From Clostridiales bacterium (GTDB lineage Bacteria > Bacillota > Clostridia > Lachnospirales > Lachnospiraceae), in NCBI GenBank assembly GCA_020859995.1, contig JAJBVE010000050.1, positions 1 to 44,280 on the forward strand: a stretch of 44,280 nt of DNA, in the 5' to 3' direction. How positions within the stretch are numbered: position 1 is the first letter of the stretch; the number at the start of each line of letters is the position of its first letter. Under the pieces are notes generated by a model, which was given only the letters and a program-made list of their open reading frames with translations, was not told where the DNA came from and did not search any database. Of the stretch, positions 1 to 44,280 are shown piece after piece. Both the position numbers and the translations under genes were made by a program.

Positions 1-338
1 AAACGGAGACGGAAGCAGCGACGGAGGCACAGACAGAAACGGAGACCGAGGCAGCGACGGAAGCGCAGACAGAAACGGAGACCGAGGCGGCGACGGAGGC
101 ACAGACAGAAACTGATACCGAAACAGTGACGGAAACACAGACGGAGAGCGAGACCGCAGCCGCAACGGAGGCACAGACGGAGACCGAAACTGAGACGGAA
201 ACAGAGAGTGAAACCGAGGCCTCCGTGCAGACCGGTGATGAAACGTCCATCTTCCTCTGGTTCGCAATCATGCTTCTGGCGGCATCTGGCTTTACTATGA
301 CTGTGATCTATGACAGGAAGAGAAAATCCGGCAATTAA
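1..338 (+). CDS. C-terminal part of a Thr/Glu-rich repeat surface protein with a sortase-type tail (partial at left edge)
   Basis: The frame is open to the left edge, so only the C-terminal ~112 residues are present. They begin with Thr/Glu/Ala/Gln repeats (12-residue units such as AATEAQTETETE), a low-complexity stalk typical of wall-spanning regions. The tail has a sorting-signal layout: SVQTGD, then a hydrophobic segment (IFLWFAIMLLAASGFTMTVI), then a basic end (YDRKRKSGN). Lachnospiraceae surface proteins often carry a relaxed xxxTGD motif in place of strict LPXTG, so attachment by a class-specific sortase is inferred. The functional domain is outside the window, so substrate or role cannot be stated. 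A hairpin with a T tract follows at 347-385. A start at the internal ATG at 126 is unlikely because the repeat frame continues upstream without interruption. Confidence 0.75.
   Translation, partial: TETEAATEAQTETETEAATEAQTETETEAATEAQTETDTETVTETQTESETAAATEAQTETETETETESETEASVQTGDETSIFLWFAIMLLAASGFTMTVIYDRKRKSGN
15..122 (+). repeat. Three tandem 36-bp coding repeats
   Basis: Units at 15-50, 51-86 and 87-122 are near-identical and encode a 12-residue Ala/Thr/Glu/Gln block. More diverged TE-rich units continue to about 230. The array runs off the left edge, so copy number is unknown. Near-identity at the DNA level suggests recent expansion or contraction of the stalk. Confidence 0.85.
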
Positions 339-346
339 AAATCCAT

Positions 347-385
347 CCAGATCAGACATCGGGGTATCTGAACCTGGCTTTTTTT
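347..385 (+). terminator. Rho-independent terminator of the surface protein gene
   Basis: Stem arms are CCAG plus TCAGA (347-356) and TCTGA plus CTGG (367-377), with a small internal loop, followed by a T run at 379-385. It lies 9 bases after the stop codon. Confidence 0.7.
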
Positions 386-477
386 CGAAATGATGTAACG
401 TAAGCATGGGGGATTGTCAGCCCCATACAGAAATACTGGCGAAAAAGAAGAGCGGAAACACAGAAAATATGGGAAAA

Positions 478-502
478 GGGGCTGTTTTTGTGCAGCCCCT
501 TT
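478..502. terminator. Terminator hairpin, A/T flanks on both sides
   Basis: Perfect 7-bp stem GGGGCTG (478-484) and CAGCCCC (493-499). It has AAAA on the left and TTT on the right, so it could act in either direction. It sits just past the stop of the minus-strand response-regulator remnant (stop at 507-509), so it was probably that gene's terminator. Confidence 0.55.
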
Positions 503-506
503 AGCT

Positions 507-668
507 TTAAACAGTCTGGCAGTTGCATACTGCTTTGATTGCCTGAGCAACGGATTCGAAATCCTGTTTTAATATATAGCCTTTTGCATCGATATTGATC
601 GCTTTTATTATATTTTCATCATCTGCAAATGTGGTTAAGAGCAATATCCTTGCCTGCGGAAATACGGT
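507..668 (-). pseudogene. Remnant of a NarL/FixJ-type response regulator receiver domain
   Basis: Reading the minus strand from 668 down to a TAA at 509-507 gives about 53 residues. They match the second half of a receiver domain: an LLLTTFADDENI block (strand 4 with the conserved Thr), then AKGYILKQD, where Lys in YILK is the conserved receiver lysine, then a final helix ending QAIKAV. An in-frame stop (669-671) immediately precedes it. No start codon, phosphoacceptor-Asp half or DNA-binding HTH half is present. It is read as a gene fragment rather than a functional protein. A short stand-alone receiver-like peptide cannot be strictly excluded, but no start or ribosome site supports one. Confidence 0.6.
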
Positions 669-684
669 TTATGAAATTCTTTCA

Positions 685-713
685 TTGAACACATACTTGA
701 TTTGTGATATTCT
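685..713 (+). promoter_or_regulatory. Sigma-A-type promoter for the carboxypeptidase gene
   Basis: TTGAAC (685-690), a 17-base spacer, and TATTCT (708-713). The predicted start is near 720. A small hairpin (GTGCGG 720-725, CCGCAC 739-744) would form at the very 5' end of the transcript. Confidence 0.6.
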
Positions 714-772
714 GTCTTTGTGCGGTTGACATGTTCCGCCGCACGGAATGATCAGACAGAGAAGGTTTTATC

Positions 773-1939
773 ATGCAAAAAAATCAAGATGAGTATTCTG
801 GCCATTCGAGTCGGAGAGAAAACAGAGCTTCTTCTTATGGCAGCCGTTATGAGGAAAAAAACAGAAACTCCGCATCAGGGAAAAAATCTGCTGCCCGTAA
901 AAAGAGATCGGGCAGAAAGAAATCTGGAAGCAGACGTTCACATATGAACAGGGATAAAAAGATCGTCCTGCTCTTTCTTGCGGTATTTGCGGTGCTTATA
1001 ATCATCCTGTTTGCGGGAATATTTGTGTTGAGAAAGGACGGTCAGGACCGTTCCTATGGCAGTCAGGGTATTTTCAGCTTTCTTAGCGGATCGCAGAGTG
1101 CGGATGCGGCTCCGGATGTTACTGTAGATCTGGATTCGCTGTACAGTCCTTACGCGGCACTGATTGATGAAAGCACAGGAACCGTGCTGGGGGATAAGCG
1201 TAGCGATGAAGTGATTTACCCGGCTTCCATGACGAAGATTCTCTCCGTGTGGGTAGCAATTGAGAATATCAGCAATCTGGATGCCGAGGTGACTATGGCT
1301 TATGATTTTTATGATGAGCTTTACGCGCAAAGCGCTTCGCAGGCTGGTTTTGAGCCAGGGGAGACGACGGTTATCCGGGAGCTGCTCTACGGGGCGCTCC
1401 TCCCATCGGGCGCGGAGTGCTGTATGCAGCTGGCGATTGAAGCTGCCGGATCTGAGGATGGCCTGGTGGAGTTGATGAACCAGAAGGCAGAGAAACTTGG
1501 CCTGGAGCAGAGCCATTTTACAAACTGCACGGGACTCCATGACGACGATCAATATACGACGACATATGAGATGGCGCTGATTCTGCGCGCGGCGCTGGAA
1601 AATGAGACCTTCCGCGAAGTGTTTACCACTCACTATCACGTGATGTCCGCAACCGATGTCCATCCGGACGGATTTACCGTGTGGAGTACCTTCTTTAAAA
1701 ATGTGGAAGATGAAATTGTCACCGGAGGCGAAATCCTGGGCGCAAAGACTGGCTATACGCAGGAGGCGGGTCTCTGCCTGGCGACCATGGCGCAGGTCGG
1801 CGACCGGGAATATATCCTGGTGACGGCTGGCTGGTCGTCTGAGGATATTGGCTCTTACCACATTCTGGATGCGTTTACAGGCTATGATTTACTAGGAGAG
1901 GCCCTGGGGTTCGGGAATGAAAGCGAGGGCATTGGATAA
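773..1939 (+). CDS. D-alanyl-D-alanine carboxypeptidase, serine-type (peptidase S11)
   Basis: Membrane-anchored penicillin-binding protein that trims the terminal D-Ala from peptidoglycan stem peptides outside the cell. The 388-residue product has a long, Lys/Arg/Ser-rich cytoplasmic head (1-62), one membrane segment (about 64-86), and an extracellular catalytic domain. The three active-site motifs are visible: SMTK at 152-155 (nucleophile Ser152, base Lys155), SGA at 212-214 (SxN-equivalent, with Ala where Asn is usual), and KTG at 325-327. The SGA variant is worth noting but occurs in other S11 enzymes. Unlike DacA/DacF, no C-terminal amphipathic anchor is obvious; the N-terminal segment serves that purpose. 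The start is ATG 773, behind GAGAAGG. The gene is convergent with the histidinol phosphatase gene. Confidence 0.85.
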   Translation: MQKNQDEYSGHSSRRENRASSYGSRYEEKNRNSASGKKSAARKKRSGRKKSGSRRSHMNRDKKIVLLFLAVFAVLIIILFAGIFVLRKDGQDRSYGSQGIFSFLSGSQSADAAPDVTVDLDSLYSPYAALIDESTGTVLGDKRSDEVIYPASMTKILSVWVAIENISNLDAEVTMAYDFYDELYAQSASQAGFEPGETTVIRELLYGALLPSGAECCMQLAIEAAGSEDGLVELMNQKAEKLGLEQSHFTNCTGLHDDDQYTTTYEMALILRAALENETFREVFTTHYHVMSATDVHPDGFTVWSTFFKNVEDEIVTGGEILGAKTGYTQEAGLCLATMAQVGDREYILVTAGWSSEDIGSYHILDAFTGYDLLGEALGFGNESEGIG

Positions 1940-2027
1940 CTGCTTTGTGATAGCGGCTGACAAGAAACAGTCTGTAAAACGGGCAGAGAGCGCGTGATTG
2001 CAAAAAACGCTTGATGTTGTAAATGGC

Positions 2028-2840
2028 TCAGATACGTACCTGCCGCCCTTTTCGCTGCTCAAACACCGTATAATAACGGAAACCAAGAGACTCCAGCACT
2101 GCCTGCGCCTGGTCAAATGCGTACGCAACGTGGACGGGCCGGTGTGCGTCCGCTCCGACGGTGATGAGTTCGCCTCCGAGCTCGCGGTAGCGCGCAAAGA
2201 CACTTTTGCAGGGATTTGGCTCCCCGAGGCCTGCTTTGTAGCCACCCGTATTCAGCTCCAGACACTTTCCATTTTCAATCAGGTAGCGCAGAATCGGGTC
2301 GATATAGTCTGCGTACGTGCTGTAGGAATAATAGCGGTTTTTGTTCGGGCCGTAGCGCACGACAAAATCCAGATGTCCCAGGGTATCAAAGTCCTGCGGG
2401 GAAAACTTCAGCAGGGTTTCATACTCAGTCTGCAAATATTCTTCATAGCATTCGCGTTCATTTCTGCCTTCAAAATATTCCGGGTAATAAGGATCCATCC
2501 CGCGCACAAAATGCTGCGAGGCGATGATATAATCAAACTCATATTTCCGCGTAAGTGCTGCAAGCTCCCGGGGAAGATGCGGCATAATGCCAAACTCCAT
2601 GCCGATACTGATCTGAAGTCTACCCCTGTATTCTTCCTGCAGCTGTTTCATCCGCGGAAAGTAAGCATCCAGATCGAGAGAAAAGTCGGCGTCGCCGGGA
2701 GGCGCGTCAATGTCCAGATGCTCGGTGAAACAGATGCCGCGAAGGCCGAGATCCATGGCGCGGCGGATCATTTCCTTAGCAGGAGTCTCACTGTCCCCGG
2801 AAAAATCAGAATGCATGTGGAAATCATGAAGAATAGCCAT
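2028..2840 (-). CDS. hisK: Histidinol-phosphatase, PHP family
   Basis: Hydrolyses L-histidinol phosphate to histidinol in histidine synthesis; a cytosolic metalloenzyme with a PHP TIM-like barrel. The 270-residue protein carries the PHP motifs in order: HMHSDFSGD at the N-terminus, TEHLD, GMEFG, ASQH, LGHLDF and GADAH. These supply His/Asp/Glu ligands for a multinuclear metal site. Length matches HisJ/HisK-type enzymes (about 265). The start at 2840 is chosen because it begins MAILHDFHMHSD with AAGGA upstream; the 57 extra codons up to 3011 look non-coding. No other his gene is adjacent, so function rests on family membership; a related PHP phosphoesterase is the alternative. Confidence 0.85.
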   Translation of the reverse strand: MAILHDFHMHSDFSGDSETPAKEMIRRAMDLGLRGICFTEHLDIDAPPGDADFSLDLDAYFPRMKQLQEEYRGRLQISIGMEFGIMPHLPRELAALTRKYEFDYIIASQHFVRGMDPYYPEYFEGRNERECYEEYLQTEYETLLKFSPQDFDTLGHLDFVVRYGPNKNRYYSYSTYADYIDPILRYLIENGKCLELNTGGYKAGLGEPNPCKSVFARYRELGGELITVGADAHRPVHVAYAFDQAQAVLESLGFRYYTVFEQRKGRQVRI

Positions 2841-3181
2841 ATGGTTGTATGTTCCTTTCTTATTTATATATGCATAACACTGATTGAACTGAATACTATT
2901 GCGGTTTTTCCGTAATGGGAATCGAACAACAGAATGCTGCAACTTTCCAGGAGTGCAGATCAAACAGCAGAATGCTGTAAATATCAGGAATGCAGATGGA
3001 ACGGCAAACACTGAGATTTATCTGGAAAGACGATCAATCCCGCACGTTATCATAATGTAAGCTGCCCGCTTTATGCCCGGGACAAACTTTTTCTGTCGTC
3101 ATGATGGCCCGGATTCGTTCCCATCATAGCGAATTCTGCAAAAAAAGTCTATAAAAATTTTCAGGGAATGCATATTAGCAC

Positions 3182-3210
3182 TTGAAATTCTGGGAAAAAT
3201 TAGGTAGAAT
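3182..3210 (+). promoter_or_regulatory. Promoter of gap
   Basis: TTGAAA (3182-3187), a 17-base spacer, TAGAAT (3205-3210). The ~78-base leader contains a weak GGGGA/TCCCC hairpin. Nothing else was recognised in the 454-base gap 2841-3294. Confidence 0.7.
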
Positions 3211-3294
3211 AGCAAAAGGTTGGGGATTTTTTAACAAATGATGATTTCCCCGGCACTTACCTATTAAAAATCACATATAGGAGGAATTATTATC

Positions 3295-4308
3295 ATGGCA
3301 GTAAAAGTTGCGATCAATGGATTTGGACGTATCGGCCGTCTGGCATTCAGACAGATGTTCCAGGCAGAAGGCTACGATGTAGTAGCTATCAACGATCTGA
3401 CCAGCCCGAAGATGCTGGCTCACCTTCTGAAGTATGACTCTTCACAGGGTAAGTACGAGAAGGCTGACAAGGTTTCCTATACGGACGACGCGATCGTAGT
3501 TGATGGACATACCATCACGATCTACAAAGAGGCAGACGCTTCCAAGCTTCCGTGGGGCGAGCTTGGTGTAGATGTAGTTCTGGAGTGCACCGGATTCTAT
3601 ACCTCCAAGGAAAAATCCATGGCTCATATCAACGCTGGCGCTAAGAAGGTTGTTATCTCCGCTCCGGCAGGAAATGATCTTCCGACCATCGTATATAATG
3701 TAAACCACACCACTCTGAAGCCGGAAGATACCGTTATCTCCGCTGCTTCCTGCACGACCAACTGCCTGGCTCCGATGGCAAAGGCTCTGAATGATTATAT
3801 GCCGATCGAGTCTGGTATTATGTGCACGATCCACGCTTACACTGGCGATCAGATGATCCTTGACGGACCGCAGAGAAAAGGCGATCTGAGAAGATCCCGC
3901 GCAGGCGCTGTCAACATCGTTCCGAACTCCACCGGCGCTGCAAAGGCTATCGGTCTGGTTATTCCGGAACTGAAGGGCAAGCTCATCGGCGCTGCTCAGC
4001 GTGTACCGACCCCGACAGGTTCCACCACGATCCTGAACGCTGTTGTAAAGGGCGAGGCTACTGTTGAGGGTATCAACGAGGCTATGAAGGCTCAGGCTAC
4101 CGAGTCCTTCGGATACAACACTGACGAGATCGTTTCCTCTGATGTAGTCGGCATGAGATTTGGCTCTCTGTTCGATGCTACTCAGACCATGGTTGTAAAC
4201 CTTGGCAACGGCACCTCTCAGGTACAGGTTGTTTCATGGTATGACAACGAGAACTCCTATGTAAGCCAGATGGTTCGCACGATCAAGTATTTCGCTGAGC
4301 TTGCGTAA
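3295..4308 (+). CDS. gap: Glyceraldehyde-3-phosphate dehydrogenase, type I
   Basis: Oxidises and phosphorylates glyceraldehyde-3-phosphate to 1,3-bisphosphoglycerate with NAD+ in glycolysis. The 337-residue protein has the N-terminal nucleotide-binding motif [13 protein letters not shown], Asp34 after the second strand (favouring NAD over NADP), the catalytic motif [12 protein letters not shown] with Cys153, and the partner His180 in [10 protein letters not shown]. The start ATG is 8 bases behind AGGAGG. It is a single-gene unit between its own promoter (3182) and terminator (4443). Codons are strongly biased (CTG, ATC, TCC, CGT/AGA), as expected for a highly expressed gene. Confidence 0.97.
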
Positions 4309-4442
4309 TTCATCCGCACAGGAGGGCACAAGGCCGTGATCCCATTGACGACCGCTGACTAAAAACACCGGGAATAGATGGAAATCGCAGCCGGATTATG
4401 AGGAAAAAATAGTTTCTCATAATTCATGATAAGAAGACCCAG

Positions 4443-4476
4443 AAGAGGTCCGGTCTGATAGGACCGGACCTCTTTT
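4443..4476 (+). terminator. Strong Rho-independent terminator after gap
   Basis: Perfect 13-bp stem, 4443-4455 with 4462-4474, six-base loop, ending in TTTT. It separates gap from pgk. Confidence 0.9.
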
Positions 4477-4616
4477 CCGTCTATGCGGGCTTCGCAGAAT
4501 GTTTATTGCTGAATTTTAGCTGGAAATTGTTGAACACTAAATGATTTTCAAAGAATTCTCGATAGATTCGGCGGGGAACGCAGGATATGAAAAAGATTTT
4601 TCAGGAGGAATTTTTA

Positions 4617-5837
4617 ATGCTTAACAAAAAGACAGTTGATGATTTCAACGCCAGCGGCAGAAGAGTTCTGGTTCGCTGTGACTTCAATGTACCGCTCAAG
4701 GCTGGTGAGATCACGGATGAGACCCGTATCGTGGCAGCACTTCCGACCATCAAAAAGCTGATCGCTGACGGCGGCAAGGTAATTCTCTGCTCCCACCTTG
4801 GCAAAGTAAAAAATGGCCCGAACGAGGGAGAGTCTCTCGCTCCGGTAGCAAAGAGACTGAGCGAAAAGCTTGGCAAGGAAGTAACATTTGTTTCTGATTA
4901 TAATGTGACCGGCGCGGACGCAACGGCCGCTGTAGAGGCTATGCAGCCGGGAGATGTTGTCCTCCTGCAGAATACCCGTTTCCGCGGCGCGGAAGAGACC
5001 AAGAACGGTGAAGCGTTCAGCAAGGAGCTCGCCGACCTCTGTGATGATTATGTATGCGACGCATTTGGTTCCTCTCACAGAGCGCATGCTTCCGTAGCTG
5101 GTGTTACGGAATTTGTACGCGCAAAGGGCGGTAACTGCGCAGTTGGTTATCTGATGCAGAAAGAAATCGATTTCCTTGGCAACGCGGTAAACAATCCGGT
5201 ACGTCCGTTTGTAGCCATCCTTGGCGGTGCTAAGGTAGCGGACAAGCTGAACGTTATCTCCAACCTGCTTGAGAAATGCGATACCCTGATTATCGGCGGC
5301 GGCATGGCTTACACCTTCCTGAAGGCACAGGGCTATGAGATCGGTACCTCTCTCTGTGACGATTCCAAGCTGGACTATTGCAAAGAGATGATGGCGAAGG
5401 CAGAGCAGCTTGGCAAGAAGCTTCTTCTTCCGGTTGACACTGTAGTGACAGCTGCGTTCCCGAACCCGATCGATGCTGAGATTGCAACGGAAGTCTATGC
5501 TTCCACAGAGATCCCGGCAGACAAGATGGGTATGGATATCGGACCGAAGACCCAGGCTCTTTATGCAGAAGCGGTTAAGTCCGCAAAGACCGTAGTATGG
5601 AACGGACCGATGGGCGTATTTGAGAACCCGACACTGGCAGCCGGAACCATCGCGGTAGCGAAATCTCTGGCTGAGACCGACGCAACCACCATCATCGGCG
5701 GCGGCGATTCCGCAGCAGCAGTCAACCAGCTGGGCTTTGGCGATAAGATGTCCCATATTTCCACCGGCGGCGGCGCTTCCCTTGAGTTCCTTGAGGGCAA
5801 GGACCTTCCGGGCGTAGTGGCAGCGGATGACAAATAA
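4617..5837 (+). CDS. pgk: Phosphoglycerate kinase
   Basis: Transfers phosphate from 1,3-bisphosphoglycerate to ADP in glycolysis; cytosolic. The 406-residue product shows [13 protein letters not shown] near the N-terminus (substrate binding), [19 protein letters not shown] in the hinge region, NGPMGVFE, and the nucleotide loop [11 protein letters not shown]. Length is standard. The start is taken at 4617 ([10 protein letters not shown]), 8 bases behind AGGAGG (4603-4608); an upstream in-frame ATG at 4587 would place that ribosome site inside the gene. tpiA follows after 69 bases with no terminator, so the two are probably co-transcribed. I found no convincing promoter between the gap terminator and this start. 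Confidence 0.97.
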
Positions 5838-5906
5838 TAGAAAACAGATGTCTGTCATGTAATAAGCAGAGCTGTAATCTGAGATATCATATAAGGAGAT
5901 AAAATC

Positions 5907-6656
5907 ATGGCAAGAAAGAAAATCATCGCCGGCAACTGGAAAATGAACATGACGCCGAGCGAGGCAGTAAAGCTGGTGGAGACGCTGAAACCGTTGGTAG
6001 TGAATGACGATGTGGACGTCGTATTCTGTGTTCCTGCAATCGACATCATCCCGGTAGTAGAAGCTGCAAAGGGCTCCAACATCCAAGTAGGTGCTGAGAA
6101 TATGTACTTCGAGGAGAAGGGTGCTTACACCGGAGAAATTTCTCCGAACATGCTGGTGGATGCCGGTGTGAAATACGTGGTTTTGGGCCATTCCGAGAGA
6201 AGAGAGTATTTCGCTGAGACCAGCGAGACGGTTAATAAGAAGATGCTCAAGGCATTTGAGCACGGCATCACGCCGATCATGTGCTGCGGCGAATCTCTTA
6301 CCCAGAGAGAGCAGGGCATCACGATGGACTGGATCCGTCAGCAGGTGAAGGTAGGCTTCCTCAATGTGACCGCAGATCAGGCAAAGACGGCTGTCATCGC
6401 CTATGAGCCGATCTGGGCAATCGGAACCGGAAAGACCGCTACCACCGAGCAGGCGCAGGAAGTATGCGCAGGGATCCGTGCATGCATTGCAGAGATCTAC
6501 GATGACGCTACCGCAGCAGCTATCCGCATCCAGTATGGCGGCTCTGTAAACGCAAAGACCGCTCCGGATCTGTTCGCACAGGCGGACATCGACGGCGGCC
6601 TGGTTGGCGGCGCGTCCCTCAAGGAAGAGTTCGGAAGTATTGTCAATTACAAGTAA
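5907..6656 (+). CDS. tpiA: Triose-phosphate isomerase
   Basis: Interconverts dihydroxyacetone phosphate and glyceraldehyde-3-phosphate. The 249-residue TIM barrel has GNWKMN (substrate Asn and Lys), the catalytic His in [13 protein letters not shown], the catalytic Glu in [13 protein letters not shown] (which also starts the mobile loop), and the phosphate-binding ends YGGSV and VGGASL. The start is behind AAGGAG. It is the last gene of the pgk-tpiA unit, with a hairpin terminator at 6750. A phosphoglycerate mutase gene, often next in Firmicutes, is absent here. Confidence 0.97.
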
Positions 6657-6749
6657 TAACATTGCATTAGCATTATTATAATATGTGCGATTGATAAAAA
6701 ACATGCGCATTGGGGCATACTGCCGGGATATAGCATAGTGACCGAATAA

Positions 6750-6784
6750 GGCGTTCTGTGATTTTGGTTTACAGGACGTCTTTT
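6750..6784 (+). terminator. Terminator of pgk-tpiA
   Basis: 10-bp stem, 6750-6759 with 6771-6780 (two G-U pairs), 11-base loop, followed by TTTT. Confidence 0.75.
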
Positions 6785-6908
6785 CATATTTGCACAATTT
6801 CTGGAACTCTGTTTACACGTCAGACTCGCGCCGCGCACCCCTGTTGCGGGATGCGAAGAAAACGAGTAACGAATTCTGTGAAATCTTTCACCTGTAAAGA
6901 AAAAATAC

Positions 6909-6937
6909 TTGACAGACCTTTGTTTTATGTGTATGAT
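6909..6937 (+). promoter_or_regulatory. Promoter of ylxM-ffh
   Basis: Consensus TTGACA (6909-6914), a 17-base spacer, TATGAT (6932-6937). The predicted start near 6944 lies only about 10 bases before the ylxM start codon, so the leader is extremely short. Confidence 0.8.
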
Positions 6938-6954
6938 AGGCAACGGTGATTGGT

Positions 6955-7299
6955 ATGGACGAGGTATTGCGGCAGACGCTTCTGTATGATTTTTATGGAG
7001 AATTGCTCACGGAGCATCAGCAGGAGGTGTATGAGACGGTTGTGCAGAATGACCTTTCATATTCAGAGGCTGCTGATATGTTCGGCATCAGCCGGCAGGG
7101 CGTCCATGAGCTGGTAAAACGCAGTGTGAAAACGTTGGAAGAGTATGAGTCGAAGCTGCATCTGGTGGAACGCTTCCTGAAGATCCGGGAGAATGTTCAG
7201 CAGATTCAGCACTTATCCTCCCACTGCGAGACGATTGAGAAAGAGATTTTAGCCAGACGGGTTTCAGAGTTATCCAGCCAGATCCTTGAAGAACTCTGA
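6955..7299 (+). CDS. ylxM: YlxM family DNA-binding-like protein of the SRP operon
   Basis: Small cytosolic helix-turn-helix protein (114 residues) of the UPF0122 family, found upstream of ffh in Firmicutes and thought to assist or regulate signal recognition particle function. The HTH is visible as LSYSEAADMFGISRQGVHELVKR at about residues 25-47, similar to sigma-70 region 4, followed by a coiled C-terminal helix region. Start ATG 6955 fits the family (MDEVLRQTLLYDFYGELL); a GTG at 6946 would add three residues. The ribosome site is weak (GGTG), and the promoter nearly abuts the start. ffh follows after 116 bases. Confidence 0.9.
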   Translation: MDEVLRQTLLYDFYGELLTEHQQEVYETVVQNDLSYSEAADMFGISRQGVHELVKRSVKTLEEYESKLHLVERFLKIRENVQQIQHLSSHCETIEKEILARRVSELSSQILEEL

Positions 7300-7415
7300 C
7301 AAGGTTGAAATTATCATATAATTTGTAAAGCAACAGAACACGATTCTGCGGATGATTTTTTGCGATACACGTTTCGCAGTGTCGGGCATCATGTTTGATA
7401 TATAGGAGAAACGGA

Positions 7416-8774
7416 ATGGCTTTTGAAAGCTTATCGGAGAAGCTGCAGAATGTATTTAAAAATCTGCGGAGCAAGGGTCGCCTGACAGAGGCGGATGTAA
7501 AGACTGCGCTCAAGGAAGTCAAGATGGCTCTTCTGGAAGCAGATGTCAGCTTCAAGGTAGTAAAACAGTTTATAAAGGCTGTCGAGGCGAAAGCAATTGG
7601 CCAGGATGTCATGAATGGCCTGAACCCGGGGCAGATGGTAATCAAGATTGTCAATGACGAGCTGGTCTCCCTGATGGGTTCTGAGACGACGGAGCTGGCC
7701 CTGCGTCCGTCTAATGAAGTCACGGTCGTGATGATGGCCGGTCTGCAGGGCGCGGGCAAGACCACTACCGCGGCGAAGCTGGCCGGCAAGTTTAAGTCAA
7801 AGGGACGCAGGCCCTTGCTGGTCGCCTGCGATGTTTACCGTCCGGCGGCGATTAAGCAGCTGCAGATCAACGGTGAGAAGCAGGGAGTGGAGGTTTTTTC
7901 CCTCGGAGATAAAGAAGATCCGGTGCGGATTGCCAGTGAAGCGATCCGCTATGCGAAGGAACACAGTCTGAATCTGGTCTTTCTGGATACGGCGGGACGG
8001 CTTCATATCGATGAAGATATGATGCAGGAGCTGCAGAAGATCAAGGATACCGTCTCAGTAGACCAGACAATCCTGGTGGTAGACGCGATGACCGGACAGG
8101 ATGCGGTCAATGTCGCAACTATGTTTGAAGAGAAAATCGGCATCGACGGTGTCATTCTGACAAAGCTCGACGGTGATACGAGAGGCGGCGCAGCGCTTTC
8201 AATTAAAGCGACCTGCGGCAAGCCGATTCTCTACGCGGGGATGGGCGAGAAACTTTCTGATCTGGAGCAGTTTTATCCGGATCGTATGGCTTCAAGAATT
8301 CTCGGCATGGGCGATGTCCTCTCTTTGATTGAAAAAGCTCAGGATACGATTGATGAGGAAAAAGCCCGCTCCATGGAGCAGCGTTTCCGAAAAGCGCAGT
8401 TTGGATTTGACGATTATCTGGAGAGCATGAATCAGATGAAGAATATGGGCGGTATTTCCAGTGTCCTGAGCATGATGCCGGGTATGGGCGGCGCCCAGAT
8501 GAAGCAGCTTGAGGACGCAGTGGATGAGAAGCAGATGGCCCGTATCGAGGCGATGATCCTCTCTATGACGCCGAAGGAGCGCGCGAATCCGGATATTCTT
8601 AATCTTTCCAGAAAACGCAGAATCGCTGCGGGAGCCGGAGTGGACATTAGTGAGGTAAACCGTCTTGTAAAGCAGTTTGAGCAGAGCCGCAAGATGATGA
8701 AGCAATACTCCGGGATGTTTGGCGGAAAAGGACAAAAGGGTGGAAAAATGGGACGGTTTCGGCTTCCGTTTTAG
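7416..8774 (+). CDS. ffh: Signal recognition particle GTPase Ffh (SRP54)
   Basis: Binds signal sequences of nascent membrane proteins and 4.5S/6S RNA and delivers ribosomes to FtsY. The 452-residue protein has the N domain (1-95, ALLEADV), the G domain with P-loop GLQGAGKTTTAAKLA, DTAGRLHID and TKLDGDTRGG, and a Met-rich M domain from about 300 (MNQMKNMGG and SVLSMMPGMGG). The C-terminus ends GKMGRFRLPF. The start at 7416 (MAFESLSEKLQ) is placed behind AGGAGAAACGG; seven extra codons upstream (7395) precede the ribosome site and are excluded. Confidence 0.97.
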   Translation: MAFESLSEKLQNVFKNLRSKGRLTEADVKTALKEVKMALLEADVSFKVVKQFIKAVEAKAIGQDVMNGLNPGQMVIKIVNDELVSLMGSETTELALRPSNEVTVVMMAGLQGAGKTTTAAKLAGKFKSKGRRPLLVACDVYRPAAIKQLQINGEKQGVEVFSLGDKEDPVRIASEAIRYAKEHSLNLVFLDTAGRLHIDEDMMQELQKIKDTVSVDQTILVVDAMTGQDAVNVATMFEEKIGIDGVILTKLDGDTRGGAALSIKATCGKPILYAGMGEKLSDLEQFYPDRMASRILGMGDVLSLIEKAQDTIDEEKARSMEQRFRKAQFGFDDYLESMNQMKNMGGISSVLSMMPGMGGAQMKQLEDAVDEKQMARIEAMILSMTPKERANPDILNLSRKRRIAAGAGVDISEVNRLVKQFEQSRKMMKQYSGMFGGKGQKGGKMGRFRLPF

Positions 8775-9055
8775 CCGGTTGCCGTACACAGATTGATGTA
8801 CAGGGTCTGCTACGCAGCCTATAAGGGAAGTGCCAGGAAAAAACGATGTGAAAAAGGCACTGCAGGAAATATTCTTTAAAAGGCGCTGCAAGAATAGAGT
8901 TATATAAAGACGCTGCGAAGAAAGTGCTGGTTCCGGTCGCTTAAGTGACCGTGGACGAGGGTGTGTGATCTCACAAAACCCTCAAATATAGAAAGTAGTA
9001 ACTGTAATTTTTATAAAAAGCAGTTACAAAAAGAATTAGTACAGGAGGTGAAAAA
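8775..9055 (+). promoter_or_regulatory. Structured intergenic/leader region before rpsP
   Basis: This 281-base gap has no gene. Two hairpins precede the rpsP ribosome site: CGAGGGT...ACCCTCx with an inner TGTGA/TCACA (8957-8983), and GTAACTG/CAGTTAC (8998-9004 with 9021-9027). Neither has a T tract placed as in a terminator. They may be leader structures that regulate or stabilise the rpsP transcript. No certain promoter was found. Confidence 0.4.
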
Positions 9056-9301
9056 ATGGCAGTAAAGATCAGATTAAGAAGAATGGGAAAAAAGAAAGAT
9101 CCTTTCTATAGAATCGTTGTCGCGGACGGCAGATCACCGAGAGATGGAAAATGTATCGAGGAGATTGGTTCCTATAATCCGAACACCGATCCGAGCGAGT
9201 TCAAGATTAACGAAGAGCTTGCTAAGAAATGGCTTGCGGCCGGCGCTCAGCCGACCGAGACCGTCGGGAAGCTTTTCAAGCTGGCTGGCATCGAGAAGTA
9301 A
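9056..9301 (+). CDS. rpsP: 30S ribosomal protein bS16
   Basis: Assembly protein of the small ribosomal subunit. The 81-residue sequence starts [26 protein letters not shown] (shown here only as a family hallmark of S16), with [10 protein letters not shown] in the middle and a C-terminal helix. Length is standard. It is strongly initiated behind AGGAGGTG. khpA follows after 16 bases, and a terminator lies beyond khpA. Confidence 0.97.
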
Positions 9302-9317
9302 AAAGAGGTGAGCAGAT

Positions 9318-9548
9318 ATGAAGGAACTATTGGAAGTAATTGCGAAATCTCTGGTTGAACATCCCGACGAGGTAGAGGTTACAGAAAAAGAAAGCGGCAA
9401 AACGCTCGTGCTGGAGCTGAAGGTTGCTCCCACAGATATGGGTAAGGTGATTGGAAAGCAGGGGAGAATCGCGAAAGCGATCCGCTCCGTGGTGAAGGCT
9501 GCTGCGACAAAGGATGACCGCAAAGTCGTAGTGGACATCCTGCAGTAA
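9318..9548 (+). CDS. khpA: KH-domain RNA-binding protein KhpA (YlqC family)
   Basis: Small single-KH protein (76 residues) that in Firmicutes pairs with KhpB and binds RNA, affecting cell division and envelope growth. The GxxG loop is seen in VIGKQGRIAKAIR, preceded by a strand with LELKVAPTDMG. Start ATG behind GAGGTGA. It sits in the usual rpsP-khpA-rimM position. Confidence 0.93.
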   Translation: MKELLEVIAKSLVEHPDEVEVTEKESGKTLVLELKVAPTDMGKVIGKQGRIAKAIRSVVKAAATKDDRKVVVDILQ

Positions 9549-9605
9549 TGCGCGGGATGGGATTCCATCCGGATATCGCGCTTATCGAAAAAAATGCTGC
9601 TGTGA

Positions 9606-9642
9606 GGGGCTGTTAAGGTAGTTTGACAGCTCCTTCTTTTTT
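9606..9642 (+). terminator. Terminator between khpA and rimM
   Basis: Stem GGGGCTGT (9606-9613) with ACAGCTCC (9626-9633, one G-U pair), followed by TTCTTTTTT. It may be partial, since rimM normally belongs to the same operon. Confidence 0.7.
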
Positions 9643-9765
9643 ATGATGAGCAGGGACGCAAGAGAAATTTTGACAGCATTGCTGCCGCGCTCTGCCCAGC
9701 GGATCGGGGAGAAAAGCATTTCCCTATCCGATTAATTTCAAGAGATAATGTTCAAGGAGAAATGT

Positions 9766-10479
9766 ATGCTGGATATTTTGCAGGTGGGTGCCGTGACATC
9801 CACGCATGGCCTCGCTGGAGAGGTAAAGGTCTTTCCTACAACAGACGATCCGATGAGATACAAAGATTTAAAGACGGTTCTGGTTGAAAGTATGCCGGTA
9901 TCCGTCCGAAATCTGACGGCAGGAGCAAACCACAGGCAAAAGCCTGATTCCGCAAACAGGAGAACTCCGGGAATCAGGCAAAATGACACACCGCAGCCAT
10001 CCGGAGACAATTTTCGGGAAATGCATATCGAGCATGTTCGTTTTCAGAAAAATCTGGTTATTCTGAAATTCAGCGGCCTGGATCGAATTGAGGACGTGGA
10101 GTGGATGCGCGGACATGCACTCTATGTCACTCGCGAGAATGCGGTTCCTTTGGAGGATGGCGAATACTTTATCGCGGATCTGATTGGCCTGACGGTTTAT
10201 TCCGATGAGCCTGTATCTGTTTCCGGAACAGCTTTCGCAACAAAACTTCAGGAAGAACCGCAAACTGGGATTGAGAAAACCTTAGAAGAAAAATCTGCTC
10301 CTGGTTTCTTACTGGGAAAGCTCAGCGATGTACTGCAGACCGGAGCGAATGACGTATACGAAGTAAAGCTTGCGGACGGACGAGAAGTACTGATTCCGGC
10401 TATCCGACAGTGTATATTAAACGTTGACCTGAAACAGGGTACCATGCTTGTGCATCTGCTGGAGGGACTTCTGGAATGA
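9766..10479 (+). CDS. rimM: 16S rRNA processing factor RimM, enlarged
   Basis: Helps mature the 30S subunit head by binding uS19 and 16S rRNA. The N-terminal barrel is clear: LQVGAVTSTHGLAGEVKVFPTTDDP at residues 5-29, continuing in LKFSGLDRIEDVEWMRG. The PRC-barrel half has FIADLIGLTVY and GKLSDVLQTGANDVYEVKL, ending VLIPAI. At 237 residues it is much longer than the usual ~170. The excess lies in two polar, low-complexity stretches, about residues 43-84 (in the N domain) and 146-181 (in the PRC domain). Start 9766 is chosen behind AAGGAG at 6 bases; ATG 9748 adds six residues and lacks a proper site. Its stop overlaps the trmD start (ATGA). Confidence 0.9.
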   Translation: MLDILQVGAVTSTHGLAGEVKVFPTTDDPMRYKDLKTVLVESMPVSVRNLTAGANHRQKPDSANRRTPGIRQNDTPQPSGDNFREMHIEHVRFQKNLVILKFSGLDRIEDVEWMRGHALYVTRENAVPLEDGEYFIADLIGLTVYSDEPVSVSGTAFATKLQEEPQTGIEKTLEEKSAPGFLLGKLSDVLQTGANDVYEVKLADGREVLIPAIRQCILNVDLKQGTMLVHLLEGLLE

Positions 10480-11327
10480 ATTTTTATGTAATGACCTTAT
10501 TTCCGGAAATGATTGAGCAGGGAATGAATACCAGCATTACCGGGCGCGCGATTTCAAAGGGGCTGCTTTCGCTGGAAACCGTGAATATCCGCGATTATTC
10601 TGTCACCGGAAATGGAAGAATTGACGATTATCCATACGGAGGCGGAGCGGGAATGGTCATGCAGGCAGAGCCAATTTTCCGAGCGTATGAGGCACTGCGG
10701 GCAAGGATTTCTGCGCGGGAAAAAACTGCCGATCCAAAAGAAGATGATCAGAAAGAAACTGCTCCGAAGGCTCTGACATCCGCGAGGGTGATCTATCTTA
10801 CTCCGCAGGGACGGGTTTTTCATCAGGCCATGGCAAAGGAATTTGCGCGTGAAAAGCACCTGATTTTTCTCTGCGGACATTATGAAGGTGTGGATGAGCG
10901 GGTGCTCGAAGAGATTGTTACCGATCAGGTTTCGATCGGCGATTATGTTTTGACCGGAGGCGAGCTCCCAGCCATGGTTATGATGGACGCGATTGCACGG
11001 ATGGTTCCCGGAGTGCTGAGCAACGAACAGTCGGGAGAGTCGGAAAGCTTTTCGGACGGCCTGCTGGAATATCCGCAGTACAGCCGTCCGGAAATCTGGC
11101 ATGAGCGGACGGTTCCTCCCGTTCTCTTATCCGGGCATCATGGCAATGTAGACCGATGGCGGCGCGATCAGTCATTGTTTCGCACCCTGATGATCCGGCC
11201 TGAGCTCCTTGACGGTATTGCGCTGGATAAAGGAGACAGGAAATTTTTACTCCGGCTGCTGAGCGGAGAAGCGAAAGTTCCGCTTGGAGAAGAGCAGACA
11301 GCATATCTGAAAAAATTGCTTCTGTGA
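10476..11327 (+). CDS. trmD: tRNA (guanine-37-N1) methyltransferase TrmD, enlarged
   Basis: Methylates G37 of tRNAs with S-adenosylmethionine to prevent frameshifting. SPOUT-family features are present: MTLFPEMIEQGMNTSITGRA, DDYPYGGGAGMVM, the trefoil-knot SAM loops CGHYEGVDERV (133-143) and SIGDYVLTGGELPAM (153-167), and EYPQYSRP. The protein has 283 residues against the usual ~240. About 25 extra residues (77-102) of charged sequence (REKTADPKEDDQKETAPK) separate the first strand pair from VIYLTPQG. Translationally coupled to rimM by a 4-base overlap. Confidence 0.95.
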   Translation: MNFYVMTLFPEMIEQGMNTSITGRAISKGLLSLETVNIRDYSVTGNGRIDDYPYGGGAGMVMQAEPIFRAYEALRARISAREKTADPKEDDQKETAPKALTSARVIYLTPQGRVFHQAMAKEFAREKHLIFLCGHYEGVDERVLEEIVTDQVSIGDYVLTGGELPAMVMMDAIARMVPGVLSNEQSGESESFSDGLLEYPQYSRPEIWHERTVPPVLLSGHHGNVDRWRRDQSLFRTLMIRPELLDGIALDKGDRKFLLRLLSGEAKVPLGEEQTAYLKKLLL

Positions 11328-11372
11328 CAAAAATATTGGAGCCGAAAAGTTGAAAAAACAGAGAATATTTTC

Positions 11373-11401
11373 TTGCATTTTATTGGGAATCATGCTACAC
11401 T
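11373..11401 (+). promoter_or_regulatory. Promoter of rplS
   Basis: TTGCAT (11373-11378), a 17-base spacer, TACACT (11396-11401). It yields a leader of about 150 bases before rplS. A ribosomal-protein leader (the L19 leader family is known from Firmicutes) is plausible, but I could not confirm its consensus. Confidence 0.6.
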
Positions 11402-11556
11402 CATTTGCGTTGCGAGAAAGATGGTCCTCTGTTACAGTACTCGCGGATCAGGAGCGGGAAGATGGGAAACGATGACAGCTCCTTATGCCGTTTCACATAG
11501 ATTTCTGATCAGACGCGGGAGTATTAAGAACATCGATTACAGGAAGGAGATCCAAA

Positions 11557-11904
11557 ATGAGCGATATTATTAAACAGATCGAGGATGCTCAGCTTAAGAC
11601 TGAGGTACCGCAGTTTTCCGTAGGAGACACTGTGAGAGTGTACGGAAAGATCAAAGAGGGCAACCGCGAGAGAATTCAGGTATTTGAAGGCATTGTTATG
11701 AAGAGACAAGGCGGCGGCGTCCGTGAGACCTTTACAGTTCGCAAGACTTCAAATGGTGTCGGCGTAGAGAAGACCTGGCCGCTGCATTCCCCGAGTGTAG
11801 AAAAGGTGGAAGTAGTTCGCCATGGTAAAGTAAGACGCGCGAAGCTGACATACCTGAGAGGACGCGTAGGCAAGAAAGCCAAAGTAAAAGAGCTTGTGAA
11901 ATAA
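11557..11904 (+). CDS. rplS: 50S ribosomal protein bL19
   Basis: Protein at the subunit interface of the large ribosomal subunit. The 115-residue sequence has the L19 signatures [43 protein letters not shown], and [27 protein letters not shown] near the C-terminus (given as family marks, in three pieces). Start ATG behind AAGGAGATC. It has its own promoter at 11373 and a terminator at 11915. Confidence 0.97.
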
Positions 11905-11914
11905 GGATCGGATC

Positions 11915-11946
11915 AGGGAGATTACATTATTGTATTCTCCCTTTTT
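11915..11946 (+). terminator. Terminator of rplS
   Basis: AGGGAGA (11915-11921) pairs with TCTCCCT (11936-11942), followed by TTTT. Confidence 0.8.
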
Positions 11947-11954
11947 GCACACAA

Positions 11955-12177
11955 GTCCCAAACAGCAGCAAAACAGAAAGGCAGACGATGCGGATTTATC
12001 CGCAAACGGCTGGATTTCTGTTTTGGGATGGGCGGGACGCCCATACAGCCTCAAACATATGACGCGGAAGCGGCATATAGCCTGCGAGGCAGGCGGTTTG
12101 TGGCCTGCTGTTTGGGACTCTTGACGCGAGCAGCAAAACAGAAAGGCAGACGATGCGGATTTATCCGCAAACGGCTG
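11955..12177. repeat. Intergenic element: 49-bp direct repeats with internal palindrome and 14-bp inverted repeats
   Basis: A 49-bp sequence occurs identically at 11964-12012 and 12129-12177. Each copy holds a perfect 16-base palindrome (TGCGGATTTATCCGCA). A 14-bp inverted repeat, GTCCCAAACAGCAG (11955-11968) and its complement (12105-12118), brackets the first copy and the segment between. The small open frame across it (11930-12124) has no ribosome site or family resemblance and is not called a gene. It resembles a short dispersed palindromic element rather than a transposon; no transposase or target duplication was seen. Confidence 0.75.
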
Positions 12178-12205
12178 ACAGACCGATGAAGGAGGTGCCT
12201 GCCAA

Positions 12206-12748
12206 TTGACGAAGAAACATTCCATACTCCGCAATATCCTTTTGTGGGCCTTCGAGATTCTGGTTGTCATTCTGTTTGCTTACGTGGTGGTCTATTTCTT
12301 CGGACAGACCAGGACCAATATCGGGCAGTCGATGGATACGACTTTATCCGGAGGCGATACGGTCCTTTTGAATACATTTGTCTACCAGTTCGGCACTCCG
12401 CAGCGCGGGGATGTGATTGCGTTTAAGCCGAATGGGAGTACTACGGCATATACAAGCATCAAGCGCGTGATCGGTCTTCCCGGAGAAACGATTCAGATCA
12501 AGGACGGCATGATTTATATCGACGGGGAAGTGTATCTCGAGGATCAAAACTATCCTGTCATGACGAATGGAGGAATGGCTGAGGATGGAGTTACACTCGG
12601 GGACAGGGAATATTTCGTGCTGGGAGATAACCGCAATAACAGCGAAGACAGCCGTTTTGCGGATGTAGGCGTAGTGTCGAGTGATTATATAGAAGGAAAG
12701 GTCTGGTTCGTGATTTCACCGTCTTCTCACCGGGGATTTGTCCGCTGA
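12206..12748 (+). CDS. lepB: Type I signal peptidase (first of three)
   Basis: Cleaves signal peptides from exported preproteins on the outer face of the membrane. The 180-residue protein has one N-terminal membrane segment (about 11-32), the catalytic Ser42 in GQSMD, the catalytic Lys86 in SIKRVIGLPGE, and the LGDNRNNSEDSR box. The start is TTG (12206), 8 bases behind GGAGGTG. It lies between rplS and rbgA, its standard Firmicute position. It is the most diverged of the three copies here (the region after the Ser has GGDTVLLNTFVY). Confidence 0.93.
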   Translation: MTKKHSILRNILLWAFEILVVILFAYVVVYFFGQTRTNIGQSMDTTLSGGDTVLLNTFVYQFGTPQRGDVIAFKPNGSTTAYTSIKRVIGLPGETIQIKDGMIYIDGEVYLEDQNYPVMTNGGMAEDGVTLGDREYFVLGDNRNNSEDSRFADVGVVSSDYIEGKVWFVISPSSHRGFVR

Positions 12749-12770
12749 CCTTCACGAGGAGATATTTATT

Positions 12771-13610
12771 ATGGATGTTCAGTGGTATCCGGGGCATATG
12801 ACGAAGGCCCGGCGGATGATGCAGGAGGACATGAAGCTGATCGACCTGGTCATCGAGCTGACGGACGCGCGCGCTCCTTTATCGGGGAGAAATCCGGATA
12901 TTGATGAGCTGGCGAAGAATAAATCCCGTGTGATTCTGCTGAATAAGGCAGACATGGCGGATGAGCGTCTGACACGCTGCTGGGAAGATTATTTTCGAAA
13001 AGCCGGATGGAAAACGGCAGCAGTCAATTCCAGAACCTCCGCGGATATGAAACAAATCTGGCAGATCATTATGGAGGCCAGCCAGGAAAAGCTGGAACGT
13101 GACCGAAAAAAAGGCATTCAGAACCGTCCGGTCCGGGCTATGATTGTCGGCATTCCTAATGTGGGAAAGTCTACTTTCATCAATTCCTTTGCCGGAAAAG
13201 CCAGTGCGAAGACCGGCAATAAGCCTGGTGTTACAAAAGGCAAGCAGTGGATCCGTCCGAAAAAAGGCATCGAATTGCTCGACACGCCTGGAATCCTGTG
13301 GCCCAAATTTGATGATCCGCAGGTTGGAACAAGGCTGGCCGCGCTTGGTTCCATACGGGATGAGATTATTCAGACAGAGGAACTTTCTCTTTGGGTACTG
13401 GACTTTCTTGTCAAAGAATATCCGGGAATGCTGTCCGGACGTTATCAGATTGAAGAAACGCAGGATAAGACATTACTTCTTGCGGATATCGCCAGAGTGC
13501 GGGGATGTCTTAAAAAAGGCGGAGAGCCTGATTACGAGCGTGCTGCTTCCATTCTTTTGGATGACTTCAGAAACGGAAGGATTGGGAGGATTACGCTTGA
13601 ACGCCCATAA
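12771..13610 (+). CDS. rbgA: Ribosome biogenesis GTPase RbgA (YlqF)
   Basis: Circularly permuted GTPase needed for a late step of 50S assembly. Motifs appear in permuted order: G4 NKAD at 58-61, G1 GIPNVGKST at 127-135, and G3 DTPG at 171-174. The N-terminus MDVQWYPGHMTKARR is the family hallmark. Length (279) is typical. Start 12771 is behind GAGGAGAT; the 11 codons upstream from 12738 overlap the lepB end and are excluded. Inserted between lepB copies 1 and 2. Confidence 0.96.
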   Translation: MDVQWYPGHMTKARRMMQEDMKLIDLVIELTDARAPLSGRNPDIDELAKNKSRVILLNKADMADERLTRCWEDYFRKAGWKTAAVNSRTSADMKQIWQIIMEASQEKLERDRKKGIQNRPVRAMIVGIPNVGKSTFINSFAGKASAKTGNKPGVTKGKQWIRPKKGIELLDTPGILWPKFDDPQVGTRLAALGSIRDEIIQTEELSLWVLDFLVKEYPGMLSGRYQIEETQDKTLLLADIARVRGCLKKGGEPDYERAASILLDDFRNGRIGRITLERP

Positions 13611-13657
13611 ATGATACACGAATGCCAATCAACAAATAGAAAGAAGAGAAATGAGCT

Positions 13658-14242
13658 ATGAGTAAAGAAAACAGACAGGGAGAACCTGCGGAAGAGGAAA
13701 AAAAGGTGGATCCAAAAAAAGAGATTTTAAGCTGGATCTTTTATATTGCGTTTGTTGTGCTGGCTACCTGGCTGATCTTGCATTTTGTTGGTCAGAGAAC
13801 GGTTGTGGACGGTTCTTCCATGAATAATACACTTCAGGATGGCGATAATCTGATCGTGGAAAAGCTTTCGTACCGGTTTGGTGATCCGCAGCGCTTTGAT
13901 ATCATTGTTTTTCGTCCCTATGAGGATTCTGACGAATACTATATCAAACGCATCATTGGTCTTCCCGGCGAAACGGTTCGCATCGACGAGGATGGGAATA
14001 TTTACATTAACGGAGAGCTTCTCGAAGAAGATTACGGAAAAGAAACGATTCAAAATCCCGGACGGGCGAGTGAAGAAATTACTCTGGGAGAGGATGAATA
14101 CTTTGTGCTGGGGGATAACAGAAATAACAGCACGGACAGCCGCACAGAAAAGGTTGGAAATGTAAGCCGCGATTCAATTGTCGGAAAGGCATGGGTACGA
14201 ATCTGGCCGCTTAGCGGCATCGGCTTTTTGACGCACCAATAA
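13658..14242 (+). CDS. lepB: Type I signal peptidase (second of three)
   Basis: Membrane-bound serine/lysine peptidase for secretory signal peptides, 194 residues. An acidic/basic cytoplasmic head (1-20), a membrane segment (about 23-44), Ser54 in GSSMNN, Lys97 in YIKRIIGLPGE, and LGDNRNNSTDSR. It resembles the third copy more than the first (shared YRFxDPxRFDxxVF and YIKRIIGLPGETV). Starts at ATG 13658 behind AAGAAGAG, 48 bases after rbgA. Confidence 0.94.
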   Translation: MSKENRQGEPAEEEKKVDPKKEILSWIFYIAFVVLATWLILHFVGQRTVVDGSSMNNTLQDGDNLIVEKLSYRFGDPQRFDIIVFRPYEDSDEYYIKRIIGLPGETVRIDEDGNIYINGELLEEDYGKETIQNPGRASEEITLGEDEYFVLGDNRNNSTDSRTEKVGNVSRDSIVGKAWVRIWPLSGIGFLTHQ

Positions 14243-14384
14243 AAGGCAGGTGAATCAGCCGCCTTGCCTGTGATTTGACAGGGGAGAATTACAGGCCTGG
14301 ATCGGCTGCTGGTCACGCATAATAGCTGTGGCGCTGCTGTTTCCGATTTGCAGAGCAAATTTGGAACACATTTGAGGGGATAAA

Positions 14385-14939
14385 TTGTTGAAGAAGGGTG
14401 AAAAAAAGAAAAGGAGCATTATCCGCGAGGCAATCAGCTGGATCTTTTATGTTCTACTGATCAGCTGCGCAGCTTACCTGGTTGTGAATTATGTCGGCGA
14501 ACGCACAGAAGTCCGCGGGGAGTCCATGTATCCGGCGTTAAACGACGGCGACCAGCTGATTGTTGATCTGATATCCTACCGTTTTACAGACCCAAAACGA
14601 TTCGATGTGGTCGTGTTTCCTTTTCAGTATCAGGAAGATACCTACTATATTAAGCGCATCATTGGCCTTCCAGGTGAGACGGTGAAGATTGAGGAAGGTG
14701 TTATTTACATCAACGGAGAGATTCTGGATGAATCATATGGATATGAAGAAATTAAAAATCCAGGGCTTGCCTCAACGGAAATTACGCTTGGAGAGCAGGA
14801 ATACTTTGTACTTGGCGATAACCGCAATGACAGTACAGACAGCAGGGAGCCAAGTGTAGGAAATATTTCACGGGACGAAATTATCGGCAAGGCGCTGCTT
14901 CGAATCTGGCCGCTTCAGTCCTTTGGATTCATTTCGTAA
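14385..14939 (+). CDS. lepB: Type I signal peptidase (third of three)
   Basis: 184 residues: Lys-rich head, membrane segment (about 17-36), catalytic Ser47 in GESMYP, Lys90 in YIKRIIGLPGE, and LGDNRNDSTDSR. The start is a TTG (14385), 6-7 bases behind GAGGGG; a second TTG follows directly. Close similarity to the preceding copy points to tandem duplication. The 142-base gap before it holds no gene. Confidence 0.94.
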   Translation: MLKKGEKKKRSIIREAISWIFYVLLISCAAYLVVNYVGERTEVRGESMYPALNDGDQLIVDLISYRFTDPKRFDVVVFPFQYQEDTYYIKRIIGLPGETVKIEEGVIYINGEILDESYGYEEIKNPGLASTEITLGEQEYFVLGDNRNDSTDSREPSVGNISRDEIIGKALLRIWPLQSFGFIS

Positions 14940-15037
14940 AACAGATAGCTGGATTTGTTTCGCACTGCAATACGGGATTTCACAGGTCAGGGGTTCCTGA
15001 CGAAATCATGCAGAGCAGGTAAGCGGGAGGACCCCCT

Positions 15038-15793
15038 ATGAAATCAGTCAGGGAAATTAAAGAAGAATTTGAAACCGCGGAAGAATCCATGCTTCCAATG
15101 CTTATCAAAGAGTATGAGCACGATAGCCGGAGCGGAGTCGTGCGCCTGATCGCCCAGATACAGAAAAAGATGGATTTGCTTGCGAAAGAACGTCAGCGGT
15201 TGGAATCTATGCGTATTTACGAACATAAATATGAAGATTTGGGAGTGGTTTGCGGGATTGACGAGGCTGGAAGAGGCCCTCTGGCCGGACCGGTCGTGGC
15301 CGGAGCGGTTATTTTGCCGCGTGATTGTGAGATCCTGTACCTGAATGATTCCAAAAAACTCAGCGCCAGAAGGCGCGGAGAGCTGTTTGAAGAGATCAAA
15401 GAAAAAGCAATCTCTTATGGGATCGGCATGGCTTCTCCGGAGCGGATTGATGAAATTAATATTTTACAGGCTACCTATGAAGCGATGCGCGAGGCTGTTC
15501 ATCAACTCTCTCCACAGCCGCAGGCTCTTTTAAACGACGCAGTTACCATCCCACAGATTCCATACCGGCAGGTGCCGATCATCGGAGGAGACGGAAAAAG
15601 CCTTTCCATAGCTGCCGCGAGCGTGCTGGCTAAGGTGACCAGGGACCGCCTGATGGTAGAATATGACGCGAAGATGCCGGAATATGGCTTTGCTTCTCAT
15701 AAAGGTTACGGCTCAGCGGCGCATATAGAAGCATTAAAAAAATATGGTCCGTCTCCTATCCACAGAAAAACATTTATAGGACATTTTGTATGA
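15038..15793 (+). CDS. rnhB: Ribonuclease HII
   Basis: Cuts the RNA strand of RNA-DNA hybrids, especially single ribonucleotides in DNA. The 251-residue protein has the Firmicute-type N-terminal helical extension (1-68), then the catalytic motif [18 protein letters not shown] with Asp75-Glu76. Further marks are [11 protein letters not shown] and the C-terminal [13 protein letters not shown] 15038 lies behind GGGAGGA. Its stop overlaps the next start (ATGA), so the two are coupled. Confidence 0.96.
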
Positions 15794-16137
15794 ATAAACA
15801 CGCGGTCGGTGCTCAATATGAAGTTCAGGCAGCTTCTCATCTGAATAGTCTTGGATATCGGATCCTCTGCCATAATTACCGCTGCCGGATGGGAGAAATT
15901 GATCTGATTGCTTCCGACGAAAAATATCTGGTTTTTATAGAAGTGAAATACCGTTCGGACGAAAGCAACGGCAGCGCGCTGGAAGCTGTAGATGTAAAAA
16001 AACAGAGGCGGATCATCCGTGCGGCCAGATGGTATCTGATGGAGAAACATCTTCCAGAGGATACACCAGTACGGTTTGACGTGGTAGCTTTTGACAAAGA
16101 GGAAATTCGTGTTATTAAAGACGCATTTTGGATATAG
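15790..16137 (+). CDS. YraN family (UPF0102) putative endonuclease
   Basis: 115-residue protein of the UPF0102 family, which has a PD-(D/E)xK nuclease-like fold. The pattern [21 protein letters not shown] gives the Asp, Glu and Lys expected of that site, and VRFDVVAFD follows. Its role is not established; the constant position after rnhB suggests nucleic-acid maintenance. Overlaps rnhB by 4 bases. Confidence 0.92.
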
Positions 16138-16148
16138 ACAAATGTAAA

Positions 16149-16191
16149 ATGCATCGCTGCGTAAGCTATATAAATCTAACGCAGCTTGCAT
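16149..16191 (+). terminator. Hairpin after yraN, possible terminator
   Basis: GCTGCGT (16156-16162) pairs with ACGCAGC (16179-16185), extended by ATGC/GCAT at the base. No T tract follows, so termination is uncertain. Confidence 0.35.
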
Positions 16192-16222
16192 AATCAAACA
16201 GGTTGAAAACTGTGAGGCAAAA

Positions 16223-17077
16223 ATGGAGCATTTATTGCGAAAAGAATCTTCAGACTTTGTGCATGAAAACTGGAATCAGGGGGTTCTGTATTTTACTTTT
16301 CCCCCTTTTGAGCAGATGCCCTTTCTGGTTCATGGATTCAGCAGCCGTCTTGGCGGCGTCAGCGAAAAAGAGCTGGGAGAATTGAATCTGAGCTATACAC
16401 GCGGTGATCTTCCGGAGCATGTCGATGAAAATTTCAGACGGATTGCGGATGCGGTTGGATTTCCCTATGAATGTATGGTGTTTTCTGACCAGACACATAC
16501 GACCAACGTGCGTGAAGTGACACGGAAAGATTGTGGGAAGGGCTATCTTTTTGAACGGGATTATCAGGATGTGGATGGTCTTGTCACCAATGAACCTGGT
16601 GTGGTGCTGACGACCTTTTTCGCGGATTGTGTGCCGCTCTACTTTGTGGATCCGGTTCATCAGGCGATTGGTCTTTCTCACTCCGGTTGGAAAGGTACGG
16701 TTCACGACATTGCCCGCGTTACGGTAGAAAAGATGCAAAACATCTATGGGACAGACCCGGCCAGTCTGATTGGGGTTATCGGACCATCCATCTGCCAGGA
16801 CTGCTACGAGGTAGGAGAGGACGTAGTCTCGCAGTTTCGCGAACAGTATCCGGAACCGGCCTGGCCGCTTTTATTCCGCCCGAACAGCCGGGGCAAATAT
16901 CAGCTGAATCTCTGGGAGGCATGCAGATATAATATGCAAAACGCGGGCCTTTTGCCTGAACACATATTTGTGACAGACCTTTGTACCTGCTGCAATCCGA
17001 AGGTGCTTTTCTCTCACCGTGCTTCCCATGGAAAACGAGGAAATCTGGCTGCGTTTCTGGCTATCCGTGACTGGTAG
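16223..17077 (+). CDS. pgeF: Purine nucleoside phosphorylase / laccase-domain protein (YfiH, PgeF family)
   Basis: Family enzymes act on purine nucleosides (adenosine deaminase and phosphorylase activities in the LACC1/YfiH group) and have been linked to cell-wall editing. The 284-residue protein shows the metal-site residues: DQTHTTNV, FFADCVPLYFVDP, GLSHSGWKGTVHDI (His), ICQDCYEVGEDV, and the Cys-rich DLCTCCNPKVLFSHRASHG near the end. Length is normal. The start at 16223 has a modest GAGGC site; an upstream ATG is not available in frame. Confidence 0.92.
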   Translation: MEHLLRKESSDFVHENWNQGVLYFTFPPFEQMPFLVHGFSSRLGGVSEKELGELNLSYTRGDLPEHVDENFRRIADAVGFPYECMVFSDQTHTTNVREVTRKDCGKGYLFERDYQDVDGLVTNEPGVVLTTFFADCVPLYFVDPVHQAIGLSHSGWKGTVHDIARVTVEKMQNIYGTDPASLIGVIGPSICQDCYEVGEDVVSQFREQYPEPAWPLLFRPNSRGKYQLNLWEACRYNMQNAGLLPEHIFVTDLCTCCNPKVLFSHRASHGKRGNLAAFLAIRDW

Positions 17078-17095
17078 AATAGCGAAAACGTTTTC

Positions 17096-17124
17096 TTGAC
17101 GCATGGAAATCAAGATGCTATACT
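17096..17124 (+). promoter_or_regulatory. Promoter of the PRPP synthetase gene
   Basis: TTGACG (17096-17101), a 17-base spacer, TATACT (17119-17124). The start near 17131 gives a ~59-base leader. This argues against an upstream ATG at 17103 as the gene start. Confidence 0.8.
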
Positions 17125-17189
17125 GGGCACGAAAGCCAGTCTCTTATACATTATATTTTATAGCTTCATTCACGAAAGAGAGGGTCTCT

Positions 17190-18383
17190 ATGTCTGAATT
17201 TGAAAATGAAACGCTGGATCAGATTTTGCCGGTAGGTCCGTTGAAAATTGCGGCGCTTGAAGGCTGCCGCGACTTCGGGGCGGCTGTGGACAGGCATCTG
17301 GTCGAATCCAGAAAGAATAGCCACCTGAAACCAGAAAACAGCAATGTCATCTCTCAGCCTGGGTATATAGCGGATTCCTATCTGCTCGATTGCTGCTGTC
17401 CGCGCTTTGGCACAGGGGAAGGCAAAGGTCAGATCAATGATTCGGTCAGAGGAACGGATCTTTATATTCTTGTCGATGTGTGCAATTATAGCCTGACCTA
17501 TACGGTCTGCGGACATGAAAACCATATGTCCCCGGACAATCATTTTCAGGATTTAAAGCGAATCATTGCCGCAGCAAATGGTAAGGCAAAACGGATCAAT
17601 GTCGTGATGCCTTTCTTATATGAAGGACGACAGCACAAGCGTTCCAAAAGGGAGTCTCTGGACTGTTCCCTTGCACTGCAGGAGCTTGAGGACATGGGCG
17701 TTACCAACATCATCACCTTTGACGCGCATGACCCTCGTGTACAAAACGCGATTCCTCTGAGCGGTTTTGATTCCTTCATGCCGACTTACCAGTTTCTGAA
17801 AGCGCTGGTGGACAATGTCGAAGACTTTCAGATTGATAATGACCATCTGATGATCATCAGCCCGGATGAGGGAGCGATGAGCCGTGCAGTCTATTTTTCC
17901 GGTATTCTTGGCGTGGACATGGGCATGTTTTATAAAAGGCGTGACTATTCTGTTATTGTGAATGGCAAGAATCCGATTGTCGCGCATGAATTTCTTGGAG
18001 ATTCCGTTGAAGGCAAAGATGTCATCGTCGTGGATGACATGATTTCTTCCGGAGAAAGCATGCTGGATGTGGAAAAGCAGGTGAAGGAGCGCGGTGCGAA
18101 GCGCGTGTTTGTTTGCACAACGTTCGGTTTGTTTACGGACGGCCTGAAAAAGTTTGATGATTACTATGAAAAAGGTTTTATCACGAAGGTCGTGACGACA
18201 AATCTTCACTATCGGAATCCGGAACTGTTAATGAAGCCCTGGTACGCAGAAGCTGATATGACGCGCTTTACGGCTACAATCATTGAAGCATTAAATCATG
18301 ACGCTACGCTGAGTAACATCGAGAGTCCTACCGCGAAGATTCACGAGCTGCTGCAGAAAATCCGCGGGGGAGCCACTGCTTAA
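17190..18383 (+). CDS. prs: Ribose-phosphate pyrophosphokinase (PRPP synthetase family), long form
   Basis: Makes PRPP from ribose-5-phosphate and ATP for nucleotide, His and Trp synthesis. The 397-residue protein is longer than the usual ~315 and has a divergent N-terminal half. Still visible are the DVCNYSLTY region, FDAHDPRVQNAIPLSGFD (family D-H motif), SPDEGAMSR, and the PRPP-binding loop VIVVDDMISSGESML (canonical VVDDMIDTAGT, so the loop is altered). Long Prs homologs of this type occur in Clostridia. Start 17190 is behind GAGAGGG and downstream of the promoter. Whether it is the main Prs or a paralog cannot be told from this window. Confidence 0.85.
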   Translation: MSEFENETLDQILPVGPLKIAALEGCRDFGAAVDRHLVESRKNSHLKPENSNVISQPGYIADSYLLDCCCPRFGTGEGKGQINDSVRGTDLYILVDVCNYSLTYTVCGHENHMSPDNHFQDLKRIIAAANGKAKRINVVMPFLYEGRQHKRSKRESLDCSLALQELEDMGVTNIITFDAHDPRVQNAIPLSGFDSFMPTYQFLKALVDNVEDFQIDNDHLMIISPDEGAMSRAVYFSGILGVDMGMFYKRRDYSVIVNGKNPIVAHEFLGDSVEGKDVIVVDDMISSGESMLDVEKQVKERGAKRVFVCTTFGLFTDGLKKFDDYYEKGFITKVVTTNLHYRNPELLMKPWYAEADMTRFTATIIEALNHDATLSNIESPTAKIHELLQKIRGGATA

Positions 18384-18556
18384 GGCCGCGTACCAGCAAC
18401 CTGTGTCGCCATTTGCAGCCATTCTGTCTTTGACGGATCCATGTTGTCTGTCAGGCTGGATCAAGTGCAAATTGCGATGGAGGCTCAGCTTCAGCACAGA
18501 GCAGACGAGGGGTTGTTATAGAATAACATGTCCTCAGACCATTTCATAATAAGATT

Positions 18557-20101
18557 ATGGAAAATAAACATACCGAACATATTATAAAGGAAGTAGAGCC
18601 GGGCAGCATAGCCTGGGAGCTGGAGCTTGCGCCCGGAGATGTTCTGCTCTCGGTAAATGACCGTCTGGTTGAGGATATTTTTGATTATCATTATCTGATC
18701 AATGAAGAATATCTGACTTTGCAGGTGCGCAAAGCGGACGGAGAAGAGTGGGAGCTGGAGATTGAGAAGGAATTTGAAGACGATCTGGGGCTCACCTTTG
18801 AAAGCTCGCTGATGGATGAATACCGCTCCTGCCGGAACCACTGTATTTTCTGCTTTATTGATCAGATGCCAAAGGGGATGCGTGATACCCTTTATTTTAA
18901 GGATGACGATTCCCGGCTGTCTTTTCTGCAGGGAAATTATGTAACCCTGACAAATATGAACGATCATGACATAGACCGGATCATTCAATATCACCTGGAG
19001 CCGATAAATATTTCTTTTCATACCATGAATCCTGAGCTGCGGCGCATGATGCTGCGCAATCGCTTTGCCGGAGATATTTTTCCTAAGGTGCAGCGCATGG
19101 CGGATGCCGGGATTGAGATGAACGGACAGATCGTTCTCTGCCGGGGCATCAACGATGGGGAAGAACTGGAATATTCCATCCGGGAGCTTGTGAAATACCT
19201 TCCGCAGCTGCGCAGCGTGTCTGTCGTGCCGGTCGGTCTGACCAAATTCCGGGATGGACTGTATCCGCTGGAGGCTTTCACGCCGGAGGATGCCTGTCAG
19301 GTGATCGATTGTATTGAACGCTGGCAAAAAGAGATTTATGACCGATATGGGCTGCATTTTATACATGCCTCCGATGAATGGTATATTATGGCCGGACGGG
19401 ACTTTCCCGAGGCAGAGCGTTACGATGGATATCTGCAGCTGGAAAATGGCGTCGGCATGATGCGGCTGTTGTTTGAAGAGGTAAACGAGACACTGGATGG
19501 CATACGGCAGGAAAAAGCAATGAATTCTTCTGATTCCTGCGCTGTCGGGGAAAGCATCCGGACAGGTGTTTTCTCAGCTGGGAGCGATGGGGCGCTTGAT
19601 GCTTCGCCTTCTGGAGCTGCCAGCTCTGTGTGCAATGACACTGCCGCAGGCATCGGAACGGATTGTGTTTCATATGCTGGAAACGGCGAGGCGAACGGAG
19701 CCTTTTCATCTGGAGAAGCCGAGGATGGTTTCCTTAAAAGGAAAGTGTCGATTGCTACGGGCCGTCTGGCCGGGCCGTTCCTGCGCAGGTTGTGCGAGAG
19801 TATCCGCAGCCTTTATCCTGATGTATTCTGCCGTGTTTATGAGATTCGGAACGATTTTTTCGGAGAAGAGATTACGGTGTCCGGCCTGATTACAGGCGCG
19901 GATTTAAAGGCACAGCTTACTGGGAAAGACCTTGGAGACGAGCTTCTCCTTCCCTGTACGATGCTGCGCAGCGGTGAAAATGTGTTTCTGGATGATCTGA
20001 GTGTGGAAGATCTGGAAAAAGCACTGCGGATACCGATTCGGATTGTGCAGTCTGAGGGCAGCAATTTTGTACATGCTGTGATTGGAAATTTAGAAGAGTG
20101 A
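18557..20101 (+). CDS. PDZ-like/radical SAM DUF512 protein with a central insertion
   Basis: Member of the DUF512 radical SAM group found across Clostridia; function not established. Order: a PDZ-like segment (8-70, EPGSIAWELELAPGDVLLSVN), the [4Fe-4S]/SAM motif CRNHCIFC with Cys92, 96 and 99, then FIDQMPKGMRDTLYFKDDD, and the DUF512 domain ending the protein (RKVSIATGRLAGPFL and SEGSNFVHAVIGN). Between about residues 318 and 390 there is a Gly/Ser/Ala-rich stretch with no family resemblance, which makes the protein 514 residues against roughly 430-450. The ribosome site is poor. Its stop region forms part of a hairpin system before der. Confidence 0.88.
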   Translation: MENKHTEHIIKEVEPGSIAWELELAPGDVLLSVNDRLVEDIFDYHYLINEEYLTLQVRKADGEEWELEIEKEFEDDLGLTFESSLMDEYRSCRNHCIFCFIDQMPKGMRDTLYFKDDDSRLSFLQGNYVTLTNMNDHDIDRIIQYHLEPINISFHTMNPELRRMMLRNRFAGDIFPKVQRMADAGIEMNGQIVLCRGINDGEELEYSIRELVKYLPQLRSVSVVPVGLTKFRDGLYPLEAFTPEDACQVIDCIERWQKEIYDRYGLHFIHASDEWYIMAGRDFPEAERYDGYLQLENGVGMMRLLFEEVNETLDGIRQEKAMNSSDSCAVGESIRTGVFSAGSDGALDASPSGAASSVCNDTAAGIGTDCVSYAGNGEANGAFSSGEAEDGFLKRKVSIATGRLAGPFLRRLCESIRSLYPDVFCRVYEIRNDFFGEEITVSGLITGADLKAQLTGKDLGDELLLPCTMLRSGENVFLDDLSVEDLEKALRIPIRIVQSEGSNFVHAVIGNLEE

Positions 20102-20176
20102 GGACCTGGAAGCCGCGCATTGATAATCAGCGCAGCCGACAGCGCGGCCTGCGTCCTCACTTTCAAGAGAGTGAGG
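20097..20176 (+). promoter_or_regulatory. Two mutually exclusive hairpins over the der ribosome site
   Basis: AGTGAGGAC (20097-20105) can pair with GTCCTCACT (20153-20161), extended inside by GCCGCGC (20112-20118) with GCGCGGC (20142-20148). Alternatively, CCTCACT (20155-20161) can pair with AGTGAGG (20170-20176), which contains the der Shine-Dalgarno GAGG (20173-20176). Only one can form. The first overlaps the stop codon of the upstream gene, so ribosomes finishing that gene could change the balance. Pairing is read directly from the sequence; regulation is inferred. Confidence 0.5.
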
Positions 20177-20183
20177 ATAAGTT

Positions 20184-21512
20184 ATGAGTAAACCGATTGT
20201 CGCGATTGTAGGCAGACCTAATGTAGGAAAGTCTACCTTGTTTAACGCGTTGGCCGGTTCCAATATTTCAATTGTAAAAGATACGCCTGGAGTCACCAGA
20301 GACCGTATCTACGCAGATGTTGAGTGGCTGAATCTGAATTTTACCCTGATCGATACCGGCGGGATTGAGCCGGAGAGTAAGGATATCATGCTTTCGCAGA
20401 TGCGTGAACAGGCTCAGATCGCGATTGATACTGCGGATGTGATTATTTTTATGGTAGACTGTCAGCAGGGACTGGTGGATTCGGACGCGAAGGTGGCGGA
20501 TATGCTCCGGCGCTCCCATAAGCCGGTGGTGCTGGTGGTAAATAAAGTGGACAGTTTTCAGAAATATCAGGCTGATGTCTATGAATTTTACAACCTGGGA
20601 ATAGGCGATCCGGTACCGATTTCCTCTGCGAATCGACAGGGTATCGGCGATATGCTGGATATCGTTACTTCTTATTTTGATCCGGAAAAAATTTCCGCCG
20701 AGGAGGACGAGCGTCCGCGCATTGCGATCGTGGGCAAGCCGAATGTCGGTAAATCTTCACTGATCAACAAGCTGCTCGGAGAAAACCGCCTGATTGTGAC
20801 CAATATTGCGGGCACGACCCGCGACGCAGTGGATGCCGCGATGCGCTGGCAGGATAAAGAGTATGTATTTATTGACACCGCCGGTCTGCGCAGAAAGAGC
20901 AGGATCAAGGAAGAAATCGAGCGCTACAGCATTATCCGCACAGTTTCGGCTGTGGAGCGCGCCGATGTGGTGGTATTGATGATTGATGCCACAGAAGGCG
21001 TGACTGAGCAGGACGCGCACATCGCCGGGATTGCGCACGAGCGGGGCAAGGGCATTGTGATTGCGGTCAATAAATGGGATGCCATCGAAAAGGACGATAA
21101 GACCATTTACCGATATACGGAAAAGATTCGTCAGGTCCTTTCTTATATGCCGTACGCAGAAATTATTTTTATCTCCGCCGAGACCGGGCAGCGCCTGCCG
21201 AAGCTGTTTGAGACCATTGACATGGTGATCGAGAATCAATCCATGCGGGTTAAGACCGGTGTCCTTAATGAGATTATGGCAGAGGCAGTCGCACTCAAAC
21301 AGCCGCCGACAGATAAAGGAAAACGGCTGCGTCTGTATTATATCACTGAGGCGAGAGTCAAACCGCCTACCTTTGTCATTTTTGTCAATGACAAGGATCT
21401 GATGCATTTTTCTTATTTAAGATACCTGGAAAATCGTATCCGGGACGCGTTTGGGTTCCGCGGTACCCCATTGAAATTTATTATTCGCGAACGAAAGGAT
21501 AAAGAAAGTTAA
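20184..21512 (+). CDS. der: Ribosome-assembly GTPase Der (EngA)
   Basis: Double-domain GTPase needed for 50S maturation. First G domain: GRPNVGKST at 10-18, [12 protein letters not shown]. Second: GKPNVGKSS at about 183-191, [12 protein letters not shown]. The C-terminal KH-like domain ends FIIRERKDK. Length 442 is standard. ATG 20184 follows GAGG by 7 bases. plsY starts at the base after its stop, so the two are tightly coupled. Confidence 0.97.
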
Positions 21513-22166
21513 ATGGAACGTCTGGCATGTCTTGCAATTGGTTATGTCTTCGGACTGTTTGAGACCAGCTATATTATTGGCCGGCTGCATGGGATTGATA
21601 TCCGTGATTACGGCAGTGGGAACGCAGGTACGACAAATATGATGCGCACACTGGGAAAGGGCTGGGGCTGCCTTACCTTTGTGGGCGATGGGTTAAAGCC
21701 GGTTTTTGCGGCTCTTGTTACCTGGCTGATTTTCGGAAAAACCTATGCGGATATATGGCCATTGCTCTGCGTATATACCGGACTTGGCGCAGTGCTTGGA
21801 CACAGCTTTCCTTTTTATCTGGGATTTCGCGGAGGAAAGGGCATTGCCACTACCGGCGGCACAACGCTTGCTTTGCATCCGGCGCTCTGCCTGCTCGCCA
21901 TTATCGGCTTTTGTACAGGTTTCTTTCTGACTGGATATGTTTCTGTGGGGTCTTTAATTGTGGCGGGTGGATTTCTGGTGGAATCCGTGATTTTTGGTCA
22001 GCTTGGTATTCTGGGCATGACCCAGAGATACCTGTATGAGCTTTATGCGGTCGTTGCTGTGATTACGGTTTTGGATTTTTACAAACACAGCAGCAACATT
22101 GACCGGCTGCGAAAAGGAGAAGAGCGAAAAGCAGGTTTTCTGGACAAATCTAAGAAAAATAAATAA
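21513..22166 (+). CDS. plsY: Glycerol-3-phosphate acyltransferase PlsY
   Basis: Integral membrane enzyme that transfers acyl from acyl-phosphate to glycerol-3-phosphate, the first step of phospholipid synthesis. The 217-residue protein has several membrane segments and the PlsY motifs GSGNAGTTNMMRTLGKGWG (motif 1) and LGHSFPFYLGFRGGKGIAT (motif 2). It starts directly after the der stop; gpsA, which makes its substrate, follows, so der-plsY-gpsA forms a functional group. Confidence 0.95.
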   Translation: MERLACLAIGYVFGLFETSYIIGRLHGIDIRDYGSGNAGTTNMMRTLGKGWGCLTFVGDGLKPVFAALVTWLIFGKTYADIWPLLCVYTGLGAVLGHSFPFYLGFRGGKGIATTGGTTLALHPALCLLAIIGFCTGFFLTGYVSVGSLIVAGGFLVESVIFGQLGILGMTQRYLYELYAVVAVITVLDFYKHSSNIDRLRKGEERKAGFLDKSKKNK

Positions 22167-22281
22167 TATCAAGTAAAATCAAATATAATCTGCAGGTTAT
22201 TTGGGGAGAATTCGTCACGGGATTCTTCCTGGCAGGTATGATAGATATCTTCCGGAAGGTAATGCAAAGGAGGTACACGAT

Positions 22282-23289
22282 ATGGCAAAAATCGGTGTAA
22301 TTGGCGCCGGCAGCTGGGGACTGGCTCTGTCAAAGCTTTTATATGAAAACGGAAACGAAGTAACGCTCTGGTCTTTTCTGGAATCGGACGCGGAGCTGAT
22401 CCGCTCGACTCATGAGCTGACATCAAAGCTTCCGGGAGTGAAGCTGCCGGAGCAGATTAAGGTATCATCCGATCTGGCCGAGGTGGTACCGGGACAGGAT
22501 GTTCTGGTGCTGGTAAGTCCTTCGGCAGTTGTGCGCGAGACCGCCAAAAAGATGCGCCCGCTTGTTGCAGAGGGAACTGTGATAGTCAATGCTGCAAAGG
22601 GCATCGAAGAAGGATCTCTTATGACGATGACGGATATTATCGAAGCAGAGATTCCGCAGGCAAACGCGGCGGTGATTTCCGGTCCGAGCCACGCGGAGGA
22701 GGTCGGTCGTGGTATGCCGACAGCGATTGTAATTGGTGCCAGAGACGAGGCAACCGCGCGTATGCTGCAGAAGCTGTTTATGAGTCCGGTATTCCGTGTC
22801 TATATCAGCTCTGATATGATTGGTATTGAGCTGGGAGGATCTTTGAAAAACGTGATTGCCCTGGCGGCCGGTATTGCCGACGGGATGGGATATGGCGATA
22901 ATGCGAAGGCGGCTCTGATCACACGCGGCATCGTGGAAATTGCACGGCTTGGCACAAAAATGGGCGGCCGCATGGAGACCTTCAGCGGTCTGACTGGCAT
23001 CGGCGACCTGATTGTTACCTGCGCGAGTATGCACAGCCGCAACCGGCGTGCGGGAATTCTGCTTGGCCAGGGGTACACCATGGAGGAAGCCATGAAGGAA
23101 GTCAATATGGTCGTGGAAGGTGTTTACTCTACAAAATCAGCGGTTGCTCTTGCGCAGAAATATCAGGTAGAGCTTCCCATTATCGAGCAGGTCAACAAGA
23201 TTCTGTTTGAGGGCAAAAACCCGAAAGAAACCGTATCTGCTCTGATGCTGCGCGACATGGGTGTAGAAAATTCACTGACCCCATGGTAA
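22282..23289 (+). CDS. gpsA: Glycerol-3-phosphate dehydrogenase [NAD(P)+]
   Basis: Reduces dihydroxyacetone phosphate to sn-glycerol-3-phosphate for lipid synthesis. The 335-residue protein has the Rossmann start KIGVIGAGSWGLALS, SGPSHAEEV, the catalytic-Lys region ELGGSLKNVIALAAGIADG, and LTGIGDLIVTC. Start 22282 lies behind AAAGGAGG; the 27 codons upstream from 22201 run across that site and are excluded. Terminator-like hairpin at 23335. Confidence 0.96.
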   Translation: MAKIGVIGAGSWGLALSKLLYENGNEVTLWSFLESDAELIRSTHELTSKLPGVKLPEQIKVSSDLAEVVPGQDVLVLVSPSAVVRETAKKMRPLVAEGTVIVNAAKGIEEGSLMTMTDIIEAEIPQANAAVISGPSHAEEVGRGMPTAIVIGARDEATARMLQKLFMSPVFRVYISSDMIGIELGGSLKNVIALAAGIADGMGYGDNAKAALITRGIVEIARLGTKMGGRMETFSGLTGIGDLIVTCASMHSRNRRAGILLGQGYTMEEAMKEVNMVVEGVYSTKSAVALAQKYQVELPIIEQVNKILFEGKNPKETVSALMLRDMGVENSLTPW

Positions 23290-23334
23290 GAATTGTGTAA
23301 AAAATGTGTGTATTTTTTTTAATACTTTTTTAGA

Positions 23335-23370
23335 AAAAGCTCGGGAAAACATTGTTTTTTCCGAGCCTTT
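23335..23370 (+). terminator. Terminator after gpsA
   Basis: GCTCGG plus AAAA (23339-23349) pairs with TTTT plus CCGAGC (23355-23366), with AAA/CTTT flanks. The tract after the stem is short (CTTTGTGTT). Confidence 0.6.
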
Positions 23371-23372
23371 GT

Positions 23373-23517
23373 GTTAGTATACTAACGGTTATCCGAGGTG
23401 GGGGGATATCTGATATTATGCTTTCGAACGTGAAAAAATTAACAATTATATTAACAATTACAATTATGTGAGAATTAATTATTGTTAACAGGAGATCATG
23501 ATGAACGCTGTCAGATG
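23373..23517 (+). promoter_or_regulatory. Upstream control region of the nickel/CODH genes: palindrome, TTAACAAT repeats, tiny ORF
   Basis: The 331-base gap 23290-23620 has no ordinary gene. It holds a perfect 14-base palindrome GTTAGTATACTAAC (23373-23386) that contains a TATACT -10-like element. It also holds TTAACAAT at 23438-23445 and 23450-23457 with its inverse ATTGTTAA at 23480-23487. Right after comes AGGAG and a six-codon frame, MMNAVR (23497-23517). I could not place a -35 box with good spacing, so the promoter is unresolved. The repeats are candidate regulator sites or a hairpin. Confidence 0.4.
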
Positions 23518-23620
23518 ATTTTGCCCCGCCCAATATTTTGTTTCTGATTCCTATAGGGAAGTAATGAGGCAGAAAGATATATAGGAAAGAACTATTTTTA
23601 TAGAAGAAAGGGGTATCTTT

Positions 23621-24055
23621 ATGCATCTTATTGAGGATGAGAACGGCAATCCGGTTCCACACGAGCATGAGCATGAGCATACACACACCCATACGTATGA
23701 ACACTCCCACCCTCACACGCACGAGCATGGACAGGAAGACGACCATCATCATGATCATGGAGAAGAGCATTGCCACGTGCACGGCGGCGAGGAATGTCAT
23801 ACACACGATCATGCGCATTGCGGCAGCTGCGGCGAACATGCGCAGGACGCTCCGCAGGGAGATAAAATGGTCGCTCTGCTTGACTATATGTTAAAGCATA
23901 ACGAGCATCACGCGGCGGAGCTTGATCAGGTAGCAGAGTCCTTCCGCGCAGATGGAAAGGCAGCGGCTGCTGAGCAGATCAAGAAAGCGGTCGATGAATT
24001 CCAGAAGGGAAATCTTTATCTGAAGCTTGCACTCTCTATGGTGCAGGACGCCTGA
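23621..24055 (+). CDS. His-rich metal-binding protein, probable nickel storage/delivery factor for CODH (CooJ-like)
   Basis: 144-residue soluble protein in two parts. Residues 1-73 carry 24 histidines, mostly in HEHEHEH, HTHTHT and DHHHDHG runs, plus four Cys (51, 59, 67, 70). Residues 83-144 look all-helical (MVALLDYMLKHNEHHAAEL, then QIKKAVDEFQKGNLYLKLAL). No signal peptide or membrane segment. His-rich proteins such as CooJ bind many Ni ions for CODH; CooJ has its His tail at the C-terminus, whereas here it is N-terminal. Next to cooT, cooC and acsA, a Ni role is strongly suggested but inferred. Cobalt or zinc binding is possible. Start behind AAAGGGG at 8 bases. Confidence 0.75.
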   Translation: MHLIEDENGNPVPHEHEHEHTHTHTYEHSHPHTHEHGQEDDHHHDHGEEHCHVHGGEECHTHDHAHCGSCGEHAQDAPQGDKMVALLDYMLKHNEHHAAELDQVAESFRADGKAAAAEQIKKAVDEFQKGNLYLKLALSMVQDA

Positions 24056-24087
24056 GAGGATAAAAGACATAGAAAAGAGGTGATACT

Positions 24088-24279
24088 ATGTGTCTGGCGA
24101 CTGTGTACAGTAAAAAAGAATACAGTGTCATCCTGGAATATGTCAGCAAGATTGAGGTCAATGGAGATCTGATCACTCTGACGGATGTCATGGGCGACAC
24201 AAAGACGGTAGAGGGAACCATCGCGATGGCAGATCTGACCGGCGGCAAGGTAGAGATCAACTGTACGGATGCTGCGTAA
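24088..24279 (+). CDS. cooT: CooT family nickel-binding protein
   Basis: 63-residue protein. CooT is a small dimeric Ni(II)-binding accessory of CODH maturation whose conserved Cys2 binds the metal; here the N-terminus is MCLATVY, with Cys2 present. The rest is short beta strands (YSVILEYVSKIEVNGDLITL, then MGDTKTVEGTIAMADL). ATG behind AAGAGGTG, 32 bases after the His-rich gene and 119 before cooC-1. The gap to cooC contains a GCAGGGA/TCCCTGC hairpin (24351-24374). Confidence 0.8.
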   Translation: MCLATVYSKKEYSVILEYVSKIEVNGDLITLTDVMGDTKTVEGTIAMADLTGGKVEINCTDAA

Positions 24280-24398
24280 ACTGCAAGTGATTATGTGAGC
24301 GCTGCTTTATACTTAGAAAGCTGTGCTCCTGCATGTTTCAAACATTTGAAGCAGGGACGAAGAGGGTTCCCTGCCTGATTTTGAAAGGAGGTGTTTTA

Positions 24399-25172
24399 AT
24401 GGCGAACGTGATTGCGATTGCCGGAAAAGGCGGCGTTGGAAAGACGACATTAGGCGGTCTGCTGATTCAGACCATGTGCGCCGAAGGACGCCGGCCGATC
24501 CTCGCGGTGGACGCAGACGCGAATTCGAACCTGAATGAGGTACTCGGCGTTGATGTCGAGATGACACTTGGTGATGTACGGGAGAATGTGCTCCATGACG
24601 CGGAAGCGCTCGGACAGAAGATTCCGTCCGGTATGACTAAAGCGGATTATACAGAGATGATGCTGCAGCATTGTCTGGCGGAAGATGATGATTTTGACCT
24701 GCTTGTGATGGGACGTTCCCAGGGTCAGGGATGCTATTGCTATGTAAACGGTCTTCTGCAGGCGCAGCTTGCAAAGCTGATCCCGAATTATAAATATGTA
24801 GTGGTAGACAATGAGGCCGGTATGGAGCATATCAGCCGCGGAATTCTGCCCAAGGTGGATATCATGCTGCTTGTCAGCGACTGCTCCAGAAGAGGAGTGC
24901 AGGCCGCGGAGCGGATTTCGGAGCTGATTGAAGAATGTCATATGAAGCCGAAGATGATCGGTCTGATTATCAACCGGGCTCCGAACGGACAGCTGAATGA
25001 TGGTACGAGAGAAGAAATTGAAAAGAGTGGGCTGACGCTTCTCGGAGTTGTGCCGCAGGATGAGCAGGTCTATGAATATGACTGCGAAGGAAGACCCACA
25101 TCTTCTCTGCCGGAGGATTCGCCGGTTCGTCTGGCTTTGCTGGAGATTATGAAAAAAATAAACCTGATTTGA
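24399..25172 (+). CDS. cooC: CODH nickel-insertion ATPase CooC/AcsF, first copy
   Basis: MinD/ParA-type P-loop ATPase that drives Ni insertion into CODH or ACS. 257 residues: Walker A GKGGVGKTTL with the deviant Lys at 9-18, DADANSNLNEVLG, and the CxC metal/dimer motif GCYCYVNG (Cys112, Cys114), then VVVDNEAGMEHISRG. Start at 24399 (MANVIAIAG) behind AGGAGG; the 22 upstream codons are excluded. Directly precedes acsA, suggesting it serves the CODH subunit, while the second copy (27324) lies nearer acsB. The division of labour is inferred. Confidence 0.92.
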   Translation: MANVIAIAGKGGVGKTTLGGLLIQTMCAEGRRPILAVDADANSNLNEVLGVDVEMTLGDVRENVLHDAEALGQKIPSGMTKADYTEMMLQHCLAEDDDFDLLVMGRSQGQGCYCYVNGLLQAQLAKLIPNYKYVVVDNEAGMEHISRGILPKVDIMLLVSDCSRRGVQAAERISELIEECHMKPKMIGLIINRAPNGQLNDGTREEIEKSGLTLLGVVPQDEQVYEYDCEGRPTSSLPEDSPVRLALLEIMKKINLI

Positions 25173-25251
25173 CAAGATCTGAACACACGGCAGACTGTCT
25201 CGGCTGTATTGCGGTGTGTAATGATAAATTACATTTGACCTGGAGGTATTT

Positions 25252-27144
25252 ATGGGAGAATTTAAGTTGACTACGATTGAGGAGTTTGAAGCGGCCACGA
25301 ACCGGCTCCTCGAGACCGGGGCAAAGGTAGGAGCGGACGCCTACCAGTTCCGTGTGAAGAATCAGACGCCGCATTGCAAATTTGGCGAGCAGGGTGTCTG
25401 CTGCCGTATCTGTACAATGGGGCCGTGCCGGATTACCCCGAAGGCTCCGCGCGGTATCTGCGGCTGCGACGCGCACGGCATCGTAGGACGTAATTTCCTG
25501 AGATTCACGGCGGGCGGCGCCGCGACACATTCTGATCATGGCCGTGAGATTTGCCATACTCTTTATTGTACATCTCCTGATGGCAATTATAAGGTAAAGG
25601 ATCCTGAAAAACTGATCCGTATTGCCCATGAGTGGGGAGTAGAGACCGAAGGCAAGGATATCTATGATCTGGCTCATGAGATGGCTGTATTGGCTCTTGG
25701 CGAGTACGGCAAGGTATTCGGATTCCAGAATTTCCTCAAGCGTGCTCCGAAGCATACACAGGAGCTCTGGGAGAAGGCTGAGATTCAGCCGCGTGCCATT
25801 GACCGCGAGGTTTCCTGTTCGATGCATATGACTCATATGGGATGCTCCTCCAAACCGGAAGCACTGATCCGCCAGTCTCTGCGCACAGGCCTGGCAGATG
25901 GCTGGGGCGGCTCCATGGCAGGTACGGAGTTCTCTGATGTTCTGTTTGGAACGCCGAAGCCAATTGACACTGAGGCAAATCTGGGTGTTATGGTGGAAGA
26001 AAACGTCAACATCGTCGTACATGGACATGACCCGTCACTTTCTGAGATGATCTGTGAGTATGCGGATGATCCGGAAATGATTGCTTATGCGAAAGAAATG
26101 GGCGCGAAGGGCATTACGGTATCCGGTGTTTGCTGTACTTCTAATGAAGTAGCGATGCGCCGCGGTATTCCGATGGCAGGCAACTTCCTTCAGCAGGAAA
26201 ATGTTATCCTGACTGGTGCCTGTGAGGCAATTGTTGTGGATGTACAGTGTATTTTCCCGGCTATCGGACCGCTGGCAAAATGCTTCCATACCAAGTTCAT
26301 CACGACTTCCCCGATCGCGCAGATGCCGGAGAGCGACTACATCCGTTTCTCACCGGAAAATGCAGGCGAGAATGCGAAGGCAATCGTGAAGATGGCCATT
26401 GAAAACTTCAAAAACCGTAAGCCGGAGCTCGTACATATTCCGCAGCTGAAGCAGCATGCGACAGTGGGCTATTCTGTAGAAGCTATTAAGAAGACTCTGG
26501 ATACGGTTACGAACTCTCAGGTTGATGAAACTGGCACATTAAAGCCGCTTGTTGAGTGCATCAATTCCGGCGTTATCCGGGGTGCGGTTGCGATGGTAGG
26601 CTGCAACAACCCGAAGGTTCGTCCGGATACCGCTCATATCGGTCTGATGAAGAAGCTGATTGAGAACGACATCATTATCGTGGCTTCCGGCTGCTCCGCA
26701 CAGGCGGCGGCAAGAGCGGGCCTGATGGACAAGAGAGCCAAGGATCTCTGCGGCGCTGGTCTTAAGAGAGTCTGTGAGCTGGCTGACATTCCGCCGGTAC
26801 TTCACATGGGATCCTGCGTAGACATCAGTCGTATGATGGTTCTGGTGTCAGATCTGGCGAAGGATTCTGGCTGGAACATTTCCCAGCTCCCGGTAGTCGG
26901 CTGCGCACCGGAGTGGATGTCTGAAAAGGCGGTTTCCATCGGAAACTACGTTGTAGCGACCGGTCTGGACACCTTCCTCGGTGTTGACCCGTACGCAAGC
27001 GGCTCTTCAGAGGTAGAAGACCTGCTGCAGGGCGGCATCCGCGACTGGGTAGAGGCAGCTTACACCGTAGAGACCGACATCGATAAGCTCGTGGATAAGA
27101 TGATCGAGCGGATCGAAGAGAAGAGAACGGCTCTTGGTATCTAA
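25252..27144 (+). CDS. acsA: Carbon monoxide dehydrogenase catalytic subunit (CooS/AcsA)
   Basis: Ni-Fe enzyme that reduces CO2 to CO for acetyl-CoA synthesis. 630 residues. N-terminal D and B cluster cysteines are in CKFGEQGVCCRICTMGPC (Cys42, 50, 51, 54, 59) followed by GICGC. C-cluster ligands are recognisable: His in VVHGHDPS (257/259), GVCCTSNE (294/295), TGACEAI (324), VGCNNP (451), SGCSAQ (481) and MGSCVD (522). The three-domain layout (helical, then two Rossmann-like) is complete. GAGG-type ribosome site (TGGAGG). Clusters with two cooC genes, and a paralog of its last domain lies at 28386. Confidence 0.96.
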   Translation: MGEFKLTTIEEFEAATNRLLETGAKVGADAYQFRVKNQTPHCKFGEQGVCCRICTMGPCRITPKAPRGICGCDAHGIVGRNFLRFTAGGAATHSDHGREICHTLYCTSPDGNYKVKDPEKLIRIAHEWGVETEGKDIYDLAHEMAVLALGEYGKVFGFQNFLKRAPKHTQELWEKAEIQPRAIDREVSCSMHMTHMGCSSKPEALIRQSLRTGLADGWGGSMAGTEFSDVLFGTPKPIDTEANLGVMVEENVNIVVHGHDPSLSEMICEYADDPEMIAYAKEMGAKGITVSGVCCTSNEVAMRRGIPMAGNFLQQENVILTGACEAIVVDVQCIFPAIGPLAKCFHTKFITTSPIAQMPESDYIRFSPENAGENAKAIVKMAIENFKNRKPELVHIPQLKQHATVGYSVEAIKKTLDTVTNSQVDETGTLKPLVECINSGVIRGAVAMVGCNNPKVRPDTAHIGLMKKLIENDIIIVASGCSAQAAARAGLMDKRAKDLCGAGLKRVCELADIPPVLHMGSCVDISRMMVLVSDLAKDSGWNISQLPVVGCAPEWMSEKAVSIGNYVVATGLDTFLGVDPYASGSSEVEDLLQGGIRDWVEAAYTVETDIDKLVDKMIERIEEKRTALGI

Positions 27145-27151
27145 AATGGAC

Positions 27152-27219
27152 AGGGAGAGTCCTTTCTCCCTATCTGCTGCGATCGAACCGGAGACTGTCT
27201 GTTGCCTTCGGTCCGATCG
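27152..27219 (+). other. Hairpins between acsA and cooC-2
   Basis: AGGGAGA/TCTCCCT (27152-27158 with 27165-27171), then a second stem with CGATCG plus ACCG pairing to CGGT plus CGATCG (about 27179-27219). No T tracts, so these look like mRNA processing or stability structures in the 179-base gap. Confidence 0.45.
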
Positions 27220-27323
27220 TGCGGGCCGGGCTGTGCTGTGCGTGGTTGCAGCAAAAAATCCTGGAGTGCGAAGCACAAATGGAACGGCGGAATGAGTAAA
27301 CACAGATAAATGAGGCGTATTTC

Positions 27324-28103
27324 ATGAAGATTGCAATTACTGGAAAGGGCGGGGTAGGCAAGACTACTTTTGCGGCGACGCTTGCACGGCTTTATGCAGA
27401 TGAGGGCCGTTCTGTGCTGGCGGCGGACGCTGACCCGGACGCCAATCTTGGCCTGGCGCTCGGATTCAACGAAGAGGATCTGGACGCAATTGTGCCGATC
27501 ACCAAGATGAGAAAGCTCGTGGAAGAGCGCACCGGCGCGGATGAGTTTAACAAGATTTTCAAGCTGAATCCAAAGGTAGATGATATCCCGGATAAATACG
27601 CAAAAAAATGCAACGGTGTGAAGCTTCTTGTACTCGGTACGGTGGAAACCGGCGGCAGCGGCTGCGTCTGCCCGGAGCATGTGATGCTCAAACGGATCAT
27701 CAATCATCTGATGCTTCGCTCAAACGATGTGGTCATCCTTGACATGGAAGCAGGCCTTGAGCATCTGGGGCGCGGGACGACAAGCGGGATGGACGCATTC
27801 ATTGTTGTCATCGAGCCTGGTGCGAGAAGCGTACAGACTTACCGCAATGTAAAACGCCTGGCTGATGATCTGGGCGTCAGGCAGGTCTATGTAGTGGCCA
27901 ACAAGGTGCGTGATGAGAAGGATGAAGAATTTATCCGTTCGAAAATTCCGCCTGAGGATCTGCTCGGCGTGGTTCATTATAATGCCGAAATCATAGATGC
28001 GGACCGGAACGGTTCCTCGCCTTATGATTACAGTACGACTGCGGTAGCTGAAATCCGCGCGATCAAGGAAATCCTGGATCAGTCGGAAGCTTTGAATGCG
28101 TAA
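27324..28103 (+). CDS. cooC: CODH/ACS nickel-insertion ATPase CooC/AcsF, second copy
   Basis: 259-residue MinD-type ATPase. Walker A GKGGVGKTTF (8-17), ADADPDANLGLALG, and the CxC pair GSGCVCPE (Cys114, Cys116), then VILDMEAGLEHLGRGTT. Clearly diverged from the copy at 24399; an additional ~20 residues (KNPKV/KYAKKCNG area) precede the CxC. In characterised acetogens one such protein (AcsF) matures ACS. Placement just before the CODH-like protein and acsB fits that role. Weak GAGG site. Ends before a promoter at 28194. Confidence 0.9.
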   Translation: MKIAITGKGGVGKTTFAATLARLYADEGRSVLAADADPDANLGLALGFNEEDLDAIVPITKMRKLVEERTGADEFNKIFKLNPKVDDIPDKYAKKCNGVKLLVLGTVETGGSGCVCPEHVMLKRIINHLMLRSNDVVILDMEAGLEHLGRGTTSGMDAFIVVIEPGARSVQTYRNVKRLADDLGVRQVYVVANKVRDEKDEEFIRSKIPPEDLLGVVHYNAEIIDADRNGSSPYDYSTTAVAEIRAIKEILDQSEALNA

Positions 28104-28193
28104 ATATAGCCGTTTCCGATCCGGATAATGCTGGAACACTCATTTAGCAGTGAGCATTTTATAAGAAAATTGTGCGGAATGTATTATTTTCAG

Positions 28194-28222
28194 TTGCAAA
28201 AAAGGCAATCTGTTGGTATAAA
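28194..28222 (+). promoter_or_regulatory. Internal promoter for the CODH-like protein and acsB
   Basis: TTGCAA (28194-28199), a 17-base spacer, TATAAA (28217-28222). It yields a leader of about 155 bases with G/C-rich pairable segments (CCGCC at 28274 area, GGCGG further on). It would let acsB be expressed separately from acsA. Confidence 0.5.
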
Positions 28223-28385
28223 TATAAGTAACGACCAACAGAGAAGCGGCCAGACGGCCATGTGAGCTCTGCACCGCCAGAACGCGAATCGTTTCTGATA
28301 AAGGCGGAGCAGCCTGCCGATTCTCTTTGTACTGTGATCGTTTCCTGACAACGATGCTTAAAAAGAAAGAAAAGAGGCGAATGAA

Positions 28386-29078
28386 ATGAGTGATTCTGCA
28401 TTACCGAAGCTTGAAGTAGCGGACATCATCCAGGCGCTGGATGGCGTATGTAATTCGAAGGTGGATTCGACCGGATCCACAAAGCCGCTGCTGGACTGTG
28501 TTGTGTCCGGCGTTCTTCGCGGCGCGGCAGTTTTGCTTGGCACAGATGGTTCAGATGTACGGGATAAAGAAGAGTATACGGCTCTGATTAAAAAGCTGAT
28601 CGCGAATGATATCGTTGTACTCGCGATTGGTTACCCGGTTACGGTAGCTGCTGATGCGGGGCTTCTGAATCCGGAAGCGAAGGATCTGTGCGGAGCGGGA
28701 CTGAAGCGTGTCTGTGAATTGGCGGAGATTCCTCCGGTGCTGCCGCTTGGCGGACTGGAAAACACTGGCAATGTCGTAACGATTGCTCAGGCACTTTCGG
28801 CGGATTCGGGACTTACCGTACCGCAGCTTCCGGTCGTGGGCTGTGATGCTGCTGGCGTGACAGCACAGGCCGTCGAGCTTGGCAATACGTTTGTCGGTCT
28901 TGGGGTAGATACATTTATCGGTATCATGCCTTATGAGGGCGCACTCGAGGATGTGATCGCGGCCAGCGGTCTGAAGGATGGGGCAGAGGCAAAGCATACT
29001 GTATCTGCTGATCTTGATGAGCTTGCGGACGCGCTGATCGCAGACATCGAGAAAAAGCGTCAGGCGATTGAAATCTGA
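28386..29078 (+). CDS. Stand-alone paralog of the CODH C-terminal domain lacking C-cluster cysteines
   Basis: 230 residues that align over nearly their whole length with residues ~396-630 of the acsA product. Identical blocks include AKDLCGAGLKRVCELA, IPPVL and PQLPVVGC, and both end with EKKR/EEKR plus a short tail. The three C-cluster cysteines of this domain are all replaced: VGCNNP becomes LGTDGS (Thr53), SGCSAQ becomes IGYPVT (Tyr83), MGSCVD becomes LGGLEN (Leu124). So it cannot hold the Ni-Fe cluster. It has its own start (ATG after AAAGAGGCGA) and no frameshifts, and it precedes acsB by 35 bases. Not a broken acsA: synonymous divergence is high while the fold-defining residues are kept. 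Role unknown; an assembly or structural partner of CODH/ACS is inferred. Confidence 0.85.
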   Translation: MSDSALPKLEVADIIQALDGVCNSKVDSTGSTKPLLDCVVSGVLRGAAVLLGTDGSDVRDKEEYTALIKKLIANDIVVLAIGYPVTVAADAGLLNPEAKDLCGAGLKRVCELAEIPPVLPLGGLENTGNVVTIAQALSADSGLTVPQLPVVGCDAAGVTAQAVELGNTFVGLGVDTFIGIMPYEGALEDVIAASGLKDGAEAKHTVSADLDELADALIADIEKKRQAIEI

Positions 29079-29113
29079 CGAATCTATGGCATATTATTTT
29101 AGGAGGTAGTAAA

Positions 29114-31240
29114 GTGACTTTATTTGATGTTATTTTTAAAGGAAATGACGCAGTATATGGTCTTACGGAAAATGCGATTAACGACGCGATCGCGAAGTAT
29201 GGCGCAGATAAGCCGGTAGCATTTCCGGATACCGCTTACAGCATTCCGTGTTATTACGGTGTAACCGGTACTAAGGTCGGCAATCTGGGAGAACTCAAAG
29301 AGGCTCTTGGCGTTGTAAAGACTCTGATGACCAGAAATCCGAGAATGAACGATGCGTTCATGTCCGGTATCGCGACTGCACTTTGCGCGGAATTTATTGA
29401 AGTGCTGAAGTATATTGACAATCCGACTCCTTATGAGGAGCCGTGTTATGGTCATCTTGCGGATGCAGTGATCCGTGAGCTGGGTGTACCGCTTGTTACC
29501 GGCGATATCCCGGGCGTTGCGGTTATCATCGGTGCTGCTCCGACTGCTGAGGAAGGCGTTGCTCTGGTAAAGAGCTATCAGGCGCAGGGTATTCTGGTGA
29601 CTCTGGTCGGCGATATTATTGATCAGTGTACAGAACTGGGTTACAAGACCGGCGCGAATGTACGTGTGATCCCGCTTGGCAAGGACATCACGGCTGTGAT
29701 CCATGTCGTGTCCGTTGCTGTAAGAGCGGCTTTGATCTTCGGCAATATCACACCGGGTGATGCTGCAGGACTTATGAAGTATACGATGGAGCGTGTTCCG
29801 GCATTTGTGAACGCATTCGCTCCGCTGAATGAAGTAATCGTAGCAGCCGGTGCCGGCGCGATTGCTCTTGGTTTCCCGGTTATCACGAATGAAGAGACCT
29901 TCCGCGTACCGAAGAGCCTGATCGTACAGAAGGATGTCTCCAAATTCAACGCAACTTCTCTGGAAGCCCGCGATATTAAGCTTAAGATTACCGACATTGA
30001 CATTCCGGTAGCGTTCGCATCCGCATTCGAGGGCGAGATTATCCGCCGCGGCGATATGCAGGTTGAGTTTGACGGCTCCAGAGTGGACTGCTTCGAGCTG
30101 GTTCACAACAAGGAGGCTTCCGAGGTTGAGGATCATAAGATTGAAGTGATCGGACCGGACATTGATTCTTTTGAAGTGGGCAGCAAACACTCCATCGGCT
30201 ACATAGTAGAGGTTGCCGGCAAGAGCATGCAGGCGGACTTTGAGCCGGTATTTGAGCGTAAGTTCCACTCTTATCTGAACTGTATCGAAGGTGTGATGCA
30301 CACCGGCCAGCGTGATATGATCCGTATTCGTATCAGCAAGGATACCTTCAACGCAGGTTTCCGCGCAAAGCACATCGGCGAGGTGCTCTATGCGAAGGTA
30401 AAGAGCGAGTTCGCAGCTGTTGTAGATAAGTGCCAGGTGAAGGTTATCACCGATCCGGAAATGTGTACAAAGCTTCGCCATGAGCTGGCGATCCCGATGT
30501 TTGATAAACGTGATGAACGTCTGACGACCCTGACAGATGAGGCCGTAGATGTTTACTATAGCTGCATTATGTGCCAGGCATTCTCCCCGAGTCATGTCTG
30601 TGTGGTTACTCCGGAGCGTCTGGGACTGTGCGGCGCTGTTTCATGGCTGGACGCAAAGGCTACCAACGAGCTGGATCCGCAGGGACCGTGCCAGGTAATC
30701 ACAAAAGAGAAAGTGATCGACGAGCGCATTGGTGAGTATGAAGATGTCAACGATGCAGTCCGGAAGTTCTCTCAGGGCGCACTGGAAGATGTATCTCTGT
30801 ATTCCATCATTGAGAAGCCGATGACAAGCTGCGGCTGCTTCGAGTGCATCTGCGGTATCGAGCCGCTTTCCAACGGTGTCTGCATTGCGAACCGTGAGTA
30901 CGCAGGCATGACCCCGATCGGTATGACCTTCTCTGAGCTGGCATCCATGACCGGCGGCGGTGTCCAGACACCGGGCTTCATGGGCCACGGCAAGCACTTC
31001 ATCTCTTCTAAGAAGTTCATGAAGGCAGAAGGCGGCATCGCCCGTATCGTATGGATGCCGAAGGATCTGAAGGATCAGGTGGCAGAACGCCTGAACGCGA
31101 CAGCAAAAGAGCTTTACGGAATCGATAACTTCGTCGATATGATTGCGGATGAGACCGTAGTTACCGAAGATCCCGAAGCATTGCTTGAGTTCCTGACTGA
31201 AAAAGGCCATCCGGCCCTCGGAATGGAACCAATGATGTAA
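29114..31240 (+). CDS. acsB: Acetyl-CoA synthase (CODH/ACS subunit beta)
   Basis: Joins CO, a methyl group from the corrinoid protein and CoA at the A-cluster. 708 residues, full length with the N-terminal CODH-contacting domain. A-cluster ligands keep exact family spacing: Cys484, 487, 496 and 506 (CIMCQAF, HVCVV, LGLCG) for [4Fe-4S] with Cys487 bridging, and the distal Ni site C573-G-C575 in TSCGCFECIC. Start is GTG 29114, 7 bases behind AGGAGG. Followed by an unusual hairpin array before acsD. Confidence 0.97.
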   Translation: MTLFDVIFKGNDAVYGLTENAINDAIAKYGADKPVAFPDTAYSIPCYYGVTGTKVGNLGELKEALGVVKTLMTRNPRMNDAFMSGIATALCAEFIEVLKYIDNPTPYEEPCYGHLADAVIRELGVPLVTGDIPGVAVIIGAAPTAEEGVALVKSYQAQGILVTLVGDIIDQCTELGYKTGANVRVIPLGKDITAVIHVVSVAVRAALIFGNITPGDAAGLMKYTMERVPAFVNAFAPLNEVIVAAGAGAIALGFPVITNEETFRVPKSLIVQKDVSKFNATSLEARDIKLKITDIDIPVAFASAFEGEIIRRGDMQVEFDGSRVDCFELVHNKEASEVEDHKIEVIGPDIDSFEVGSKHSIGYIVEVAGKSMQADFEPVFERKFHSYLNCIEGVMHTGQRDMIRIRISKDTFNAGFRAKHIGEVLYAKVKSEFAAVVDKCQVKVITDPEMCTKLRHELAIPMFDKRDERLTTLTDEAVDVYYSCIMCQAFSPSHVCVVTPERLGLCGAVSWLDAKATNELDPQGPCQVITKEKVIDERIGEYEDVNDAVRKFSQGALEDVSLYSIIEKPMTSCGCFECICGIEPLSNGVCIANREYAGMTPIGMTFSELASMTGGGVQTPGFMGHGKHFISSKKFMKAEGGIARIVWMPKDLKDQVAERLNATAKELYGIDNFVDMIADETVVTEDPEALLEFLTEKGHPALGMEPMM

Positions 31241-31560
31241 AAAACTCAAGAATGCAGCTTTGCTGCATTCTTAGGGAGATTCGATTTCGAATCTCCCGTA
31301 AAATCGACTTGCGAAGAAATCTCGCTTGCGAGATTTCTTGCATGACGATTTTGAGTTTTTTAACGAAGAAAAATGCCGGAGGCATTTTTCTGAGTCTATG
31401 ATGTAGGCCAGGTAGAGGGATTCACTCGCTTGCGAGAATTTCCTGCGAGGCGATTTTGGATTCTTTAACGAGAAAAAATGCCAAAGGCATTTTTTCGAGT
31501 CTATGATGTAGACCAGGTAGTGAGACGCTCCTGTAGAGGCCTCACCTGCGCAGAGGAGCA
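31239..31560 (+). repeat. Array of hairpins with a ~95-bp duplicated unit between acsB and acsD
   Basis: This 398-base gap has no gene. An outer stem AAAAAACTC (31239-31247) / GAGTTTTTT (31353-31361) encloses three perfect hairpins: 11 bp (31248-31272, sharing its first bases with the outer region), 10 bp (31274-31297), and 12 bp (31314-31339). The last is itself enclosed by AAAATCG/CGATTTT (31300-31306, 31346-31352). Two terminator-like 11-bp hairpins follow (31367-31391, 31472-31496). A 94/95-bp unit is duplicated at 31322-31415 and 31426-31520. A further GCTCCT/AGGAGC stem ends near 31560. Confidence 0.8.
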
Positions 31561-31638
31561 CATTGCGTAGCATTTTTCAAGCCTGCATAATAGACGATTC
31601 TTAAAAATGATGTACCACCACAAGGAGGAATAAAAGAA

Positions 31639-32580
31639 ATGCCGTTTACTGCGAAATCAGGAAAATTTAACGCAAAAATCAACACCGTAGCAGTCGGTAC
31701 CGGAGAGAAGGCGATCACACTCGGCGGAGAGAATGTATTGCCGTTCTACAGCTTTGACGACGCCATTGAGAATGCGCCGAAGGTTGGTATCGAAATCACG
31801 GACGGTGGCATGGAAAGCGAGCCGGAATGTGTGCAGAAGCTTTACGAGGGCTGCACAACGGTCGTTGACATGGCGAAAAAGGCCGTGACATTCGAGGGCG
31901 TTGACTTTTTGAGCATTCGTTTGGAGGGCGGAGATCCAAACGGAAAGAACAGACCGACAGAAGAGCTTGTCCAGATCGTCAAGGATGTCGCTGACGCTGT
32001 GGATGTGCCTCTTGTTGTCTGTGGCTGCAAAAATGTAGAAAAAGATGCTGAGCTTCTTGATAAGGCTGCTGCTGCTCTGGAGGGCAGAAATGCCATGATC
32101 CTGGCGGCAAAGGAAGAGAACTACAAGACTGTTGGTGCTTCTGCCGGCCTGGCTTACAAGCAGGTAGTCGGCGCAGAGTCCGCCGTAGATATTAACCTTG
32201 CCAAGCAGCTGAACGTGCTGTTGACCCAGCTTGGCGTTGACAGCAAGACCATCGTTATGAACGCTGGTACCGCGGCTGTCGGATATGGATTCGACTACGT
32301 GATTTCGACGCTTGACCGTGTAAAGGCAGCTGCGCTCTCTCAGGGTGATGCGACGCTGCAGATGCCGATCATTACTCCAGTCGCTTCTGAGACATGGACT
32401 GTGAAGGAATCCACCGCTACAGAAGAAGATATGCCTGCATGGGGTAATCTTGAAGAGCGTGGGATTGATATGGAAATAGAGACTGCCGCTGCAGTTCTCG
32501 CTGCCGGTTCAGACGCTGTGATTCTGAAACATCCGGAATCTGTCAGAACCATCAAAGCCATGATCACAGAACTGATTTAA
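31639..32580 (+). CDS. acsD: Corrinoid iron-sulfur protein small subunit
   Basis: With AcsC forms the CFeSP heterodimer, which carries the methyl group on a cobamide between methyl-THF and ACS. 313 residues forming a TIM barrel: VGIEITDGGMESEPE, FLSIRLEGGDPNGKN, VPLVVCGCKN, and VMNAGTAAVGYGFDYV near the C-terminal side. Starts behind AAGGAGG at the end of the hairpin array. acsC follows after 44 bases. Length and order (D before C) match other acetogens. Confidence 0.94.
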   Translation: MPFTAKSGKFNAKINTVAVGTGEKAITLGGENVLPFYSFDDAIENAPKVGIEITDGGMESEPECVQKLYEGCTTVVDMAKKAVTFEGVDFLSIRLEGGDPNGKNRPTEELVQIVKDVADAVDVPLVVCGCKNVEKDAELLDKAAAALEGRNAMILAAKEENYKTVGASAGLAYKQVVGAESAVDINLAKQLNVLLTQLGVDSKTIVMNAGTAAVGYGFDYVISTLDRVKAAALSQGDATLQMPIITPVASETWTVKESTATEEDMPAWGNLEERGIDMEIETAAAVLAAGSDAVILKHPESVRTIKAMITELI

Positions 32581-32624
32581 CTGATTTGATCTGATATAAG
32601 CAGAAGCGAAGGAGGATTCATAAA

Positions 32625-33968
32625 ATGGCATTAAAAGGCTTGGATATCTTTAAATTATCACCAAAGAAAAACTGTAAGGAATGCGGCAGCCCGACTTGTA
32701 TGGCTTTCTCTATGAAAGTGGCGCAGGGCGCGGTTTCCCTTGACAAATGTCCGTATTTTTCTGAGGACGCAAAGGCTTCCCTGAATGAGGCGACTGCTCC
32801 GCCAATGAAGACCATTAAGGTTGGAACCGGCGATCATGAGTATTCCCTCGGCGGTGAGACGGTTCTGTTCCGTCATGAGAAGACCTTTGTCAGCAGAACC
32901 CGTTATGCGGTAACGGTATGCAGCTGTATGGATGATGCGGCAATTGATGCAAAGCTTGAGGAAATCAAGAGCGTTGATTACGAGCGTATCGGTGAGCGTA
33001 TGTTTACAGAAATGATTTATGTAAACTATGCAGAGGCAGCTGGAAAAGACAAATATCTGGATCTGGTAAAGAAGGCAGCGGCACTTGACCGTGTGCTGAT
33101 TCTTGGCTGCGAGGATCCGGAAGTAGCAGCAGAAGCTCTGGCGCTTGTAAAGGACAGCAAGCCGATCTTAAATGGTGCGAACGCGTCCAACTACGAGGCG
33201 ATGAGCAAGGTAGCGACCGAAGCTGGCGTTACCCTCGGCGTGTCCGGCTCTGACATCAACGAGCTGTATGACACCCTGGCAGCTCTTGAAAAACTGGGCA
33301 ACAAAAATCTTGTATTCGACTGCGGCGTAAATTCCGTGAAGGAAGCTTATCAGATCGCGGTACAGTTCCGCAAGGCTGCAATCAAGGACAGCAACCGCAC
33401 CTGCGGTTATCCGTCTATCGTCCGTCTGGATCGCTTAAGCGGCGGAGACAAGCATCTGCAGGCAGCTCTGCTTTCTCTGTTCACGATGAAGTATGGTTCC
33501 ATCATCGTTCTCGATCAGATGACCTACGCGGAAGCAAACCCGGTCTATGGTCTCAGACAGAACCTCTTCACTGACCCGCAGAAGCCGATGAAGGTAGAGC
33601 CGGGTATTTATCCGCTCAACGGCGCAGATGAGAATTCCGTCTGCCTGACCACAGTAGACTTCGCTCTGACCTACTTCCTTGTATCCGGCGAGCTGGAGCG
33701 CTCCGGCGTACCGTGCAACCTTATCATCAACGATGCAGGCGGCCTTTCCGTACTGACCAGCTGGGCAGCAGGCAAATTCTCAGCCGGTACGATCGCGAAG
33801 TTCTTCGAAGAGCAGCAGATCGAGAGCAAGGTGAAGTCCAGAAAACTGGTGATCCCGGGCAAGGTAGCCGTCCTCAAGGGCGAACTGGAAGCAAAGCTTC
33901 CGGGATGGGAGATTATCATCGCTCCGAGAGAGGCTGTACAGCTTGTGAAGTTTATGAAGGAGCTTTAA
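32625..33968 (+). CDS. acsC: Corrinoid iron-sulfur protein large subunit
   Basis: Carries the [4Fe-4S] cluster and the cobamide of CFeSP. 447 residues. N-terminal cluster motif with Cys17, Cys20, Cys25 and Cys42 (KKNCKECGSPTCMAF and DKCPYF). The middle TIM barrel (EEIKSVDYERIGERM onward) and the C-terminal corrinoid-binding part (VLTSWAAGKFSAGTIAKF, then VIPGKVAVLKGELEAKLPGW) are present. AAGGAGG site. The next gene, acsE, lies 229 bases on, behind a structured leader. Confidence 0.95.
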   Translation: MALKGLDIFKLSPKKNCKECGSPTCMAFSMKVAQGAVSLDKCPYFSEDAKASLNEATAPPMKTIKVGTGDHEYSLGGETVLFRHEKTFVSRTRYAVTVCSCMDDAAIDAKLEEIKSVDYERIGERMFTEMIYVNYAEAAGKDKYLDLVKKAAALDRVLILGCEDPEVAAEALALVKDSKPILNGANASNYEAMSKVATEAGVTLGVSGSDINELYDTLAALEKLGNKNLVFDCGVNSVKEAYQIAVQFRKAAIKDSNRTCGYPSIVRLDRLSGGDKHLQAALLSLFTMKYGSIIVLDQMTYAEANPVYGLRQNLFTDPQKPMKVEPGIYPLNGADENSVCLTTVDFALTYFLVSGELERSGVPCNLIINDAGGLSVLTSWAAGKFSAGTIAKFFEEQQIESKVKSRKLVIPGKVAVLKGELEAKLPGWEIIIAPREAVQLVKFMKEL

Positions 33969-34031
33969 TATCAGGATACCTGTATGAAAGCATTTTCTAA
34001 GAACAGTAATTGTTGATCTATTGTCAGTCCT

Positions 34032-34157
34032 TCAAAGCAGAAGAGTATCCCTCAAACGAGTATCTCTCAAACGTTTCCCGGTCAAGAGAATTGGCCGGGC
34101 GGCGTTAAGATCAGATCATATTTAGTTCAGGCTTTAGATATGAGTACTCTGCTTTGA
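34032..34157 (+). promoter_or_regulatory. Structured intergenic RNA upstream of acsE
   Basis: TCAAAGCAGA (34032-34041) pairs with TCTGCTTTGA (34148-34157), extended by GTA/TAC beyond a 3-base bulge, giving a ~13-bp closing stem over about 100 bases. Inside are a tandem 15-bp duplication (34043-34057, 34058-34072, one mismatch) and a 9-bp hairpin (34077-34085 / 34091-34099, loop GAGAA). No gene in 33969-34197. Candidate leader RNA or processing element; pairing seen, function inferred. Confidence 0.5.
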
Positions 34158-34197
34158 CGGACGGCAAAACATTCTACCATAAAGGAGAATAATCATC

Positions 34198-34983
34198 ATG
34201 GCAAAATTTGTAACAATTGGTGAGAGACTTTCCACCACTGCTCCGGCTGTCAATAAAGCATTTATGGAGAGAGACCCGGAGCCGATTCTCAAAAGAGCAA
34301 AGCAGCAGCTGGATGCAGGTGCTGTTTACCTTGATGTAAACATCGGACCGGCAGAAGGCTATGGCGAGGACCTGATGAAGTGGGCAGTACAGCTTCTTCA
34401 GAGCAACTTTGACAATGTACCGCTTGCTCTCGATACTTCCAACAAGAAGGCCATCGAGGCTGGTATTTCCGTTTACAACCGTTCCAAAGGAAAGCCGATC
34501 GTAAACTCTGCGGATGCTTCCGGCAGAATCGAAAACATCGACCTTGCGGCTGCAAATGACGCGATTGTTATTGCTCTTTGCAACGGCGAAGGCATTGCGA
34601 AGGACAACGATGAGCGCATGGAGTACTGCCAGCTGCTGCTCGAGAGAGGTATGGAGCAGGGCATGGAAGCTACTGATATGTGGTTTGATCCGCTGTTCCT
34701 GGTAGTAAAGGGCATGCAGGACAAGCAGATGGAAATCCTTGAATTCATCAAGATGCTCTCTGACATGGGCTTAAATTCCACCGGCGGCCTTTCTAATAAC
34801 TCAAACGGTATGCCGAAGACCATCCGTCCGATTATGGACTCCGCTCTGGTAGCAATGGCCATGATGCAGGGGCTGATCTCTGCTATCGTGAACCCGAACG
34901 ACCTGCGCCTGATGGAAACCATCAAGTCCTGCGACGTATTTAAGGGCAACACGCTGTATGCGGATTCTTATCTGGAGATCTGA
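34198..34983 (+). CDS. acsE: Methyl-THF:corrinoid iron-sulfur protein methyltransferase
   Basis: Moves the methyl group from 5-methyl-THF to Co(I) of CFeSP. 261-residue pterin-binding TIM barrel: GERLSTTAP, LDVNIGPAEGYGED (Asp for pterin), PIVNSADASG, DPLFLVVKG, TGGLSNNSNGMP. Length matches MeTr (about 262). Starts behind AAAGGAG. Followed by a strong hairpin before acsV. Confidence 0.95.
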   Translation: MAKFVTIGERLSTTAPAVNKAFMERDPEPILKRAKQQLDAGAVYLDVNIGPAEGYGEDLMKWAVQLLQSNFDNVPLALDTSNKKAIEAGISVYNRSKGKPIVNSADASGRIENIDLAAANDAIVIALCNGEGIAKDNDERMEYCQLLLERGMEQGMEATDMWFDPLFLVVKGMQDKQMEILEFIKMLSDMGLNSTGGLSNNSNGMPKTIRPIMDSALVAMAMMQGLISAIVNPNDLRLMETIKSCDVFKGNTLYADSYLEI

Positions 34984-35054
34984 TTTTCAGAAAAACACGA
35001 ATTGAATTCTAGGTAATCCGCTGCTGCGGATAAGGTAATGAGTTTTTTATTCAT

Positions 35055-35115
35055 ATACCCGGGGAGTATACGACTGTCCATTTATATGGAACTGTCTGTA
35101 TACTGCTCCGGGTAT
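35055..35115 (+). other. Long hairpin between acsE and acsV
   Basis: ATACCCGG...AGTATAC (35055-35071) pairs with GTATACTG...CCGGGTAT (35098-35115), with a small internal loop. An inner TCCAT/ATGGA stem lies in the loop. No T tract after it, so it looks like an mRNA stability or processing structure. Confidence 0.6.
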
Positions 35116-35218
35116 CCATTTATACTCGTATATTATTAATTCAGGAGATGCATTTTCAGTTAAAAGTATCTGCTTTTCAGTAGATATAGGACAATATTTT
35201 ACGGAGAGAAGAGAAACT

Positions 35219-37147
35219 ATGTTTAAAGTGACTTTTAAATTCGAAAACGGCAATGAGACAGTCGGCTACGCTCTGGAGGGAGAGAGCCTTCTGGATGTCG
35301 CAAAGAAAATGAACGTGGCCATCGACGCGCCCTGTAATGGAAATGCAGCTTGCGGAAAATGTAAGGTAAAGCTCGTCGGAGGAGAGCTGGACACGAAAAA
35401 GACCAGCCATATCTCTGATGAGGAGTTTGCGCAGGGATGGAGGTTAGCCTGCGTGAGTAAAATTAATGCGGATGTAGAGGTAATGGTACCGGACATTGCT
35501 TCTGCTTACCGCAGTCGGATGAAAGTTGCGGACTTAAGTTCGGCAGAGGAAATACAGATTTTTGAAAAAACAAAGGCTGACATGTCAGAAGCCGGGATTG
35601 AATTTGAAAATGATCTCGACATCATCACTGTGACTATGGAAGAACCTTCGCTGGACGACACAATGCCGGATAACGAGAGGCTTACCTGGGCGGTGGATGC
35701 AGCCTGTGGTGTGGAAAAGGTAAAGCTTCCGTTTGCCGTACTTCAGAAGCTTTCCGAGACTCTGCGCAAGAGCCGCTTTGAATTGAAATGCATCATCCGC
35801 AAAGCTTCGGAAAAAGTAGAAGTACTGGATATTTTTCCAGCCACGGAAGAACCAAGGATCTGCGGTCTGGCTGTGGACATCGGCACAACGACGGTATCTG
35901 CTCTGATTATCGACATGCGCACGGGTGAAATTCTCGCGAAGGGTTCCTCCGGAAACGGACAGATTCGCTATGGCGCGGATGTGATCAACCGCATCATCGA
36001 GCAGCAGAAAGAGGGCGGACGTAAGAAGCTGCAGGACGCGATCATCAAAGAGACGCTCAATCCGATGATTCATCAGATGTGCGGCTCGATTGGCATCAAG
36101 CCGCGGCAGATCTATCGCGCATGCATAGCGGGCAATACGACCATGAATCATCTGCTGCTGGGGGTAGACGCGGATCCGGTCCGTATGGAGCCGTTTATCC
36201 CGACCTTTTTCGAGACGAACTCAGTCTACGCGCACGACCTTGGTCTGCATCTTTATGAGCATGCCCGGGTTATTATGTCCCCGAATATCGGAAGCTATGT
36301 GGGCGGAGACATCACCGCCGGCACTCTTGCCAGCACGATCTGGAACAAAGAGGAAATGTCCCTGTTTATCGACCTTGGCACCAACGGTGAGCTGGTGTTT
36401 GGCAATTCGGAATTTATGATGAGCTGTGCCTGCTCCGCAGGACCCGCGTTTGAGGGCGGCGATATCAGCTGTGGCATGCGTGCAACGGATGGCGCGATCG
36501 AAGCCTGCGCCATCGACAAAGAGACGATGGAGCCGACATTTACCATCGTCGGAGATGAAGGGCAGAAGCCCGTGGGCTTGTGCGGCTCCGGCATTATTGA
36601 TGTGATCAGTGAGCTGTTCCGCTGTGGGATCATCAGTCCGAAGGGCAAATTTATTCGTGAGGGTGCGCGTGTCCGCCATGACCAGTACGGCATGGGAAGC
36701 TATGTCCTGGCCTACAAAAAAGATGCAGCATCTGTAAAAGACATCGAGATCACGGAGGTCGACATCGACAGCTTCATCCGCGCGAAGGGCGCCATCTTTT
36801 CCGCCATCCGCGTCATGCTGCAGTCTCTGGACTTCGATGTGTCCATGATCGACCATGTATACGTAGCCGGAGGTATTGGCAGCGGTATCAACATGCGCAA
36901 TGCTGTGTCCATCGGCATGTTCCCGGACATTGAGATGGAAAAATTCACTTATATCGGCAATTCCTCCCTGTCCGGCGCGTACGCAATCCTGTTCTCCTCG
37001 GAAGCCGAGGCGAAGGTATCCGAGGTCGCGCACAACATGACCTACCTCGAGCTCAGCAACGAGCCAACTTACATGGATGAATTTGTCGCCAGCTGCTTTT
37101 TGCCGCACACAGACGCGGGGCTGTTCCCATCCGTGACGATGAAGTAG
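35219..37147 (+). CDS. acsV: Reductive activator of corrinoid iron-sulfur protein (RACo)
   Basis: Re-reduces accidentally oxidised Co(II) CFeSP to Co(I), coupled to ATP. 642 residues. N-terminal [2Fe-2S] ferredoxin domain with Cys39, Cys45, Cys48 and Cys78 (CNGNAACGKC, then WRLACVS). A linker domain, then the ASKHA ATPase domain starting DIGTTTVSALIID at about 220, with LGTNGELVFG and CGSGIIDVISEL (DUF4445 region). Starts behind GGAGAGAAG. Last gene of the CODH/ACS block before a new promoter. Confidence 0.94.
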   Translation: MFKVTFKFENGNETVGYALEGESLLDVAKKMNVAIDAPCNGNAACGKCKVKLVGGELDTKKTSHISDEEFAQGWRLACVSKINADVEVMVPDIASAYRSRMKVADLSSAEEIQIFEKTKADMSEAGIEFENDLDIITVTMEEPSLDDTMPDNERLTWAVDAACGVEKVKLPFAVLQKLSETLRKSRFELKCIIRKASEKVEVLDIFPATEEPRICGLAVDIGTTTVSALIIDMRTGEILAKGSSGNGQIRYGADVINRIIEQQKEGGRKKLQDAIIKETLNPMIHQMCGSIGIKPRQIYRACIAGNTTMNHLLLGVDADPVRMEPFIPTFFETNSVYAHDLGLHLYEHARVIMSPNIGSYVGGDITAGTLASTIWNKEEMSLFIDLGTNGELVFGNSEFMMSCACSAGPAFEGGDISCGMRATDGAIEACAIDKETMEPTFTIVGDEGQKPVGLCGSGIIDVISELFRCGIISPKGKFIREGARVRHDQYGMGSYVLAYKKDAASVKDIEITEVDIDSFIRAKGAIFSAIRVMLQSLDFDVSMIDHVYVAGGIGSGINMRNAVSIGMFPDIEMEKFTYIGNSSLSGAYAILFSSEAEAKVSEVAHNMTYLELSNEPTYMDEFVASCFLPHTDAGLFPSVTMK

Positions 37148-37181
37148 TTTTTTATGAAATATTAGGTACACGTTCACACGT

Positions 37182-37205
37182 GGCACGCACACCACTGTGC
37201 GTGCC
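37182..37205 (+). terminator. Hairpin after acsV, possible terminator
   Basis: Perfect 9-bp stem GGCACGCAC (37182-37190) / GTGCGTGCC (37197-37205), followed only by CGTTT. Confidence 0.5.
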
Positions 37206-37305
37206 CGTTTCACACCGACCGAAGCGTGGTTGAGCCGCGGAGAGAACGGGTAACGATTTTGATGAAAAGCTTAAGTGCAAAATGTGAAACCGGACAAGAA
37301 TTTGC

Positions 37306-37334
37306 TTGAAAAACAGCGTCTAAAGGGATACAAT
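37306..37334 (+). promoter_or_regulatory. Promoter of the rnfC2-metV-metF unit
   Basis: TTGAAA (37306-37311), a 17-base spacer, TACAAT (37329-37334). The leader is about 85 bases to the start at 37425, with an AAGGAGGTGA ribosome site. Confidence 0.8.
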
Positions 37335-37424
37335 AAGAACGAATTTCAGAAGCCCTTTCTGAATGAATCTGCGCAGCCGCAAACGATAAGCCGCTGCGCA
37401 CCAATCTAATAAGGAGGTGAGCGT

Positions 37425-39407
37425 TTGGAAGACTACACCAAATACAGGCTAAAAGATCGTGAAGAGCTCTCGGCGGTGCTATCCGGAACCGATCAGATCT
37501 TTGTCATTGCCTGTAATAAATGCTTCAAGGAGTTTCACACGATTGAAGAGCCGGAGCTGGCTGAGTTCGAAAAAATTGCTGCCGAGGAAGGAAAGACCAT
37601 CACGGGAAGCGCGAGGGTCGATTTTTTGTGTAACAAAACGCAGACGGCAAGAAAGCTTGCGGACATGATTCCGGAAGGCACAGAGAATGTTTTTGTGATT
37701 TCGTGCGGACTTGGTGTCCAGACGGTTGCAGATCTGATGCTGCAGCGGGAATCAGGTCCTGTTTCTGTATACGCAGCCGCAGACTCTTTGAATTATACGG
37801 GTCATCACGGCATGGCTCTAACGGAAAAGCGCTGCGATGCGTGCGCGCAGTGCTATCTGAATATTACTGGAGGAATCTGCCCGATCGTGGATTGCTCCAA
37901 GAGCCTGGTAAATGGACAGTGCGGCGGCGCCAAAAACGGCAAATGCGAAGTGGATCCAAACAAGGACTGCGCATGGGAGAAAATATACCAGCGCTTGAAA
38001 AAGCAGGGACGTCTGGAGGAGTTTCTGCAGCAGCCAGTGCAGCTGCGGGATTATTCAAAGACGGATTACAAATTTGTACATAATTATGTAGCCTCTATCC
38101 GGGAAAAGAGCCTGGATGGCTACTATGGCGGTGTACATCCGCTGGAGCACAAGGAGTTTACAGAGAATCTGCCGCTTCAGAAGTTCCCGGAGCCGGAGAT
38201 TGTGGCGATTCCGCTCTCCATGCATGCGGGAGCTCCTGCGACACCGGTGGTGGCAGTGGGAGATACCGTGAAGGTCGGACAGAAGATCGGCGAGTCGGCC
38301 GGGTTTATCAGCAGTCCGGTGCATTCCAGCGTCAGCGGTACCGTGATAGCAATCGAAGAGCGCGGCCATGCGACCAGAGGCACCTGTCCGGCAGTTGTGA
38401 TCCGCTCCGATGGCAAAAATACGCTGGATGAGTCTGTACGGCCGCAGAAGTCTCTGGAAGAGCTGACGCCGGATGAGATTATCACGATTGTTAAGGAAGC
38501 CGGTATTGTCGGCATGGGCGGCGCAGGATTCCCAACCTCTGTGAAGCTCAAACCCGCCAAGCCGGTGGATACGATTCTTCTGAACGGCTGCGAGTGTGAG
38601 CCGTATCTGACGGCAGACCACAGAGTCATGCTCGAATACGCAGATGACATCGTATTTGGTCTGCGGGCGATTGTAAAGACTGTCGGCGCCGAAAAGGGCC
38701 TGATTGTGATCGAGGATAATAAGCCGGATGCGGTCGAGCTGATGAAGGCAAAGGTGGCGGATTATGACAATCTTGATGTAGTAGTTGCCAGAACAAAGTA
38801 TCCGCAGGGCGCAGAAAAAATGCTGATCAAACGTGTGCTGAAACGCCAGGTACCGAGCGGCGGTCTGCCGGCGGATGTCGGCTGTGTGGTAAGCAACATC
38901 AGCACCACCAAGGCGATCTCTGACGCGATCCAAAAGGGCATGCCGCTCATCGAGCGTGCAGTCACCGTGACCGGCGAGCGTTTGAAGAACCCGGGCAATT
39001 ATATGGTAAAGATCGGTACCAATACAAAGGATCTGATCGATTATTGCGGCGGTGTAACCGGAGACGGTGAGATCACCTATAAGGCCGGCGGTCCGATGAT
39101 GGGATTTGTCCTTAATGATCTGAACGTGCCGATTATGAAGGGTTCCAACGGTATTATCTGCGTGGATACTGATCATACAGCGGAACAGCCCTGCATCAAA
39201 TGCGGCCGCTGCATGGATGTCTGTCCGATGGAGCTCTCTCCTTTGTATTTCGCGAAATACGCGGATGAGGAAAACTGGCAGGGCATGAAGGACATGCATG
39301 TCATGGACTGCCTGGAATGCCGCTGCTGCGAGTACATCTGCTCCTCCAAGATTCCGCTGGTGACAAAGATCAAGGCCGGAAAGACGGCAGTAAGGGGGAT
39401 GAAGTGA
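37425..39407 (+). CDS. rnfC2: RnfC2: MetV-like domain fused to an RnfC-like NADH dehydrogenase domain
   Basis: Predicted electron-input subunit of the NADH-dependent methylene-THF reductase MetF-MetV-RnfC2. 660 residues. Residues 1-~210 resemble the neighbouring metV product (shared CYLNITGGICPI, NGQCGGAK and GKCEVDPNKDC blocks). From ~228 it is RnfC: GGVHPLEHKEFT, the NADH/FMN loop GMGGAGFPTSVKL at ~361-373, and two ferredoxin sites, CIKCGRCMDVCP (Cys590, 593, 596, 600) and CLECRCCEYIC (Cys629, 632, 635, 639). Start TTG 37425, behind AAGGAGGTGA. Not the Rnf membrane complex subunit: no rnfDGEAB genes follow, but metV and metF do. Confidence 0.88.
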   Translation: MEDYTKYRLKDREELSAVLSGTDQIFVIACNKCFKEFHTIEEPELAEFEKIAAEEGKTITGSARVDFLCNKTQTARKLADMIPEGTENVFVISCGLGVQTVADLMLQRESGPVSVYAAADSLNYTGHHGMALTEKRCDACAQCYLNITGGICPIVDCSKSLVNGQCGGAKNGKCEVDPNKDCAWEKIYQRLKKQGRLEEFLQQPVQLRDYSKTDYKFVHNYVASIREKSLDGYYGGVHPLEHKEFTENLPLQKFPEPEIVAIPLSMHAGAPATPVVAVGDTVKVGQKIGESAGFISSPVHSSVSGTVIAIEERGHATRGTCPAVVIRSDGKNTLDESVRPQKSLEELTPDEIITIVKEAGIVGMGGAGFPTSVKLKPAKPVDTILLNGCECEPYLTADHRVMLEYADDIVFGLRAIVKTVGAEKGLIVIEDNKPDAVELMKAKVADYDNLDVVVARTKYPQGAEKMLIKRVLKRQVPSGGLPADVGCVVSNISTTKAISDAIQKGMPLIERAVTVTGERLKNPGNYMVKIGTNTKDLIDYCGGVTGDGEITYKAGGPMMGFVLNDLNVPIMKGSNGIICVDTDHTAEQPCIKCGRCMDVCPMELSPLYFAKYADEENWQGMKDMHVMDCLECRCCEYICSSKIPLVTKIKAGKTAVRGMK

Positions 39408-39408
39408 T

Positions 39409-40032
39409 ATGCTGATTACCGAATTAAAATCAAAAGAGACCATTCACTCCCTCGCTGATGGCAAAAAGGTTTTCATCATCAATTGCTTTGGATGCCGCGA
39501 GGTGTATTTCCCGCTTGAGGAAGCGGCACAGCTCCAGGAGGAGCTTACTGCCTCCGGCAATGTGACCGGGATCATGACGACGGATTATATTTGTAATCCT
39601 GAAAATTTAAAGGTTCGTCTGGAAGGTCACAAAGCGGAAGTGGATGCGGCTGAGGTGGTACTTGTCTTTTCCTGCGGCGTTGGTGTGCAGACCGTCGCTT
39701 CTTATTTTGAAGATAAAACAGTTTGCGCTTGCTGTGATACCAGCCGTCTGCCGGGATTTCAGGGCGTCACGCCTCTGGAATACGACTGCGGCCAGTGCGG
39801 AGAGTGCTATCTGAATCTGACCGGCGGCATCTGCCCAATCACAGCCTGCTCCAAGAGCCTTTTGAATGGCCAGTGCGGCGGAGCAAAGAAGGGCAAGTGT
39901 GAAGTCGATCCCAATATGGATTGCGGCTGGGAGCGAATCTATCGGCGGCTGGAGGCCATCGGCCGGCTGGATGCGCTGAAATGTCCGACCCAGATCCGCA
40001 ATTATGCTACGGATGAGGCTGTATCTAAATGA
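39409..40032 (+). CDS. metV: Methylene-THF reductase zinc-finger subunit MetV
   Basis: 207-residue partner of MetF (methylene-tetrahydrofolate reductase C-terminal/zinc-binding family). N-terminal FIINCFGCREVYF, CGVGVQTVAS, then the Cys-rich section CGQCGECYLNLTGGICPI, GQCGGAKKGKC, DPNMDCGWERIYRRL. It is a clear relative of the N-terminal part of the preceding gene, so the operon holds two MetV modules. Starts 1 base after the rnfC2 stop, with GGGGGATG ahead. The 231-base gap to metF holds a small GCAGGA/TCCTGC hairpin (40096-40110) only. Confidence 0.9.
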   Translation: MLITELKSKETIHSLADGKKVFIINCFGCREVYFPLEEAAQLQEELTASGNVTGIMTTDYICNPENLKVRLEGHKAEVDAAEVVLVFSCGVGVQTVASYFEDKTVCACCDTSRLPGFQGVTPLEYDCGQCGECYLNLTGGICPITACSKSLLNGQCGGAKKGKCEVDPNMDCGWERIYRRLEAIGRLDALKCPTQIRNYATDEAVSK

Positions 40033-40210
40033 CATTCCGTGCTGTGCATATTGACTGCGAAATGACTCGGGCGTTCTCAATAATGGCTGTCGTCAGCAGG
40101 ACATTCCTGCGTGAATGTAGCAACTTTATTTTTGGATCGTTTGGCTATAAGGCATGGTTAAAAAATGCTGACAGGTAAGAATACAGGCAGAAAAATTACA
40201 GCAGTCAAAG

Positions 40211-40239
40211 TTAAAAGTGCACAGACAAGGATCTATATC
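40211..40239 (+). promoter_or_regulatory. Weak candidate promoter for metF
   Basis: TTAAAA (40211-40216), a 17-base spacer, TATATC (40234-40239): four of six matches in each box. Confidence 0.3.
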
Positions 40240-40263
40240 ATATAAAAACAGGAGTGACAAATC

Positions 40264-41142
40264 ATGAAAATCACAGAATTATTTGAACAGGGTGAGTTTG
40301 TGGTCACGGCGGAAGTCGGACCGCCCAAGGGGTGTCACATTGAAAACCTGCTGGAGGAGGCAAAGACCTATTTAAGCGGAATTTCTGCAGTCAATGTAAC
40401 GGATAATCAGTCTTCCGTTATGCGTCTTGGCTCTTTGGCTACCTGTAAAGCCTTAAAGGACGAAGGCCTGACCCCGATCTTCCAGATCACCTGCCGCGAC
40501 CGCAATAGGATCGCACTGCAGTCGGATCTTTTAAGCGCGGCCATGCTCGGGATTGAGAACGTGCTGCTGCTGACCGGTGACCATACCAAGATGGGCGACC
40601 ATCCGCAGGCAAAACCGGTCTTTGACCTGGATTCCGTTTCCCTGCTTCACACAGCGAAGCTGCTGGAAGAGGGCGTAGATCTCGGCGGCAACAAGCTGGT
40701 CGGCGAGCCGCCGAAATTCGCCAAGGGCGCGGTCGTATCGCCCTGCAGTGACTCGGTGGACGCACAGCTTGCGAAGATGGAGCGCAAGGTAGCCGCAGGC
40801 GCGGATTACTTCCAGACGCAGGCGGTCTATGAGCCGGAGAAGTTTATCAAGTTCATGGAGAAGGCGAAGCAGTTTGGCAAGCCGGTGCAGCTGGGTATCG
40901 TGATCCCGAAGTCCGCCGGCATGGCAAAGTATATGAATGATAACGTAGCCGGTATTCATGTGCCGCAGGAAATGCTTGACGAGCTTCGCGCGGACAAGGA
41001 AAAGACCAAAGCAGGGATCACCGGTGTAGAGATTGCGGCACGCATCATCAAAGAATGCAGACCGTACTGCCAGGGCGTCCACATCATGGCGCTTGGCTGG
41101 GAATCCAAGGTTCCGGCGTTACTGGAACAGGCCGGGATCTGA
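40264..41142 (+). CDS. metF: Methylenetetrahydrofolate reductase MetF
   Basis: Flavin enzyme reducing methylene-THF to methyl-THF. 292-residue TIM barrel: FVVTAEVGPPKG with the catalytic Glu, SAVNVTDNQS, FQITCRDRNR, NVLLLTGDH, QTQAVYEPEKF, and GVHIMALGWE at the end. Length typical of MetF. Behind CAGGAGTG. Terminator at 41264. Confidence 0.95.
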   Translation: MKITELFEQGEFVVTAEVGPPKGCHIENLLEEAKTYLSGISAVNVTDNQSSVMRLGSLATCKALKDEGLTPIFQITCRDRNRIALQSDLLSAAMLGIENVLLLTGDHTKMGDHPQAKPVFDLDSVSLLHTAKLLEEGVDLGGNKLVGEPPKFAKGAVVSPCSDSVDAQLAKMERKVAAGADYFQTQAVYEPEKFIKFMEKAKQFGKPVQLGIVIPKSAGMAKYMNDNVAGIHVPQEMLDELRADKEKTKAGITGVEIAARIIKECRPYCQGVHIMALGWESKVPALLEQAGI

Positions 41143-41263
41143 TCTGAAGTGAAGTCAGTTGCTGTAAATCTTGCGTCTGGCAGGAACAGACTCGGGATGT
41201 TTTCCGGGATGCTTTCTTCTGCCAGGCGTGAGCCATCAGCAGGCGGTAATATAAAGATCGAAT

Positions 41264-41288
41264 AGGGGAACTGAGATGTTCCCTTTTT
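41264..41288 (+). terminator. Terminator after metF
   Basis: GGGAAC (41266-41271) with GTTCCC (41278-41283), flanked by AG/TT, followed by TTTTT. The rest of the 305-base gap 41143-41447 shows no gene or clear promoter. Confidence 0.8.
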
Positions 41289-41447
41289 CAAAAGCAGGGC
41301 TGCAGCAGAAAATTTCTGTTTCATACAACTGTATTGCAAGCAGGAAATTTCTGGCCTTCTCAAATTCCCAGAAAAAAACAGATTTGATGACATAAAATAC
41401 GGCCTGGGCTTATATCATACAGACTTACTAAGGCAGGAGCATACAGG

Positions 41448-42086
41448 ATGGAGATTACATACGACAAAGACAACAAAGAGCGCGTGCCGTTTGAACATTA
41501 TCTTGCTGATTACCAGAAGGCAGACCCGCATGAGCTTGCTATGCGTACCGGGACAGCCTATGACGATGAAAAGCAATCCTTTCGGCTGAAATTTATCGGC
41601 AGATGGTACGAGGTAAGTTTTCCGGAGTTTTCCGTTTCCTCAGAATCAGAAACGGAAGATTATCTGCCTCTAGTGTCGATGAATGCAGCCAGAATTCTGG
41701 TGATCCGGTTTTTGCTGGAAGGCTGCGCTGCAGGGAGCACAGGCAAATTTCTGACCTACCGCGAGGTTCCCTGGGGAGAGGTTTACTACCGGCAGTTCAG
41801 CGGCCGATGCCTGAGCAGGCTGGCGTTTTCCTATGGAAACCGGCTGGATCAGTTTTGTGCAGCTCTGGAGAAAATGGGCGCGAAAAAGCTTTCTCAGGGC
41901 GATGCCGGCTATGAAATCGAAATTTTTACTGGCTTTTGGATCTGCTTTCTCATCTGGGCAGGTGACGAAGAATTCCCGCCGTCCGCTCAGATACTTTTCA
42001 GCGATAACTTTGCTGCTGCTTTTCACGCGGAGGATCTGGTGGTTGCATGCGACGTTCTGATTGGGACGATGAAAGCCCAGAACTGA
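41448..42086 (+). CDS. DUF3786 domain-containing protein
   Basis: 212-residue soluble protein of unknown function recognised as DUF3786, a family seen mainly in acetogens, methanogens and related anaerobes. Visible parts: FRLKFIGRWYEVSFPEF early; NAARILVIRFLLEGCAAG; the YREVPWGEVYYRQFSGRC stretch; a hydrophobic GFWICFLIWAGDEEFPPSA; and the conserved-looking LFSDNFAAAFHAEDLV at the end. No signal peptide. Starts behind AAGGCAGGAG. Its place between metF and fchA suggests a role in one-carbon or corrinoid metabolism, by association only. Confidence 0.75.
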   Translation: MEITYDKDNKERVPFEHYLADYQKADPHELAMRTGTAYDDEKQSFRLKFIGRWYEVSFPEFSVSSESETEDYLPLVSMNAARILVIRFLLEGCAAGSTGKFLTYREVPWGEVYYRQFSGRCLSRLAFSYGNRLDQFCAALEKMGAKKLSQGDAGYEIEIFTGFWICFLIWAGDEEFPPSAQILFSDNFAAAFHAEDLVVACDVLIGTMKAQN

Positions 42087-42149
42087 GTAAATGGTGTTAT
42101 ACCAGATTCCGATCAGGATAAATCGCAATATACTGGCATGGAAAAGCAA

Positions 42150-42227
42150 ACGAATCCATAGCTTTGATACGGAAAGACTGACGAATCCATAGCTTTTTTA
42201 CACAGAATAGCAGACGTATCCATAGCT
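42150..42227 (+). repeat. Three short direct repeats at ~32-bp spacing before fchA
   Basis: ACGAATCCATAGCTT occurs at 42150-42164 and 42181-42195, with a variant ACGTATCCATAGCT at 42214-42227; the intervals are 31 and 33 bases. Too few and too short for CRISPR. Could be a regulator-binding array (three helical turns apart) or a minor tandem duplication. The rest of 42087-42355 shows nothing clear. Confidence 0.6.
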
Positions 42228-42355
42228 GTGGGCAGGCATATTCGGCTGTACACAAAGCCTGGCTATGTGATACTGGTCATACAAGAGGATGTTTACAGGA
42301 TTTGCGGGATGCATCTGCACAGAATAGGCATCCGAACAGAAAAAGGAGGACACTC

Positions 42356-42988
42356 ATGGGATTTTCAACAGTACCTTGCAATGAATTTGTGGAAGTGCTT
42401 GCTTCAAAAGCACCGGTACCGGGCGGCGGCGGTGCGTCGGCGCTTGTAGGCGCAGTAGGCACTGCGCTTGGCAACATGGTCGGCAGCCTGACCGTTGGAA
42501 AGAAAAAATATGCCGACGTTGAAGACGAGATGTGGGAGCTTAAGAAAAAATGTGACAAGCTCCAGGCAGAGCTTCTTACACTCGTGGAAAAAGACGCGGA
42601 AGTGTTTGAGCCGCTCTCAAAGGCCTATGGTATGCCGCGTGCGACGGAGGAAGAAAAAGCAGAGAAGGCCCGTGTCATGGAAATCGTTCTGAAGGATGCC
42701 TGCTCAGTTCCGATGGAAATCATGGAAAAATGCTGTGAGGCCATTGAGCTGATCAAAGAATTTGCCGCGAAGGGTTCTGCTCTGGCAATCAGCGACGCTG
42801 GTGTGGGCGCGGTATTTTGCAAGGCAGCTCTGCAGGGCGCGAGTCTGAATGTCTATATCAATACAAAGTCCATGGCCAACCGGGAATATGCCGAAGAACT
42901 GAACGCAAAGGCAGACGCCATGCTCGCAAAATATCCGGCAATGGCGGATGAAATCTATGAGAGCGTCCTGGCAAGACTGAAGGGCTGA
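42356..42988 (+). CDS. fchA: Methenyltetrahydrofolate cyclohydrolase FchA
   Basis: Interconverts 5,10-methenyl-THF and 10-formyl-THF; belongs to the cyclodeaminase/cyclohydrolase family. 210 residues, helical: PCNEFVEVLASKAPVPGGGGASALVG with the conserved Gly run at the N-terminus (about 6-31), YADVEDEMWELKKK, and SDAGVGAVFCKAALQGA. Start 42356 (MGFSTVP) behind AAAAGGAGG; 18 codons from 42302 upstream are excluded. folD follows, and both activities act on the same folate intermediate. Confidence 0.92.
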   Translation: MGFSTVPCNEFVEVLASKAPVPGGGGASALVGAVGTALGNMVGSLTVGKKKYADVEDEMWELKKKCDKLQAELLTLVEKDAEVFEPLSKAYGMPRATEEEKAEKARVMEIVLKDACSVPMEIMEKCCEAIELIKEFAAKGSALAISDAGVGAVFCKAALQGASLNVYINTKSMANREYAEELNAKADAMLAKYPAMADEIYESVLARLKG

Positions 42989-43014
42989 TTCGAAAAGCAG
43001 AAACGTCCGCTTAT

Positions 43015-43043
43015 TCGAAAGGCTATCATTCAAAAGCTATAAT
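43015..43043 (+). promoter_or_regulatory. Candidate promoter of folD
   Basis: TCGAAA (43015-43020), a 17-base spacer, and a perfect TATAAT (43038-43043). Confidence 0.45.
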
Positions 43044-43091
43044 AAAAAGGTTTTAATAGAAATTCCGAAAATAAATATGGAGGAAAAAATC

Positions 43092-43946
43092 ATGGCAAAG
43101 CAGCTTCTTGGCAAAGAGGTTACAGCGGCGTTGAATGAACGCATTAAGGCAAAAGTAGCCGTACTGATGGAAAAAGGCGTAAAGCCGACACTTGGAATCA
43201 TCCGCGTGGGAGAGAATGAAAGTGATCTTTCCTATGAAAGAGGCGCGACAAAGCGCTGCGAGACACTCGGCGTAGCCTGTGAGAAAATCCGGCTGCCAGC
43301 AGATGTTTCACAGGACGAGCTTCTGAAGGTGATCGATGAAGTTAATAAAAATGACGCAATTCACGGCGTCCTTCTGTTCCGCCCGCTTCCGAAGCATCTG
43401 GATCAGAGCGTGATTGAGAATGCACTTGACCCGGCAAAGGACGTGGACTGCATGACGGACGGCTCCATGTCTGGCGTATTCACGGGCAAGGCAATCGGTT
43501 ATCCGCCCTGCACTCCGCAGGCCTGCATGGAAATTCTGGATCACTACGGCATTGACTGCACCGGTAAAAAGGCCGTGGTCATTGGCAGAAGTCTGGTCGT
43601 AGGAAAGCCGGCTGCCATGATGCTGATCAAGAAAAATGCTACGGTTACCGTCTGCCACACCAGAACAGTTGATATGCCGTCTGTGGCCAGAGAAGCGGAT
43701 ATTATTGTGGTAGCTGCGGGACGTGCGGGCGTAGTCGGCGCGGAGTATGTAAAGCCAGGCCAGGTGATCATTGATGTCGGCATCAATGTCAACGCGGAAG
43801 GCAAGCTTTGCGGGGATGTGGACTATGCGGCGGTAGAGCCGATCGTAGACGCCATCACTCCGGTACCCGGCGGTGTCGGCAGCGTGACGACCTCTGTGCT
43901 GGTAAGCCATGTCGTTGAGGCGGCAGCGAAAAAGGCCGGAATCTGA
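43092..43946 (+). CDS. folD: Bifunctional methylene-THF dehydrogenase / methenyl-THF cyclohydrolase
   Basis: Oxidoreductase of the methyl branch linking methenyl- and methylene-THF. 284 residues. Family marks: YERGATKRCETLGV (catalytic Tyr/Lys), LLFRPLPKHLD, DVDCMT, PCTPQACMEILDHY, the nucleotide loop VIGRSLVVGKPAAMML, CHTRT, and PVPGGVGSVTTS. Start 43092 follows GGAGG by 8-9 bases; ATG 43077 would precede the ribosome site. With fchA present, cyclohydrolase activity is duplicated. Confidence 0.96.
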   Translation: MAKQLLGKEVTAALNERIKAKVAVLMEKGVKPTLGIIRVGENESDLSYERGATKRCETLGVACEKIRLPADVSQDELLKVIDEVNKNDAIHGVLLFRPLPKHLDQSVIENALDPAKDVDCMTDGSMSGVFTGKAIGYPPCTPQACMEILDHYGIDCTGKKAVVIGRSLVVGKPAAMMLIKKNATVTVCHTRTVDMPSVAREADIIVVAAGRAGVVGAEYVKPGQVIIDVGINVNAEGKLCGDVDYAAVEPIVDAITPVPGGVGSVTTSVLVSHVVEAAAKKAGI

Positions 43947-44025
43947 AACACGCAAAAACAGCCTGGAAGCAGATGGCTGAAAATAATCTGGACGGCGGCA
44001 GGTAATCCTGATGTCAAAAAACTGG

Positions 44026-44054
44026 TTGACGCCCCCAGACAATTATGCTATAGT
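44026..44054 (+). promoter_or_regulatory. Promoter of the riboswitch-controlled transcript
   Basis: TTGACG (44026-44031), a 17-base spacer, TATAGT (44049-44054), about 30-40 bases before the riboswitch. Confidence 0.8.
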
Positions 44055-44084
44055 TCTGATGTGTAATTCAATATTGCCATATCA

Positions 44085-44255
44085 AGTGCAGTGTCGAACA
44101 GACCTGAAGAGGGAATCAGGTGAGAAGCCTGAGCGATCCGGTCACTGTATACAGGGAGAGAGATCTCGTGATTCCATTGCGTACCCGATTTTGCAGCGCG
44201 AGAAGGAGAGGTTGATCATTGATCTGTGAGCCAGGAAACCTGCTTGGTGTGAGAG
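44085..44255 (+). ncRNA. Cobalamin riboswitch
   Basis: Core elements appear in order: GGGAATCAGGTGAGAAGCC (44111-44129), then GAGCGATCCGGTCACTGT (44131-44148), and the B12 box GCCAGGAAACCTGC (44230-44243), a hallmark of the class. The boundaries are approximate. The expression platform and regulated gene lie past the right edge; corrinoid synthesis or uptake is the usual target, which fits a cell with high CFeSP demand. Confidence 0.88.
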
Positions 44256-44280
44256 AAGAGCTTCCGAGTAAAGCTGAACA

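Follow-up and report, generated by a model that had tools for sequence, protein, structure and literature searches.

The window analyzed here, a stretch of 44,280 nucleotides, carries a gene cluster for CO dehydrogenase/acetyl-CoA synthase (CODH/ACS). CODH/ACS forms the core of carbon fixation in acetogens, and descriptions of its bacterial form usually name two subunits, CODH and ACS. Between cooC2 and acsB of this cluster lies a further gene whose product corresponds to a single domain of CODH, and we refer to this stand-alone gene, its protein and their relatives as SA (Table 1). The open reading frame, its coordinates and its length are as given in a preliminary description of this DNA, as is its position beside cooC2 and 35 bases before acsB; cooC2 ends 282 bases upstream of it. 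A search for RNA families in positions 22000-36000 gave none at the gathering score.

Table 1. Features of the SA locus; positions are those of the window.
Feature	Positions	Strand	Remark
acsA (CODH), intact; SA is paralogous to residues 409-630	25252..27144	+	sequence matches
cooC2, CooC-type ATPase, directly upstream of SA	27324..28103	+	named by position and P-loop ATPase matches
Promoter-like TTGCAA-17-TATAAA ahead of SA-acsB	28194..28222	+	conservation
GAGGCG, ribosome-binding-like motif of SA	28374..28379	+	present in 25/25 loci
SA gene (CODH Rossmann fold 2 as a separate gene, lacking the cluster)	28386..29078	+	230 aa
SA residues 31-46, helix alphaA region, kept from AcsA	28476..28523	+	no strongly conserved change; limits are ours
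Codon 53 (Thr), in place of the domain's first C-cluster Cys	28542..28544	+	alignment with AcsA Cys451
Codon 83 (Tyr), in place of the domain's second C-cluster Cys	28632..28634	+	alignment with AcsA Cys481
SA residues 89-119 (helix alpha2, IPPVL strand), retained from AcsA	28650..28742	+	site comparison
Codon 124 (Leu), in place of the domain's third C-cluster Cys	28755..28757	+	alignment with AcsA Cys522
Codon 161 (Gln)	28866..28868	+	aligned with AcsA Lys559, taken as the active-site Lys
acsB (acetyl-CoA synthase), directly downstream of SA	29114..31240	+	Pfam/NCBIfam scans

The homology of SA to the C-terminal domain of AcsA is clear: 102 of 222 aligned residues (46%, E 3e-64) are identical to the neighboring AcsA. 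The match begins at about residue 409 of AcsA, not near 396 as first described, and extends to residue 630; SA is therefore without the N-terminal B/D-cluster domain and Rossmann fold 1. Pfam model PF03063 (Prismane/CO dehydrogenase) matches SA over profile positions 345-511 of 513 with 86.5 bits, above the gathering threshold of 27. TIGR01702, the equivalog model for the catalytic subunit of Ni,Fe-CODH (AcsA/CooS, about 630 residues against the 230 of SA), gives the window's SA 91.5 bits, below its curated cut-off of 478; of 22 SA proteins scanned, all match this model and no other in NCBIfam. We found that the fold of SA is that of CODH Rossmann fold 2, and the block AKDLCGAGLKRVCELA, which had been reported as kept, is present. 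The structure model is poorest at residues 22-35, in the loop before helix alphaA (pLDDT <50). SA has no tryptophan and at most two histidines in the five rows checked.

The preliminary description called the protein cysteine-free, which is wrong: Cys22 and Cys38 are invariant in 26 of 26 SA rows, and Cys102, Cys110 and Cys153 in all 25 ungapped rows. What the window's SA has lost, as was described, is all three C-cluster cysteines of the domain, which are now Thr53, Tyr83 and Leu124. Across the relatives this statement needs qualification, as position 53 is threonine in 17, glycine in 7 and cysteine in 2 of 26 rows (one of which is cut); position 83 is tyrosine and position 124 leucine in all 25 rows that reach them. 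The two rows that keep the first cysteine, L052 and L092, belong to early-branching relatives and represent an intermediate state. In addition, the invariant Gln161 faces AcsA Lys559, which we take to be the acid-base lysine equivalent to CODH-II Lys563, so the active-site lysine is gone as well; entries for K563 mutants turn up among the listed SA matches. Because three of the six C-cluster ligands of CODH and this lysine are lost, and the remaining ligands lie in a domain that SA does not have, SA cannot build a C-cluster of its own.

SA is carried by a group of gut bacteria. In the window's genus a full copy is present in 22 of 47 genomes, and one more (G021) holds a copy cut at the contig end. 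Twelve genomes have AcsA and no SA, namely eleven with cooC2 directly before acsB and G025, on whose contig we found the end of acsA and acsB and neither cooC2 nor SA. Two genomes (G002, G007) are cut before the place of SA and ten have no match, such that SA occurs, full or cut, in 23 of 35 judgeable genomes of the genus. Scanning contigs of named genomes yielded 24 stand-alone loci, all from metagenome-assembled genomes (Lachnospiraceae, Clostridiales, Eubacteriales, Marvinbryantia sp.); three of these (L090-L092) lie outside the genus set, and L094 adds a cut copy. In all, 25 genomes have a full copy in an intact frame, with the cysteines at sites 83 and 124 lost throughout. Since cooC2 stands beside acsB without SA in 12 genomes (the eleven of the genus and L064), SA is dispensable for CODH/ACS as such.

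We also searched samples of the family (397 genomes, 71 with matches), the order (392 genomes, 29 with matches at 1e-20), the class (391 genomes, 60 with matches) and the phylum (398 genomes, 111 with matches at 1e-15); the samples overlap, come from larger groups and contain the window's own genome. Among the matches listed for the four samples, no stand-alone copy was seen outside the genus group; of the short frames in these lists, those of G473, G1313 and G1199 were inspected, and further ones lie in G189:C143, G226, G785, G830, G609, G1254, G1178, G1227 and G1479. Several candidates were rejected: the short frame of G473 is a contig edge, a match in Acetoanaerobium is a full AcsA of 640 aa, and a 259-aa frame of G1313 is half of a CODH that is split over two frames and keeps its cysteine. 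This CODH, of another family, lies at L140:2241-4194 (- strand) in two overlapping frames of 416 and 259 aa, directly preceding a gene whose product ends like AcsB. The 344-aa ORF of G1199 (L141:4249-5283, a single-contig genome) resembles SA as a short CODH piece that is missing the N-terminal domain. Unlike SA, it retains all three cysteines, is longer and belongs to family f134; we rejected it as an SA-like copy, and this C-terminal half of CODH may be a CooS that has been truncated, or may come from a broken or split gene.

We found that SA is under strong constraint. Its median dN/dS is 0.060 (NG86, from the 91 pairs among 300 that satisfy 0.1<dS<1.2). With the same filter, AcsA gives 0.033, with 0.024 in its N-terminal part and 0.053 in the domain paralogous to SA, and AcsB, CooC2 and AcsD give 0.086, 0.040 and 0.034. 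The constraint on SA is thus close to that on the corresponding domain within CODH, and relaxed or neutral evolution is rejected. The preliminary description had allowed that the gene might be found in a single genome under relaxed selection, or that it might join to a frameshifted full-length cooS. Neither holds: the gene is intact in many genomes, and the place that the rest of such a cooS would take is occupied by cooC2, which lies directly upstream of SA in 25 of 25 loci. The lost catalytic residues, and the absence of the gene from 12 of 37 loci, are what one might see in a decaying relic of a duplicated acsA or in an assembly artefact. This explanation is refuted by the intact frames, the low dN/dS and the kept locus, with its ribosome-binding-like motif and constant gene place, and we regard it as very improbable. 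Together, the full copies in 25 genomes, their constant place and the low dN/dS leave us practically certain that SA is a real gene and a non-catalytic paralogue of one CODH domain.

The origin of this paralogue can be read from its relationship to AcsA. Synonymous sites between SA and AcsA, already noted as diverged, are saturated (pS 0.78 over 179 codons). SA forms one clade in the trees (100/100). When AcsA sequences of other families in the class are added as an outgroup of 11, this clade nests in a larger one of 34 rows (98/94), in which all rows besides SA are AcsA from the family of the window; a single AcsA of that family, L125, falls outside. The SA stem measures 1.84 changes per site, in comparison to 0.04-0.15 on the tips. 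This long stem with short tips, together with the low dN/dS, shows that SA arose by duplication of an AcsA of its own family, passed through a burst of change and then came under strong purifying selection. The earlier proposal of an old, selected and non-catalytic duplication is therefore upheld. As a test of descent from an AcsA of the genus itself, SA was forced together with the AcsA rows of the genus; p-AU was 0.017 under LG+G4 and 0.156 under a mixture model, the SA stem being very long. A second, non-acetogenic CooS is not favored as the source. SA nests with AcsA of the family, and in the family sample the SA profile gives the AcsA-type matches listed 194-251 bits (exceptions: G134 with 157 and the cut match G189 with 165) and the remaining listed CODH matches less than 100 bits. 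Mapped on the AcsA tree and on the AcsB tree, each as drawn, the presence and absence of SA require three changes, of which well-supported branches force only one and two, indicating that loss or transfer of SA has probably also happened.

To compare what SA has kept and what it has changed, we set 25 SA against 65 AcsA sequences; the P values that follow ignore the relatedness of the rows. Among 151 sites conserved in AcsA (SA residues 11-230), 73 are changed in SA. The changes concentrate around the former active site: of 32 such sites at most four positions away from one of its four residues, 27 are changed, where 15.5 are expected (P 3e-6). This test used fixed distances and AcsA-conserved sites only, and distances of 3, 4 and 5 give P values of 2e-4, 3e-6 and 1e-5. 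Two segments, both chosen with the map in view, show the opposite: residues 24-46, the loop and helix alphaA, have 2 of 15 sites changed (expected 7.3, P 0.004), and residues 89-119 have 5 of 25 (expected 12.1, P 0.0016). In the rim of the lost metal site, whose limits were drawn after the map was seen, 20 of 31 positions are invariant in the 25 SA. These alignments show that the rim, which includes Tyr83-Pro84, Gly122-Asn126 and Cys153-Asp154, was rebuilt and then conserved anew, and that helices alphaA and alpha2 were kept.

From the location of the conserved changes, the rebuilt rim may be read as a new binding site for a partner or a small ligand. One reading along these lines is that the former cluster pocket binds a small molecule, in response to which SA modulates CODH/ACS or its expression. 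The site that matches the rebuilt rim is where ligands are usually bound in Rossmann-like domains, and the invariance of the rim, for all that its limits are post hoc, speaks for such a regulator, as does the promoter-like element that SA and acsB share in one subclade. Pfam and NCBIfam scans of SA, on the other hand, gave CODH models only and so indicate no ligand-binding family; we consider a regulator of this kind unlikely.

The arrangement of the locus bears on function as well. SA lies between cooC2 and acsB in all 25 full loci, 41-344 nt after the former and 17-202 nt before the latter. In the 12 of 12 SA-lacking loci examined, the gap between cooC2 and acsB is at most 51 nt, and in three the genes overlap by 4. 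The own promoter suggested earlier is backed by conservation, as TTGCAA-17-TATAA[A/C] occurs in the spacer before SA in 15 of 16 loci examined, all of the window's subclade. An exact scan of 138 loci, which misses the variant in L040, confined the element to this subclade and did not find it in the other nine SA loci. The remaining ten SA loci have short spacers (nine of 41-53 nt and one, L043, of 127 nt), suggesting transcriptional read-through from cooC2 into SA at these loci. The element may make SA-acsB a separate transcription unit in the subclade, most other SA genomes having short spacers. In the Acetobacterium woodii cluster, the order is acsA, cooC2, acsB1 with 61 nt between the last two, according to a table of PMC6925170.

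The constant place of SA between cooC2 and acsB, its missing active site and the presence, upstream of cooC1 in the same cluster, of a gene for a His-rich protein (27 of its 144 residues) that probably binds metal could all be accommodated by a maturation factor. SA and the CooC2 ATPase would hold apo-CODH or apo-ACS open for metal insertion, with SA as a placeholder for the real domain that then leaves. The C-cluster of CODH sits between two Rossmann folds, and the loops around the lost cluster are the most rebuilt part of SA, so that it would fit poorly into the place of the real domain in AcsA. Genomes that are missing SA also have cooC2 and acsB. We think it improbable that SA acts in this way.

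Our results instead lead us to propose that SA, a non-catalytic paralogue of a CODH domain, would serve the CODH/ACS complex as an accessory protein. From its position and ancestry, SA probably acts with CODH/ACS. A free Rossmann fold 2 that has kept helix alphaA and lost the cluster is best read as an accessory chain meeting ACS or the whole complex, on which it may dock through the kept faces: helix alphaA with the preceding loop, and helix alpha2. In this proposal, the old pocket with its rebuilt rim would have become a new contact or ligand site. In the Clostridium autoethanogenum CODH/ACS, the N-terminal end of Rossmann fold 2 holds ACS, with a role for helix alphaA, according to PMC11474084. 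Of the roles put forward in the preliminary description (ACS docking, assembly scaffold, regulator of the CODH dimer), this makes docking of SA on ACS more plausible. The closest match of the window's AcsA in the PDB is the C. autoethanogenum enzyme (726 bits, compared to 438 for Moorella 1mjg).

Several observations weigh against docking on ACS. Helix alphaA is similar in the aligned Desulfovibrio vulgaris CODH, whose annotation says no more than carbon monoxide dehydrogenase; its retention in SA may thus reflect the fold alone. A tight interface between SA and the A1 domain of ACS might be expected to make SA track the large differences among three types of AcsB N-terminal domain, and it does not. 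Twelve of the 35 judgeable genus genomes do without SA, which counts against a specific ACS-docking step. We therefore put the accessory-protein proposal as a whole, with ACS as the most likely partner, at about an even chance, and hold docking on ACS specifically to be possible but doubtful. Somewhat less likely still is that SA is a third subunit of the bacterial complex, docking on ACS in the manner of the CODH domain and controlling the partner or the gas route of ACS. If true, SA would repeat, in a living lineage, the duplication proposed to have made the A1 domain of ACS.

That proposal, and related roles of this fold, are described in PMC11474084: Rossmann fold 2 of Methanosarcina CODH replaces the A1 domain of ACS and gates the CO channel, and A1 is suggested to come from a duplication of Rossmann fold 2. 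The fold of SA is similar to that of A1, from which SA differs in being a separate gene derived from AcsA; hhalign of SA against AcsB residues 1-300 gave a probability of 1.2% and E 0.044 over 41 columns, both profiles being shallow. The archaeal CODH epsilon subunit CdhB is likewise a small additional chain with a single Rossmann fold, and binds CODH (PMC11474084). We liken it to SA by description, and its absence from the best 50 SA matches listed excludes nothing.

We found no description of a stand-alone CODH domain or an extra CODH/ACS gene in the literature searched (titles and the beginnings of abstracts), and saw no stand-alone CODH domain in the available portions of PMC6344411, PMC11338639, PMC13056359, PMC12289521, PMC6925170 and PMC11206085. 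The Ni-CODH survey of PMC6344411 kept only sequences in which the D-, B- and C-clusters and the catalytic residues show no deletions, a rule by which an SA-like protein would be left out. SA is thus a conserved, lineage-restricted, non-catalytic CODH-domain paralogue with nothing like it found in print in the literature searched, and it adds to the known diversity of CODH. A conserved extra chain derived from the ACS-facing domain of CODH would show the complex gaining parts by domain release, and would offer a tractable case for the origin of A1 by the same kind of duplication (PMC11474084).

The N-terminal (A1) domain of AcsB (residues 1-300; window positions 29114-30013) occurs in three sequence types, with a boundary at about residues 250-300. 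Type II is found in L044, L046, L047, L048 and L050, and type III in L041-L043, L045, L049, L051, L090 and L091. Type II AcsB is about 75% identical to that of the window in residues 1-290 and 97-98% identical in the rest, with high synonymous differences in both parts. Types II and III were seen in SA-bearing genomes only (13 of 24 with full-length acsB). Because L064 and L123, in which we found no SA, show similar jumps, and because SA does not follow the type, we dropped co-evolution of SA and A1 as evidence.

The His-rich protein upstream of cooC1 (144 aa; window positions 23621-24055) has its histidines in runs of the HEHEHTHTH type. It has no Pfam or NCBIfam match at 0.01, and a relative was seen in 32 of 38 loci. 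It looks like a nickel-binding helper.
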